Below, piece after piece: positions 1 through 64,000 of a DNA stretch of 64,000 bases; within the stretch, counting starts at the first letter, position 1, and every line of letters starts with the position of its first letter. Both the position numbers and the translations under genes were made by a program. The DNA is taken from the NCBI GenBank assembly GCA_016191995.1, contig JACPVA010000071.1:1-64000 (forward strand), written 5' to 3'. This DNA is from Burkholderiales bacterium. Lineage in GTDB: Bacteria > Pseudomonadota > Gammaproteobacteria > Burkholderiales > Burkholderiaceae_C. The notes beneath the pieces are model-generated. The model searched no databases, was not told the origin of the DNA, and was given only the letters and a program-made list of their open reading frames with translations.

Positions 1-120
1 ACCGAATGGCACGACCTCGGTGCTGCCCACTTCGACCGCGCCGACGCCGCAAAGACCGCCAATCGACTGATCCGCAGGCTCCAGCAGATCGGTTACAAGG
101 TCGAGGCCACACCGGCTTGA
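1..120 (+). mobile_element. C-terminal fragment of a transposase-like protein, cut by the window edge
   Basis: Frame 1 reads TEWHDLGAAHFDRADAAKTANRLIRRLQQIGYKVEATPA*, resembling transposase C-termini of the form '..LGxxHFDR...RLxxLGYxVxLxP'. Family-level recollection only. Confidence 0.45.
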
Positions 121-136
121 CGTTGGACGTTTCATT

Positions 137-460
137 TCAGGCTGCCAGTTCGAAGGGCCGGTTCTGCGCCCAGCGAGTGCGTATCCGTACGATCGACTCC
201 ATGAACTCGGCGCGCGTGAACTTCGATCCGAACCGACGAGCGATGCTCTCGAGGTCGCGCCCGAAGTTTGCCAGCCGCTCGGCTACCGCCACCAGGCACG
301 GGTAGTCGTTGGGCGTGAGCACCCGGCGTTGCACGCTCGAGAAGTCGATCTCGATCGGGTTCAGCCACCTCGCGTGGGCCGGACCATGAACCAGGACGAG
401 TCGCGGATGGGCCAGCGCCAGCCTTTTCACCGATGTCTGCTGTCCACGCAGTGGCGGCAG
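137..460 (-). mobile_element. Degenerate IS630-family transposase C-terminus
   Basis: Translation contains LVLVHGPAHARWLNPIEIDFSSVQRRVLTPNDYPCLVAVAERLANFGRDLESIARRFGSKFTRAEF, typical of the IS630 DDE C-terminal region; the N-terminal part is absent. Confidence 0.65.
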
Positions 461-563
461 CACCTTGGAGCGGTGTTGCGCAGGTTCGCGGCGCAGAAGG
501 AACACCGGGTCGACGAGGGACACCTGATGCCCCGACCCTATGCAAGCAGGTAAATCGCGCCGG

Positions 564-1700
564 TCAGATCGGCAGCAGCACGATGCCCGCGGCGCGTTCG
601 ACGAACCAGGCGGCACCGAGCGCGATCGCCGCGACCGAGCCGCCGCCGATCGCCCAGCGCGGATAGCCGCGCGCGCCGCGCAGCGCGAACAGCAGCCCGG
701 CCGCGACGCCGACGATCGCGAGCTGGCCGAACTCGAGCCCGAGGTTGAAGCGCAGCAGCGCCCATGCGAACTCGCCCGGCGGCAACTCCAGCTCGCCCAG
801 CACGCCGGCGAAGCCGAAACCGTGCACGAGGCCGAACAGGAACGTCACGACACCGCGCCGGCGGCCGAAGATCGGCCGCAGGTTGTCGACCGCTGCGAGC
901 ACGATCGTGGCCGCGATCGCCGGCTCGATCACCGACGCCGGGATCGCGACCAGCCCGAGCGCCGCGAGCGCGAGCGTCATGGAGTGCGCGAGCGTGAACG
1001 CGGTGACGATGCCGGCCACCGGCAGCGCCGCGTCGCGCAGGCGCGCGACCGGTTGCCAGCCCAGCGGACCGCGCCGCATCGCCGCCGGCAGCAGCAGGCA
1101 CAGCAGGAACAAAAGGTGGTCCCAGCCGGTGACGATGTGATGGATGCCTTCGGCGAAGAACGCGTCGGCGTCGCCGGTCGGCGCGAGCCTATCGCTGGGC
1201 TGCCCTGGGTCGAGCAGCCGCACGACCGGCTCGCGCCCGTCGAGCGCGATGCGCGCGATGCCGCGATGCGTCGCATCGACCTCATGCAGCAGCGTGTAGC
1301 CGATCGCCGGCTCGCGTGCCGGCTGGCACGGGGAGTCGAAGAAGAGGCTCGCGTAGCTGCCGTCGCTGCGCCGTTCGAGCGCCACCTTGCCGTCTGCGAC
1401 GAGCGGGCATCCCGCAATGCGCAGCCTCGTGACGACGTACGCGGCGATCGCCGGCCATGCGGCGCGGACCTCGCCCCAGGTGACGGCGCTGTCGCCGTCG
1501 CGGTCGAGGTCGACGACGAGATCGAGGTCGCGCAGTGCGACGTCGACGACGACGCGCAAGCCAGCGTTGCCGGTCGACAGTTGCAGGTAGGCGTCGCTCG
1601 CCTTGTGCGCCTGTGCGCTACCCGCAGCCGCGGCGAGCGTCAGCGCGGGCAGCAGGGCACGCAATCCGGCGCTCCATCGTGCGCACATCGTCGCCTCCAT
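564..1700 (-). CDS. HupE/UreJ family membrane protein
   Basis: ORF with signal-like N-terminus MEATMCARWSAGLRALLPALTLAAAAGSAQAHKASDAYLQL and multiple TM segments including GWDHLLFLLCLLLPA and LAHSMTLALAALGL. Start chosen at 1700 inside the longer ORF. Confidence 0.85.
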   Translation of the reverse strand: MEATMCARWSAGLRALLPALTLAAAAGSAQAHKASDAYLQLSTGNAGLRVVVDVALRDLDLVVDLDRDGDSAVTWGEVRAAWPAIAAYVVTRLRIAGCPLVADGKVALERRSDGSYASLFFDSPCQPAREPAIGYTLLHEVDATHRGIARIALDGREPVVRLLDPGQPSDRLAPTGDADAFFAEGIHHIVTGWDHLLFLLCLLLPAAMRRGPLGWQPVARLRDAALPVAGIVTAFTLAHSMTLALAALGLVAIPASVIEPAIAATIVLAAVDNLRPIFGRRRGVVTFLFGLVHGFGFAGVLGELELPPGEFAWALLRFNLGLEFGQLAIVGVAAGLLFALRGARGYPRWAIGGGSVAAIALGAAWFVERAAGIVLLPI

Positions 1701-1713
1701 CGGTTCGCGTCCC

Positions 1714-2871
1714 TCAGCGCAGCGCGTCGAGGCGGCGGTCGTGCAGCCCGATTTCGCGCCGCAGCGCCGCGGCCTCGCGCAGCGCCGCCGCGTCGCCGGC
1801 CGCGCGCGCGGCCTGTGCGAACAGCAGCAGATCGACGGGCTCGCGCTGCTGGCGCAAGTTCGTTCGCGCGAGGTCGAGCGCACGCCGTGCATCGCGCGCG
1901 ACGAACAGCGCCGCGGTGGCGCGTTCGCGCGCATGCGCCGCGCCCTGCCCCGGGCGCTCGCCGGCGGCCGACTCACGCCCGGCGAGTTCGCGCGCCAGCG
2001 CCTCGGCGCGCGGCGTACGCATGCCGGCCTGCGCGACGGCGAGCCGCAGCAGTATCGCGTCGCTGCGCGCAAGGCCGTCGAGTAGCTCGGCCGCCTCGCT
2101 GCCGCGGCCGGCTGCGATCAGGAAGTCGGCGAAGCCGAGCCTCGCCGCCGGCGACGGATCGGCACGCAGCGCATCGCGCCAGGCGCGCTCGGCCGCGGCG
2201 CCGCGGCCGTCGCGCGCTTCCAGCTCGGCGACGCTCGCGAGCAACCAGCCGCGCGTCGAGTCGTCGAGCCCCGGCGTCGCGGCGAGCCGCCGCAGCGTCG
2301 CGCGCGCGGCATCGGTGGCGCCGCGCAGGCCGTCGTTCTCGGCCAGGCAGGCGGCGGCGTACAGATTCGCGCCGCCGGCGGCGACGCCGCGGCAGGCGGC
2401 ATCGGACGCGTCGTAGCGGCCCTGCACGCGGCGGATCGTCGCCAGCGTCAGCCATGCCTGTGCGTGGCGCGGTGCGCGCGCGAGCAGGCGCTCGAGCAGC
2501 TCGGCGGCGGCATCGAACTCGTGCAAGTGCTGGCGCAGCGTCGCCTGCATCACGACGACGTCGGGCGGCGCCTGGGCGTCGTCGTCCCAGCGCGCGAGCA
2601 GCGCGAGCGCCTGGCCGGCCAGGCGCGGGTCACCGTCGGCGCGTGCCGCCTCCAGCAAGCGCCGGGCCGCCGCAAGCGCGGGCCTGGCATCGTCCGGACG
2701 CGCTTCGAGCTGCCGGCGCAGCGCACGTTCCTCGGCGCGGCGGCCGGCGGTCGCCGCCGGCAGCCGCTCGACCACATCGTCGTCGCCGCGCGGCACCAGC
2801 GGCACCGCGGCGACGCCGCCCACCGCCGCGGCCAACAGCAGCAGCAGCAAGCGAGCACGCCAGCCGGCCAT
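1714..2871 (-). CDS. Tetratricopeptide-repeat protein with N-terminal membrane anchor
   Basis: MAGWRARLLLLLLAAAVGGVAA followed by TPR-like helices (ELLERLLARAPRHAQAWLTLATIRRVQGRYDAS). Confidence 0.75.
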   Translation of the reverse strand: MAGWRARLLLLLLAAAVGGVAAVPLVPRGDDDVVERLPAATAGRRAEERALRRQLEARPDDARPALAAARRLLEAARADGDPRLAGQALALLARWDDDAQAPPDVVVMQATLRQHLHEFDAAAELLERLLARAPRHAQAWLTLATIRRVQGRYDASDAACRGVAAGGANLYAAACLAENDGLRGATDAARATLRRLAATPGLDDSTRGWLLASVAELEARDGRGAAAERAWRDALRADPSPAARLGFADFLIAAGRGSEAAELLDGLARSDAILLRLAVAQAGMRTPRAEALARELAGRESAAGERPGQGAAHARERATAALFVARDARRALDLARTNLRQQREPVDLLLFAQAARAAGDAAALREAAALRREIGLHDRRLDALR

Positions 2872-2886
2872 CGTCGTCTGCCTGCT

Positions 2887-3156
2887 TCAGCGCACCGGCA
2901 GCGGCTCGCGGTCGTCGACGGCCGGCGGCTCGAAGGCCGACAGGTCGAGCGGCGGCTTCGCATCGGCCGCGTCGGCCTCCTGCGCCAGGGCGCGCAGCCA
3001 ATCGACCAGGCCCTCCGCGCTCTGGCTCGCTGCGGCCGGCACCGCGTCGCTCGCGGCCGGAACGTCGTCGGGCTTGCCGTCGCCGCCGCCGCACGCCGCG
3101 ACGACCGCGGCCGAGGCGACGACGAGCGCGGTGCGGATGATTCGCTCGCGGTTCAT
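2887..3156 (-). CDS. Small putative lipoprotein
   Basis: 89 aa, MNRERIIRTALVVASAAVVAACGGGDGKPDD, lipobox-like VVAAC; lies tightly between its neighbours. Confidence 0.55.
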   Translation of the reverse strand: MNRERIIRTALVVASAAVVAACGGGDGKPDDVPAASDAVPAAASQSAEGLVDWLRALAQEADAADAKPPLDLSAFEPPAVDDREPLPVR

Positions 3157-3167
3157 CGTCGGCCTCC

Positions 3168-4727
3168 TCACTGCGCGCCCGGCAGCGGCGTCGCGAGGTA
3201 GGGAAACCTGTCCATCAGCGGCGCCACCGCCTGGTCGACGGCATCGTGCAGCTTGAACGCGGTGGCGCCGAGCGGCACCGCCGACGGCCTGCAATCGGCG
3301 CCGAGGCCGAGCGCGTCGGTGTCGCCATTGGCCATGCACAACCCGCCCATCACCGCGACGAGGGAGATGTCGACGATGTCGTCCTTCGGCCGCCGGCCGT
3401 TCGGATAGCCCGCGAAGTCGCTGCCACCGGCGAGGATGTTGCCGACCACGCCGAGGCGGTTCTGCTGCGCGAACGGGACCGGCGCGATCGACGTGTTCAG
3501 CCGCAGCATCTCCGACGGCACCACGTTCTTCGGCTGGTTCAGCCCCGGGATGCCGGTCAGGAAGGTGGTGACGAGGTCGGTGCGCGGCAGGTTCTGCGGC
3601 GCGGCGCCGGGCAGCGCGAGCGCGATCTCGAGCAGCGCCGGCAGCGTCGGATTCGTCACGTAGTCGGCGAACTGCGCGTCGTCCCTGGGCTTGCTGCCGT
3701 TGAAGCGGTCCTTGTCCGGCAGGCCGATCACGACCTCGTTGACCAGCGGCATGCCGAGCCGCGACACCTGGACCCAGGCGCCGCCGCTGAGCGCGGTGGT
3801 CTGGTGGCCGCTCCTGGGTGTCGGGTCGAGCAGCGTGCCCTGGCGCAGGCTGGCAGTCGTCCAGCCGCCGATCACCGGCTCCTCGCCCTTGGTCAGGCAG
3901 GTCTGGTGCACCTCGAGCGCGAGCGTCGTCACGTTCGCGTCGTCGATCGTGTTCGGCACCGCGCCGATGAGTTGCGGGTCGGTGATCACCGACACCGGCG
4001 CATTGACAAGGTCGAAGATGGTGCCGAGGTTGACCGCGAACGGGTCCTTGCGCTGGCCGACGAACAGCCTGCCCGGCTTGTCGCAACCGGGGATGGCGAC
4101 CGTGTAGAGATGCTTGTCCGCATACGCCGGGTAGTCGGGAATGGTCTTGCTGCCGATGTTGTCCGACGGCTTGTCGAAGGTCTTGCTGCCGCCCGCCGCA
4201 TTCGTCACCGACGCCCGCGTGCCGGTGCGGCGGTCGCCGCGCACGATGTCGAGCGTGAACTGCTCGTTGACGTTCAGCGCCGCGGCGTTCGGCTCGGTCA
4301 CGCTGCCGGCCTGCGTCAGCGGGATCGCGACGTTCTTGTCGCCGATCGGCAGCGTGATGCCCTTGAACTTGTTCTGGAACCGGAACTGGAACGTCAGGTC
4401 CTCCAGCGCGTCGCCGTTGTGGTCGACGTGGATCTCGTACTGCGCGTTCGGGTCCATCTTGAAGTAGTTCGGGCCGCCGTACGCGGCCTGCAGCGGCTGG
4501 TAGTTCGCGAGCAGCGTCACGTAGCCGGCGCGGCCCGCTTCGTAGCTCGAAAACATGTAGAAGTCGGTGCCGTCGACCTTGGGTGCGGTGGTGATGAACG
4601 GCGCCTCGCGGTGGCTCGACGCCGTCGCGTCGGGCGCGGCGGCGATGCCGGCCAAGGCCGCGACGAGCGCGGCGGTGATCGGTGCGAGGCGCGGCAATGC
4701 TCGCGTGCGCGCGGTGTGCTGGGTCAT
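3168..4727 (-). CDS. DUF4331 domain secreted protein
   Basis: SSHREAPFITTAPKVDGTDFYMFSSYE and IHVDHNGDALEDLTFQFRFQN are hallmark DUF4331 sequences; signal peptide present. Start at 4727. Confidence 0.9.
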   Translation of the reverse strand: MTQHTARTRALPRLAPITAALVAALAGIAAAPDATASSHREAPFITTAPKVDGTDFYMFSSYEAGRAGYVTLLANYQPLQAAYGGPNYFKMDPNAQYEIHVDHNGDALEDLTFQFRFQNKFKGITLPIGDKNVAIPLTQAGSVTEPNAAALNVNEQFTLDIVRGDRRTGTRASVTNAAGGSKTFDKPSDNIGSKTIPDYPAYADKHLYTVAIPGCDKPGRLFVGQRKDPFAVNLGTIFDLVNAPVSVITDPQLIGAVPNTIDDANVTTLALEVHQTCLTKGEEPVIGGWTTASLRQGTLLDPTPRSGHQTTALSGGAWVQVSRLGMPLVNEVVIGLPDKDRFNGSKPRDDAQFADYVTNPTLPALLEIALALPGAAPQNLPRTDLVTTFLTGIPGLNQPKNVVPSEMLRLNTSIAPVPFAQQNRLGVVGNILAGGSDFAGYPNGRRPKDDIVDISLVAVMGGLCMANGDTDALGLGADCRPSAVPLGATAFKLHDAVDQAVAPLMDRFPYLATPLPGAQ

Positions 4728-4750
4728 GGTTCGGTCCTCGATGCTGACGT

Positions 4751-4945
4751 CGGATCGGCGGGCTCGGTGCCCGCCGGGCTTCACCACCGCGCCGGCCGCG
4801 CGCGGTAGGTGCTGGGCTTACGCGGGCACACCGCAGGCGGATTCGCGCGCCGCGCCGGCCGAGCCGCGCGCGCGGGCTTGCATCCGGGGCGGCAGCGCGT
4901 GCGTAGCAATCGGCGCTGTCGCGGCGGCTGTCCGGTCACGGTCCG
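4751..4945 (-). repeat. Dispersed intergenic repeat, copy A
   Basis: Similar at nucleotide and conceptual-translation level to 7718-7920 (DRRARCPPGFT[TS]APAARG...ADSRAA..EPR..ACIR.G.ACV). Lies upstream of the DUF4331 gene. Confidence 0.7.
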
Positions 4946-5030
4946 CTCGAACCAGGCCGCCCGCCCCGCGGCCGCTGCGGACCGTTCCCGGCTCTCGGCA
5001 CGGGCCGCGGCGTGCAGGCCGCCGCGGCGC

Positions 5031-6497
5031 TCAGGCCTTGGCCCAGGCGCCGTGAAAGCCGAATGGCACCACCACCGGCAGCTCGACCGCGGCGCGCTCG
5101 TCGAGCGTCGCCGCATCGAGGACGCGCAAGACCGAGCCGGCATCGTTGTCGGCAAGCGTGTGCACGAGCAGCACGCCGTCGTCCTCGGCCCTGGCGCCGG
5201 GAGCCGGCACGAAGAGCGGCTCGAGCGCCACCGCATTGGCGTAGGCGCGCTCGGTGATGCGGCTGCTGGCGTGGTCGAGCTTGATCGTGCGGTCGAAGAA
5301 GCTGCCGCCCTGAACGGCATCGGCAGCGCTTGCGGCCCAGACGTAGCGCGCCGGGCCGGCGAGCGCGGCCTTCATGTTCACCTGTGGCAGCTCGAAGCGA
5401 CCCGGGAGCGCTTCTTCGCGCGCCGCTGCCGCGCCCGGGCTCAACACGAAACGCGTGTGCCGGGCACGCGCGGCTTCGCTCGGCCCGCCGGCGCGCAGCC
5501 GCTCGATGGCGAACTCCTCGACCACCGGCGCACTGTGCAGGCACAGGTCGAGCACGATGTCCTTGCCCCTCTCGTAGGCCTGCACGCCGTGGAAGACGAG
5601 CAAGGGCGGCGCGTCCCAGCTAGACACGCTGCCGTCGGCGAGGCTCACCGCGTGCAGGCGCGAGCCCTTCGCCGGCAGCCAGTCGAAGTGCTTGGCGTAC
5701 GACTCGCCCGCGAAGAGGAAGCGCAGCGGGTGTGCGCGCCAGGCGCACTCCCAGATCAACGCGTGGCGCGCGCTCAACGCAAAGGCGTGCAGGTAGCCCG
5801 GGCGCTCGGTGACGATGCTCGCCCTGGCCCGGCGCTCGCCGCGGCGGTCTGCGCTGACGAGCACGTACTCGCAGCGGCGGCCAAACCTGACGCCGACGTT
5901 CCACCAGCGCCCTTGCGAGTCGACGCAGGGGTGCGCGGCCATCAGCGGCAGCGCGAGCCTGTCGGCCCAGCGCAGCTCGCCGATCGTCGCCAGCGTGACG
6001 GGGTCGAAGCGCATCACGCGGTCGGACTCGGTGTGCGCCTGCCATTGCCCGTCGCACACCGACAGCACGACACAGCCGTTGTCGGTGCGGCGCGGGTCGA
6101 AGACATGCAGGATGCGCGACAACAGTCCGCCGCTGACCGGCGTGTCGTAGCCGCCGAACTCGGGCCGGCCGCGCGAGCGGCTCAGGCGCGCGTCCTCGCT
6201 GTCGAGGAATCGGCTGTGGTAGCGCACGCTGCCGTTGCCGCCGAAGTGCAGGCGGTGCAGCAGCGCCAGGCCGTCGAACCAATGCGCGTACGAGGCAGCG
6301 GACAGGTCCCAGACCGCCGGGCCGTTGAGCAAGAGGCTGCCGCGCAGCCAGTCCGGCAGGCGGCCGTGCACGACGGCGTCCACCGGGGACGTGGCCTGTG
6401 TCTGGCTGAGGAAGCCACGCCTGCGGCCGGCGGCACCTGCCGCGGACGCGGCCGTAGCGGCGGCGGCGGCAGGGTTGGTCTCGACGACGGCAGCCAT
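5031..6497 (-). CDS. Carotenoid oxygenase (RPE65/CCD) family protein
   Basis: 488 aa; LPDWLRGSLLLNGPAVWDL..HWFDGLALLHRLHF, LHVFDPRRTDNGCVVLSV, PGYLHAFALSARHALI, PLLVFHGVQAYERG. Confidence 0.88.
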   Translation of the reverse strand: MAAVVETNPAAAAATAASAAGAAGRRRGFLSQTQATSPVDAVVHGRLPDWLRGSLLLNGPAVWDLSAASYAHWFDGLALLHRLHFGGNGSVRYHSRFLDSEDARLSRSRGRPEFGGYDTPVSGGLLSRILHVFDPRRTDNGCVVLSVCDGQWQAHTESDRVMRFDPVTLATIGELRWADRLALPLMAAHPCVDSQGRWWNVGVRFGRRCEYVLVSADRRGERRARASIVTERPGYLHAFALSARHALIWECAWRAHPLRFLFAGESYAKHFDWLPAKGSRLHAVSLADGSVSSWDAPPLLVFHGVQAYERGKDIVLDLCLHSAPVVEEFAIERLRAGGPSEAARARHTRFVLSPGAAAAREEALPGRFELPQVNMKAALAGPARYVWAASAADAVQGGSFFDRTIKLDHASSRITERAYANAVALEPLFVPAPGARAEDDGVLLVHTLADNDAGSVLRVLDAATLDERAAVELPVVVPFGFHGAWAKA

Positions 6498-7004
6498 GGC
6501 ACCTCCTCGTTCTTCAGCGATTCGGCCAGATCATGGGTCTACGCAGCTCGCGGCGAACTGGATGCGATGCCGAATGCGAACAGGACCGACGCTGGCGACG
6601 CCAGACGGGGCGGTGGCGGCGCGGCGCACGACCGAGGCGCGCCGCGGGAGGGCGCGCACGCCTTCGGCCTGAACTTCGTCAACGACAACACGCGCAAGTT
6701 CGAGTGCGCGCGCGGCAGCGTTGGCAGCCATGCGCCATCGCACTTCTGCCCGCAGGCCCTGCGGGTCGCCCGGGCGAGGCTCGCCTCGGCTCGAACCGTC
6801 CACGTCGCTCGGCCCGGTGCAGCAAGCCTTCGCACCGCCCGGGATCAGGTCTGCCACGCCGTGAGCACGTCGTGCAGTGGGGGCTCTCGCACTCCGGGCT
6901 CGGGGCCTGGCGCGCGATCGGTGTGGACAGGATCCAGATCGAACTCAGCCGCCGGTTCCTGACGCTGGCACCCGAGCCATGTCTTCGCGCCTCGGGCCGG
7001 GAAG

Positions 7005-7133
7005 AACTTCGCCGCCGCCGTTCGCGCGCACCGGGCGCTGCTGCTGAGCTCATTCCAGGCCGGTACGCCGTTCTCCAGCGACGACATCGAGGGGCTGAAC
7101 AGCAAGGCCAGAGTCGACCTGGGCAGGGCCTGA
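7005..7133 (+). pseudogene. Possible ISL3-type transposase C-terminal remnant
   Basis: Reading frame NFAAAVRAHRALLLSSFQAGTPFSSDDIEGLNSKARVDLGRA*; the IEGLNSKARV segment resembles ISL3/IS204 'EGLNNKAK'. Short; coordinates approximate. Confidence 0.35.
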
Positions 7134-7240
7134 GCCGATTGGTCGTCGAGGATCAACCGGCGCTCCGTGTCGCGCCTGCTCGGTGGGCCACCCAAGCCAG
7201 GGCTCGCCCACGAATTCTTCTGACGACCCGACAAACGAGA

Positions 7241-7272
7241 ACGCGAGCAGGTGCATCGACACCTGCTCGCGT
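7241..7272 (-). terminator. Hairpin downstream of DUF4148 gene 1
   Basis: Perfect 13-bp inverted repeat ACGCGAGCAGGTG-CATCGA-CACCTGCTCGCGT; weak U-tract. Confidence 0.6.
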
Positions 7273-7302
7273 GCTTCGAGGCCGGGACGGCGCCCGGCGG
7301 GC

Positions 7303-7632
7303 TCAGCGGCGCGTGGCCATATGGACCGGTGCGCCGGGCATCGCACCGGGGTCGGTGGCCTCGGCGTCGAGGCGTGCGAACTCGCCGGACTGACGTGCCG
7401 CTTCGAGATCGGCGCGGACCTCGGCACGCGTCCGCACGCTGCGCAGCGACTCGATGTAGCCCACACCGTAGACGCGCAGGCTGCCGTCGCGGCGAGCCTG
7501 GGCGGCTTCGGCACGCACTTCAGCGGCCGACTTGGTGCTCGTCACGCTCATCCAGGCGTCGGACGTCGCCTCCTGGGCGAAGGCGGCCGCGCCGGTCATC
7601 AGGGCGACGGCGATCAGGGTGGTGCGGATCAT
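7303..7632 (-). CDS. DUF4148 domain protein, copy 1
   Basis: MIRTTLIAVALMTGAAAFAQEATSDAWMSVTSTKSAAEVRAEAAQARRDGSLRVYGVGYIESL...RAEVRADLEAARQSGE; secretion signal; start at 7632. Confidence 0.85.
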   Translation of the reverse strand: MIRTTLIAVALMTGAAAFAQEATSDAWMSVTSTKSAAEVRAEAAQARRDGSLRVYGVGYIESLRSVRTRAEVRADLEAARQSGEFARLDAEATDPGAMPGAPVHMATRR

Positions 7633-7717
7633 GGCAATTCCTTTCAGGACATGGGGTGGGACACTTTGGCGGGCGGGCCGGCCCGTTCGGCGCAGGTCTT
7701 TCGTCCCCGCTTCGCTG

Positions 7718-7920
7718 CGGATCGGCGGGCTCGGTGTCCGCCGGGGTTCACCTCCGCGCCGGCAGCTCGCGGTGTGTACTGCCCATACGCGGTCGCGCCG
7801 CGCGCGGATTCGCGCGCCGCGTGGAGCGAGCCGCGCGAGGGGGCTTGCATCCGCGATGGCGTCGCGTGCGTAACAGCTGCCGCCTTCGCGGCGGCCGTCG
7901 AACCACGGCCCGTTCGGCCC
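7718..7920 (-). repeat. Dispersed intergenic repeat, copy B
   Basis: Paralogous to 4751-4945, same orientation relative to the downstream minus-strand gene. Confidence 0.7.
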
Positions 7921-7957
7921 AGGCATCGGGTGCGCGCACGACCTTCGACAGACAGCA

Positions 7958-7989
7958 ACGCGAGCAGGTGTATCGACACCTGCTCGCGT
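7958..7989 (-). terminator. Hairpin downstream of DUF4148 gene 2
   Basis: Same 13-bp stem as 7241-7272 with loop TATCGA. Confidence 0.6.
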
Positions 7990-8019
7990 GCTTCGAGGCC
8001 GGGACGGCGCCCGGCGGGG

Positions 8020-8349
8020 TCAGCGGCGCGCGGCCAGGTGGACCGGTGCGGCGAGCGTCGCGCCGGGGTCGGTGACCTCGGCGTTGAGGCGCGCGAACTC
8101 GCCGGACTGACGTGCCGCTTCGAGATCGGCGCGGACCTCGGCGCGCGTCAGCTTGGTGCGCAGCGGCTCGATGTAGCCGGCGCCGTAGACGCGCAGGTTG
8201 CCGTCGCGGCGAGCCTGGGCGGCTTCGGCACGCACTTCAGCGGCCGACTTGGCGCTCGTCGCGCTCATCCAGGCGTCGGACGTCGCCTCCTGGGCGAAGG
8301 CGGCCGCGCCGGTCATCAGGGCGACGGCGATCAGGGTGGTGCGGATCAT
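8020..8349 (-). CDS. DUF4148 domain protein, copy 2 (tandem paralog)
   Basis: MIRTTLIAVALMTGAAAFAQEATSDAWMSATSAKSAAEVRAEAAQARRDGNLRVYGAGYIEPLRTKLTRAEVRADLEAARQSGE; nearly identical to copy 1. Confidence 0.85.
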   Translation of the reverse strand: MIRTTLIAVALMTGAAAFAQEATSDAWMSATSAKSAAEVRAEAAQARRDGNLRVYGAGYIEPLRTKLTRAEVRADLEAARQSGEFARLNAEVTDPGATLAAPVHLAARR

Positions 8350-9033
8350 GGCAATTCCTTTCAGGACATGGGGTAGGACACTCTGGCGGGCGGGCCGGCC
8401 CGTTCGGCGCGGGCCTTTCGTCCCCGCTTCGCTGAGCTGCTTGGTCACTCATCGATGGAGTGGACTGTAGGCATCGCCGCGACTTCGAAAAACGGCCCAC
8501 GCGTCAATGCCCTGTTCCTGATCCCGCAACAATGCGCCGACGGATCGAAGGCGATCGATGCGCGCATGCGGGCGCGCGTCGCCGGGCCGGGTTGGCCTCG
8601 GGATCCCGCATGCGGACCAAGTGCAACGGGCAGGGGTGCTGCCATCGGGCGAGGACCGAGCCTCGCCTGCACGCCAACTGTGATCGCGCCGGCGCACGAG
8701 CTGCAACCGATCCAGATCAGCGCCCGGCGATGGCCGCCCGTCGGGCGCGCGGACGGGGTCTGGAGAGCCGACACGAAGACGGCGCCGACGCCCGCCGATC
8801 CCGGAGGGCCGAACGGCGCTTGCCGGCGCTTGTCCCTCGAAGATAGCGTCGCACCATCAACGCATGCTGGCCGGCACTGACGCCGCGGATGGCAGCACGC
8901 CCGTCTTCCTGCAGGCGCCGCCGGAGGTCTTGCAGGCCTTGCCGTGAGCCAGCTGGACGCGTCCAGCACCTGCTCTGCCGGCCGCTGCGGTTGACGAAGA
9001 CGCGCAAGTCTCCGCCGGCAGGGTCCACACAGC

Positions 9034-9942
9034 GTGGTGTACAGCAAGAGCGGCAGCACGAGCCGGACCTGCACGTTCACCTACGACCAGACCGGCAGCG
9101 GCTTCAGCCACCGCATCGGGCGTCCGACGAGCACGGCATTCCCGGAGGGCAGGACGAGATACGCCTACGACCCGGACGGCAACCTGCTGACGGCCACGCA
9201 GGTGGTCAACCAGGCCACGGGGGCCAACAGCGTGGCGCGCACGCGCGTGACTCGCTTCACCTACGACGATGCCAACCGCATCGCCACGATCACGTACCCG
9301 TCCGGGCGCGTGGTGACGTACGGCTACACGGGTGGCGAGCTCGCCTCGATCACGCTCAAGGCCAGCAGCACGGCTGCGGCGGTGAACCTGCTCACGGGCA
9401 TCCAGTGGGATCCCTTCGGGGGCCCCAGGGCGTGGAGCTGGACGATGAACAGCGGCACACAGGCGTATCAGCGCGTCTACGACGCCTACGGCCGCCCGGT
9501 GCGCTACACCCTCGGCCCCAACGTGCGCGATCTGATCAACACGTATGCGTATGTGGGTGGGAACCCGGTCAGCTACGTCGATCCAACCGGCGAGTACGGG
9601 GTGGGCGGCGCGGTTGCTGGAGGTTTGATCAACTTCGGTGTGCAGTTCGGAACCGCTTGGCGCATTGGCGGCGATTGGAAGCTTGCCCTTCGTTGCGTCA
9701 ACTGGACCGATGTCGCAATGAGTGCCGGCATGGGCTTCATCGGTCCGAGCCTCGGTCAGATTGCACGAGGTGTCCGCGGTCCCTACGGCTACAGCGTCGG
9801 CGATGATGTCTTCCAGTACGTGGCCCGTGCTGATCCGGCGGGCTTTGCCGCTAAGAAGGTGTTGCCAGACTTCCGCTTGGCAGACGACTGCGAGTGCAAG
9901 GACTTTAAGTTGCCAGCCCTACTCGGTGAGTTGTTGCACTGA
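9034..9942 (+). CDS. Truncated RHS-repeat protein with variable C-terminal domain (orphan tip)
   Basis: YD repeats (YAYDPDGNLLTATQ, FTYDDANRIATITYPSGRVVTYGYTGGELASI) followed by NTYAYVGGNPVSYVDPTG and a ~110-aa unrelated C-terminus. The usual RHS core between the repeats and the junction is missing. Confidence 0.8.
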   Translation: MVYSKSGSTSRTCTFTYDQTGSGFSHRIGRPTSTAFPEGRTRYAYDPDGNLLTATQVVNQATGANSVARTRVTRFTYDDANRIATITYPSGRVVTYGYTGGELASITLKASSTAAAVNLLTGIQWDPFGGPRAWSWTMNSGTQAYQRVYDAYGRPVRYTLGPNVRDLINTYAYVGGNPVSYVDPTGEYGVGGAVAGGLINFGVQFGTAWRIGGDWKLALRCVNWTDVAMSAGMGFIGPSLGQIARGVRGPYGYSVGDDVFQYVARADPAGFAAKKVLPDFRLADDCECKDFKLPALLGELLH

Positions 9943-9961
9943 CTGACTGGCCATTCGCGAG

Positions 9962-10324
9962 ATGTTGGATCCTTGTTCGCCTGAGGCCTACGCGATCGGC
10001 GGCACGCTGGTGCTATTCGCGAGCCTGATCGGTGGGGCCAGCTTGTGGGATCGCACAAAGCTGTCGCGCCTATTGGCGCCCGCACTGCTCCTCTTGTACG
10101 CGATGGGATACGCCGCGACGAGCTGCGCACATGCGGCTCAGTTCCTCTCGGCACGTAATCTCGTGCTTGCCGTCCTCTTGGGCTTGCTTGTCAACGTGAT
10201 CATCTGGGTCAGTGGATTTGGGAGGAAGCGCACGTGGCGATACGCCGCGCCTCGTGCTCAAGTCTTGCCTCTTGCCTCCAACCGCTCGACGATCTCACGC
10301 GCCGTGATGATGGCGATGCCCTGA
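9962..10324 (+). CDS. Small membrane protein, candidate immunity protein for the RHS tip
   Basis: Immediately downstream; several hydrophobic segments (AIGGTLVLFASLIGG, LLAPALLLLYAMGYAA, LVLAVLLGLLVNVIIWV). The 3' end runs into the convergent PIN gene. Confidence 0.5.
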   Translation: MLDPCSPEAYAIGGTLVLFASLIGGASLWDRTKLSRLLAPALLLLYAMGYAATSCAHAAQFLSARNLVLAVLLGLLVNVIIWVSGFGRKRTWRYAAPRAQVLPLASNRSTISRAVMMAMP

Positions 10325-10716
10325 TGTGTTCCGATGGGCAGCAGATGCTTGCGATCCCCGGTGGCGATCAGCTCGGCGCGTGCGGCCACGGCCGCTGCAA
10401 TCACATGATCGTCATCGGCGTCGTTGGCCACCACGCGCGGCGCGCTGGCCGGCGCCACCAGGCTGACGAGCGCCGTGTACTGCGCCACCAGCGCCGCGAT
10501 GCTGGTGCCAAAGGCTTCGATGCGCTTGTCGAACTTCGAGTAGCCGAGCGTATGCGCCAGCTCGTCGAGCAGCACGGCGCTGGTAAAGAGTTCGACCTCG
10601 CCCTCGGTGGCCGCTTGGAGCAAGCGCCGCGGCGGCCCGATCCACAGCAAGCCGGCCACCACGACGTTCGTATCGAGCACCAGCCGCAGCGGCTGGTGCG
10701 CTGACTCCGCCATCAA
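10258..10716 (-). CDS. PIN-domain toxin (putative TA toxin component, PIN family)
   Basis: LRLVLDTNVVVAGLLWIGPPRRLLQAA, ADDDHVIAAAVAARAELIATGDRKHLL. Confidence 0.9.
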   Translation of the reverse strand: MMAESAHQPLRLVLDTNVVVAGLLWIGPPRRLLQAATEGEVELFTSAVLLDELAHTLGYSKFDKRIEAFGTSIAALVAQYTALVSLVAPASAPRVVANDADDDHVIAAAVAARAELIATGDRKHLLPIGTHQGIAIITAREIVERLEARGKT

Positions 10717-10955
10717 CTCGCCCCGCGCTGCCGCGCTTCAGCGCGCACCTTGCGCACCTCCTCGACGATCTCCTGCTCGATCTCGGGCGTGAGTTCTTCC
10801 TGCGGCCCGCGCTGCCACATCGCCTGCAGCGCCTCGCCGGCGCGGCGGCGCAGCTGCTCGCGCAGCATCGCCTCCATCGCCTCGGTGGACAGCAGCCCCG
10901 CGCTCGCGGCCTTCTGCGCCAGTTCGTCGGGCAAGGTGATCTGGACGGTGGTCAT
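10713..10955 (-). CDS. Cognate antitoxin (RHH/CopG-like)
   Basis: MTTVQITLPDELAQKAASAGLLSTEAMEAMLREQLRRRAGEAL; overlaps the PIN gene by 4 nt. Confidence 0.75.
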   Translation of the reverse strand: MTTVQITLPDELAQKAASAGLLSTEAMEAMLREQLRRRAGEALQAMWQRGPQEELTPEIEQEIVEEVRKVRAEARQRGAS

Positions 10956-10983
10956 GCTCGCTCCTTGATGCAGCTGATGGAGT

Positions 10984-11388
10984 TCAAGCGCGGCTCTCCG
11001 CCTTGCGCTTGAGCTGCCCGCGCTCGATGAACGCATCGATGACCCGAAGCACCTGGCGCTTGTCGGCCACATCGAGCTTCTCGATGGCCAGCAGCCGCCG
11101 GCGCAGCCGGCTGTCGCCTTCTTGCTTGGCCAGCCGGCGCTTGGGGGTGCGCCCGAACAGATCGTCGATCGTCACCCCGAGCACGGTGGCGATCTGCGGC
11201 AGCAGGTTCGCCGGCGGCGTGGCCTGCGGGCTCTCGTAGTAGGCCACCATGCGCTGGGAGACGCCGAGCTCGGCGGCCAGCTCGATCTGCGTGAAACCGG
11301 CCGCCTTGCGCAAGCCTGCGAGCCGCTGCCCAAAACTTACCTCGACCTCGGCCGCTGCTGCTGCGGAGGCCGCAATGCGCTTGCCCAT
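10984..11388 (-). CDS. XRE-family HTH transcriptional regulator
   Basis: FGQRLAGLRKAAGFTQIELAAELGVSQRMVAYYESP, DDLFGRTPKRRL. Confidence 0.88.
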   Translation of the reverse strand: MGKRIAASAAAAAEVEVSFGQRLAGLRKAAGFTQIELAAELGVSQRMVAYYESPQATPPANLLPQIATVLGVTIDDLFGRTPKRRLAKQEGDSRLRRRLLAIEKLDVADKRQVLRVIDAFIERGQLKRKAESRA

Positions 11389-11451
11389 CTGTGCCCTCTC
11401 CTTGCGATGGGGCGAATCTAGGGTGCTGGCGGGCTGCATTGAAGGCTCGGC

Positions 11452-11478
11452 TTGACACATATACACAGTGTGTATAGT
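11452..11478. promoter_or_regulatory. Putative promoter with embedded palindromic operator
   Basis: TTGACA (11452-11457) and TATAGT (11473-11478) flank/overlap the palindrome TATACAC-AGT-GTGTATA (11460-11476), between XRE (minus) and the CHC2 fragment (plus). Spacing of 15 bp is shorter than ideal. Confidence 0.5.
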
Positions 11479-11541
11479 GTGCCGTCCTTCAGATTGTTTA
11501 GCAACCCAGCGCATAGCTTGGTCATACGGAAGGCAGAGGCC

Positions 11542-11622
11542 ATGGCGCGCATCCCTGAGCGAGAGATCGAGCGGCTAAAGGAGGAGGTCAGCGTCGAGCT
11601 GGTGGAGCGGGTTGGCACATAG
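11542..11622 (+). pseudogene. Truncated CHC2 zinc-finger primase-like N-terminus
   Basis: MARIPEREIERLKEEVSVELVERVGT* matches the opening of mobile-element CHC2/DnaG-like proteins ('MARIPxxEIERLKxEVS') and stops after 26 codons. Confidence 0.55.
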
Positions 11623-11637
11623 CGGCTGTCGACGGCG

Positions 11638-12069
11638 TCACGTCTTGCCTGTCGCCTCGATGGCCGTGAGTGCCGCAGCCGCCGAGACGATCCCGATGCC
11701 CTGATGGCAGCCGATGCCGAGCAAGTCGCTGTCTCCCGACGCGATGAGCTCGGCGCCGCCGGCCACGGCTGCGGCGATGACGTGATCGTCGTCGGCACCG
11801 CCTGGCACCACGCGCGGCACCTCGGTGGGCGCCACCTCCTCGACGATCTCGACGCAATCGGCCAGCACCGCCTGCGCGGTCTTGCCGATGGCTGCCAGGC
11901 GCTTGGCCGGCGACGGCCGCATCAGCACATCGGCCAGTTCTTCCAGCAGCGCCGCGCTGCTGACGAGCTGCACATCGCCGCGCTGGCGGATGGCCTCGAG
12001 CAGCCGATAAGGCGTGCCGCGCCACAGCAGCGCTGACAAGGCCACGTTGGTGTCAAGAACGATCCGCAC
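11638..12069 (-). CDS. PIN-domain toxin, second copy
   Basis: VRIVLDTNVALSALLWRGTPYRLLEAIRQRGDVQLVSSAALLEELADVL...GGADDDHVIAAAVAGGAELIASGDSDLLGI; GTG start. Confidence 0.85.
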   Translation of the reverse strand: MRIVLDTNVALSALLWRGTPYRLLEAIRQRGDVQLVSSAALLEELADVLMRPSPAKRLAAIGKTAQAVLADCVEIVEEVAPTEVPRVVPGGADDDHVIAAAVAGGAELIASGDSDLLGIGCHQGIGIVSAAAALTAIEATGKT

Positions 12070-12337
12070 CCGCGTCCTTCGCTGCTGGGCCTGATGCGGC
12101 CAGCCGCGCACGCCGCTCGGCACGCGCGGCCTTGACCTCGGCGGCAATCTCGTCCTCGCTCATTGGCTCCACGCCTGCGGCCTCGAGCGCTGGCGCGATG
12201 GCCAGCAGCCGATCAAACGCCGCGCGCCTGGCCGACTTGGCGGTGAGGAACGCCACAAAATCCACCACCTCGGCCACCTGCTGCGGCGACAGCGCCTTGA
12301 TCTTGGTGATGAGCACCTGCTCCACGGTCGCGTTCAT
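12053..12337 (-). CDS. Antitoxin partner (DUF2281-like/VapB-like)
   Basis: MNATVEQVLITKIKALSPQQVAEVVDFVAFLTAKSARR...; overlaps the PIN gene start. Confidence 0.7.
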   Translation of the reverse strand: MNATVEQVLITKIKALSPQQVAEVVDFVAFLTAKSARRAAFDRLLAIAPALEAAGVEPMSEDEIAAEVKAARAERRARLAASGPAAKDAGADRS

Positions 12338-12354
12338 GGCATGGCCTCCCGTGT

Positions 12355-12560
12355 TCAGCGCGCCAGCGCCTGAAGTTGCTTCTTGGTCAGGCGGGCGAGC
12401 AGTCGATACAGGCCGCTGGCGATGACCAGCAGGGCCATGTCGAAGTCGACCTTCAGGCCCACGGCCGAGGACAGTGCGCTCATTTGGAAGAAGCGCACGG
12501 CTTCGGACAGGGCGTTCTCCAGGTTGAACGAGCGCCCGGGCAACAGCCGCTCGGCTGCGG
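12355..12560 (-). mobile_element. Transposase C-terminal remnant
   Basis: RSFNLENALSEAVRFFQMSALSSAVGLKVDFDMALLVIASGLYRLLARLTKKQLQALAR resembles C-termini of DDE transposases; no intact upstream part. Confidence 0.45.
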
Positions 12561-12891
12561 TCTGTTGCTGGAAGGCGGCCAGCAGCGTAGTGGTCTGGTT
12601 CCCCGCTGCTGCCCAAGAAGGCAGCAGGGTAGGCTGAACACCCGAGCATTTTTGGATCGGCAGAGCCTTCGAAGGTGGGGCCAGTTTTCGGTCGGCGGCA
12701 ACACAAGGGACCGACACGACCGACTTCGACAAGACCCCCGGCGCAGCGGCGGCCCAGCCTCAGGCGCAGCCGTGCCCGCTCACAAACCGCCGGGCAGGCC
12801 GGCTCTGCGCGCAGGGCCCGTCACGGCCCCGGGATCATCGGCTTCTTCTGGGCGTTCAGCCGCCCGGTTCGCGGCGCGAGCCGCGCCCGCC

Positions 12892-13986
12892 TCAGCCTAT
12901 CGACTCCACCTGCCGCAGCGCCTGGTAGGCGCGCCCGAATCGGTTGGCCAGGAACTCCGGCAGCGCGATCTGCTCCTGGCGCACGAAGCCGGCGCGTGGC
13001 AGCCGGCCCTCGCGGAACAGGTCGACCGCGGCGCACAGCCCGGCGGCGGTCGTGATCTGGATCGCTGATTGCGGCTGCCCGGCATCGCGGTCGGCGAAGA
13101 CCTTGCGCGCGAAGACCTCCTCGACGAACTCGCCGCGCCGCACGCCACTGACCGTGACGAAGACCAACACCACGTCCTGCATCGTCGTCGGCACCGCGCG
13201 GCGCAGGATGGTCTTGAGCGTGTCCTGGTCGTGCTTGAGCTGCAGTTCCTCGAGCAGCACCCGGATCAGCGCCAGATGGCCGGGGTAGCGCACGCTCTTG
13301 TAGTCCAGCGTGCGCGCGCGGCCCTCCAGCGTCTCGGCCAGCGTGCCCAGGCCGCCGCTGGTGTTGAAGGCCTCGTACTCGGTGCCGTCGAGGCTGAAGT
13401 GCTCCAGCCCTTCCAGCGGCAGCACGTCGATGCGGCGGCCGTCGCGGATCGCCTCGCACGGCTGGCAGTACTCGTTGATCAGGCCGTCGACGCTCCAGGT
13501 CAGGTTGTACTTGAGCGAGTTGGTCGGGAACGCCGGCAGCGCGCCGACGCGCATCTTGACGTCCAGCAGCGTCTCGAACGGCCGGGCCAGGTGATGCGCG
13601 ACGATGCCGATAAAACCCGGCGCCAGCCCGCACTGCGGCATGAACGCGGTGTGCGCGCCGTCGGCCAGGCGGCGGATCGCGCGTGTGGCGGCGACGTCCT
13701 CGGTGAGGTCGAAGTAGTGGCAGCCGGCCGCGCGCGCGGCGGTCGCCGCGGTCACCGTCAGGTGGTGTGGCAGCGCGTTGACGACGGCGTCGTGTCCGCG
13801 CAGCGCGGCAGCCAGCGCCGCGCCGTCGGCGACGTCGGCCTCGCGCGTTCGCACGCCGGCGGCCGCCGCGTGCTCCAGCGCCTCGGGGCTGCGGTCGAGG
13901 ACGTCGACCTCGTAGTCGCCGGTGGCAGCGAGCTGGCGGGCGATCGTGCGGCCGATATGGCCGGCACCGAGCAGGGCGATCTTCAT
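12892..13986 (-). CDS. Saccharopine dehydrogenase family protein
   Basis: MKIALLGAGHIGRTIARQLAATGDYEVDVLDRSPEAL; GCHYFDLTEDVAATRAI; MPQCGLAPGFIGIVAHHL. Confidence 0.9.
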   Translation of the reverse strand: MKIALLGAGHIGRTIARQLAATGDYEVDVLDRSPEALEHAAAAGVRTREADVADGAALAAALRGHDAVVNALPHHLTVTAATAARAAGCHYFDLTEDVAATRAIRRLADGAHTAFMPQCGLAPGFIGIVAHHLARPFETLLDVKMRVGALPAFPTNSLKYNLTWSVDGLINEYCQPCEAIRDGRRIDVLPLEGLEHFSLDGTEYEAFNTSGGLGTLAETLEGRARTLDYKSVRYPGHLALIRVLLEELQLKHDQDTLKTILRRAVPTTMQDVVLVFVTVSGVRRGEFVEEVFARKVFADRDAGQPQSAIQITTAAGLCAAVDLFREGRLPRAGFVRQEQIALPEFLANRFGRAYQALRQVESIG

Positions 13987-14130
13987 GGTGCGACGGGGCC
14001 GGCACGCAGGCGCGGCGCGGGTTGTGGCTCGTGCCGGCAGTCTATAAAGCGGCGCGGTCGATCTCAAGCACGATCGCGACGAAAGCGGCTAGGATGCCGA
14101 CGTTTCGCCTGCCGTGGATGACGTTTCGTC

Positions 14131-14679
14131 GTGAATGCCTCCGACCGCCGCCCGACCGTCCCGCGCACGCCCCGCGCGCCGCACGGCACGGCCCCGCCCC
14201 GCCGCCGCGCGCGCAGCGACCCGGCGCCGCCGCGCGGCGGCGCGCGCGACGCGCTCGACCGCGAGCTAATCGCGCTGCTGCAGGCCAATGCGCGCGAGAG
14301 CGCGGCGCAGCTCGCGCGCCGGCTCGGCGTGGCGCGCACGACGGTGCTGGCGCGCATCGCGCGGCTCGAGCGCGACGGCGTCGTCGTCGGCTACACGGTC
14401 TGCCTCGGGCAGGACGAGCACGATGCGTCGCTGCAGGCCTATGTCGGCATCACCGTGTCGCCGAAGTCCGGGCGCGCGGTCGAGCAGCGGCTGGCGCGCA
14501 TGCCCGAGCTGCGCCAGCTCAGCACCGTCAGCGGCGAGTTCGACTTCATCGCGCTGCTGCGCGCCGACTCGCCGCTGCGGCTGGACGCGCTGCTCGACGA
14601 GATCGGCGGCATCGACGGCGTCGTGCGCACGACGACCTCGATCGTGCTGGCGCGGCGCATCGACCGGCTCGGGGCCTGA
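14131..14679 (+). CDS. Lrp/AsnC family transcriptional regulator
   Basis: LDRELIALLQANARESAAQLARRLGVARTTVLARIARLERDGVVVGYTV; C-terminal RAM-like domain. Confidence 0.9.
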   Translation: MNASDRRPTVPRTPRAPHGTAPPRRRARSDPAPPRGGARDALDRELIALLQANARESAAQLARRLGVARTTVLARIARLERDGVVVGYTVCLGQDEHDASLQAYVGITVSPKSGRAVEQRLARMPELRQLSTVSGEFDFIALLRADSPLRLDALLDEIGGIDGVVRTTTSIVLARRIDRLGA

Positions 14680-14830
14680 CGGGGCTGCGACGGGCGTGCT
14701 CGCCCTGCACCGGCCTGCGCAAGCGGCTCGTCCGGTCCGCGATACGCCAGGCGGCCCCGCAAGCAGGCGTGCGACCATGGCGCCACGCGTCCGGGCGACC
14801 GTCAGGCAGACGGCACATGCCAATCCGATA

Positions 14831-14848
14831 TGTACAATATCACGTACA
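14831..14848. promoter_or_regulatory. Candidate YefM operator
   Basis: TGTACA (14831-14836) and CGTACA (14843-14848), centre-to-centre 12 bp, upstream of yefM; agrees with the TGTACA core described for E. coli YefM-YoeB. Confidence 0.55.
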
Positions 14849-14862
14849 AAGGAGCCGGCCCG

Positions 14863-15114
14863 ATGAATGCCATCACCTACAGCGCTGCCCGGGCCAACCT
14901 GGCCCGGACCATGGACCGGGTTTGCGAGGACCACGAGCCCGTCATCATCACCCGCAATGGCGAGCAGTCGGTGGTCATGCTCTCGCTCGACGACTACAAG
15001 GCGCTGGAAGAAACCGCGTACCTGCTGCGCAGCCCGGCGAACGCCCGGCGCTTGCTGTCTGCCGTCGCCCAGCTTGCCGAAGGCAAGGGCAAGGTCCGCG
15101 AGCTGGCCAAGTGA
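14863..15114 (+). CDS. yefM: YefM-family antitoxin
   Basis: MNAITYSAARANLARTMDRVCEDHEPVIITRNGEQSVVMLSLDDYKALEETAYLLRSPANARRLL. Confidence 0.93.
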   Translation: MNAITYSAARANLARTMDRVCEDHEPVIITRNGEQSVVMLSLDDYKALEETAYLLRSPANARRLLSAVAQLAEGKGKVRELAK

Positions 15115-15365
15115 AGCTCGTCTTCGCCGACGAGGCGTGGGAAGACTACCTCTACTGGCAGAAGCAGGACCGCAAGATGGTCGAGCGGATCCACAAGCTC
15201 ATCCAGGAGGTCAGGAGCGATCCGTTCTCGGGCGTCGGCAAGCCGGAGCCGCTGAAGCATGCGCTCGCGGGTTTCTGGTCGCGCAGGATCACCGATGAAC
15301 ATCGGATGGTCTACCGGGTGGAAGGCGACTCCCTGCTGATCGCACAGCTGCGCTATCACTACTAG
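15111..15365 (+). CDS. yoeB: YoeB-family mRNA interferase toxin
   Basis: VKLVFADEAWEDYLYWQKQDRKMVERIHKLIQEVRSDPFSGVGKPEPLKHALAGFWSRRITDEHRMVYRVEGDSLLIAQLRYHY; GTG start overlapping yefM stop. Confidence 0.95.
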   Translation: MKLVFADEAWEDYLYWQKQDRKMVERIHKLIQEVRSDPFSGVGKPEPLKHALAGFWSRRITDEHRMVYRVEGDSLLIAQLRYHY

Positions 15366-15406
15366 CGCCGATCCGGGACCTTCGAAACCGCAGCGCCCGG
15401 CCGCCG

Positions 15407-18400
15407 ATGCTTCACCTTCACCTGTCGAACCGCTTCGAGCGCCTCGAGGCGCTGCTGCTGGAAAGGCTGGCGACGCATGGCGACGATCCCTTCGAGCCCG
15501 ACACCGTCGTCGTCCCCAGCGCCGCGGTGCAGCGCCGGCTGACGCTGGCGATCGCGCGCGCGCACGGGGTCTGCGCCGGGGTCGAGTTCGGCTTCCTCGC
15601 GCAGTGGCTGTGGCGCCAGATGCGCCGCGTGCTGCCTCGGATCCCCGAGACCTCGCCGCTCGCGCCTGCGGTGCTGGCCTGGCGCATCTACGCGGCGCTC
15701 GGCGACGCCGGCTCCGTCGCCGGCCAGCCGCGGCTGCAGGGTTACCTGGACGGTGCCGACGAGCTGATGCGGCTGGAACTGGCGCAACGCATCGCCACCC
15801 TGCTCGACCAGTACGCCACCTACCGCCCGGGTTGGCTCGGCCGATGGCAGGAAGGCGAGCACGTCATCGACCCGGGTGGAACGGGCGCGGCGGGTGCCGC
15901 CGACGAGGCCTGGCAGGCGGCGCTGTGGCAGCGCCTCGCGGCCGACCTGGGCCTCGCGGCCACCCACCCGGCGGCGGGCTTCGTCGCCGCGCTCGAGTCC
16001 GGCGGCGAGGCGCTCGCGCGCGGTGCCGGCCTGCCGCGGTGCGCGCATCTGTTCGCGTTGCCCACCTTGCCGCCGCTGCACGCCGAGCTGCTGGCGCAAC
16101 TCGGCCGCTGGACCGAGCTGCATGTCTACCTGCTGAACCCCTGCCAGGAATACTGGTACGAGGTGGTCGACGCCCGGCGCCTGGCGTGGCTCGCCGCGCG
16201 CGGGCGCGCCGACGGGCACGAGGTCGGCAACCGGCTGCTCGCGGCCTGGGGCCGGCAGACGCAGGCGCTGGTCGATACGCTGCTGGATCGCAGCGGCGAC
16301 GCCACCATCGACGATCACCGCTTCGAGCCCGGCCCCGGTGCCACGCTGCTGGCGCGCTGGCAGGACGCGGTGCTGGCGATGGAGGATCTCGCGCCCGGCA
16401 GCGTCGAGCTGGCCGCGGACGACCGCAGCGTCGAGCTGCACGTCTGCCACTCGCTGACGCGCGAGCTCGAAGTGCTGCACGACCGGCTGCTGGCGCTGTT
16501 CGCCGCCGACCCCGCGCTGCAGCCGGGCGACGTGCTGGTCGTGGCCCCCGACCTCGAGGCCGCGGCGCCGCTGATCGACGCCGTCTTCGGCACCGCGCCG
16601 CCGGACCGCCACCTGCCGTACACGATCACCGGCCGCGCGCGCAGCCGCGTCAATGCGCCGGCGCGCGCGCTGCTGGCCTTGCTCGACCTGGCGGCCTCGC
16701 GCTGCGGCGCGAGCGAGCTCTACGCCTTGCTGCAGCAGCCGATCGTCGCGCGCCGCTTCGGCCTCGACGACGCCGCGCTGGCCGAAGTCCACGCCGCACT
16801 GCTGGCCAGCGGCCTGCGCTGGGGGCTGGATGCTCGGCATCGCGCCGCCGCCGGGCTGCCGGCCGCCGCGCGCCACACGCTGGCCGACGCGCTCGATCGC
16901 CTGTTCCTCGGCCACGCGCTGCCGCCGCCGCGCGATACCCCGTCCGACCCCGTCGCCGGGCTGCTGCCCGCCGGCGACCTGGAAGGGTCCGACGCGCGGG
17001 TGCTCGGTGCGCTGCACCGCTTCGCCGAGGCGCTGGGCGCGCTGCACACCGCCGTCCAGCAGCCGCTGCCCCCGGCGCACTGGGTCGCGCTGCTGCAGGA
17101 TCTGCTGGCGCGCTTCACGGCCCCCGCGGCAGCCGAGCTGGACGACCTGGCCGAGCTGCACGACGCCCTGCGCGCGCTGGCCGACACGCTCGCGCGCGCC
17201 GAGCTCGACACCCCGCTGCCGCTGCCCGTGCTGCGCCACGCGCTGGAGCAGGCGCTCGACGACCCCGCACGCGGCGGCGTGCCGAGCGGCCACATCAGCT
17301 TCTCGGCGATGAGCCCGCTGCGCGGCCTGCCGTACGAGGTGGTCTGCATCGTCGGGTTGAATGGCGACGCTTTCCCCGGCAGCGAGCGCGCCGGCGAATT
17401 CGACCTCATGGCCGCGCGGCCGCAGCGCGGCGACCGCCAGCGCCGCCAGGACGACCGCAACCTGTTCCTCGATCTGCTGCTCGCGGCGCGGCGCGCGGTG
17501 CACCTCAGCCACACCGGCCGCAGCGTGCGCGACCACGCCACGCTGCCGCCGTCGGTGCTGATCGACGAATGGCTCGACGTGCTGGTGCCGGCGATTGCCG
17601 CCGACCCCGAGGACCCCGCCTCGCTCGCCGTCGCGCGCGCGAGGCTGGTCGTCGAGCATCCGTTGCAGCCCTTCGCGCTGCAGGCCTTCCGCAGCGACGC
17701 CGACCCGCGCGTGCGCAGCCACCGCGCCGAGCTGTGCGAGGCGCTGCAGCAGGCACTGGCCGCCCAGGCGCAGGATCCGGTCGACGACGCCTGGCCCGAC
17801 GACGAGGCGGCAGAGGCCGATGCCGAAGACGGCCCCGCCGACGAGGCCGACGGCGGCGACGCGGCCGGCGCCGCCGAGGCCTTGCCCGAGGCGTCGTGGG
17901 CCCCGCCGATGCCGTTTTTCACCGCCGCGCTGCCGCCTCCCGGACCTGAGTGGCGCATGGTCACGCTGGCGCAGCTGGTCGAGTTCTTCCGCCAGCCCGC
18001 GCGTTTCCTGCTGCGCCGGCGGCTCGCACTCGCGCTGCCGCGCGACGCCGACGAGCTGCGCGACGACGAGCCCTTCGTCCCCGAGCGCGAGGCCGGCTGG
18101 GCATTGGCCGGCCGCCTGCTGCCGGCCGCGCTCGCCGGCGCCGACGAGGCGCGGCTGCTGCAGCTGGCCGAGGCCGGCACCGAGTGGCCCGCCGGCGCCG
18201 TCGCGCGCCAGCCGCTGCGACAGTTGCTGGCCGAGCTGATGCCCTTCGCCGAGCGCGTTCGCGCTGCCAGTGCGGCGCCCGCGCTGCCGCCGCACACGGG
18301 CGTGCTGGACTTCGACCTCGACGGCGAGCCCTGGCAGCTCGGCGCCAGCCACGCCGACCTGCGCCCGGGCGGCCTGCTTCGCTGGCGTGCCGCGCCGCTG

Positions 18401-18940
18401 CAGCCCCGCGACCGGCTCGAGGCCTGGTTGCACCACCTGTGGCTGCACGCTTGCCCGCCGGCGGGTGCAGCCGACGCAGGGGCTGCCAGCGATGCGGCTG
18501 GCGCGGTCCGTGGAGCGTGTGAGACCAACGCGTCGAATGGCGCGAACGAGCCCGATGCGCCCGCGTCGCGCAGCGGTGCCGCCGGCCCCGGCCCCACGCG
18601 CTGGCTGGCGCTCGACGCCACGCTGCTGCTGCGCGCGCCGGCCAGCACCGAGGCCGCGCGCGAGCTTCTCGCGTCGCTGCTGCGGATCTACCGCCGCGGG
18701 CTGATCGGGCCGCTGCCGTTCTTCCCGAAGGCGTCCTGGGCCTTCGTCGACGCCGACGGCAGCTTCCGCGCTGCGCACGAGGCCTTCGAGCCGACGCGCC
18801 ACCACGCGCACACCGAGGGCGCCGACGCCGCGATCCGCCTCGTCTGGCGCGGCCGCCGCGACGCGCTGGGCGACGACTTCGCCCTGCTGGCCGCGGCGGT
18901 CTTCGGCCCGCTGCGCGACCATATCGAGGCGGAGGCCTGA
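15407..18940 (+). CDS. recC: Exodeoxyribonuclease V subunit gamma
   Basis: 1177 aa; MLHLHLSNRFERLEALLLERL..., PLRGLPYEVVCIVGLNGDAFPGSERAGEFDLM, DDRNLFLDLLLAARRAVHLSHTG. Confidence 0.93.
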   Translation: MLHLHLSNRFERLEALLLERLATHGDDPFEPDTVVVPSAAVQRRLTLAIARAHGVCAGVEFGFLAQWLWRQMRRVLPRIPETSPLAPAVLAWRIYAALGDAGSVAGQPRLQGYLDGADELMRLELAQRIATLLDQYATYRPGWLGRWQEGEHVIDPGGTGAAGAADEAWQAALWQRLAADLGLAATHPAAGFVAALESGGEALARGAGLPRCAHLFALPTLPPLHAELLAQLGRWTELHVYLLNPCQEYWYEVVDARRLAWLAARGRADGHEVGNRLLAAWGRQTQALVDTLLDRSGDATIDDHRFEPGPGATLLARWQDAVLAMEDLAPGSVELAADDRSVELHVCHSLTRELEVLHDRLLALFAADPALQPGDVLVVAPDLEAAAPLIDAVFGTAPPDRHLPYTITGRARSRVNAPARALLALLDLAASRCGASELYALLQQPIVARRFGLDDAALAEVHAALLASGLRWGLDARHRAAAGLPAAARHTLADALDRLFLGHALPPPRDTPSDPVAGLLPAGDLEGSDARVLGALHRFAEALGALHTAVQQPLPPAHWVALLQDLLARFTAPAAAELDDLAELHDALRALADTLARAELDTPLPLPVLRHALEQALDDPARGGVPSGHISFSAMSPLRGLPYEVVCIVGLNGDAFPGSERAGEFDLMAARPQRGDRQRRQDDRNLFLDLLLAARRAVHLSHTGRSVRDHATLPPSVLIDEWLDVLVPAIAADPEDPASLAVARARLVVEHPLQPFALQAFRSDADPRVRSHRAELCEALQQALAAQAQDPVDDAWPDDEAAEADAEDGPADEADGGDAAGAAEALPEASWAPPMPFFTAALPPPGPEWRMVTLAQLVEFFRQPARFLLRRRLALALPRDADELRDDEPFVPEREAGWALAGRLLPAALAGADEARLLQLAEAGTEWPAGAVARQPLRQLLAELMPFAERVRAASAAPALPPHTGVLDFDLDGEPWQLGASHADLRPGGLLRWRAAPLQPRDRLEAWLHHLWLHACPPAGAADAGAASDAAGAVRGACETNASNGANEPDAPASRSGAAGPGPTRWLALDATLLLRAPASTEAARELLASLLRIYRRGLIGPLPFFPKASWAFVDADGSFRAAHEAFEPTRHHAHTEGADAAIRLVWRGRRDALGDDFALLAAAVFGPLRDHIEAEA

Positions 18941-18941
18941 A

Positions 18942-22952
<4,011 letters not shown>

Positions 22953-23049
22953 CCTCGAGCGGGCGCCATCCTTCTAGCCTGCTCAATCACGAGCCGGCGC
23001 ACGCCACGCTGGCCACCTCGGCGGCATCGCGGCCCCGGAGGCCCGCCCC

Positions 23050-25095
23050 GTGACCCCGCGTGACGACGGGCCGCAAGCCCTCTCGCTGGCGCTGGCCGAG
23101 GGAGTGGCCGCACGCATGGCGCGCTGGGCGCGCGCGCTGGGCGCCGACGATGCCGCCGCCGCCACGTTGCAGCGCGCGACGCTGGCGCTCGGGCTGGCGA
23201 ACGCCGACGGCCATGTTTGCCTGCCGCTGGCCGAGCTGCTGCCCGAAACGGCCGACCCGCGCGAGCACGATGCAGCGTTGGGCGCCCTGCGCGCGGCCTT
23301 GCGCGCCAGCCCGCTGGTCGGCGACGCGGGCGCGATCGAGCGCGCCGACGCCGGCGCACCGCTGACGACCCCGCTCGTGCTCGACGACGGTGACCGCCTG
23401 TACCTGGCGCGCGACTTCGACCACGAGCGCCGCCTCGCCGCGCGGCTGGCGCGCGCCGCCGCCGCGCCGCCAACCCCGATCGCGCCCGCCACCGCCGCGC
23501 TGCTGCACGAACTCTTCGACGGCCCGCGCGATGGCGAGCCGGACTGGCAGCAGGTCGCCGCCGCCCTGGCGCTGCGCCGGCGCCTGGTCGTCATCAGCGG
23601 CGGCCCGGGCACCGGCAAGACGACCACCGTGGTCAAGCTGCTGGCCTGCCTGCTCGCGGCGGAACCGGACTGCCGCATCGCGCTGGCCGCACCGACCGGC
23701 AAGGCCGCCGCCCGCCTGAGCGCGGCACTGCGCGAGCGCGCCGCTGCGCTGCCGCCCGCGCTGCGTGCGCGGCTGCCGGCCGAGGCGTCGACCGTGCACC
23801 GCCTGCTCGGCGTGCGGCCCGGCCCCGATCGCTTCGCGCACCACGCCGGCCAGCCGCTGGCGCTGGACGCGCTGGTCGTCGACGAGGCGTCGATGCTCGA
23901 CCTGGCGCTGGCACGCCGCCTGCTGGAGGCCGTGCCCGATCATGCGCGCATCGTGCTGCTCGGCGACAAGGACCAGCTCGCGGCGGTGGAGTCGGGCGCG
24001 GTGTTCGCCGAGCTGAGCGCCGACCCGACGCTGAGCACAGCGACGCGCGAGGCACTGGCAGCGGTTTGTGGCGTGACGCCCGGGGCGCTGCGCGCTCACT
24101 CGCCGGTGGCGATTCGCGTCGTCGCGCCCGAGTCACTGGCCACGCCCGGGACTGCGCGCAACGCGGCCCGCGCGAGCCCGCTGCAAGACTGCGCCGTGTG
24201 GTTCGCGCGCACGCACCGCTTCCAGCCCGGCAGCGGCATCGCGCGCCTGGCGTCGTCGATCAATGCGGGCCGCGCGCCCGAGGCGCTGGCCACGCTGCGC
24301 GACGCCGCCGCGGGTGGCGATCTGCAGTGGCTGGACGATGCCGGTGAGCCGCCGTCGTCCGCGCCCGGCCTGCGGGTCTGGCAGGCGATGACCGAGGGCA
24401 TCGCGCCCTACCTGGATGCGGTTCGACGCCAGCCGCAGGAGCCGGCTGCGGTCGCACGCGCATGGGGCCGCTTCGTCGTGCTGACCGCGATGCGCAGTGG
24501 AGCGCGCGGGCAGCAGGCGATCAACGAGCGGCTGGAGCACCACGCGCGCCAGCGTCTCGGCGCCCTGCCCGCCGCCGACGGCAGCGCGCCGTGGTGGCCG
24601 GGCCGCCCGCTGATGGTGCTGCGCAACGACCCGGTGCTGCGGCTGTTCAACGGCGACGTCGGTTTCGTGCTGCCGGATGCGCGGGGGGTGTTGCAGGCGT
24701 GGTTTCCGGTGGCGGCGGATGCAGCGGGTGCGGCGGCTGCATCGGCTGCGCCGGCCACGTCGGTCGCGGCAGACGCGGCGGGTGGGGAAGGCGGGAAAGG
24801 CGCGGAAGACCGCTGGCGCGCCGTACCGCCGCTGCGCCTGCCGCCGCACCAGACGGCGTTCGCGATGACGGTGCACAAGGCGCAGGGGTCGGAGTTCGAC
24901 CGCGTGCTGCTGCTGCTGCCGGCGCAGGCCGCGCGGGTGCTGACGCGCGAGCTGCTCTACACCGGGGTCACGCGGGCGCGCGAGGCCGTCGTCGTCTGCG
25001 GTTCGGAGGGAGTCATCGCCGCCGGCGTGGCGGCGCCGACGCGCAGGCGCTCGGGGCTGCTCGCGCGCTTGCGCGGGATGGGTTCGGTCAGGTAG
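23050..25095 (+). CDS. recD: Exodeoxyribonuclease V subunit alpha
   Basis: LVVISGGPGTGKTTTVVKLLACLL, LVVDEASMLDLALARRLLEAVP, FAMTVHKAQGSEFDRVLLLLP; GTG start. Confidence 0.95.
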   Translation: MTPRDDGPQALSLALAEGVAARMARWARALGADDAAAATLQRATLALGLANADGHVCLPLAELLPETADPREHDAALGALRAALRASPLVGDAGAIERADAGAPLTTPLVLDDGDRLYLARDFDHERRLAARLARAAAAPPTPIAPATAALLHELFDGPRDGEPDWQQVAAALALRRRLVVISGGPGTGKTTTVVKLLACLLAAEPDCRIALAAPTGKAAARLSAALRERAAALPPALRARLPAEASTVHRLLGVRPGPDRFAHHAGQPLALDALVVDEASMLDLALARRLLEAVPDHARIVLLGDKDQLAAVESGAVFAELSADPTLSTATREALAAVCGVTPGALRAHSPVAIRVVAPESLATPGTARNAARASPLQDCAVWFARTHRFQPGSGIARLASSINAGRAPEALATLRDAAAGGDLQWLDDAGEPPSSAPGLRVWQAMTEGIAPYLDAVRRQPQEPAAVARAWGRFVVLTAMRSGARGQQAINERLEHHARQRLGALPAADGSAPWWPGRPLMVLRNDPVLRLFNGDVGFVLPDARGVLQAWFPVAADAAGAAAASAAPATSVAADAAGGEGGKGAEDRWRAVPPLRLPPHQTAFAMTVHKAQGSEFDRVLLLLPAQAARVLTRELLYTGVTRAREAVVVCGSEGVIAAGVAAPTRRRSGLLARLRGMGSVR

Positions 25096-25149
25096 ACGCC
25101 GTCGCGTCGCACGAACGCGCGGCACCGCGCCCGTGCGCGAAAATGAGTG

Positions 25150-26079
25150 ATGGCTGCACCGACCTACGACAAGTTCATCGAGCCCCTTCTGCGGTATCTC
25201 GCGACCAAACCGAATGGTGTGCCAGCGCGCGAGGCGCATGAAGCGGTCGCGGACGTACTCGGCATGTCGGCCGAGGATCGGCAGGAGCTCCTGCCGAGCG
25301 GAGCGCAGCCGATCTACAAGAACCGGGCGGGCTGGGCACACGACAGGCTCAAGCGCTCGGGCCTGTCTTCGAGCCCCCGGCGAGGCTACTGGCAGATCAC
25401 GCAGCAGGGCCTGGACTTCCTCGCCAGACATCGAGAGCCGCTGGATCCGGCCGAGGTCGAGCGGCTCGCCGTCGGATTCATCGATGTCCGTCTTCGACCG
25501 CCCGCAGCCGCTGGCCTTCCCGGCGACGACGTGCCGATCCGCAGCCCGGGGTCTTCCGCGACGGCCAGCCCGGACGACCGGCTAGCCGAAGCACTCTCGG
25601 AGCTTCGGGCGACGGTCGCGACCGAGCTTCAGGAAACCCTGGCCAAGGTGGCGCCGGCGTTTTTCGAGGCGATCGTCCTCGACCTGTTGCATCGCATGGG
25701 CTACGGTACGAACCGCTCGGACCTACAGCGTGTCGGCGGCGCCGGCGACGGCGGTATCGACGGCGTGATCTCGCTGGACAAACTGGGACTTGAGAAGGTC
25801 TACGTCCAGGCCAAGCGCTGGCAACAGGCTGTCGGTCGGCCCGAGATCCAGGCGTTCTATGGCGCGCTCGCCGGCCAGCGGGCGAACAAGGGCGTCTTCA
25901 TCACGACGTCCAGCTATACCGCGCAGGCCGTCGACTTCGCGAACTCGGTAGAGCGAATCGTCCTCGTCGATGGCAGGCGACTCGCGGAGCTGATGATCGA
26001 CCACGAAGTGGGCGTCACGGCCCGCACGCTGAAGGTTCCGCGCTTCGACAGCGACTACTTCGACGAAGACGCGTCCTGA
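25150..26079 (+). CDS. mrr: Mrr-type restriction endonuclease
   Basis: Winged-helix N-terminus (RAGWAHDRLKRSGLSSSPRRGYWQITQQGLDFL) and nuclease FEAIVLDLLHRMGYG..GDGGIDGVISLDKLGLEKVYVQAKRWQ..VGRPEIQAFYGAL. Confidence 0.92.
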   Translation: MAAPTYDKFIEPLLRYLATKPNGVPAREAHEAVADVLGMSAEDRQELLPSGAQPIYKNRAGWAHDRLKRSGLSSSPRRGYWQITQQGLDFLARHREPLDPAEVERLAVGFIDVRLRPPAAAGLPGDDVPIRSPGSSATASPDDRLAEALSELRATVATELQETLAKVAPAFFEAIVLDLLHRMGYGTNRSDLQRVGGAGDGGIDGVISLDKLGLEKVYVQAKRWQQAVGRPEIQAFYGALAGQRANKGVFITTSSYTAQAVDFANSVERIVLVDGRRLAELMIDHEVGVTARTLKVPRFDSDYFDEDAS

Positions 26080-26330
26080 GCAGATCGACCGGGGTCGCGG
26101 CGTCCTGGGGTCAGGTCTGAAATCGAAAGCGGATCCCCTCCCGACCCTTGAAGTCCGATCTGCGCGTCAAGCACAGGGATCGGCCCTCGTGAACCCCCGC
26201 GCCAGACGCTTGCGCGGCTACCTGCGGGCGCCGATCGACGACGGGTTCGCCCTCAACAACATCATGTGACGATGCCGATCCACTCCCCCGGCAGCGCCCC
26301 GGCCTGTCGGCCAAGGCGCACTCGCCCGTC

Positions 26331-27614
26331 TCACCGCCCTTCCCCGCCGCCGCCCACCCGCTGCCAGTCCGCCACCACCGTCCCCAGCATCGCCCGGCTG
26401 TCGTGGATGACCTTGACACGCCAGTCGGGCGCCGACGGGTAGAACATCTCGCGGTAGTCGCGCTCGATGCGCGCCTGGTCGGCGGGGGACGCGTAGCCGT
26501 GCTGCACGCCCTGGTTCTCGAGCAGCGTGACGTGCAGCGACCGGATCGCGCCGAGCGTCTTCTGGCTGTCCATGGTGCCGTACTCGAATACCGCCGGCAG
26601 GTGCAGCCCGCCGCGGCGCAGCTTCCCGAGCCAGCCGACGAAGTCGCCGGTCACGGTGTAGAAGCCGCTGCCCGAGGCCCAGTCGATCGCCTGGCCGGCG
26701 AACGCCGTCTCCAGCCCCTGGCGCACGCGCGGGTCCGCGGGCGGGTCGATAAACAGGTGCAGCGTGCCGCGTGCACCGTAGCCGGTGTGCAGGTCGATCA
26801 CCATCGACAGCGGGTAGGCGTCGAGGATCGGCCGCAGCCGCGGCGCCAGCGCCTGCAGCTGCGGCTCCAGCGCGCGGCCGCCGAAGTAGATGCCCTGCGG
26901 CACCTGGTACTGCCCCTGCAGCACTGCCTGGCGCAGCGCGGGCATGCCGTGGCGCGCGATCATCGCCGCCGCGCGCAGGTGGAACAGGCGGTTGCCGAGG
27001 CTGCCGGCGTCGGCCGGCCCGGCCGGGTTGATCAGCGGGTCGACCAGCGGGTAGCCGGCATTGACCGTGCGGTACAAGGCCTCGTCGGTGGACGCGTTGC
27101 GGTTGAGGTCGACGTTGTTCTCGGTGAAGCGGCGCCAGGTCGCGAAGCCGTAGGGATTCACCGCGTGCAGCAGCAGGATGCCGGTCTCGGCCAGCGGGCC
27201 GGCGAGGTTCTCCGGGCGCAGGAACTCGTGCATGAAAAGCCGCTGCACGGCGCTGCCGGCCGGCCCCTCGACGCCGTGCACGCCCGAGCTGACGATCAGC
27301 AGCCGGTGCCTCTGGCCGCTCGGCGGCGGGATGTACAAGCCGTCGACCGCCAGGCCGTCGACGCCGCTGCGGCTGGCAACCGGTATCTCGAAGTGCTGGA
27401 CGCCTTCGAACAGCTCGGCCAGCAGGCGGCCGCGGGCGAGGAAGTCGCGCCGCGCACCGGCATAGTCGTCGATATACCAGGCCAGCGCCGCCTCGTCGCG
27501 CGGCATCGGGGTATCGCGCGGGGCGTAGGTGCCGTACTGCCAGGTGCTGAACGCCAGCGCCGCGAGCACCAGCAGCGCCATCGCGCCGGCGACGCGCTTG
27601 ATCCATCGAATCAT
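26331..27614 (-). CDS. M14-type metallopeptidase, DUF2817
   Basis: N-terminal TM; LLIVSSGVHGVEGPAGSAVQRLFMHEFL, LLHAVNPYGFATWRRFTENNVDLNRN, MVIDLHTGYGARGTLHLF. Confidence 0.88.
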   Translation of the reverse strand: MIRWIKRVAGAMALLVLAALAFSTWQYGTYAPRDTPMPRDEAALAWYIDDYAGARRDFLARGRLLAELFEGVQHFEIPVASRSGVDGLAVDGLYIPPPSGQRHRLLIVSSGVHGVEGPAGSAVQRLFMHEFLRPENLAGPLAETGILLLHAVNPYGFATWRRFTENNVDLNRNASTDEALYRTVNAGYPLVDPLINPAGPADAGSLGNRLFHLRAAAMIARHGMPALRQAVLQGQYQVPQGIYFGGRALEPQLQALAPRLRPILDAYPLSMVIDLHTGYGARGTLHLFIDPPADPRVRQGLETAFAGQAIDWASGSGFYTVTGDFVGWLGKLRRGGLHLPAVFEYGTMDSQKTLGAIRSLHVTLLENQGVQHGYASPADQARIERDYREMFYPSAPDWRVKVIHDSRAMLGTVVADWQRVGGGGEGR

Positions 27615-27734
27615 GATCCGCCTCGACGAGCCGTCATTGAGCCGCTGCAAGCCTAACAGCCTTGCCCGGCACCCGAGCGCGGCGACCGCTGAGAGTCGCG
27701 ACCGCATGGGGCAGCGTGAACACTGCACTGGGGT

Positions 27735-28064
27735 TCAATGAGGCCGGGGCACGAGGCCCCGGAAACCTGAGGCCAGGTTTTCGAGACGCGCCGCGAGGTC
27801 ACGCGCGTACTCGCGCATCGCCAGGGGTACGTGGAAGTGCGGCGGCGGCTCGTGCACGCCGACCATCACGTCCTTGCGGCGCCAACCGGCGAAGGCGGGA
27901 ACCAGTTCGCCGCACAGGTCGGTATGCAGGCGCTGGATCAGCGCATCGTCGATCGGCTCGTCGTCGAACCGGCCGCACTCGATGTCGCGCCCGATGGCTG
28001 CCGCCCGCTGCGCGAGCAATGGCGCCAGATCGGCGTAGCTCAGGATGCCGCGGGCGGCTTCGAG
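27735..28064 (-). pseudogene. Truncated Fic-family protein, N-terminal half only
   Basis: [91 protein letters not shown]; the catalytic HPFxxGNGR motif is not encoded before the stop. Confidence 0.6.
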
Positions 28065-28240
28065 GTGGCGGGTGGCATGGGATGGCGGGCGTGTTCCGCC
28101 TCCAGAACCTGCAGGCTCACCGGCTCGCCCTCGAAGGCCATGCTCTGCGCCACGCTGCGCGGAATGCGCTGCCAGCGCCGGCGCTGACGCTCCTGCGGGC
28201 TCAGCCGGCGCCAGTTCTCGATGGCTTGCTTCCAGTCCAT
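28040..28240 (-). CDS. Small protein, possible antitoxin of the Fic module
   Basis: MDWKQAIENWRRLSPQERQRRRWQRIPRSVAQSMAFEGEPVSLQVLEAEHARH...; overlaps the 5' end of the Fic fragment. Confidence 0.5.
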   Translation of the reverse strand: MDWKQAIENWRRLSPQERQRRRWQRIPRSVAQSMAFEGEPVSLQVLEAEHARHPMPPATSKPPAAS

Positions 28241-28283
28241 GGGCGGGATTCTCCGCATCGAGCAAGGGGGCCGCAAGCGGCGC

Positions 28284-28820
28284 ACTGGAGGCGCGCCGGT
28301 CGGCGGCACGCAGCAGGGCCTCGAGGTAGGCCAGGGCGAACGGGCCGTGCACCCGCAACAGTCCGAGCACCCGTTCGGTCCAGCCTCGTCCGGTCACCGG
28401 ATTGTGCCCCGCCGACGCCGCATCGAGCCGCAAGCGGCGCGGCGGCAGCGCCTGGTAGCTGCCGTCCTCGGCTATGAGCACCATGGCGGGCAGGATGTCG
28501 CCATCGCGCACGCCGCGCAGGCGCAACACCGAGTCGCCGGCATCCTGGTCGGCAGGGGCGCGTGCCAGGCCACCCTCACCTTCCCGTGGTGGGCACAAAC
28601 GAGGTACGCGAGCAGGTCGAAGTCGTCGGCGCCGAGCGAAATCACCTCCCGCTCGATCGGTGTCGGGTCGACACCCGAAGGCGCTGCGGCCGCTGCCGGC
28701 GCACCGGTGGCCGCCAGCAGCTCACGCCACGGCCCCAGGAGCGCCGGGTGATCGGGTGCATGCCGGACCAGCACGTCGAACAGCGCCAAGGTGCTGGCGA
28801 GCTCGTGCCGAAAACCTCGC
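28284..28820 (-). pseudogene. Frameshifted remnant resembling the C-terminal HD region of type I-G Cas3
   Basis: GFRHELASTLALFDVL...DDFDLLAYLVCAHHGKVRVAWHA [frameshift ~28580] ADQDAGDSVLRLRGVRDGDILPAMVLIAEDGSYQALPPRRLRLD...GWTERVLGLLRVHGPFALAYLEALLRAADRRAS. Matches the remembered pattern FRHELAS / AYLVAAHHGKVR / GVxxGDxLPA / GPFRLAYLEALLRAADxRAS. Confidence 0.6.
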
Positions 28821-29106
28821 CGAGGCGCCGCGGGCGGATCGGGGCCCCGGCGTCCAGGCTGGTGAGCCACTGCTGCATCGCCAGCAGGCTACGGATCTCC
28901 TCGGCGGTCAACCAAAGCCCGGGCAGTTCGACCGCCGATCCACTGTCGGCACGGTCGACGATCCAGCCGCCATGTTCGATGCTGCGGCGCACCGGTACGC
29001 CCAGGCGATCGCTCAGGTACCGGAGGTCGCGCTTGATCGTCGAGCGCGAAACCTCCAGCCGCGCGGCAAGCTCTTCGGTCGAATGGCCGCGCCCGCTGGC
29101 GAGCAC
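28810..29106 (-). pseudogene. N-terminal fragment of a HTH/WYL-domain transcriptional regulator
   Basis: LASGRGHSTEELAARLEVSRSTIKRDLRYLSDRLGVPVRRSIEHGGWIVDRAD..ELPGLWLTAEEIRSLLAMQQWL; the WYL core is missing and the sequence joins directly to the Cas3-like fragment. Confidence 0.6.
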
Positions 29107-29249
29107 TCGGTCGAGCTGACGCAGACGTTCGAAACCATCGCGGCCCTCCCCCCCACGGTCGATCGATGCCGCCGATCGTAGCCCCGGCCTACCGCGCCAC
29201 GCCGCGACCAGTCCCGCCGGCGGTCAACCCGCCGGCCCTTGGTGCGCCC

Positions 29250-29456
29250 TCAGCTGCTTACCGCCGCGACGAGTCCGTGCACCGCGGCGATCACCGTCTC
29301 AGGCTGGCCGCGATGAGGCGAGTCGTCGTGGTACTTCGCCTGGCGTTCGCGCAGGTCGTTCTCTACGTAGGCCGGACGTGCCTTGGCGATTCTGGCGGCC
29401 GACAAGTCCTCGACCACGATCAGACGTGCCCGCACCAACAGCCCGGCGACCCGGCG
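29250..29456 (-). pseudogene. Decayed, internally deleted paralog of the alpha/beta hydrolase at 32426-33325
   Basis: RRVAGLLVRARLIVVEDLSAARIAKARPAYVENDLRERQAKYHDD-SPHRGQPETVIAAVHGLVAAV versus intact RRVAGLVVMAPHIVVEDLSIRSISAARRAYLETDLRERLAKYHDD...SPHRDQPDAVIDEVGAFVAAV. Confidence 0.8.
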
Positions 29457-29590
29457 CGGCGATGCGCGTGGTCTGCCGCCGGCCGCGCTGGCTACCCGGC
29501 GCGTGGCGAAGACCGCGCGCCGGTTTCGGCAGTCCCCTTGCCGACAAAGGACTACAATTGCGTACCGAATTGCGTTTTTATGGTGCACGG

Positions 29591-29893
29591 ATGGACTACG
29601 TAACGGTGCGCGAGCTGCGCGAGAAGTCGGGCGAGATCTGGCAGCGGGTCGAGGGCGGCGAGGAGTTCGTCGTGACGCGTAATGGCAAGCCCATCGCGCT
29701 GCTGGTGCACACCGAGCCGTCGGCGGTCGAGGACAAACTGCGGGCCCTAAGGCTCCAGGCGTTCAGGAGGGTCTGGGACGCGCTGGCTCGACAGGCCCAG
29801 GCTAGCGGCGCTGCCGACATGACCGAGGAGGAAATCCAGGCGGAGATCGATGCCGCTCGGCGGGAGCGCCAGCTTGCGGCACGCGGTGCTTGA
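29591..29893 (+). CDS. Phd/YefM-type antitoxin
   Basis: MDYVTVRELREKSGEIWQRVEGGEEFVVTRNGKPIALLV. Confidence 0.88.
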   Translation: MDYVTVRELREKSGEIWQRVEGGEEFVVTRNGKPIALLVHTEPSAVEDKLRALRLQAFRRVWDALARQAQASGAADMTEEEIQAEIDAARRERQLAARGA

Positions 29894-30275
29894 CACCAAC
29901 ATCCTGGTGTCGGCGCTGCTGCACCCAGACGGGCCGCCAGGGCATGTATTGGCCGCGGTGCAGGCCGGTGATCTCGTGCCGGTCTTCAGTCCGGCCATGC
30001 TTGCCGAGTACGAATCGGTCCTGCGACGTCCACGGCTTCGGCTCGATGCCGCAAAGGTGGCTGCCGCGCTTCACCAGTTCCATGCGATCGGCACCTTGGT
30101 CCGTACCACCGCCCCACCGCCAGCCGGCCTTCCCGATGGATCGGACTGGCCCTTCATCGCCGGCGCGCTGGCGGCTGGCTGCCCGGTAGTGACGGGCAAT
30201 GCCAGACACTACCCGCCTCGGCTGGGGGTGCGGGTCATGACGGCGCGGGAGTGGATCGACCAGCAACGGCCCTGA
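29850..30275 (+). CDS. PIN-domain toxin
   Basis: LRHAVLDTNILVSALLHPDGPPGHVLAAVQAGDLVPVFSPAMLAEYESVLRRPRL..; overlaps the antitoxin. Confidence 0.88.
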   Translation: MPLGGSASLRHAVLDTNILVSALLHPDGPPGHVLAAVQAGDLVPVFSPAMLAEYESVLRRPRLRLDAAKVAAALHQFHAIGTLVRTTAPPPAGLPDGSDWPFIAGALAAGCPVVTGNARHYPPRLGVRVMTAREWIDQQRP

Positions 30276-30391
30276 TCGCTCGGCGCCACGCGTTCGTCAG
30301 CTCAGCGGCCCCTGCGCCGGCGACCGGTCGCGAGTTAGTCCGGCCCGGCGGTCGGTGCCAGACCCGGCGCATCGCAAGATCACGACATCCC

Positions 30392-30958
30392 ATGCGCATC
30401 GTCGAAGCCACCCCCGCCGACACTCCCACCGCGCTGACCGTCGAGCGCGAGGCCTTCGGCCGCGACGACGAGGCCGCCCTCGTCGCTGCACTGCTACACG
30501 ACACGACCGCGCGGCCCTGCCTGTCGCTGTTGGCCTACGACGGCGAGCAGGCCGTCGGCCATGCGCTCTTCACCCGCGTGTCGCTGATCGGCGCCGGGCC
30601 CGACAACCGCGGCACGTACGACGCGGCCGACGCACGCGAGCTGCGCTGCGCCATCCTCGCCCCGCTGGCCGTGGTCCCGGCCGCGCAGCGCCGCGGCGTC
30701 GGCCGCGCGCTGATCGACGCGGGCGCGGCCCGGCTCGCGGCCGCGGGCGTGCAGCTGCTGTTCGTGCTCGGCGACCCGGCCTACTACACATGCTGCGGAT
30801 TCGGCCCGGCGCTGCCGCACGGGCTGCGCGCGCCCTACCCCATCGAGCCCGCCGCCGCGTGGAGGGTGCGCGCGCTAGCGCCGGGCGTGCTGGGCACGGT
30901 CCAGGGCAGCGTGGCCTGCGCCGCGAGCCTGGCGGCACCGGAATTCTGGCGCGAGTAG
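30392..30958 (+). CDS. GNAT-family N-acetyltransferase
   Basis: MRIVEATPADTPTALTVEREAFG...LAPLAVVPAAQRRGVGRALIDAGAARLAAAGVQLLFVLGDPAYYTCCGFGPA. Confidence 0.9.
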   Translation: MRIVEATPADTPTALTVEREAFGRDDEAALVAALLHDTTARPCLSLLAYDGEQAVGHALFTRVSLIGAGPDNRGTYDAADARELRCAILAPLAVVPAAQRRGVGRALIDAGAARLAAAGVQLLFVLGDPAYYTCCGFGPALPHGLRAPYPIEPAAAWRVRALAPGVLGTVQGSVACAASLAAPEFWRE

Positions 30959-31066
30959 CGGCGCCATGAGGCGGCCTACGATCGCCCGTGTGATCGAGGC
31001 ATGCCCGCCGGGCAACCGGTCTCGGGCAGCGTGCGACACCACCCCGGCACCCAGGAGCCTATCGTC

Positions 31067-32302
31067 ATGATGCGACCTGCCCCCGATCGACGCGGCGCGC
31101 TTCGCGCCACGCTCGCCGCCTTGCTCGCGCTGCTGCCGGCGGCGATGGCCAGCGCCGCACCGCGCGTCGACTGGCTGAGCCTGGCCCGCGGCGCGGTGCC
31201 GGTCGAGCTCGGCGGCGCCGCCCGGTCGCTGGGCCTGGGCATGAGCCAGGCCTTGGCGGCAATCGACGAGGCGCCGCAGGGTTTCGTCCTCACGCTGAAA
31301 CCCGGCCCGGCGGACACTTCGTTCGTGATCGTCGTCGAGCTGCCGGCGGCGACGACCTTCGAGTCGTTCGCGGTCCCGAACGTGCTGGAAACGCCGAGCC
31401 CGTCGCAGACCTTCGTCAAGGAGGTCACCATCGCAGGTTCGGCCACCGGCCGCGACGGGCCGTTCGACGAACTGGCGCGCGTGACCCTGGCCACGCACCC
31501 GAAGAAGGGCGAGACAACCGAATTCGCCGCCGCCGTGCGCAAGCCGGTGCGCTGGCTGCGCCTGACGCTTGCCGGTGGGATCCGGGTCGAGCGCGACAAG
31601 ACTTTCCTCGAATTCAGCGAGATCGCCGGCTACGGCACGCAGCAAGCCGTGCCGATGTCGAGCGCCTTCAGCGGCAAGTGGCAGGCGCGCGGCGTCAAGC
31701 TGGCGCTGCAGCAGGACGGGGTGCGCGTCAGCGGCTGCTACGACGACGACGGCGAGCTCCAGGGCACCGTCGACGGCCCGCTGCTGCTGGCCACCGGCAA
31801 GTCGCGCAAGAGCGGCGTGCCCAGCGCCTACGTCCTCTCGGTGGACAGCCGCGGCGCGATCTTCGGCGTGCGCTCGACCAACGGCGCGCCGTTCCAGCTC
31901 TACGGCGGCGACGCCGCGCCCGCGCTGAAGATGGCATGCGCGGGGCAGGCGGTGGCGCCGCTGGCCTGCGGCGCGGTCGTGCACGGCATCCAGTTCGACT
32001 TCGACTCGGCCGCCATCCGCCCGGCGTCCAAGCCCCACCTGGACGCGCTGTACGACGGCCTGCGCGACGCGCCGGCGACGTCGATCACGGTCGTCGGGCA
32101 TACCTCCAGCGAGGGTGCGGATGCCTACAACGACGAGCTCTCGCGGCGTCGCGCCGAGGCCGTCGTCGCCGCACTCGGCGAGCGCGGCATCGCCGCCGGT
32201 CGTCTCGCGGCGCAGGGCCGGGGCGAGCAGCAGCCGATCGCCGACAACGCGACCGAGGCCGGGCGGGCGCTGAACCGGCGGGTCGAGATCGCGTGCCGCT
32301 GA
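31067..32302 (+). CDS. OmpA-family protein with signal peptide
   Basis: C-terminal OmpA motif VHGIQFDFDSAAIRPASKPHLDALYDGLRD..ITVVGHTSSEGADAYNDELSRRRAEAVVAALGERGI. Confidence 0.88.
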   Translation: MMRPAPDRRGALRATLAALLALLPAAMASAAPRVDWLSLARGAVPVELGGAARSLGLGMSQALAAIDEAPQGFVLTLKPGPADTSFVIVVELPAATTFESFAVPNVLETPSPSQTFVKEVTIAGSATGRDGPFDELARVTLATHPKKGETTEFAAAVRKPVRWLRLTLAGGIRVERDKTFLEFSEIAGYGTQQAVPMSSAFSGKWQARGVKLALQQDGVRVSGCYDDDGELQGTVDGPLLLATGKSRKSGVPSAYVLSVDSRGAIFGVRSTNGAPFQLYGGDAAPALKMACAGQAVAPLACGAVVHGIQFDFDSAAIRPASKPHLDALYDGLRDAPATSITVVGHTSSEGADAYNDELSRRRAEAVVAALGERGIAAGRLAAQGRGEQQPIADNATEAGRALNRRVEIACR

Positions 32303-32425
32303 AGGGCCGGAGGGCCAGTTTGCGCGCGGACCGTTCAGGGTGACGGTCGGGGCGACTCGGCGCGCCGCGGCAGCATTGCTCGCGTTCGCGCCGGCCTCGC
32401 GCAGACTCCCCGCGCTCCCTGGCGT

Positions 32426-33325
32426 TCAGCCCGGATCCTGCGCGCCGACCGCAGCGACGAACGCCCCCACCTCGTCGATCACCGCATCCGGCTGATCCCG
32501 GTGCGGCGAGTGCGCGCAGTCGGGCAGCTCGACGAGCTGCGTCTGCGGCACGCGGCGCGCGATGCCGCGGATCTGCGCCATCGTCCCGTACTCGTCGTCG
32601 ACGCCCTGGATCGCCAGCACCGGGCAGCGGATGGTCGCGATCTCGTCCTCGATCGACCAGTCGCGAAACGGCGGGTGCAGCCAGATATCGTTCCAGCGCC
32701 AGAAGGCGCGGTCGGGGTCGTCGTGGTACTTCGCCAGCCGCTCGCGCAGGTCGGTCTCGAGGTAGGCGCGGCGCGCCGCGCTGATGCTGCGGATCGACAA
32801 GTCCTCGACCACGATATGCGGCGCCATCACGACCAGCCCGGCGACGCGGCGCGTGAAGCGCGCCGCATACAGCAGCGCGATCGAGCCGCCGTCGCTGTGG
32901 CCGAGCAGCCAGGGCGGCTGCATGTCGGGGTCGATGCCGAGCGCGTCCAGCAGCGCCGGCAGCACCTCGTGCGCCTGCCGGTGCATGAAGTCCAGCCCCC
33001 AGGCCTGCTCGGGCGTATAGAGCCTGGAGCCGCCGTAGCCGACGCGCGAGTAGACCAGCCCGCGCCAGCCCAGCGCATCGCACAACCGCGCGGGGAAGTC
33101 CTTCCACATCCGCACCGACCCCAGCCCCTCGTGCAGGAAGATCAGCAGCGGCGCGCCGAAGCGGTCGCGGTGGATCCACTGGTGCTCGATGCCGACGCGC
33201 TGCCCGGCCCAGTCGATATCGACATGCTCGATCGGGCCGGCACCGGCCGCGGCGCCGCCTGCCCCGCCAGCCCCGGCCCCCTCGGCTGCGCCGCCCTCGA
33301 CGCCGTCCGGCGGAAGCGCGCTCAT
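32426..33325 (-). CDS. Alpha/beta hydrolase
   Basis: LIFLHEGLGSVRMWKDFPARLC, WLLGHSDGGSIALLYAARF nucleophile elbow; adjacent to the box genes. Confidence 0.88.
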   Translation of the reverse strand: MSALPPDGVEGGAAEGAGAGGAGGAAAGAGPIEHVDIDWAGQRVGIEHQWIHRDRFGAPLLIFLHEGLGSVRMWKDFPARLCDALGWRGLVYSRVGYGGSRLYTPEQAWGLDFMHRQAHEVLPALLDALGIDPDMQPPWLLGHSDGGSIALLYAARFTRRVAGLVVMAPHIVVEDLSIRSISAARRAYLETDLRERLAKYHDDPDRAFWRWNDIWLHPPFRDWSIEDEIATIRCPVLAIQGVDDEYGTMAQIRGIARRVPQTQLVELPDCAHSPHRDQPDAVIDEVGAFVAAVGAQDPG

Positions 33326-33383
33326 TGGACGATGCTCCGCGCTGCGCGCAGCGGGATGTGTACTCGGCAGCGGCCCGGCGCGC

Positions 33384-34994
33384 TCATGATGGCTTCGCCT
33401 CGCGCTCGCGCAACCGGAAGCGCTGGATCTTGCCGGTCGCCGTCTTCGGCAGCTCGGCGACGAATTCGATGACGCGCGGGTACTTGTACGGGGCGAGCTT
33501 GTCCTTGACGAAGGCCTTGAGCTCGTCGTCGGTCGCCGCCGCGCCGTCCTTCAGCACGACGAAGGCCTTGGTCTTGGTCAGGCCGTCGGTGTCGGTGATG
33601 CCGATCACGGCCGCCTCCAGCACCGCCGGGTGCTGCACCAGCGTCGCCTCGACCTCGAACGGGCTGACGTAGATGCCGCTGACCTTGAGCATGTCGTCGC
33701 TGCGGCCGCTGTAGGTGTAGGTGCCGTCGGGGTTGCGCACGTACTTGTCGCCGCTCTTGGTCCAGCCGCCCTGGAAGGTCTCGCGCGTCTTGGTGCGGTT
33801 GCCCCAGTACATCATCGCCGCCGACGGGCCGTGGATGTAGAGATCCCCCGGCTCGCCGTCGGGCACCGGGCCGCCGCCCTCGCCGCGCAGCTCGATCTCG
33901 TAGCCCGGCACCGGCCAGCCGGTGGTGCCGTAGCGCACGTCGCCGGGGCGGTTGGACAGGAAGATGTGCAGCATCTCGGTCGAGCCGATGCCGTCGACGA
34001 TGTCGACCCCGAAATGCGCCTTGAAGCGCTGCCCGATCTCGGCCGGCAGCGCCTCGCCGGCCGACGAGGCCATTCGCAGCGCGACCTCGCTGCGCGCCGG
34101 CAGCCCCGGGTGCGCCAGCATGCCGGCGTAGCCGGTCGGCGCGCCGAAGAAGATGGTGGGCCTGACCCCTTCGACGCCGCCGCGCCAGCGCCTGAAGATC
34201 GCCTCCGGCGTCGGCCGCTCGCCCATCAGCAGCGTCGTCGCGCCGACCGTCAGCGGGAAGGTCAGCGCATTGCCCAGCCCGTAGGCGAAGAAGAGTTTGG
34301 CGGCCGAGAAGCAGATATCGTCGGCGCGCAGGCCCAGCAGCCTGCGGCCGTACAGCTCGGAGCTCCAGTACGGGTTGGCCTGCGAGTGCACGGTGCCCTT
34401 GGGGCGGCCGGTCGACCCCGACGAATAGAGCCAGAACCCCGGGTCGTCGCCGGCGGTCGGCGCCGGCCTGGCCAGCGGCTTGGCGTCGCGCAGGAAGTCG
34501 TCGAAGTCGAGCTCGCGCGTCGTCAGCGGCGAACCCGGCTCGGGCAACGCGCGCAGCGGCGCTGCCGGCTGCGAGACGACGACCAGCTCGACCTCGTGGT
34601 CGGCCTTGACCATCGCATTGTTGACCACCGGCAGCAGCGCCCCGGAGGCGATCACCGCCTGCGCACGCGAGTGCTCCAGCATGTAGGCGATATCGTCCGC
34701 CGTCAGCAGCGTGTTGACCGCCACCGGCACCACGCCGGCGTACATCGCGCCGAGGAAGGCGACCGGCCAGTCGTTGCAGTCGACCATCATCAGCAGCACG
34801 CGCTCCTCGCGCCGCAGGCCCGCGCCGCGCAGCGCCGCGGCCGTGCGGCGCACGCGCTCGTCGAGCTCGCCATAGGTCAGCCTGCCGCGGTCGTCGACGA
34901 AGGCCACGCGCTCGGGGTGGCCGGCGTTCAGCGCCAGCAGGTGGGCGGCGAAGTTGAAGCGCTCGGGCGGCGGCGCGACGTCGGGGGTGCTCAT
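33384..34994 (-). CDS. bclA: Benzoate-CoA ligase
   Basis: 536-aa AMP-binding enzyme: FWLYSSGSTGRPKGTVHSQANPYWSSELYGRRLLGL, DGIGSTEMLHIFLSNRPGDVRYGTTGWPVPGYEIEL; adjacent to boxR/boxC/boxB/boxA. Confidence 0.92.
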   Translation of the reverse strand: MSTPDVAPPPERFNFAAHLLALNAGHPERVAFVDDRGRLTYGELDERVRRTAAALRGAGLRREERVLLMMVDCNDWPVAFLGAMYAGVVPVAVNTLLTADDIAYMLEHSRAQAVIASGALLPVVNNAMVKADHEVELVVVSQPAAPLRALPEPGSPLTTRELDFDDFLRDAKPLARPAPTAGDDPGFWLYSSGSTGRPKGTVHSQANPYWSSELYGRRLLGLRADDICFSAAKLFFAYGLGNALTFPLTVGATTLLMGERPTPEAIFRRWRGGVEGVRPTIFFGAPTGYAGMLAHPGLPARSEVALRMASSAGEALPAEIGQRFKAHFGVDIVDGIGSTEMLHIFLSNRPGDVRYGTTGWPVPGYEIELRGEGGGPVPDGEPGDLYIHGPSAAMMYWGNRTKTRETFQGGWTKSGDKYVRNPDGTYTYSGRSDDMLKVSGIYVSPFEVEATLVQHPAVLEAAVIGITDTDGLTKTKAFVVLKDGAAATDDELKAFVKDKLAPYKYPRVIEFVAELPKTATGKIQRFRLREREAKPS

Positions 34995-35028
34995 GGTCGT
35001 CTCCTTCCAGCTTGTGTCGTCGGTCGCG

Positions 35029-35499
35029 TCAGGCCGCGCGCGTGAAGTCGATCCGCCCCTCGGGCAGCAGGTACAGCACCAGCGCGCGACCGCCGCTGAC
35101 GGTCGGGCGGTGCGCGCTGGCGGGCGGCATCACGAGCCAGCCGGCAGGTGCGCCGTCGAAGCGGGCACCGTCGTCGATCGGCATGATGAGGTCGATCTCG
35201 CCCAGCGGGTGCACGTGGTGCGGGCCGGCGATATCGGCCATGTCGACGACGTCGACCGAGAAGCCGCCGAGCTCGGGCCCGGGCTTGAAGATGCGGCCGT
35301 AACGTATGCCGCCGCCCTCGCGCTGGCACAGCCAGCCCTCGGCGACACCGGCCTCGCAGGTGGTCTTCAGCGCCTGCCAGGCTTCGGTCGCGGGGCCGAA
35401 TTCGGCGTTGAGGAAGGCGCCGAGCGCGGCGTCCAGCGGCCGGCCGGCGATGCGGTCGGTGACGGCTGCGATGCGGGCATGCAAATCGGCTGGGGTCAT
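35029..35499 (-). CDS. DUF4863 family protein of the benzoyl-CoA pathway locus
   Basis: MTPADLHARIAAVTDRIAGRPLDAALGAFLNAEFG...GRIFKPGPELGGFSVDVVDMADIAGPHHVHPLGEIDLIMP. Confidence 0.82.
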   Translation of the reverse strand: MTPADLHARIAAVTDRIAGRPLDAALGAFLNAEFGPATEAWQALKTTCEAGVAEGWLCQREGGGIRYGRIFKPGPELGGFSVDVVDMADIAGPHHVHPLGEIDLIMPIDDGARFDGAPAGWLVMPPASAHRPTVSGGRALVLYLLPEGRIDFTRAA

Positions 35500-35658
35500 G
35501 ACGCGAAAGTCTCCAGGAGTCTGCGAGGCGTCGAGGATAGGCGCGGCCGCGGCCGTGCCTGCGCGGCCTGGCTGCAGCGCGACCGGCTCGTGCCCCCTTG
35601 TGCCCGGCCTCGACATGAACTATGGTGCATGCCGTGACGGTATCGACCCCTGCGAATC

Positions 35659-36600
35659 ATGTCAAGCACCGACGAGTCACCTTCCCCTGACGAGACGACC
35701 GCACCCACCGCCCGCCACCCGCTGCTGGTCGCGCTCGGTGAACGCGTGCGTGCAATCCGCGCACGCCGCGGCATGACACGGCGCGCGCTGGCGCATGCCG
35801 CCGAGGTCTCCGAGCGCCACCTCGCCAACCTGGAACTGGGCACCGGCAACGCGTCGATCCTGGTCCTGCACCAGGTCGCCGGCGCGCTGCAGGCCCCGCT
35901 GGCCGAGCTGCTCGGCGACGTCACGACCTCCAACCCCGAGTGGCTGCTGCTGCGCGAGCTGCTCGAGCAGCGCGACGAGGCGACGCTGCGGCGCGTGCGC
36001 GTCGCCGTCGGTGCGATGATCGGCACCGGCGGCGCGAGCGCGGTGCGCAGCCCCCGCGTCGCGCTGATCGGGCTGCGCGGCGCCGGCAAGACGACGCTCG
36101 GGCGCATGCTGGCCGAGGATCTGGGGTTCCCGTTCGTCGAGCTCAGCCGCGAGATCGAGCAGTTCGCCGGCTGCAGCATCGCCGAGATCCAGGGCCTGTA
36201 CGGGGTTGCCGCCTACCGCCGCTACGAGCGGCGCGCGGTCGAGGAGGCGATCCAGATCCACCCCGAGGCCGTCATCGCGACGCCCGGCGGCGTGGTGTCG
36301 GACGCCGCCACCTTCAACCTGCTGCTGACGCATTGCACCACCGTGTGGCTGCAGGCGCGCCCCGAGGACCACATGGCGCGCGTCCGTGCGCAGGGCGACC
36401 TGCGCCCGATGGCTGCCAGCGCCGAGGCGATGGACGACCTGCGCGGCATCCTCGCCACCCGTGCGGCTTTCTACGGCAAGGCAGAGTTCAGGCTCGATAC
36501 CAGCGCGCAGCCGCTGCCGCAGACCTTCGACGCGCTGCGGCTGCTGGTGCGCCGCGCGCTGGACCTGCCGCTGCCGGCGCCGGAATATGCCACTGTTTGA
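35659..36600 (+). CDS. boxR: BoxR/BzdR-type regulator (HTH plus shikimate-kinase-like domain)
   Basis: HTH (LGERVRAIRARRGMTRRALAHAAEVSERHLANLELGTGN) fused to a kinase-like fold (RVALIGLRGAGKTTLGRMLAEDLGFPFVELSREIE). Confidence 0.93.
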   Translation: MSSTDESPSPDETTAPTARHPLLVALGERVRAIRARRGMTRRALAHAAEVSERHLANLELGTGNASILVLHQVAGALQAPLAELLGDVTTSNPEWLLLRELLEQRDEATLRRVRVAVGAMIGTGGASAVRSPRVALIGLRGAGKTTLGRMLAEDLGFPFVELSREIEQFAGCSIAEIQGLYGVAAYRRYERRAVEEAIQIHPEAVIATPGGVVSDAATFNLLLTHCTTVWLQARPEDHMARVRAQGDLRPMAASAEAMDDLRGILATRAAFYGKAEFRLDTSAQPLPQTFDALRLLVRRALDLPLPAPEYATV

Positions 36601-36614
36601 CTCGGGATTGACGA

Positions 36615-36652
36615 TGCAATATCGTGCACGGCATCAAATGCATTAAAGTGCA
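36615..36652. promoter_or_regulatory. Candidate BoxR/BzdR operators upstream of boxC
   Basis: TGCA-N6-TGCA at 36615-36628 and again at 36639-36652, just upstream of boxC. Confidence 0.65.
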
Positions 36653-36679
36653 TTTCAACGACCCAACCGGAGACCGCCG

Positions 36680-38347
36680 ATGACCGCCACCCCGTCCGCC
36701 GACCGCGTCGACTACCAGACCGACCCCAGCCGCTACCACCACTGGAAGCTGAGCTTCGAGGGCCCGGTGGCGACGCTGGCCGCCGACTTCGACGAGAACG
36801 GCGGCCTGCGCCCGGGCTACAAGCTCAAGCTCAACAGCTACGACCTCGGGGTCGACATCGAGCTGCACGACGCCGTCAACCGGATCCGCTTCGAGCACCC
36901 CGAGGTGCGCACGGTGGTCGTCACCAGCGCCAAGGACAAGGTCTTCTGCTCGGGCGCGAATATCTTCATGCTCGGCGTCAGCAGCCACGCGTGGAAGGTC
37001 AACTTCTGCAAGTTCACCAACGAGACGCGCAACGGGCTGGAGGATTCCAGCGCGCACTCGGGGCTGAAGTTTCTCGCCGCGGTCAACGGCGCCTGCGCCG
37101 GCGGCGGCTACGAGCTGGCGCTGGCCTGCGACGAGATCGTCCTCGTCGACGACCGCAGCAGCGCCGTCAGCCTGCCCGAGGTGCCGCTGCTGGGCGTGCT
37201 GCCCGGCACTGGCGGGCTGACGCGCGTGACCGACAAGCGCAAGGTCCGGCACGACCTGGCCGACATCTTCTGCACCACGACCGAGGGCGTGCGCGGGCAG
37301 AAGGCCAGGGACTGGCGGCTGGTCGACGAGATTGCCAAGCCGGCGCAGTTCGCCGCCAAGGTGCAGGAGCGCGCTCAGCAGCTCGCCGCCGCCAGCGACC
37401 GCCCGGCCGGCGCGCGCGGCGTCGCGCTGCCGGCGCTGGCCAAGGCGATCGAGGCCGACGCGCTGCGCTACAGCCACGTCACGGTGACGATCGACCGCGC
37501 CCGGCGCGTCGCGACCTGGACTGTCCGCGCGCCGCAGGGCGCGTTGGCCGGCGATATCGCCGCCATCGAGGCCGCCGGCAGCGCCTGGCAGCCGCTGGTG
37601 ATCGCGCGCGAGCTCGACGATGCGATCCTCGAGATGCGCACCAACGAGCCCGAGATCGGCACCTGGCTGATCCGCACCGAGGGCGACGCCGCCGCCGTGC
37701 AGGCGATGGACGCCGCGCTGCAGGCGCACGCCGCTCACTGGTTCGTGCGCGAGGTCACCGGCCTGTGGCGGCGCACGCTGAGCCGGCTCGACGTGTCGAG
37801 CCGCAGCCTGTTCGCGCTGATCGACGCGGGCTCGTGCTTCGCCGGCACCTACCTGGAACTGGCGCTGGCCTGCGACCGCAGCTACATGCTGGCGCTGCCC
37901 GACGAGCCGGCGCGCGCGCCGGCGATCACGGTCGGCGCGATCAACTTCGGCCCCTACACGATGGCGACCGGGCAGACCCGGCTGGCGCGTCGCTTCTACC
38001 ACGAGGCGGCGCCGCTGGCGGCGGTCAAGGCCAAGGCCGGCGCGGCGCTCGACGGCGAGGCCGCGCTCGCGCTCGGCCTGGTCACGAGTGCCCCGGACGA
38101 TATCGACTGGGCCGACGAGACCCGCATCGCGATCGAGGAGCGCGCGTCGATGAGCCCCGACGCGCTGACCGGCATGGAGGCCAACCTGCGCTTCAACGGC
38201 CCGGAAACGATGACGACGCGCGTCTTCGGCCGCCTGACCGCGTGGCAGAACTGGATCTTCCAGCGCCCGAATGCGGTCGGCGACAAGGGCGCGCTGAAGG
38301 TCTACGGCAGCGGCCAGAAGGCCGGTTTCGACTGGCGCCGCGTGTAG
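36680..38347 (+). CDS. boxC: Benzoyl-CoA-dihydrodiol lyase
   Basis: 555 aa; two crotonase-like segments; VDYQTDPSRYHHWKLSFEGPVATLAADFDENGGLRPGYKLKLNSYDLGVDIEL. Confidence 0.95.
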   Translation: MTATPSADRVDYQTDPSRYHHWKLSFEGPVATLAADFDENGGLRPGYKLKLNSYDLGVDIELHDAVNRIRFEHPEVRTVVVTSAKDKVFCSGANIFMLGVSSHAWKVNFCKFTNETRNGLEDSSAHSGLKFLAAVNGACAGGGYELALACDEIVLVDDRSSAVSLPEVPLLGVLPGTGGLTRVTDKRKVRHDLADIFCTTTEGVRGQKARDWRLVDEIAKPAQFAAKVQERAQQLAAASDRPAGARGVALPALAKAIEADALRYSHVTVTIDRARRVATWTVRAPQGALAGDIAAIEAAGSAWQPLVIARELDDAILEMRTNEPEIGTWLIRTEGDAAAVQAMDAALQAHAAHWFVREVTGLWRRTLSRLDVSSRSLFALIDAGSCFAGTYLELALACDRSYMLALPDEPARAPAITVGAINFGPYTMATGQTRLARRFYHEAAPLAAVKAKAGAALDGEAALALGLVTSAPDDIDWADETRIAIEERASMSPDALTGMEANLRFNGPETMTTRVFGRLTAWQNWIFQRPNAVGDKGALKVYGSGQKAGFDWRRV

Positions 38348-38430
38348 GCCACCCCCCCTCTCGTTGTGCGGCGCGGACCGGGTGGCGCGCCGCAACCGAA
38401 ACCTCTCCACCGCGAATCACGGAGACCACG

Positions 38431-39858
<1,428 letters not shown>

Positions 39859-40082
39859 CGATATGGCTGCGCCCTTCGGCGCCGCCCTATCTCGGCGGGT
39901 TGGAGCGGACCGGCGCGGGCGCCTGCCGCTCAACCCGCCGCACAACTCGCCGCACAACTCGCCGCGAATGTCCGCCGCGGCGGCCCGGATGAACTGCCCG
40001 CTACGCGACGTCATCCGGACCGGAAGACTTGTGGCAAGCTGAGTTGTCTGCGGGGCACCGGCCCCATTGCCCGGAGAACGAG

Positions 40083-40307
40083 ATGTCCATCCCCCTGGAA
40101 GCTCTGGCGTCCGAGGTGCTGCGCCTGCCGACCGAGCAGCGTCGTCGCCTGCTCGACCGCGTGGTGGCCAGCCTCGACGCCGACGCCGCCCAGGACGCGG
40201 CGTGGGACGCGGTCGCGGCCGAACGCGAAGCGCTGGCCCAGAAGGATCCAGCGTCGATGGTTCCACTCGCCGAGGCCCTGGACCGGATCCGCGCCGAGCT
40301 GAAGTGA
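40083..40307 (+). CDS. Addiction-module antitoxin (putative addiction module component family)
   Basis: [50 protein letters not shown]. Confidence 0.82.
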
Positions 40308-40597
40308 AGCCGTCAATCCATCGCCTGGCCGAGCAGGACCTGCGCGACGCCGCCGGGTTCTATCGGCGCGAGGCGGGTGCGGGCGTGGCACTGCGATTCC
40401 TTGCCGAGTTCGAGCGCATCGTCGACTTGCTCGTGTCCGAGCCCGGGATCGGCACACCCACTGCAGACGGGCGCCAGGCCTTCCCGCTGGCCGGCTTTCC
40501 GTACTCCGTCATCTACCGCCAGCTGGGCGACGAGATCCGCGTCCTCGTCGTTCGCCACCAGCGCCGCGACCCGGGCTTCGGCGACTCGCGCAGCTGA
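40304..40597 (+). CDS. RelE/ParE-superfamily toxin
   Basis: [89 protein letters not shown]; 4-nt overlap with the antitoxin. Confidence 0.9.
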
Positions 40598-40671
40598 CAC
40601 GCCCGCCTGCACGCATCGACACGGGATCGCCCGCGCCCGCCGCAGCACCACAAAGAAGCACAGGACCCGCC

Positions 40672-41958
40672 ATGAACGCCCCCACCGAAGCCGCCCTGCT
40701 CAAGCAGCACCTGATCGATCCCGAGATCTGCATCCGCTGCAACACCTGCGAGGCCACCTGCCCGATCGGCGCGATCTCGCACGACGACCGCAACTACGTC
40801 GTCGACGCGGCCAAGTGCAAGTTCTGCCTGGACTGCATCTCGCCCTGCCCGACCGGCGCGATCGACAACTGGCGCATGGTGCCGCGCGCCAAGGCCTACA
40901 GCGTCGCCGAGCAGTTCTCGTGGGACGAGCTGCCGCAGGAGCTGACGCCCGATCAGCTCGCGGCCGCCGGCGTCGCCGCAGAGGCGGTCGCCGACGCCGA
41001 GGCGCAGGCCGCCGCCGCGCCGGCGCCGTCACCGACCGGCGAGGAGGCCTTCGTCGCCTCGCGCTACGGCTCGACGACGCCGCCCTGGTCCGCCGCCCAC
41101 CCCTACACCAACCTGTACGGGCCGAAGTCGGCGGCCAAGTCCGTCACCGCGACCGTCGTCGGCAACGTGCGCGTGACCGAGGTCGGCAAGGACTACGACA
41201 CGCATCACGTGATGCTCGACTTCGGCGCCATGCCGTTCCCGGTGCTGGAGGGCCAGAGCATCGGCATCGTCCCGCCCGGCGTCGACGCCCACGGCAAGCC
41301 GCACCACGCGCGCCAGTACAGCATCGCCAGCCCGCGCAACGGCGAGCGCCCGGGCTACAACAACCTGTCGCTGACGGTCAAGCGCGTGCTCGAGGACCAC
41401 CAGGGCCGCCCGGTGCGCGGGGTGGCGAGCAACTACGTCTGCGACCTGAAGCTGGGCGACAAGGTCGAGGTCATCGGCCCCTTCGGCGCCAGCTTCCTGA
41501 TGCCCAACCACCCGAAGAGCGCCATCGTGATGATCTGCACCGGCACCGGCAGCGCGCCGATGCGCGCGATGACCGAGTGGCGGCGCCGGCTGCGCAAGTC
41601 GGGCAAGTTCGACGGCGGCAAGCTGCTGCTGTTCTTCGGCGCCCGCACGCGCGCCGAACTGCCCTACTTCGGCCCACTGCAGAACCTGCCGAAGGACTTC
41701 ATCGACATCCGCTTCGCGTTCTCGCGCGAGGCCGGGCAGCCCAAGACCTACGTGCAGGACGCGATGCGAGCCGCCGCGGCCGACCTGGCGCCGCTGCTGG
41801 CGGACCCGAACGCGTACTTCCACGTCTGCGGGCTGAAGGCGATGGAAGACGGCGTGGTGCTGGCGCTGCGCGATATCGCGCGCGACGCGGGGATGGATTG
41901 GGACGCGGTGGGGGCGGGGATGAAGAGCCAGGGGCGTTTGCAGCTGGAGACCTACTGA
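40672..41958 (+). CDS. boxA: Benzoyl-CoA 2,3-epoxidase reductase subunit
   Basis: Two 4Fe-4S motifs ([32 protein letters not shown]) fused to an FNR-like flavin/NAD reductase. Confidence 0.95.
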
Positions 41959-42027
41959 CCCGCCGCAGCGACCGGGCTGATGCAGCGCAGGCGCCGATGC
42001 CGCAGGGCACGGCGATGCCGCTTCACG

Positions 42028-42375
42028 TCATGCGGCCTGGAGAAGGAACTCGACCTTTACCGCCTCGTACGGGAACTCGATGCCTCCGGTGTCGGTGCGG
42101 TCCAGAACGCCGGCGTCCAGAAGTGCTGTCACGTCACCATGCACGGTCTTCACGTCCCTTCCGACCCGGCGCGCCGCCTCACGAATGGAGACCGGGCCAG
42201 CGCCGCACAGCACCTTCAGAAGTTCCCAACGTCGCGCGGTCAGGACCTTCCACAGCAGTTCAGGCGTCTCGAAGCTGATGCGCGCCGTCTTCTGTGCCCT
42301 CTTGCCTTGCCATGCCCGCACGAAGTCTTCGCCCGCGTCCTTTCGCGTGGCGACATCAAGAATCACTGTTTTCAC
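42028..42375 (-). CDS. HVO_A0114-type winged-helix putative antitoxin/regulator
   Basis: ISFETPELLWKVLTARRWELLKVLCGAGPVSIREAARRVGRDVKTVHGDVTALLDAGVLDRTDTGGIEFPYEAVKVEFLL; GTG start. Confidence 0.82.
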   Translation of the reverse strand: MKTVILDVATRKDAGEDFVRAWQGKRAQKTARISFETPELLWKVLTARRWELLKVLCGAGPVSIREAARRVGRDVKTVHGDVTALLDAGVLDRTDTGGIEFPYEAVKVEFLLQAA

Positions 42376-42652
42376 GAATCCACCTCGCGATGTCAGTTTC
42401 GAAATCCACGATGAGCTTCGTCGGGCTCGAGACCTTGTACGCCCCCTGCCTGCCACCGTAGTGCCTGTGGTCACCCTTGCCGAGCTCGTTGTCGTACCGG
42501 ACGACGCACTCGCGACCTACGACGTAGGCGAGGCGGTACTTCAAGGTGTGCGTCGACGGCGGAAGCGGCTTGGGCAGCAGCCAGACCACGTACTCCGCAA
42601 AACCACCCGTTGCATCCGCCACCCTTCGCCTGAGCAGCAGCGTTGCCTTCAT
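42356..42652 (-). CDS. TumE-family (DUF6516-like) toxin
   Basis: MKATLLLRRRVADATGGFAEYVVWLLPKPLPPSTHTLKYRLAYVVGRECVVRYDNELGKGDHRHYGGRQGAYKVSSPTKLIVDFETDIARW. Confidence 0.8.
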   Translation of the reverse strand: MKATLLLRRRVADATGGFAEYVVWLLPKPLPPSTHTLKYRLAYVVGRECVVRYDNELGKGDHRHYGGRQGAYKVSSPTKLIVDFETDIARWIRENSDS

Positions 42653-43449
42653 GTTGGCGATTTTGTCAACACTGGCGGCGCGCGTCAACCTCCAGCTCGG
42701 CCACCGGCCTGCCGTCCTCGATGCGCCATGGGCTCGCACACTTGGCGCGCACGCTGGACGCCCACCCTGATCTGCGCGGCATCCCGACCGCCGAGGGCTA
42801 CAGCCTGCCCGGCGCGGGCCGTCGAGCCTCCGCCCCGCGACCGACGCAACCGTGCCTGCCGGCGCGCCACGCACACCCAGCCGGCGGCGCCGGGTTGTAC
42901 GCCGATGCCGCCGCGCGCGTCGCGCGCGACGAGACGCTGATCGGCTACTGGACGCCCGTCTCGCCCGACACCGTTTCCAGCTGCAACACGCAGTACCGGG
43001 ATCGCTACCGGCAGGCGTCGGGGCGCGTCGAGTGCAGCCAACACGGTGCGTGTCGCCGGCTTCGTGCGCACGGACGCCAACCTGATGCTGAAGCACGAAG
43101 CGCAGGAACGGCTGCTCGGGGTGCGCAACCTCGGCGACATTCGCTACGTCGAGTCCGTGACCGCCGTCGACGATGTGTTCCAGGGGCCGCGAAGGCAGTG
43201 GTGGCTGGGTCTGCGGGCGTCGTTGTGAAAGATCGGCGGGGTCGTCGGGCTGGGCAGCCGGGCCGTACCAGGCCCGAGCGGCGCGCTGGCCTCGCGGCGC
43301 GCGAGCTTTCCTGGCAGTCGCCCCCGGCGCGCCACGATTTGCCGACCGCCTCGACGACCACCGTGCAGCCGTGCCGCCTGGCACTTTCGTTCCCGACGTC
43401 GGTGCGGATCGGCGCGCCTTACAATCGCTCCATTCGTAAGGAGCAGGTG

Positions 43450-43671
43450 ATGACCGAGTCCACCATCACGGCCAAGGGCCAGACGACGGTACCGGCCGAC
43501 ATCCGAACGCTCATCCAGGCGCAGCCGGGGACCCGACTGGTGTGGTCCGCGATGCCCGACGGCACGATCATCGTGCGTGCCAAGAACCGCTCGATCCTCG
43601 ACATGGCGGGGATGGTCGCCGCCCCGAAGGGCAGGCGCGTGTCGGTCGACGCGATGAACCCCTGGCGCTGA
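43450..43671 (+). CDS. AbrB/MazE-like antitoxin
   Basis: MTESTITAKGQTTVPADIRTLIQAQPGTRLVWSAMPDGTIIVRAKNRSILDMAGM. Confidence 0.9.
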   Translation: MTESTITAKGQTTVPADIRTLIQAQPGTRLVWSAMPDGTIIVRAKNRSILDMAGMVAAPKGRRVSVDAMNPWR

Positions 43672-43690
43672 GCCCGCGCGCCCCGGCCCC

Positions 43691-44098
43691 ATGCCGGCAC
43701 TCGACACGAACGTCCTGGTGCGCTACGTCGTCCGAGACGACGCGGCGCAGCTTGCGGTCGCGCGCGAGCTGATCCGCCGATGCGTCGGACGAGAGCAGAC
43801 ACTCTTCGTGACCGCGACGGTCCTGCTGGAGCTCGAGTGGGTGCTGCGCTCGGCCTACGGGTTCGCCAAGGATCAGGTGATTCACGTCGTCGCCGCGCTG
43901 CTCTCGGCGGCCGAACTTCGCTTCGAGTCGGAACAGGCGCTGGAAGTGGCGCTCCAGCTCTACCGGGAAGGGGTGGCCGGGTTCGCCGACTGCATCCATG
44001 TCGCCCTGGCGGCCGATGCCGGCGAGCAGCCCATGTGGACCTTCGACCGGCGCGCGGCTCGCGTGCCGGGCGCGCGGCTGCTATCCCGCCGGCCCTAG
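43691..44098 (+). CDS. PIN-domain toxin (VapC-like)
   Basis: MPALDTNVLVRYVVRDDAAQLAVARELIRRC..LFVTATVLLELEWVLRSAYGF...FADCIHVALAADAGEQPMWTFDRRAAR. Confidence 0.92.
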   Translation: MPALDTNVLVRYVVRDDAAQLAVARELIRRCVGREQTLFVTATVLLELEWVLRSAYGFAKDQVIHVVAALLSAAELRFESEQALEVALQLYREGVAGFADCIHVALAADAGEQPMWTFDRRAARVPGARLLSRRP

Positions 44099-44138
44099 CC
44101 GCCTGCCGATCGCTTCAGGCCGGCCCGTTCAGCCGGCG

Positions 44139-44310
44139 TCACGGCGCATAGCGGGCGCAGAATTCGATCGGCCTCATGACCGGGTCCTTCCCGGCCAGCG
44201 CCAGCAGATCCTTGTCGCCGGTCACCAGACAGTCCGCCCCGCTGACGATCCGCGTGGCGAGGATCGGCAGGTCGTCCGGGCCGCGCGAGCCGCTGGCGAG
44301 AGCCGGGGCG
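44139..44310 (-). pseudogene. C-terminal fragment of a PIN-domain protein
   Basis: Minus-strand frame reads GSRGPDDLPILATRIVSGADCLVTGDKDLLALAGKDPVMRPIEFCARYAP*, the C-terminal PIN signature only. Confidence 0.7.
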
Positions 44311-44330
44311 GACGCTGATGCGACGCCGCC

Positions 44331-44699
44331 TCAGGCCGCCTTGCGCTCGCCCTGGATGCGCATGTCGATCCTCACATCGCCATACGGGCACACCACGCCG
44401 CCAGCCTCGTCGCGCTCGACCAGCCCCAGCTCCACCAGGGCCCGCACGTCCTCGTGCACGCGCTTGACGTCGCGCCCGACGCGGCGCGCCAGCTCGCGCA
44501 CCGCGACCGGACCCTGCCCCTGCAACGCCGTCACCAGCGCCCAGCGGCGCTCGGTCAGGCGGCCGAAGAAGGCGCCCGGGGTCTCGAAGTTGAGCGTCTC
44601 GCCCTGGTAGCGATCCGACTGCGCCTTCCTGCCCGCGCGCCGCAACGCGGCCCGCCAGTCGGGGTCGAGCGTGATCGTGAGCCTGCGCACTGTGGTCAT
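44331..44699 (-). CDS. HVO_A0114-type winged-helix putative antitoxin, second copy
   Basis: LNFETPGAFFGRLTERRWALVTALQGQGPVAVRELARRVGRDVKRVHEDVRALVELGLVERDEAGGVVCPYGDVRIDMRI. Confidence 0.82.
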   Translation of the reverse strand: MTTVRRLTITLDPDWRAALRRAGRKAQSDRYQGETLNFETPGAFFGRLTERRWALVTALQGQGPVAVRELARRVGRDVKRVHEDVRALVELGLVERDEAGGVVCPYGDVRIDMRIQGERKAA

Positions 44700-44850
44700 G
44701 GCTTGTCGCCCCTGGCCGCCTCGACGGCGGCGATGAAGTCCTCCACCAACGCGTCGACGGAGGTGAAGCGCTAGGGCTGCTGCCGGCCACGCAGGTGGCA
44801 GTGGTCGCCCTTGCCTCGCTCCTTGTCGAACCCCACCACGCGGACACCGC
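44696..44850 (-). pseudogene. TumE-like toxin remnant with in-frame amber stop
   Basis: Minus-strand frame VGFDKERGKGDHCHLRGRQQP*RFTSVDALVEDFIAAVEAARGDKP*; in-frame TAG at 44771-44773; terminal stop overlaps the HVO_A0114 start. Confidence 0.7.
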
Positions 44851-44914
44851 CAACATGCGCACCCATGCCAGATGCTCGACGACGATATGCCCGACCGCTC
44901 ACGCAGCGCCTGCG

Positions 44915-45271
44915 TCAGCCACCCGACGCCTTGCGTGCCGCCGCCTCCATCGCCAGCCTCCCCCAGGGCGTCATCGCGGCGGGCGACTCCAGCGCCTGCG
45001 CCGGCGCGCGCCAGAAGTTCATCGTCGTCTTCCTGCCCCGGGACTCGTAGACGAAAGGCTCGCTGCCGGCGGCCCGGAAACGCGCGTCGGTCGCCACATC
45101 GGTCTTCAGGTACAGCAGCTCGCCGACGACGATGGCGACGAAGAGCTCGTCCACGTAGACGCCGTGACCGCCGAACATCGCCCGCGTCCGCACCGCACCC
45201 AGCGGCGCGAGCAGCTCGGCGTACCAGCGCACCGCGTCCTCGCCGCGCGCGATGCGGTGCCCGGCGACGAC
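44915..45271 (-). CDS. TfoX/Sxy N-terminal domain protein
   Basis: AELLAPLGAVRTRAMFGGHGVYVDELFVAIVVGELLYLKTDVATDARFRAAGSEPFVYESRGRKTTMNFWRAP; start approximate (GTG). Confidence 0.78.
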   Translation of the reverse strand, partial: VVAGHRIARGEDAVRWYAELLAPLGAVRTRAMFGGHGVYVDELFVAIVVGELLYLKTDVATDARFRAAGSEPFVYESRGRKTTMNFWRAPAQALESPAAMTPWGRLAMEAAARKASGG

Positions 45272-45351
45272 CTCGTCACCCGGCCGCAGCCTGCCCGGCG
45301 GCCTCACCCTGCGCGGCACGAATCGCCCCCTTGGTACGGCAGCGCGCCCAT

Positions 45352-46215
45352 TCAGCGCCAGACCTGTGCGTTCTCGCGCACGAAGTCCTCGAGGCTGCGC
45401 GGCGCGCGCCCGGTCAGCCGTTGCACGTCGCCGGTCGGCTGGTGGCCGAGCCCGCTGCGAACCAGCGGCCCGAGTGCCACCATCCACGACCGCAGCGGCT
45501 CGGGCATGCCCATACCCTGCAGCGCGGCGCGCGCAGCCTCGTCGTCGATCGGCACATAGGCCACCGGGCGGCCGATCGCCTGCCCGATCAACGCCATCGC
45601 CTGCGCATGCGTCCACGCGCGCGCGCCGGTCGGCGTATAGACCGCGCCGGCGTGCGCGGCCGGGTCGGCCAGCACCGCGTCGGCGCAAGCGGCGATGTCG
45701 TCGGCGTCGACCATCGCCTGCGCCACATCGGCGTGGGCGGCGAAGTAGCTGCCGGCGCGGATCATCGCCGCGCCGTAGGTCGCGTAGTTCTGCATGAAGC
45801 CCGCCGGCCGCAGCAGCGTCCACGCGATGCCGCTGGCCGCCACCGCGTCGTCGATGCCGCCTTGCACGCGCGCGAAGAGGTTGTCGCTGCCGGCGTCGGC
45901 GCCGATCGCCGAAAGCCGCAGCACGTGCCGCACGCCGGCCTCGCGTGCGGCCCGCAGCGCGCCCTGCGCCAGCGCCGGCTTGTCGGGCGCCAGCGGCAGC
46001 AGCAGGAAGAGCGAGTCGGCGCCGTCGAAGGCGCGCCTCAGCGCCGCCGGGTCGCGCAGGTCGGCCTGCCGGACCTGCGCCGCCGGCGCGCCCGGGACCT
46101 GCGCATCGGGCCGCGACGACAGCGCCAGCACGTCGGCGCCCTGCGCCAGAAGCCGCGCGCTGACGCGCCGCCCTACCGTGCCGGTGGCGCCGGTGACGAC
46201 GATGCGACGGCTCAT
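45352..46215 (-). CDS. NAD(P)-binding NmrA-like protein
   Basis: MSRRIVVTGATGTVGRRVSARLLAQGADVLALSSRPDAQ. Confidence 0.88.
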   Translation of the reverse strand: MSRRIVVTGATGTVGRRVSARLLAQGADVLALSSRPDAQVPGAPAAQVRQADLRDPAALRRAFDGADSLFLLLPLAPDKPALAQGALRAAREAGVRHVLRLSAIGADAGSDNLFARVQGGIDDAVAASGIAWTLLRPAGFMQNYATYGAAMIRAGSYFAAHADVAQAMVDADDIAACADAVLADPAAHAGAVYTPTGARAWTHAQAMALIGQAIGRPVAYVPIDDEAARAALQGMGMPEPLRSWMVALGPLVRSGLGHQPTGDVQRLTGRAPRSLEDFVRENAQVWR

Positions 46216-46336
46216 GCGCGTTCTCCAGCAATCGGTCGGGAACGATCAGCATACGCGCGGGAGCGCGTCGGGCGCATCCCATCGATCCCGCAGCAGCCAT
46301 GCCGCCGGCTTGCGCGGGGCACGCCGCAGACCCGGG

Positions 46337-46960
46337 CTACCAGGACAGGCGCGCGACCGAGCCCGAATCGCTGGCCGTCAGCTCGAGCCGGAACCCCGCC
46401 GCCTCGAGCATCTCGCGTCGGAGCGCCCAGGCCGGGCTCGCGGGCGGCTCCGGGTCCTGCAGATGGCAGCTCAGCTGCGAGGCCTCGGCCGCCTTGCGCA
46501 CGGCCAGCAGCGCGCGCTCGACCCACAGCCGCGGCGCGCGCGCCTGCGCCGACATCGCGTGCGCGTCCGCGGCGGCGACGATGCGCAGCGCCGGCGCTGC
46601 GCCGCGAGCCGGCAGCGCGCTGTCGATCGACCAGTCCAGCAGCAGCCCGGCCAGCGTGCGGCCGGCCGCGGCACCCGCTGCACCCCAGCCCGGGCGCACG
46701 GCATAGCCTGCGCGCTCGAACTCGCGCAGGCACTCCAGCGCGACCGGCTCGCCGGCCTCGCGCAGCAGCGTGGCCAGGAAGTCCGGCGCGTCGACTGGCG
46801 CGCCCGCCGGCACCGGCACCGGCGCCGGAAGTGGCGCCACCGCGGTGAACTCGCCGCGGCCAGCGGCGTCGACGATCGCCTGCTTGGCGCGGAACAGGAT
46901 CCCGAGCAGGTCGGAGGACCTGCCCGCCAGGGCACGGGCGGCGGCGGCGTCGAAGCTCAT
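46337..46960 (-). CDS. Hypothetical protein
   Basis: MSFDAAAARALAGRSSDLLGILFRAKQAIVDAAGRGEF...; coding-like ORF, family not recognised. Confidence 0.5.
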   Translation of the reverse strand: MSFDAAAARALAGRSSDLLGILFRAKQAIVDAAGRGEFTAVAPLPAPVPVPAGAPVDAPDFLATLLREAGEPVALECLREFERAGYAVRPGWGAAGAAAGRTLAGLLLDWSIDSALPARGAAPALRIVAAADAHAMSAQARAPRLWVERALLAVRKAAEASQLSCHLQDPEPPASPAWALRREMLEAAGFRLELTASDSGSVARLSW

Positions 46961-47321
46961 GGGTGGGCGATGCGGTGCGGGGTCTTGCGGCTGGCGGGGC
47001 GGCGCAGCCGACCGCACGCACGGCGCGGCCCGGGGCGAGGGGCCGGCCTGCGGCGGCGAGAGCTGCACACGGGGTTTCGGCCGGCACGCCGGGCAGTTGA
47101 AGGCGGTGGCGGCGGCATCGCGTCAGGCGTCACGCAGGCGGGCGCGCGACGGGTCAGCCGGCGAGAGGGCAGGCGGGCAATCCGCCGGCCGGCGGGCGGG
47201 CGGGCGAATGATCGGACGGCTTGCTGGCGGCCGTATGGACCACCGGCCAGCGCGTGAACGGATGATCCGACGGCCTGCGGACGATCCGATGGCCTGCCCG
47301 TGGCCGCCCTGCGCCGCCGGC

Positions 47322-48449
47322 TCAACGGCGCGCCTCGCGCTCGACACGCGCCTGCGCGATCTGGGCGTCGAAATCGGCTTCGCTCAACCGTTTGAGCGCG
47401 CAGAAGTTGGCCTTGGCCAGCGGGCTGGACTCCCACGCACGCAGCAGCAGGGCGCGCTCGCGCTGGGCCTCGTCGGCGGGCATCGGCGCATCGGCTGGCG
47501 CGTCGGCCGGGCGCGCGGCGCGGGGCTGCCGGCGCACGTCCGGCATCGGCCTCGTGGGCTGCGCCGCGGACGCAGCGCGATCGGATCGACCCGCGCTTGC
47601 CGCGCGTTCGCCACCCTCGGTGCGCGCAGGGCGACCCTCGTGGCCATGAGGGTCGCTGCGTTCGGCGCGGCGTTGGCCGGCAGCGCCATCGCGGGTAGCG
47701 CCGGGGACGTTCTGCACCCCGTGGCCGGGCCGGCCGGCCGCGACGCCGCGCGGGCCGCGTTCGCGCGGCTCATGCCGAGCGCCGGGTCGAGCGCCGGGGC
47801 CAGCCCCGCGCCCTGCATCGCGGCCGTCCCGATGCCGGGGCGCGACGATGCGGACGGGCATGTCGCCGGTCGGTGCCGCCGCGGTAGCGCCGTCCGCAGC
47901 TGCTGGCATCGCGGCGGCATCGGCCAGCGCAGCGGCAGCTGCATGCGCCGGCCTCGGCGCGCCGCGCGCGGCAGCGCGCCGCGCCTGCACGACGGCGCGC
48001 CGGCGCGCCAGCTCGGCCGTGGCCGCGTCGCGGTGCTCGGGCGCGATCTCGCCCGACGGCTGGCCGTCGAGGTCGAACCTCGTCGGCGAAGCCAGCAATG
48101 CCTTCAGGTACGCCGTGCTCGTCGTGTGCCGATGCAGGAACGCCGACAGCGCCTTGCGCGTGAACTCGCCCGGCGCGCGCTGCTGGATGTCGGCCTGGAT
48201 GCGCAGCTTGAGCGGGCGCGGGGCGCCCGCCGAGAACAGGGCCGGGAAGTGCGACGCGAGCCGCTGCGCGACGTCGACCGCGGACGCGCCAGCCACGTCG
48301 GCAGCCTCCGCCCGCTCCTGGCCGGCGGTGGGCGGCGCGGGCGCGGCGGGCACTGCCCCGGCGCCCGTGGCCTCGCTGCCCCCAACGGCATGCGCCGTCG
48401 GATCGGGCGCCTGCGCGTGCACGGGATCGGCATCCTTCGGGTGGGTCAT
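47322..48449 (-). CDS. proQ: ProQ/FINO-family RNA chaperone with long low-complexity C-terminus
   Basis: HFPALFSAGAPRPLKLRIQADIQQRAPGEFTRKALSAFLHRHTTSTAYLKALLASPTRFDLDGQPSGEIAPEHRDAATAEL is the ProQ/FinO core. Confidence 0.88.
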   Translation of the reverse strand: MTHPKDADPVHAQAPDPTAHAVGGSEATGAGAVPAAPAPPTAGQERAEAADVAGASAVDVAQRLASHFPALFSAGAPRPLKLRIQADIQQRAPGEFTRKALSAFLHRHTTSTAYLKALLASPTRFDLDGQPSGEIAPEHRDAATAELARRRAVVQARRAAARGAPRPAHAAAAALADAAAMPAAADGATAAAPTGDMPVRIVAPRHRDGRDAGRGAGPGARPGARHEPRERGPRGVAAGRPGHGVQNVPGATRDGAAGQRRAERSDPHGHEGRPARTEGGERAASAGRSDRAASAAQPTRPMPDVRRQPRAARPADAPADAPMPADEAQRERALLLRAWESSPLAKANFCALKRLSEADFDAQIAQARVEREARR

Positions 48450-48840
48450 CTCGGTATCGCCAGCTCGACTTGGAAGTCGGGAATCCGGCAAGGCCGGCGG
48501 GACGCATTGTGCGGCAGCGCCATCCGATGAGCCGTCGCGTGGCGCGCCCGCCGCAGCGGCCATCGCGCGAACCGATCCGTTCGGCGCGCAGCGCTTGCGG
48601 CCCGGCGCCATGGCGCCCGCAGTGCGCGCAATCAGGTCAAACCCTATGTCACGATTTCTTACATGTGAACGCATCGGCTTCCACGGCCATCGGCCAAGTC
48701 CCTGTCAGCAATGAGGAGTCTGCAATCGGCACGTTCTTTGCGTGCGCCTTCGTCGCGTGGAGCCTGCGTTTCGGACCGCTGCCGGCTCGCGTCGTGGGCC
48801 TGCCACTTGCCCTGCATCGATCCACCTCATGAGGAACGAG

Positions 48841-50586
<1,746 letters not shown>

Positions 50587-50591
50587 ACCCT

Positions 50592-50622
50592 CTCCCCGCG
50601 GGCCCGCACGGCCCGCGGGGAG
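50592..50622 (+). terminator. GC-rich hairpin between paralog 1 and PEP-CTERM gene 1
   Basis: CTCCCCGCGGGC-CCGCACG-GCCCGCGGGGAG, perfect 12-bp stem. Confidence 0.6.
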
Positions 50623-50659
50623 GCCAGGCCCCCTTCTTTCGCATCATCGGAGAACTCGC

Positions 50660-51397
50660 ATGAGAAACCTCACCAAAGCCCTGGGCGGACTGGTTGCCGC
50701 GATCGCGCTGGCGCTGCCGGCGCAGGCCGCGACCGTCTCGTTGACCGACCTGCTCGGTGGCGACAGCATCATCGCAGGCGACAAGCTTTTCGACAGCTGG
50801 TCGGTTGCGTACTACGACAGCAGCGATCCTTTGCGCACATTCGATTCCGACAACATCGACATCACCTCGCTCGACGATGGCGGCGACAACCCGGGTCCGG
50901 GTTTGAGTTTCGGCGTGTCGAACGGCGAACTGACCATCACCGGGGATGGCACCTACGCCTACGTCGACCTGACCTTGAGTTTCCGCGTCTCGGTGCTGCC
51001 CGGCGCGGGCAAGCTGATCAAGGACAACTCGCTGTCGCTGAGTGCCGGCTTGGTCACGAACGCGGGCGACAACGGCGTCTACATCAACGAGGTCATCGGA
51101 ACCTCGGAGGGCGGCGACGATCTCGGCGAGAAGGAGATCGAGTTCAGCTACCTGGATGGGTCGCTGGGAGGCTCGGGGCTGATCCTGAATCCTTTTGACT
51201 CTGCCACGTTTGCACCCCAAAGTGAGGTCTGGGTGACGAAGAACATTCTCGTCTGGGCCACGGGCGAAGACGAGACAGCCCAGCTCGCAGGCTTCGATCA
51301 GCGTTTCTCGCAGCAGTCGGTCCCCGAGCCCGGATCGCTGGCGCTGGTCGCGCTCGCGCTTGCCGGCCTCGGCATGGCTGCGCGCCGGCGCGGCTGA
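50660..51397 (+). CDS. PEP-CTERM sorting domain protein 1
   Basis: Signal peptide MRNLTKALGGLVAAIALALPAQA; C-terminus SVPEPGSLALVALALAGLGMAARRRG. Confidence 0.9.
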   Translation: MRNLTKALGGLVAAIALALPAQAATVSLTDLLGGDSIIAGDKLFDSWSVAYYDSSDPLRTFDSDNIDITSLDDGGDNPGPGLSFGVSNGELTITGDGTYAYVDLTLSFRVSVLPGAGKLIKDNSLSLSAGLVTNAGDNGVYINEVIGTSEGGDDLGEKEIEFSYLDGSLGGSGLILNPFDSATFAPQSEVWVTKNILVWATGEDETAQLAGFDQRFSQQSVPEPGSLALVALALAGLGMAARRRG

Positions 51398-51804
51398 GGC
51401 GCTCCACTTGCGGCGCGCCCGGTCGGCGCGCCGAGTTCCCCGACGGCGGCCCGCGTGGCCGCCGTCGTGCTTCTCGTCGACGACCCGCGGTCAGGTGCAG
51501 GCGTCCCTGCGCCCTGCCGTTGCGCAGCATGGCCGCACGAGCCCTGGCCGCCCGCACCTGTCCGGGGGATGTCGGCGCGCTTTACACATGACAAGCTCAC
51601 CGACAAGGCCGCTTCAACAAGGCATTGATCGCACTGAGGTTATTGGTCGCGGCACGCAATGTGCTTTGCAGTCTGCGAGACCTCTCGCAAGCGGACGCAA
51701 TCGGTCTGCGGCTGCGACGCGGAAGCGGCCCGCCTGCGCGGCCGACATGCTCGATTCGAGATCGGTCTTCGGCCCTTCCGAGATTGAACCGACGGAGAGA
51801 CACG

Positions 51805-53457
51805 ATGAGACACATCACTTCCCGACTCGTCCTGGCAGCGGCCCTCGCCGCCTGCGCGAGTGGCGCGCAGGCTGACTACGCCGCCTTCAAGGCCGACGTC
51901 AACGCCGCGATCGACGCCGGGCTGGCGTATTCGCGCGCCAACAGCTACTTCACCGCGATCGCACCCGGGTCCTACGGTCCGGGTAACGGACTTGCGCTGC
52001 TGACGCTGCTGGAAAAGGAGACCATCCCGGCGGGCTACAACGGCCTCGACGCGGGTGACAAGGTGCTGGCACAGAACGCCGCGTGCATCCTCATCGACAG
52101 TCCCACCTTCGGCGATCGAGGCGGCTTCTACTCGTACTACGACGGCCAGGTCCTGATGGGCCTGTCGGTCTACCTGGACACTGGCGGGCCGGACGAGCCC
52201 GCGGCGTCGGCCGGATTCAACTGCGCCGGCCGTTCGGCCCGGCAGACGATCGACAAGGTCGTCGATCGCGCCCTTCTGGCTCAGTCGCCCGAAGCGCCCG
52301 CCGCCTTCGGTCGAGGTGGTTACTGGGGCTACTCGGGCTACGGATACGACTCGTCGACGACGCAGTTCACGATCGCCGGGCTGGCAGCTGCCAAGGGCTT
52401 CTATGCTTCGCAGGGTGAATCCATCGACAAGAACCGGTTGCCGCTGATCACGGCCGCCCTCGACAAGACCTCGCTGGCCTATTCGTTGAACGGGAAGGCC
52501 AATGCCGGCGGGCAGTTCGATACCTGCGGCGCAGGCTGCTTCGGGCACGGATACCAGTCGAGCTACGGCGCCGGAAGCAACAGCTCGCAGCAGACTGCTT
52601 CGGGGACCTGGAACCAGCTCGCCGGGACGGGCAAGAACGTCAACGACGGGTCGATCCAGGGCTATCTGCGCTGGCTGCAAAATGCCTACAGCCACACGAC
52701 GAATATCCGACCTGATTCCTGGCCCGAGGCCTATTTCTACTACCTCTGGTCCTCGTCCAAGGCCTACAACATCATCCAGGGCGCCGGGGTCCCGCTGGCG
52801 GGCGGGAATATTGGCCCGGACGCCATGGGCACGCTGCCGGCCGTCGCGGGTCGCCAGGTGAACCGCGACCCGCTAGTCGACACCCGGCCACCGGCTCGCG
52901 GCGCTGGGGGCGCCGGCTACTACGCCGGAACGCCGACCGGCTGGTATTACGACTACGCGCATCGGCTGATGTCGCTGCAGAACGCCGCGGGTCTGTTCCC
53001 GAACCCGAACGGCACGTGGTCGATCTCGGCGGATCACTCCTACGCCATCCTGGTCCTGCAGCGCTCGATCGGTGGTGCCTGTACCGACAACGATCAGGAC
53101 GGCGTGTGCGACAGCGTCGACAACTGCCCGGCCACGCCCAACCCCGGCCAGGAAGACGCGGACGGCGACGGCGTCGGCGACGCCTGCGACAACTGCCGGG
53201 ATGTGCCCAACGCGGACCAGGCCGACACCGATGGCGACGGTACCGGCGACGCCTGCGAGCAGGCCCCGATCCCGCGCTGCGACGTCGACAAGGACGGCGA
53301 TATCGACAAGATCGACCTGAGTGCGATCAGCCGCGCCAGGGGCAAGACCGTGCCGCCGCTGGATCCGGCCTACGACGCGGACGGAAGCGGGACGATCACG
53401 CCGAACGACGTGAAGACCTGCATCCCGCAGTGCACGCGTCCGAACTGCGCGAGCTAG
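51805..53457 (+). CDS. Secreted toroid/thrombospondin-3/dockerin-like protein, paralog 2
   Basis: [114 protein letters not shown]. Confidence 0.8.
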
Positions 53458-53466
53458 CGACGCATC

Positions 53467-53493
53467 CCCCGCGGGCCCGGTGGGCCCGCGGGG
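53467..53493 (+). terminator. GC-rich hairpin between paralog 2 and PEP-CTERM gene 2
   Basis: CCCCGCGGGCCC-GGT-GGGCCCGCGGGG, perfect 12-bp stem. Confidence 0.6.
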
Positions 53494-53532
53494 AAACAGG
53501 ATCCCCGCCTCTTGACCTGCAGGAGAACCCGA

Positions 53533-54264
53533 ATGAAGACCGTGACCAAAGCCCTGGGCTCACTGGTGGCCGCGATCGCGCTGGCGCTGCCGGCGCAGGC
53601 CGATCCCGTTTCGTTGACCGACCTGCTCGGCGGCGACAGCATCATCGCAGGCGACAAGCTGTTCGACAGCTGGTCGGTCGCCTTCTACGGCAGCAGCGAT
53701 CCTTTGCGCACATTCGATTCCGACAACATCGGCGTCACCGCACTCAACGATGGCGGCGACGACCCGGGACCGGGGCTCAGTTTCGGCGTGTCGAACGGCG
53801 AACTTGACGTCGTCGGGGATAACCTCTTCGCCTATCTCGACCTGACCTTGAGTTTCCGCGTCTCGGTCCTGCCAGGCGCGGGCAAGCTGATCAAGGACAA
53901 CTCGCTCACGCTGACCGAGGGCCAAATCCAGGCGATTGGCGACAACGGCTTCTACATCCGCGAGACCATCGGCACGACGGAGGGCGACGACGACCTGGGC
54001 GACAAGGAGGTCGAATTCAGTTGGCTCGACGCATCGCTCGGCGGGACAGGCTTGACACGCAATCTCACGGATTCGGCCGACTTCGCGCCCCAGAACCAGA
54101 TCTGGGTCACGAAGAACATCTACGTCTGGGCTACGAGCGACCAGGAACTGGCGAGCCTGCGTGGCTTCGAGCAGCGCTTCTCACAGGTCCCCGAGCCCGG
54201 ATCGCTGGCGCTGGTCGCACTCGCGCTCGCCGGCCTCGGCGCCGCGGCGCGCCGCCGGCACTGA
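53533..54264 (+). CDS. PEP-CTERM sorting domain protein 2, near-identical to protein 1
   Basis: MKTVTKALGSLVAAIALALPAQADPVSLTDLLGGDSIIAGDKLFDSWSVAFYGSSDPLRTFDSDNI...QVPEPGSLALVALALAGLGAAARRRH. Confidence 0.9.
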   Translation: MKTVTKALGSLVAAIALALPAQADPVSLTDLLGGDSIIAGDKLFDSWSVAFYGSSDPLRTFDSDNIGVTALNDGGDDPGPGLSFGVSNGELDVVGDNLFAYLDLTLSFRVSVLPGAGKLIKDNSLTLTEGQIQAIGDNGFYIRETIGTTEGDDDLGDKEVEFSWLDASLGGTGLTRNLTDSADFAPQNQIWVTKNIYVWATSDQELASLRGFEQRFSQVPEPGSLALVALALAGLGAAARRRH

Positions 54265-54363
54265 GGCAAACCCTGGCGCGCCCGATCGAGGGCGCGCCGC
54301 GTTCCCCGGACGGCGGCCCGTTTGGCCGCCGACGCTTTTGTCGGCGGCGACGCAGCCGCTGAC

Positions 54364-54633
54364 TCAGCTCGCCGTCCACCCCGAGATCGCCACCACCGGC
54401 ACGATCGTCGTCTCGGCGTAGGGCTCGAACGGCGCCTGCAGGCGCCGCACCGTGTCGAGGTCCGGCGCCTCCATCAGCGTGTAGTTGTGCGACTGGTCGG
54501 CCGCCGCCCATTCGCCGAGCAGCTTCACGCCGGGCGGGATGGCGGCGTAGAAGGCCTTGGCCAGCGTCGCCATCTCGGCGAACTGCGCGGCGCTCAGGCC
54601 GCTGCGGGTGCGGTTGGTCAGCATGAACAGCAT
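54364..54633 (-). CDS. DUF3303-like small protein
   Basis: MLFMLTNRTRSGLSAAQFAEMATLAKAFYAAIPPGVKLLGEWAAADQSHNYTLMEAPDLDTVRRLQAPFEPYAETTIVPV. Confidence 0.65.
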   Translation of the reverse strand: MLFMLTNRTRSGLSAAQFAEMATLAKAFYAAIPPGVKLLGEWAAADQSHNYTLMEAPDLDTVRRLQAPFEPYAETTIVPVVAISGWTAS

Positions 54634-54987
54634 CGGCAACTCTCCTCGGCCCGTAGCAGGCTTGGCTCGGTGGCTCCATTGTCCCGCGCTGCAGCCCTGG
54701 GGCAAGTCGTGACGGCTTCAAGATTCGCAGCGGCACGACACCAGGCGCTGCAGCGCAGGCATGCAAGCGCCCGGCAGGCCTCGGCCGGATCTAGGCGCGC
54801 CACTCCGCCGGCATGTCTGGCCGTCGGCATGCACGATCGGCCAAGACAGGCGAACTTTCGTGGCTGGCTTGGCACAGCCCCCCGATTCGATGTTCCCTGA
54901 CTGCGGCCATTTCCTTATCATGACGGGCGCGAGGCTCGGCGAGCACCCGCGTTGAACATGCCACCTGGATTGACCGGAGGGAATCGA

Positions 54988-56670
54988 ATGCCCAGTTCAT
55001 CACGTCTCAGCCGCCGTGCGGCGTATGCGGCCGCGCTAGGTGTGGCTCTTGCCACTGGTGCGGGCACGGCGAGCGCGCTGACGCCGTTCCAGCAGGATGT
55101 CGCGACCGCGATCGACCGCGGGCTCGAGTGGCTTGCCGTAAACGGTGCCTTCAACAACCCGAGTTCTGCCGGCGACGCATCCGGGCTGCCGATGCTCGCA
55201 CTGCTCGAGAAGCGCCCCAGCGGCGATCCCAACGATCCTCCGCAGGGCTACATCGGCGCGAACGTGACGGACAAGGGGCGCCTGCAGGATGCCGCCCGCT
55301 ACATCCTGGACCGCGCCAACGAAACGAGCTTCTATGCCTACCGCGACGGCGCCTGGATGTTCGCATTGTCGGAGTATGGCCGCACCGGCGGGCCCGACAA
55401 GAGTACGCTGGCGCCGGGAAACGCGGACTACCAGACGATCAAGCAGGCGATGGATACCCTCGTCGATAGGGCACTGGCCAACCAGCGGTCGGCGGCCACG
55501 GGCTACGCCAACCCGGCGAATCAGGGTTACTGGTGTTATACGAATCCTGGCTGCGAGGACTCGTCGACGACCCAGTTCGCCGCTGCAGGGCTCGCGGCGG
55601 CCAAGACCTTCTACACCTCGGGGAAGAGTGCCGACCAGCCGTTCGCGGATCCGATCCGCGCGGCCCAGATCGACGCCGCGATGGCGATGACGAAGGCCGC
55701 CTACGAGCTCAATGCCGCCACGGGGTCCGACAACGCCGCCTGCAACGTGCTGACCGACACCGAACGGGGCCATGGCTACAACTCGTTCCCGACCTCCGGC
55801 TACAACCCGTCGCTGGCACAGACGGCTTCGGGCATCTACATCCAGCTCTTCGGCGGCGCCAACATCAACAGCCCGATGGTTCAGAGCTACCTGGAGTGGA
55901 TGCGCAATCGCTATCGTTGGCAGGATCTGGATAGTCTAGGCAACTACTGGTCCGGGCAGTCCTATTGGTATTACCTGTGGAGCTCGTTCAAGGGCATGGA
56001 ACTGCTCCGGAAGTCCGGGCTCCCGCCCGCTCCGGGCAATCTCAGCGCGGAGTCGCTCGGCAAGCTTGCGGCGGCGGATGCACCGGCCTGCATGGTGCGC
56101 CAGGAGAACAAGGACCCCGCGCTCGTCACACGTCCGGCCAGCTTCGGCGCAGGTGGCGCCGGGTTCTATGCCGGCTCGCCCGTCGGCCAGTATTTCGACT
56201 ATGCGCACCAGATCCTGACCCACCAGTGCTACGACGGCAGCCTGCCGATCGCCGGCACGGATGGCCGCTTCGCATGCAACAGCGCTCCTGGGCGCTGGAA
56301 TGACTACTCGGCGCAGTCCTACGCGCTGTTGGTCCTGCAACGATCGGTCGGCGGCGGATGCGTCGACACGGATCGCGATGGGGTCTGCGACGTCGACGAC
56401 AACTGCCCCGCGAAAGCCAATCCGGACCAGAAGGACAGCGACGGGGATGGCATCGGCGACGTCTGCGATCAGGTCAGTGTCGCGCGCTGCGACGTCGACA
56501 GGGACGGTGATGTCGACAACAACGACCTCAACCAGATCAGCCGTGCCCGTGGCCAACGCGCTCGGGGCTCCGACGACCCGCGCGATGGCGACGGCGACGG
56601 CAGGATCACCTACAACGACGTCACGGTCTGCAAGGGCCAGTGCACGCGGACCTATTGCGCGGTCCAGTAG
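54988..56670 (+). CDS. Secreted toroid/thrombospondin-3/dockerin-like protein, paralog 3
   Basis: [100 protein letters not shown]-terminus DVDRDGDVDNNDLNQISRARG..GDGRITYNDVTVCKGQCTRTYCAVQ. Confidence 0.8.
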   Translation: MPSSSRLSRRAAYAAALGVALATGAGTASALTPFQQDVATAIDRGLEWLAVNGAFNNPSSAGDASGLPMLALLEKRPSGDPNDPPQGYIGANVTDKGRLQDAARYILDRANETSFYAYRDGAWMFALSEYGRTGGPDKSTLAPGNADYQTIKQAMDTLVDRALANQRSAATGYANPANQGYWCYTNPGCEDSSTTQFAAAGLAAAKTFYTSGKSADQPFADPIRAAQIDAAMAMTKAAYELNAATGSDNAACNVLTDTERGHGYNSFPTSGYNPSLAQTASGIYIQLFGGANINSPMVQSYLEWMRNRYRWQDLDSLGNYWSGQSYWYYLWSSFKGMELLRKSGLPPAPGNLSAESLGKLAAADAPACMVRQENKDPALVTRPASFGAGGAGFYAGSPVGQYFDYAHQILTHQCYDGSLPIAGTDGRFACNSAPGRWNDYSAQSYALLVLQRSVGGGCVDTDRDGVCDVDDNCPAKANPDQKDSDGDGIGDVCDQVSVARCDVDRDGDVDNNDLNQISRARGQRARGSDDPRDGDGDGRITYNDVTVCKGQCTRTYCAVQ

Positions 56671-57213
56671 TACGCCTGACCCGCATCGGCTCGGCAGGCT
56701 CGGCGCAGTCCTGCCGGGCCCGCGCGGCGCTCACAAGGGCCCGTTGTCGGGACGCGGCCGGGTACTAGGTGCGCTGCGCGTGTTCAGCCGGCCTCGGCCT
56801 CCCGCCGACGACCCGCTGGCAATGGCGGTCGAGTGGCGCCGACATCGGTGCCAGACCGCTGCGGTCCCCGCCGAGGCCGACCGTGCCCCGACCCTTTCGC
56901 GTCATGCACGGTTCGCGCCGGCGCCGTAACCCGGTGCCCGCGCTCCCGCCCCTGCATGACGTATCGTGTACGGTTGTCGCGAGGGCTGAACTCGCGTCCA
57001 GGTCAATGCGTCCATCTGCGAACCTGCCTGCCGGTTTCGCCTGACGATCGCCCACCGCGGGTGGTCGAGGCCGCATCAGGGAAGCGGACGACATGAACGG
57101 TCTCCTGGCCAGTTTCGTGATGGATGCCCGTCGACGATTCATGCGATGCAGATACCGTACGCCGTGCAACGTACACCGTGCCCGATCGACAACTGCCCAC
57201 AGGAGCGGATGCA

Positions 57214-58452
57214 ATGACCTCGTTGACCGGCTCGCCGGCGCTCAAAGTCCAGGTGATGTGCGAAGGCATCCGCTATACGCCGGCGCTGGCCGCGGCGGCG
57301 GCGCACTCGATGCCGAACTACTACCCCTACCGCTTCAAGGAGGGCGAGCCGGACCCGACCGGGCGCGGCATCGCCACCATCCCCTACCTGATCAACCTCG
57401 GCGACGGCACCGAGATCCGCATCCTCGGCAACGGCGACTCGCCGTGGCATGTCGAGGGCAGCCGCGACGCCGGCTACCGTCTGGTCGACGACCGCGACGG
57501 CCGCAGCCTGCCGGTTGCGTTCGAGCCGCTGCGGCCCTGGCAGTCGGGCCAGACCCGCGATGGCATGCCCTACGCGCAGGCCGGGGTGTCGACGCACGGC
57601 GACATGCTGGTCGTCAACGTCGCCCCGGGCTGCGAGTATTTCCTGCACAAGCACGACGGCCGGTCGATGCGCTGCAGCTTCTGCGCCTACGGCGCGCCTG
57701 ACGAGCGCACCAAGCACCTGGGGCAGGTGACCGGGCAGGTCCAGATCCCGCAGGCCACGCTGGAGCGCATGGCCGAGGCGATGGACGCGGTGATCGAGCA
57801 GGCCGGGGTGCGACATATCTACCTCGTCGGCGGCTCGCTGACCGACTGGCGTGCCGAGGGCGAGCGCTTCCTGCAGCTGGCGCGCTTCGTCAGGCAGGCC
57901 AACCGGCGCCGCATCCCGGTGGCGCTAGGCTCGGGCGCGCTGCCCGACGACCAGCTGGCGCAGTTTCACGCCGAGGGACTGGTCGAGCATGTCTGCTTCA
58001 ACCTCGAGATGTGGTCCGAGCCTCTCTTCAGCCGCATCTGCCCCGGCAAGGCGCGTTATGTCGGTTACGAGCGCTGGATCGCCTCGCTCGAGACCGCGGT
58101 GCGCCTTTGGGGGCGCGGCAACGTCTACTCGGCGATGGTCGCCGGCATCGAGCTCGACCCCGAGCACGGGCTGGAGTGGCAGGACGCCGCGCGCATCGCG
58201 CTGCAAGGCGCCGAGGACCTGTGCCGGCGCGGCATCGTCCCGATCTATTCGCTGGTCTGGCCGTCGGGCGGGCGCCAGCGCCCCGACTATCACGAACGCA
58301 TCCGCGCCTATTTCGAGACCCTGACCGAAGGCTACGCTGAAATCCGCCGCCGCCACGATCTCGCGGTGGCCGACAGCTTCATGTGCCACCGCTGCGCCTA
58401 CATGCAGCTCGAATGCGACGTCGACCGCGTCGCCGAGGCGACGGCGGCATGA
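57214..58452 (+). CDS. Radical SAM protein with CX13CX2C cluster motif
   Basis: VVNVAPGCEYFLHKHDGRSMRCSFCAYG; HIYLVGGSLTDW; C-terminal FMCHRCAYMQLECD extra cysteines. Confidence 0.85.
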   Translation: MTSLTGSPALKVQVMCEGIRYTPALAAAAAHSMPNYYPYRFKEGEPDPTGRGIATIPYLINLGDGTEIRILGNGDSPWHVEGSRDAGYRLVDDRDGRSLPVAFEPLRPWQSGQTRDGMPYAQAGVSTHGDMLVVNVAPGCEYFLHKHDGRSMRCSFCAYGAPDERTKHLGQVTGQVQIPQATLERMAEAMDAVIEQAGVRHIYLVGGSLTDWRAEGERFLQLARFVRQANRRRIPVALGSGALPDDQLAQFHAEGLVEHVCFNLEMWSEPLFSRICPGKARYVGYERWIASLETAVRLWGRGNVYSAMVAGIELDPEHGLEWQDAARIALQGAEDLCRRGIVPIYSLVWPSGGRQRPDYHERIRAYFETLTEGYAEIRRRHDLAVADSFMCHRCAYMQLECDVDRVAEATAA

Positions 58453-58510
58453 ACCGACACCGGACCCGATTCCAGCGCGCGAGCCAGCCCGTGAGACGCG
58501 GGGTGCAGCC

Positions 58511-59521
58511 ATGAATGCGCCGGCCGCCCTGCCCGACCCGGGCGCGATCATGCGGCTGAGCACCGCGTTCTGGGACAGCCAGACGCTGCTGACCGCCGCC
58601 CGCCTGAGGCTCTTCGACACGCTGGCCGACGGCGCGCGCGGTGCGGACGAGGTGGCGGCGGCGCTCGGGCTCGATGCGCGCGCGACCGCGCTGCTGATGC
58701 GCGCGCTCGCCGGGCTCGGCCTGCTGCGGCCCGAGGGCGATCGCTTCGCCAACACGCCCGAGGCGGCGACCTTCCTCGTCAGCCGCAGCCCGGGCTACAT
58801 GGGCAACGTGATCCGCTACAGCGACCAGCTCTACGCCACCTGGGGCGAGCTGGAACAGGCGCTGCGCAGCGGCCGCCCGGCGCTGGCGGCGCAGACCTAT
58901 CTCGGCGACGATCCGGCGCGAACGCGCGCCTTCGTCGTCGCGATGCACGAGCGCGCGCAGGGTATCGCGCGCGCGCTGGTCGGCGTGCTCGACCTCGCGG
59001 GGCGGCGGTCGATGCTCGATGTCGGCGGCGGCCCCGGCACCTATTCGGTGCTGCTGACCGCGCGTTTTCCGGGGCTGCGCGCCGAGGTCGTCGAGCTGCC
59101 GGGTGTGGCCGCGGTGGCGCGCGAGCTCGTCGCCGAGGCCGGCGCCGCCGACCGCGTCGCGGTGCGCGACGGCGACTACCGCAGCGCGGACTTCGGCCAT
59201 GGCCACGACGTGGTGCTGATGTCGGGCATGTTCCACCGCGAGACGCCGGCGGCCTGCCGCGACCTGATCGCGCGCGCCGCGGCCTGCCTGGCGCCGGGCG
59301 GGCTGCTCGTCGTCAGCGACGTCTTCACCGACGAGGGCGGCGCCACGCCGGCGTTCGCGGCGCTGTTCGGGCTGAACATGATGCTGACCGCGCCCGACGG
59401 CGGGGTGCACGCCGACGCCGACGTGCGGCGCTGGATGGAGGCCGCCGGGCTGCGCGACATGCGCGTGCAGCCGCTGCCGCCGCCGATGCCGCATCGCGTC
59501 GTGACGGGGGTCAGGCGGTGA
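58511..59521 (+). CDS. SAM-dependent O-methyltransferase-like protein with winged-helix dimerisation domain
   Basis: LFDTLADGARGADEVAAALGLDARATALLMRALAGLGLLRPEGDRFANTPEA; RSMLDVGGGPGTYSVLLTARFPGLRAEVVELPGV. Confidence 0.88.
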   Translation: MNAPAALPDPGAIMRLSTAFWDSQTLLTAARLRLFDTLADGARGADEVAAALGLDARATALLMRALAGLGLLRPEGDRFANTPEAATFLVSRSPGYMGNVIRYSDQLYATWGELEQALRSGRPALAAQTYLGDDPARTRAFVVAMHERAQGIARALVGVLDLAGRRSMLDVGGGPGTYSVLLTARFPGLRAEVVELPGVAAVARELVAEAGAADRVAVRDGDYRSADFGHGHDVVLMSGMFHRETPAACRDLIARAAACLAPGGLLVVSDVFTDEGGATPAFAALFGLNMMLTAPDGGVHADADVRRWMEAAGLRDMRVQPLPPPMPHRVVTGVRR

Positions 59522-60309
59522 GGCGGCGCGTGGTCGCGGGTTGTCCGGCCGACGGCGCGGCCGCGTCGGCGCGGCGGCGGATCGGGGCCGGCCTCATCGC
59601 GGTAGCCGCCGCCTTGCCGGCCTGGGCGCAGGCGCCGGCTCCGGCCGCCGCGCAGGCTCCGGTGCCAGCCGCGGCGCAATCGGACGGCACCGCGCCGGCG
59701 CCGGAGCTGAAGCCGTTGGGCGGCGACCGCTACCAGATCGGCCGCATCGTCGTCGACAAGGCGGCGCGCCACTTCACCGTGCCCGGGCGCGTGCATGCCC
59801 TCGGCGAGCCGCTCGAATACCTCGCCACGGCACCGGGTGGCATGAAGGCCTACGAGGCGCTGTTCGAGCTCGACGCGCGCGGCACCGCGTTCAACCTCGC
59901 CTGCATCCTGATCGGGCTGGAGCGGCGGCCCGGAGCCACCCCATGGGAGGGCCGCGAGCCAGGCCGGCGCATCGACGGCATGCGCGTGCGGCTCACCCTG
60001 GCCTGGGGTCAGGGCGCGCTGCGCAAGGAGGTCCCAGCGGCGCGGGCGCTGCTCAACGACGACGCCAGCGTCGAGGCGGACAAGGTCGAGTGGGTCTATA
60101 TCGGCGCGCCGGCGTCCGATCTGCACGGCCGATTCATGGCCGAGGAGACCGGCACGCTGATCGGCTTCATCCACGACGCCAACAGCATCATCGAGTCCGC
60201 CACGCCGATCGGCATCGGCGCCTACGGCTCGGTGCGCGGGCACGCGATGCTGCCGCCCAAGGGATCGCCGGTCGAGCTGATCGTCGAGGCGTTGGGCAGC
60301 GGACGCTGA
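59518..60309 (+). CDS. YdjY-domain-like secreted protein
   Basis: Signal region then GRIVVDKAARHFTVPGRVHALGEPLEYLATAPGGMKAYEALFELDARGTAFNLACILIGLER; start overlaps the methyltransferase stop. Confidence 0.65.
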   Translation: MRRRVVAGCPADGAAASARRRIGAGLIAVAAALPAWAQAPAPAAAQAPVPAAAQSDGTAPAPELKPLGGDRYQIGRIVVDKAARHFTVPGRVHALGEPLEYLATAPGGMKAYEALFELDARGTAFNLACILIGLERRPGATPWEGREPGRRIDGMRVRLTLAWGQGALRKEVPAARALLNDDASVEADKVEWVYIGAPASDLHGRFMAEETGTLIGFIHDANSIIESATPIGIGAYGSVRGHAMLPPKGSPVELIVEALGSGR

Positions 60310-60322
60310 CGAGCGGGTGGTG

Positions 60323-61063
60323 ATGGCATGGCGCGCGCTCGCGCTGGTCCTGGCGGCCCTGCCGGCGCTGGCCGCCCTCGGTGCGCTGGCAGGCGACACC
60401 CAGCCCTCCGCCCAGCGCGTGACGATTGCCGCCACGGCGGGCCTGCTGGCCCCGTTGCTGTGGCCGGGCACCGGGCCGAGCGCCGCCCGCACCGGGGCGA
60501 CGGTGCTCCTGTGGTCGGGTGTCGCGGCCGGCGCCGCCGTGCTCGGCATGACGGCCCTAGGCGACCTGCGACGCGCAGGTGCCGGTATCCTGCCGACCGG
60601 CGCCATGCTGTGGCTGCTGCTGCTGGTCACCCATGCCGGGGCCGCTGCGATCGAGTTGCATGCGCGGCGGGCGGGCGTGCGAGCGGCGCAGGCGCGCGAA
60701 CTAGGCGGCGGCGTGGCGGCCCTGGTGCTGGCGCTGCTGGCAAGCCTGCCGCTGTGGGCAGGTCCCGCCGCCGAGGCGCTGTCCAGTCGCCTTCCCGGCC
60801 TCGCCGAGACTGTGGTCGGCGCCAGCCCGCTCACCCACCTGGCCCTGGCCAGCGGCAACGACCTGCTGCGCAACCAGTGGTTCTACCAGCACGCCAACCT
60901 GGCTGCGCTGCCCGTCACCTATCCACGGCCGGCCGCGGTCGCCTGGGCCTACGCCGCCGTGCTGCCGCCGCTCGTTTGGGCGACATGGGCGCTGCAGCGC
61001 AGGCTCCTGCGCGCGCCCGCTTCGACCTCCACCAACCCTGACACGGAGAACACCCGATGCTGA
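60323..61063 (+). CDS. Multi-TM membrane protein
   Basis: MAWRALALVLAALPALAALGALAG...GAMLWLLLLVTHAGAAAIEL...LGGGVAALVLALLASLPLW. Confidence 0.65.
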   Translation: MAWRALALVLAALPALAALGALAGDTQPSAQRVTIAATAGLLAPLLWPGTGPSAARTGATVLLWSGVAAGAAVLGMTALGDLRRAGAGILPTGAMLWLLLLVTHAGAAAIELHARRAGVRAAQARELGGGVAALVLALLASLPLWAGPAAEALSSRLPGLAETVVGASPLTHLALASGNDLLRNQWFYQHANLAALPVTYPRPAAVAWAYAAVLPPLVWATWALQRRLLRAPASTSTNPDTENTRC

Positions 61064-62145
61064 ATCGACGCCAACTGCTGATCCTGCCGGCCGGCCTGGC
61101 GCTAGGATCGCCCTGGGCCCGCGCCAACGAAAGGCTGGACCCGGCGCTGCGCGAGCGCGCGCGGCGCGGCGTGGACGCCGGCTTGCACTACCTGCGCGGC
61201 CAGCAGGGCGAGGACGGCTCGGTGCTGCGCTCCGTCGGCATCACTGCGCTGTCGCTGCGCGCGTTCCTCGAGAGCCACCGCGGCTACAACGAGGGCGACG
61301 GGCCCCTCATCACGCGCCAGGTCGAGTTCCTGCTGTCGAAGGCGCGCCCGGACGGGTCGATCTCGGAGTCGCTGCAGAACACCAGCTACAACACCGCGGT
61401 GGCGATGAACGCGCTGGCGGCGACCAAGAACCCCAAGTACAAGCCGGTGCTCGATGCCGCGCGCACCTTCCTGATCAAGCACCAGATCGACGAGGGCGAG
61501 GGCTACAAGCCCGACCACCGCTACTACGGCGGCATCGGCTACGGCGGCGACGAGCGGCCCGACATGTCCAACGTGTACCTCGCGATCGAGGGGCTGAAGG
61601 CGGCGGCCACCGACCCCCAGGACCCCGTCTGGCAGAGGGCACTCGTATTCGTCAGCCGCTCGCAGAACCGCAGCGAGAGCAACGACCAGGCCTGGGCCGG
61701 CAACGACGGCGGCTTCATCTACATGCCCGGCTGGAACCCGCCGGAGTTCGACAACGGCCTGGGCTCCTACGGCGGCATGACCGCCGCCGGCCTGCTGAGC
61801 CTGCTGTTCGCCGGTGCGGACAAGAACGACCCCCGCGTGCAGGCGGCGTACAAGTGGATGACGGCCAACTTCACGCTCGACGTCAACCCGGGCACGGCCA
61901 AGAGGCACGGCATCTTCTACTACTACAACGCACTGGCCAAGGTCTTGCACGCCTACGGCGAGGACAGCTTTGTCGACGGCCAGGGACAGCGGCGCAACTG
62001 GCGCAACGAGCTGGCGCAGAAGCTGCTGAGCCTGCAGGCGCCGGACGGCAGCTGGGCCAACCCGGACTCGCGCGCGTGGTGGGAGGACCGGCCGCAGCTC
62101 GTCACCGCGTGGTCGGTGATCGCACTGGAGCACGTATACCGGTGA
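61057..62145 (+). CDS. Prenyltransferase/squalene-cyclase-like toroid protein with Tat-like signal
   Basis: MLNRRQLLILPAGLALGSPWARA; GVDAGLHYLRGQQGEDGSVL..GITALSLRAFLESH; YNTAVAMNALAATKNPKY; MTAAGLLSLLFAG; LLSLQAPDGSWANPDSRAWWEDRPQLVTAWSVIALEHV. Confidence 0.88.
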   Translation: MLNRRQLLILPAGLALGSPWARANERLDPALRERARRGVDAGLHYLRGQQGEDGSVLRSVGITALSLRAFLESHRGYNEGDGPLITRQVEFLLSKARPDGSISESLQNTSYNTAVAMNALAATKNPKYKPVLDAARTFLIKHQIDEGEGYKPDHRYYGGIGYGGDERPDMSNVYLAIEGLKAAATDPQDPVWQRALVFVSRSQNRSESNDQAWAGNDGGFIYMPGWNPPEFDNGLGSYGGMTAAGLLSLLFAGADKNDPRVQAAYKWMTANFTLDVNPGTAKRHGIFYYYNALAKVLHAYGEDSFVDGQGQRRNWRNELAQKLLSLQAPDGSWANPDSRAWWEDRPQLVTAWSVIALEHVYR

Positions 62146-63773
62146 CCGCGACCCGGCCGCGCCGGCGCGCCGCAGGCGCCCGAGGCGCCGGCCCGGCGCG
62201 CCCGATCGTGGCCTGGCTGCTGGCGGCGGCCGCTGTGCTGGCGCCAGCGGCGGCGCAGGCCGCTTCGGCCGCGGCAACGCTGGACGCCGAGCCAGCCTGG
62301 CGGGGCTGGTCGCGCCCCGGCCGAACCACCGAGGTCGACCTGCGCATCGCCGGCGGCAGTGCCGCCCGCGCCACGTTCGACGTCGTCGCCGGCGCGCAGT
62401 CGCTGCATGGCACGGTCGACCTCGTTCCCGGCCAGACGCTGCGGGTGCGGCTGCCGCTGCCGGCGGCGCGGCATATCGTGGCTGAACTGCAAGTCATGGG
62501 CGGCGCCGCGCTGCGGCGCGAGTTGACGCTGTCGTGGTCGGAATCACCGCTGCTCGCGGTCGCGCTGGCAGGCTCCGCCGGCGAAGCGGGCGGCAGCGGC
62601 GCCGCGGGCGAGGCGGGCAGCGACGGCAGCGCCGCCCTGGCCGCCGGGCCGGCGTTGCCGAGGTTCCATGCGATCGCGGTCGGTGCAGCCGACCTGCCAC
62701 AACATGCCCCGGCATTCGCCAGCGTCGACGCGCTGCTCGTCGATGCGACGACGCTGGCCGCGTTGCAGCCGGCGCAGCTCGACGCGCTGCTCGGCCACGC
62801 TGCCGGCTGCGGCCGCATCGGCATCGTCGGCGCGGGCGAGGAATTGCAGCGGATGCTGCGCGATGCGGCGGGCTGCGGCGGCGCGGCGCTGGTCTTCGGC
62901 GCGACGGCCACGCAGGCCGTCGCCGCACTCGATGCAGCACTCGCGGCGCGGTTGCCGGCGGCGCTGCCGGCGACGACGCTGGACGCGCTCGCGCCGGCCG
63001 ACCCGGGGCGCTGGCAACAGGCGGCCGCCGCGCTGGCGGTGGCGGCCGCGGTCTTGGCGCTGGCCGCGGTCTTCGCACCCGCGCTACCCGTTTTGTTGAC
63101 GGTGGCCGCCGCCAGCGCCGGCGCCTTGCTGGGGCTGCCGCGCGCGCTGCCGCCGCTGCCCCAGCTCGTCGTCTGGGGCGAGGCCGATGCCGGGGCCGGG
63201 GTCGCGCGCTACCAGGCCTTGCAGCGCGTCGCCGGCACTGCGCGCGGCACGCTGCAGGTGCCGCTGCCGCGCCAGCTCGCGCCATCGGTGCGCGGCTGCG
63301 ACGCCGGCATGCCGCTGCGGCTGACGCTCGGCGCGGCACGCGCGGGGACCGCAGCGGGCGCGGCGACACCCCTGGGCGCCGGAACGGGCGCGGTGGCGGT
63401 GGCGGCGGCCTTCGACACCAGGCTGCTGCAGCGAACGGCGCTGTGCTACGCGGGCCGCTTCCCGCTGGCGCGTGCGTTGGCGGTCGAGCCCGGCAGCGAC
63501 GGCGCCGCGCGGCTGCGCAATACCGGCGCGCGCGAGCTGCCCGCCGGTCGAGTCGTCGCTGCCGGGCAGGTCCACGAGATGCCGACGCTGGCGCCCGGCT
63601 CGGCGGCGGCGCTCGCACCGGGGCGTGCACCGCGCGACGCCGTCGAGCGGCTGGCGCTGGCACGAACCCCTGCCGGCGGGGCGGCGGCGCTGTGGCCGTT
63701 GGAACTCGGCGGCGTCGAGGACCTGCCCGTCGACGCCAGCGGCTGGCTGCTCGTGCAGGCGTCCGTGCGATGA
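62142..63773 (+). CDS. Large membrane-anchored protein with DUF4350/BatA-like features
   Basis: GTG start overlapping upstream stop; N-terminal signal; central VDALLVDATTLAALQPAQLDALLGHAAGCGRIGIVGAG; TM AAALAVAAAVLALAAVFAPALPVLLTVAAASAGALLGL. Confidence 0.6.
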   Translation: MTATRPRRRAAGARGAGPARPIVAWLLAAAAVLAPAAAQAASAAATLDAEPAWRGWSRPGRTTEVDLRIAGGSAARATFDVVAGAQSLHGTVDLVPGQTLRVRLPLPAARHIVAELQVMGGAALRRELTLSWSESPLLAVALAGSAGEAGGSGAAGEAGSDGSAALAAGPALPRFHAIAVGAADLPQHAPAFASVDALLVDATTLAALQPAQLDALLGHAAGCGRIGIVGAGEELQRMLRDAAGCGGAALVFGATATQAVAALDAALAARLPAALPATTLDALAPADPGRWQQAAAALAVAAAVLALAAVFAPALPVLLTVAAASAGALLGLPRALPPLPQLVVWGEADAGAGVARYQALQRVAGTARGTLQVPLPRQLAPSVRGCDAGMPLRLTLGAARAGTAAGAATPLGAGTGAVAVAAAFDTRLLQRTALCYAGRFPLARALAVEPGSDGAARLRNTGARELPAGRVVAAGQVHEMPTLAPGSAAALAPGRAPRDAVERLALARTPAGGAAALWPLELGGVEDLPVDASGWLLVQASVR

Positions 63774-64000
63774 GGCCGGCCGAACCTGTCGCCGAGGCAG
63801 CAGCGGGCACGGCGCAGATCGCCACGCGGGGCCGCAGGTCGCTCGGCCGCAACGGGCTGCGCCTGGCGCTGGGCACCGGGATGATCACCGCGCTGCCAGT
63901 CGCGCTGTGGTGGCTGGGTGGAACGCGGCTGGCACTGGCGCAAGGGGCCGATACCGCGCGCGTCTCGGCCGTGGCGCTGCAACTGCTGTGGCTGCTGCGC
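63770..64000 (+). CDS. Start of next operon gene, cut by the window end
   Basis: ATGA overlap with the previous stop; MRPAEPVAEAAAGTAQIATRGRRSLGRNGLRLALGTGMITALPVALWWLGG... Confidence 0.5.
   Translation, partial: MRPAEPVAEAAAGTAQIATRGRRSLGRNGLRLALGTGMITALPVALWWLGGTRLALAQGADTARVSAVALQLLWLLR

Follow-up and report, generated by a model that had tools for sequence, protein, structure and literature searches.

Some 18 genes in a conserved block join a radical SAM–methyltransferase pair and a MoxR/toroid operon to the ebo cluster in Burkholderiales

The window (the whole stretch of 64,000 nucleotides that was analysed) ends within a run of genes headed by a radical SAM enzyme and a methyltransferase and continued by exported and membrane proteins, which raises the question of what system these genes serve and how far they belong together. 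A sequence-only reading had taken the run for one translationally coupled operon passing the window end, and this is borne out: the genes lie on the same strand from 57214 to beyond the window, all reading frames are open at their positions, and the four overlaps are real (59518/59521, 61057/61063, 62142/62145, and 63770/63773). The first two genes are separated here by 58 bp with no overlap; in several other genomes (e.g., loci L031, L040, L041, and L044) they overlap by 4 bp. A scan of 56600-57260 found no promoter or terminator. The features of the window that concern this question are:

48742-50586, plus strand: tor1, secreted toroid-like protein with TSP3 repeats (PF02412) and a dockerin-like tail
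50660-51397, plus strand: PEP-CTERM protein paired with tor1 (PF07589, 26.4 bits)
51625-53457, plus strand: tor2, secreted toroid-like protein with TSP3 repeats (PF02412, weak PF00404) and a dockerin-like tail
53512-54264, plus strand: second PEP-CTERM-like protein, paired with tor2 and closely alike in sequence to the first (50660-51397)
54952-56670, plus strand: tor3, secreted toroid-like protein with a TSP3-like stretch and a dockerin-like tail, with relatives upstream of rSAM elsewhere
57214-58452, plus strand: radical SAM protein (rSAM), 412 aa, NF045502 (variant_rSAM), with a C140-X13-C154-X2-C157 core and a C391-X2-C394-X6-C401 tail
58511-59521, plus strand: SAM-dependent O-methyltransferase (MT), 336 aa, PF00891 and PF08100
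59518-60309, plus strand: YdjY-domain protein, probably exported, 263 aa, NF040466 (80.5 bits, cut-off 50)
60323-61063 (alternative start 60317), plus strand: membrane protein (mem), 246 aa, about four hydrophobic segments, with orthologs in synteny
61057-62145, plus strand: tor4, single-domain (alpha/alpha)6 toroid, squalene-cyclase-like (PF13243, 34 bits), predicted exported, 362 aa
62142-63773, plus strand: membrane-anchored protein (bat), 543 aa, two hydrophobic segments, with orthologs in synteny
63770-64000 in the window, ending at 64324 of the contig, plus strand: small membrane protein, 184 aa

The earlier gene list stands for the radical SAM, methyltransferase, YdjY-like, membrane, and toroid proteins, and two of its labels require correction. 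Neither Pfam nor NCBIfam supports the name "BatA/DUF4350-like" for the protein at 62142-63773, which, like the membrane protein at 60323-61063, matches no family in these collections. The "Tat" label of tor4 is uncertain: it fits most orthologs, which begin with xRRxxL, but not L033, where the motif reads KRHFLA, nor the 54-59% relatives, which have plain signal peptides.

MoxR, DUF58, and vWA genes had been expected further 3', and extension downstream revealed them: the next ~8 kb (to 71970) encodes MoxR, DUF58, BatA-like, and vWA proteins, accompanied by two more membrane proteins, one of them of 383 aa. The DUF58 protein scores 113.9 bits (DUF58) and the vWA protein 58.5 bits (VWA_2), and the MIDAS motif DxSxS occurs once in the former (112) and twice in the latter (45, 413); the AAA+ protein MoxR is thus accompanied by DUF58 and by a MIDAS-bearing vWA partner, as expected of a MoxR-vWA maturation machine. 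Further along lie:

between the end of the vWA gene (71970) and EboF, minus strand: VTT/DedA gene
73250-79959: complete ebo cluster, all six genes present

The ebo genes, ordered EboF-A-B-D-E-C in this and other genomes, begin 9 kb and end 16 kb past the window end, and were hence invisible from the window alone; the interpretation hinges on them. They make up the set by which an ebo cluster is recognised (TatD-like, UbiA-like, sugar phosphate cyclase, xylose-isomerase-like, and phosphodiesterase-family proteins with EboA). The names EboA, EboD, EboE, and EboC were assigned from resemblance in sequence, position, and orthology; EboA has no Pfam match, and EboD is clearly separate from AroB. 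The overlapping genes at the end of the window open a conserved block, some 18 genes long, which brings ebo together with a membrane ATPase machine and secreted ring-shaped proteins.

The gene order is also seen in ten other genomes, namely Rubrivivax MAGs, other Burkholderiales, and a carrier that is a named, sequenced strain and not a MAG, Ideonella sp. A 288, so the arrangement is not unique to this genome. Of the 17 fetched loci, 9 keep the order rSAM-MT-YdjY-mem-tor4-bat-mem-383aa-MoxR-DUF58, as does L044 but without tor4 in the operon, a 54% relative being located elsewhere in that genome. Wherever the contig is long enough (nine of nine genomes, this one included), ebo comes next on the same contig, and in four genomes it starts 126-398 bp past the vWA gene in the same direction. 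Order kept in ten other genomes, with ebo next in nine of nine, argues for more than chance. True EboD was present in all 15 rSAM-positive genomes searched via the fetched loci, and genus-wide, among 81 genomes, EboD occurred in 11 and rSAM in 10, all 10 within those 11 (hypergeometric 5.9e-12, a figure that ignores phylogeny). The five rSAM/ebo genomes checked all have tor4, which was absent from 398 sampled genomes of other Pseudomonadota. In the L046 genome, rSAM, MT, IPP isomerase I, and ebo share one contig, and a second contig (L120) carries mem-tor4-bat-mem-357aa-MoxR-DUF58-vWA with a TSP3-type toroid; in the L043 genome one contig carries rSAM-MT-YdjY-TonB receptor-IPP isomerase II-ebo and a different one tor4-bat-mem. 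These distant genomes thus keep the toroid genes, and L046 the whole MoxR operon, on a separate contig, showing that the parts are still co-present when unlinked. Genome G025 has ebo and tor4 without detectable rSAM or YdjY. The association of the rSAM, MT, toroid, and MoxR genes with ebo is well supported.

We propose, at roughly even chances, that an ebo supercluster has its proximal half in the window: rSAM and MT would tailor the ebo molecule, and a MoxR/vWA envelope module would capture or load it, or else mature dependent proteins. In the cytoplasm, both enzymes would act on a molecule from the adjacent ebo enzymes (EboD, a sugar-phosphate cyclase; EboC, a UbiA prenyltransferase; and others), and the product, which we infer to be a prenylated cyclitol or aromatic compound, would then arrive at the periplasmic side. 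MoxR, DUF58, and the vWA/BatA-like proteins would assemble at the inner membrane into a chaperone-like ATPase machine, which, with the YdjY-like protein, tor4, and the membrane proteins, may capture or load the ebo molecule or mature proteins needing it; the upstream TSP3/dockerin toroids would be its probable secreted clients. This order of steps, like the chemistry and mechanism, is inferred, and it finds support in previous studies, in which an isoprenoid cyclitol was proposed for ebo (PMC5133447), ebo was required to bring the scytonemin monomer to the periplasm (PMC6282210), an EboC-type enzyme prenylated aromatics (PMC9235831), and MoxR-vWA proteins were considered maturation machines (PMC3893208, PMC7159879). 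The envelope genes probably encode a complex for maturing or loading secreted toroid proteins. Counting against the proposal are the looser distance correlations of tor4, its absence from the L044 operon, genomes G025 and G059 (the latter with ebo alone), the missing DxDD motif of tor4 and the low confidence of its best conserved loops, and the low TM-score of the nearest match to the rSAM model. A more specific version is tentative: the ebo-derived isoprenoid, tailored by rSAM and methylation, could be a cofactor or ligand that the MoxR/vWA machine loads onto exported toroids, by analogy with the MoxR-type machines that take part in maturing methanol dehydrogenase or CO dehydrogenase, and it would then give the ebo pathway its first known envelope-side partner.

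The two modules might instead be independent, a metabolite cluster of ebo with rSAM-MT and an envelope operon of MoxR with the toroid, inherited or transferred as one island with no joint function, which we regard as rather unlikely. They are indeed separable, rSAM-MT-ebo lying without the MoxR operon in L046 and L043 and ebo occurring alone in genome G059, and the evolution of tor4 follows that of the other proteins less closely (distance correlations of 0.21-0.67) than rSAM/MT follow the ebo proteins (0.82-0.94). However, the toroid/MoxR operon lies between rSAM-MT and ebo rather than beside them, MT and YdjY overlap by 4 bp here and in several other genomes, and modules on separate contigs are kept in the same genome, though none of the 398 sampled Pseudomonadota has tor4.

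A second alternative gives the toroid a catalytic role: in the manner of MstE, tor4 would be a periplasmic terpene cyclase whose target is the prenyl chain of the exported ebo product, and the MoxR/vWA proteins would be accessories. The AF2 model of tor4 (moderate confidence, pLDDT 73.6, the best conserved loops, 146-168 and 203-237, being its least confident part) predicts an alpha/alpha toroid related to squalene-hopene cyclase, and a Foldseek search placed the monodomain squalene-hopene cyclases 8pak/8paj first among PDB structures, followed lower down by MstE, which acts on a prenylated aromatic; the neighbouring pathway, moreover, appears isoprenoid. These monodomain class II terpene cyclases (MstE, PDB 6sbb-6sbg; the myxobacterial enzymes 8paj/8pak) resemble tor4 in length and in having a single (alpha/alpha)6 toroid. 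However, the TM-scores of 0.53-0.61 also fit the sugar enzymes AprG and GH76, which have the same barrel and stand in the same list, and the DxDD general-acid motif of the cyclases is absent from all 12 tor4 orthologs. Tor4 also has a signal peptide, whereas the cyclases of this type known to us are not exported. Against PDB sequences, tor4 gave only weak lanosterol synthase and SHC matches limited to its first third. We consider a cyclase role improbable.

The larger secreted toroids, which had been linked to the operon as paralogs, do accompany it in other genomes. The tor1 family of TSP3 toroids has a profile match to tor4 (hhalign 96%), and in L031, L032, L038, L040, and L043 TSP3-toroid genes are found upstream of rSAM; they are reversed in L042 and L044, and in L120 they adjoin the MoxR operon that stands apart from rSAM. 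As clients of MoxR-vWA, tor4 and the TSP3 toroids are candidates on positional grounds only.

The radical SAM enzyme scores 151.8 bits against NF045502 (cut-off 125) and 30.7 bits against PF04055 (cut-off 29.5). Its core spacing, CX13CX2C, is unusual compared with CX3CX2C, and its cysteines, including C140, C154, and C157, are invariant in 17 orthologs. The closest structure to its AF2 model was lipoyl synthase, but with a TM-score of just 0.39-0.41, and PDB sequences yielded nothing credible. MT adjoins rSAM in all 16 loci that reach that far. It is quite improbable that the two enzymes act on the toroid or another exported protein, as the earlier idea of a "modification pair" and the translational coupling of the genes would suggest: MT is of the small-molecule O-methyltransferase type, rSAM has no SPASM or B12-binding match in Pfam or NCBIfam, no precursor-peptide gene was recognised in a non-systematic look, and in L046 and L043 the pair stays with ebo and an IPP isomerase while the toroid genes are elsewhere, so that the role of simple toroid partner has to be given up. 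These two genomes point to an ebo-type small-molecule pathway as the most likely home of the pair, with the toroid/MoxR operon as a second module used alongside. The occurrence of two unrelated IPP isomerases beside rSAM and ebo argues for an isoprenoid product.

A MoxR-vWA conflict system, anti-phage or threshold, such as these pairs can serve in (PMC7159879), is very improbable, since MoxR passes the PF20030 bpMoxR cut-off (36.7 bits) but scores far higher against AAA_3 (198 bits), no VMAP, STAND, FtsH, or beta-propeller partners were recognised in the block, and gene content is conserved rather than hypervariable. PADLOC returned only a weak mad8 match on MoxR, and its assignment as a defence system was rejected.

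The ebo supercluster proposed here differs from described relatives in what it combines. All six genes of the eustigmatophyte/bacterial ebo operon (the EDB cluster of Pseudomonas fluorescens) adjoin the operon, but the block also includes rSAM-MT and the 10-gene MoxR/toroid operon, and the open-access ebo papers searched showed no connection with rSAM, MoxR, or toroid genes. MoxR, DUF58, BatA-like, and vWA genes form one run, in their usual order, as in mxaRSACKL (for methanol dehydrogenase), RL3499 of Rhizobium leguminosarum, and the Bat operons; however, YdjY-like, toroid, and further membrane proteins are added here, the whole lies between rSAM-MT and ebo, and the block showed no methanol dehydrogenase. 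Open-access literature on MoxR, DUF58, squalene, and radical SAM together, or on ebo with radical SAM, contained no description of the set, and its conservation upholds the earlier view of a candidate undescribed system: both halves are of known kinds, and their combination appears undescribed. Ebo genes occur in many bacterial phyla and some algal plastids and are believed to produce a small molecule that is exported and isoprenoid-linked. In a narrow bacterial group, the block provides them with specific partners (radical SAM, O-methyltransferase, IPP isomerase, MoxR/vWA machine, and exported toroid), and the ebo product and its destination thereby become a testable question.

Two further resemblances were considered and rejected. 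What Escherichia coli ydjXYZ-ynjABCD has in common with the block is the NF040466 YdjY domain, VTT/DedA proteins close by, and an ABC transporter, the last in some genomes; however, the YdjY-like protein here lacks the extra cysteines and cysteine motif of E. coli YdjY, the DedA, YdjY, and transporter proteins have no significant pairwise match to their E. coli counterparts by BLASTP or hhalign, and the YdjY proteins are joined by the NCBIfam model only. A halogenase step was likewise rejected: this genome has no match to the WelO5-family oxygenases, and where five loci do have a WelO5-family 2OG oxygenase (PF22814, 141.8 bits) or a protein like it close to ebo, the iron motif is HHD, the hydroxylase type, rather than the HxG of halogenases.

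The open reading frames and overlaps proposed in the sequence-only reading were confirmed on the source contig (C47, 123,596 bp, in a 4.55 Mb assembly of 199 contigs), whose first 64 kb make up the window. The overlaps lie at 59518-59521 (O-methyltransferase/YdjY-like), 61057-61063 (membrane protein/exported toroid, tor4), 62142-62145 (tor4/membrane protein, bat) and 63770-63773 (bat/next gene), and the start of the radical SAM gene (rSAM) at 57214 is consistent with its orthologs. The MoxR, DUF58 and vWA genes predicted past the window end are present in the following stretch (L005), together with a BatA-like gene.

L005, past the window: small membrane protein, 184 aa
L005, past the window: membrane protein, 383 aa
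L005, past the window: MoxR (AAA_3, 198 bits)
L005, past the window: DUF58 protein (113.9 bits)
L005, past the window: BatA-like protein, named from its N-terminal sequence only, with no above-cut-off Pfam match
L005, past the window: large vWA protein, carrying two motifs of the MIDAS type
Minus strand, ahead of EboF: VTT/DedA gene
After the VTT/DedA gene: EboF (Type I phosphodiesterase family), then EboA, EboB (TatD), EboD, EboE and EboC

An alignment search with rSAM across 84,980 species genomes returned 17 loci. Their titles name Rubrivivax, Ideonella sp. A 288 and further Burkholderiales or Betaproteobacteria, while L043 and L046 come from MAGs under the labels Gammaproteobacteria and Proteobacteria, respectively. 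Genes in these loci were called with a purpose-written simple codon-score caller, so starts may be off. The gene order of the proposed operon recurs in other genomes and is not unique to its own: from rSAM to DUF58 it is intact in L031, L033, L034, L035, L036, L038, L040, L041 and L045, and in L044 except that tor4 is missing from the operon, while most remaining loci stop at contig edges. Wherever the contig continues, the ebo cluster comes next (9/9 genomes: the own genome, G015, and those of L031, L033, L035, L036, L038, L041 and L044). It lies immediately 3' of the vWA gene in L080, L081, L082 and L084 (gap 126-398 bp), and a minus-strand three-gene ABC transporter (binding protein, fused permease, ATPase) separates the vWA gene from EboF in L078, L079, L083, L087 and L088, the last two from genomes in which the rSAM contig is broken. 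This transporter occupies the place of the own genome's VTT/DedA gene.

Upstream of rSAM, a divergent minus-strand gene for an 89-aa DUF3303-type protein was observed in L036, L038, L040, L041, L043 and L044, in some accompanied by a VTT/DedA protein; none was seen at the matching place in the window. Isolate ACE_PRO48 carries two copies of the operon start, from rSAM to tor4, on separate contigs (L031, L037).

Two distant genomes, the most informative cases, hold the modules apart. L046 carries rSAM and the methyltransferase, then a type I IPP isomerase (12312-12848; NF002995, 155 bits, cut-off 127), then ebo; another contig of that genome (L120) carries a mem-tor4-bat-mem-357aa-MoxR-DUF58-vWA operon, with a TSP3-toroid relative and a PEP-CTERM protein. 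L043 carries rSAM, the methyltransferase and the YdjY-like gene, a TonB receptor, an unrelated type II IPP isomerase (9797-10867; 364 bits, cut-off 281) and ebo; on its genome's other contig (L117) only tor4, bat and a membrane protein gene were seen, beside an unrelated gene. The rSAM-methyltransferase pair therefore belongs with ebo, and the toroid genes are retained in the same genome even where not adjacent to it.

True EboD was present in 15/15 rSAM genomes tested. Among 81 genomes of the genus, rSAM occurred in 10 and EboD in 11, including all 10 (simple hypergeometric 5.9e-12, kinship ignored). Among 37 genus members in the relatives set, the tor4-positive and EboD-positive genomes were the identical four. 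By distance correlation, tor4 is the weakest-coupled part; G025 has ebo and tor4 with rSAM not found, and G059 has ebo alone. A sample of 398 other genomes of the order gave no rSAM, and a sample of 398 from the phylum gave no tor4; genomes were mostly many-contig MAGs, in which absences are weak evidence. The gene block is real and conserved, and no description of it was found in open-access papers. Both halves are of known kinds (ebo clusters and MoxR-vWA operons); there is a moderate chance that the block represents a novel type of envelope system.

The rSAM protein matches NF045502 above cut-off, and every cysteine of its triads, C-X13-C-X2-C and C391-X2-C394-X6-C401, is invariant in 17 sequences; lipoyl synthases are nearest to its AF2 model (pLDDT 83.7), at a TM of just 0.39-0.41. 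The methyltransferase has the PF00891/PF08100 pair, a small-molecule O-methyltransferase combination, and the YdjY-like protein satisfies NF040466. The ebo product may be a small molecule in which the product of a sugar-phosphate cyclase is joined to a prenyl group, as proposed previously (PMC5133447); an EboC-type enzyme has been shown to prenylate aromatics (PMC9235831). Linkage, including in loci without the toroid operon, suggests that rSAM and the methyltransferase would tailor this molecule, and the two unrelated IPP isomerases support the involvement of an isoprenoid. The product probably acts on the periplasmic side, because ebo is required for the scytonemin monomer to reach the periplasm (PMC6282210) and exported and membrane proteins abound in the adjacent operon. 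By analogy with MoxR systems (PMC3893208, PMC7159879), MoxR/DUF58/vWA could be a maturation or loading machine, for which tor4 and the TSP3 toroids would be, from position and co-occurrence, candidate partners or clients.

A WelO5-family 2OG-Fe(II) oxygenase or similar was observed near ebo in five loci (L080:3688-4521, L086:4944-5813, L089:7161-8000, L078:8555-9355 and L046:19335-20156; PF22814, scanned for L080 only, 141.8 bits). Its iron motif is HHD, the hydroxylase type, not HxG, the halogenase type. A small dicluster ferredoxin gene lies beside or near eboC in six loci (L079:16356-16604, L080:4546-4842, L083:13857-14147, L086:5801-6124, L088:14719-15021 and L089:9926-10222); its product might supply electrons to rSAM.

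The tor4 protein (61057) shows similarity to SQHop_cyclase_C, and the monodomain squalene-hopene cyclases 8pak/8paj are the top PDB matches of its 12-helix model, with MstE lower; tor4 lacks the DxDD motif. The three upstream secreted proteins (tor1-tor3), with tails of TSP3 repeats and a dockerin-like stretch, gave no Pfam match to a toroid family. Their earlier labelling as toroid paralogs is supported by a 345-column alignment of their profile to tor4 (hhalign 96%, E 2.4e-9). A small PEP-CTERM or comparable surface protein regularly accompanies the TSP3/dockerin toroids (window 48742-54264, L038:8297, L040:8800, L120:2248), a pairing that suggests surface display linked to an exosortase. 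Another group of toroid relatives, at 54-59% to tor4 (L117, L118:7794-8882, L119:6338-7438, L027, L028:12579-13673), consists mostly of lone genes, two of which adjoin TonB-dependent receptors (L027, L119).
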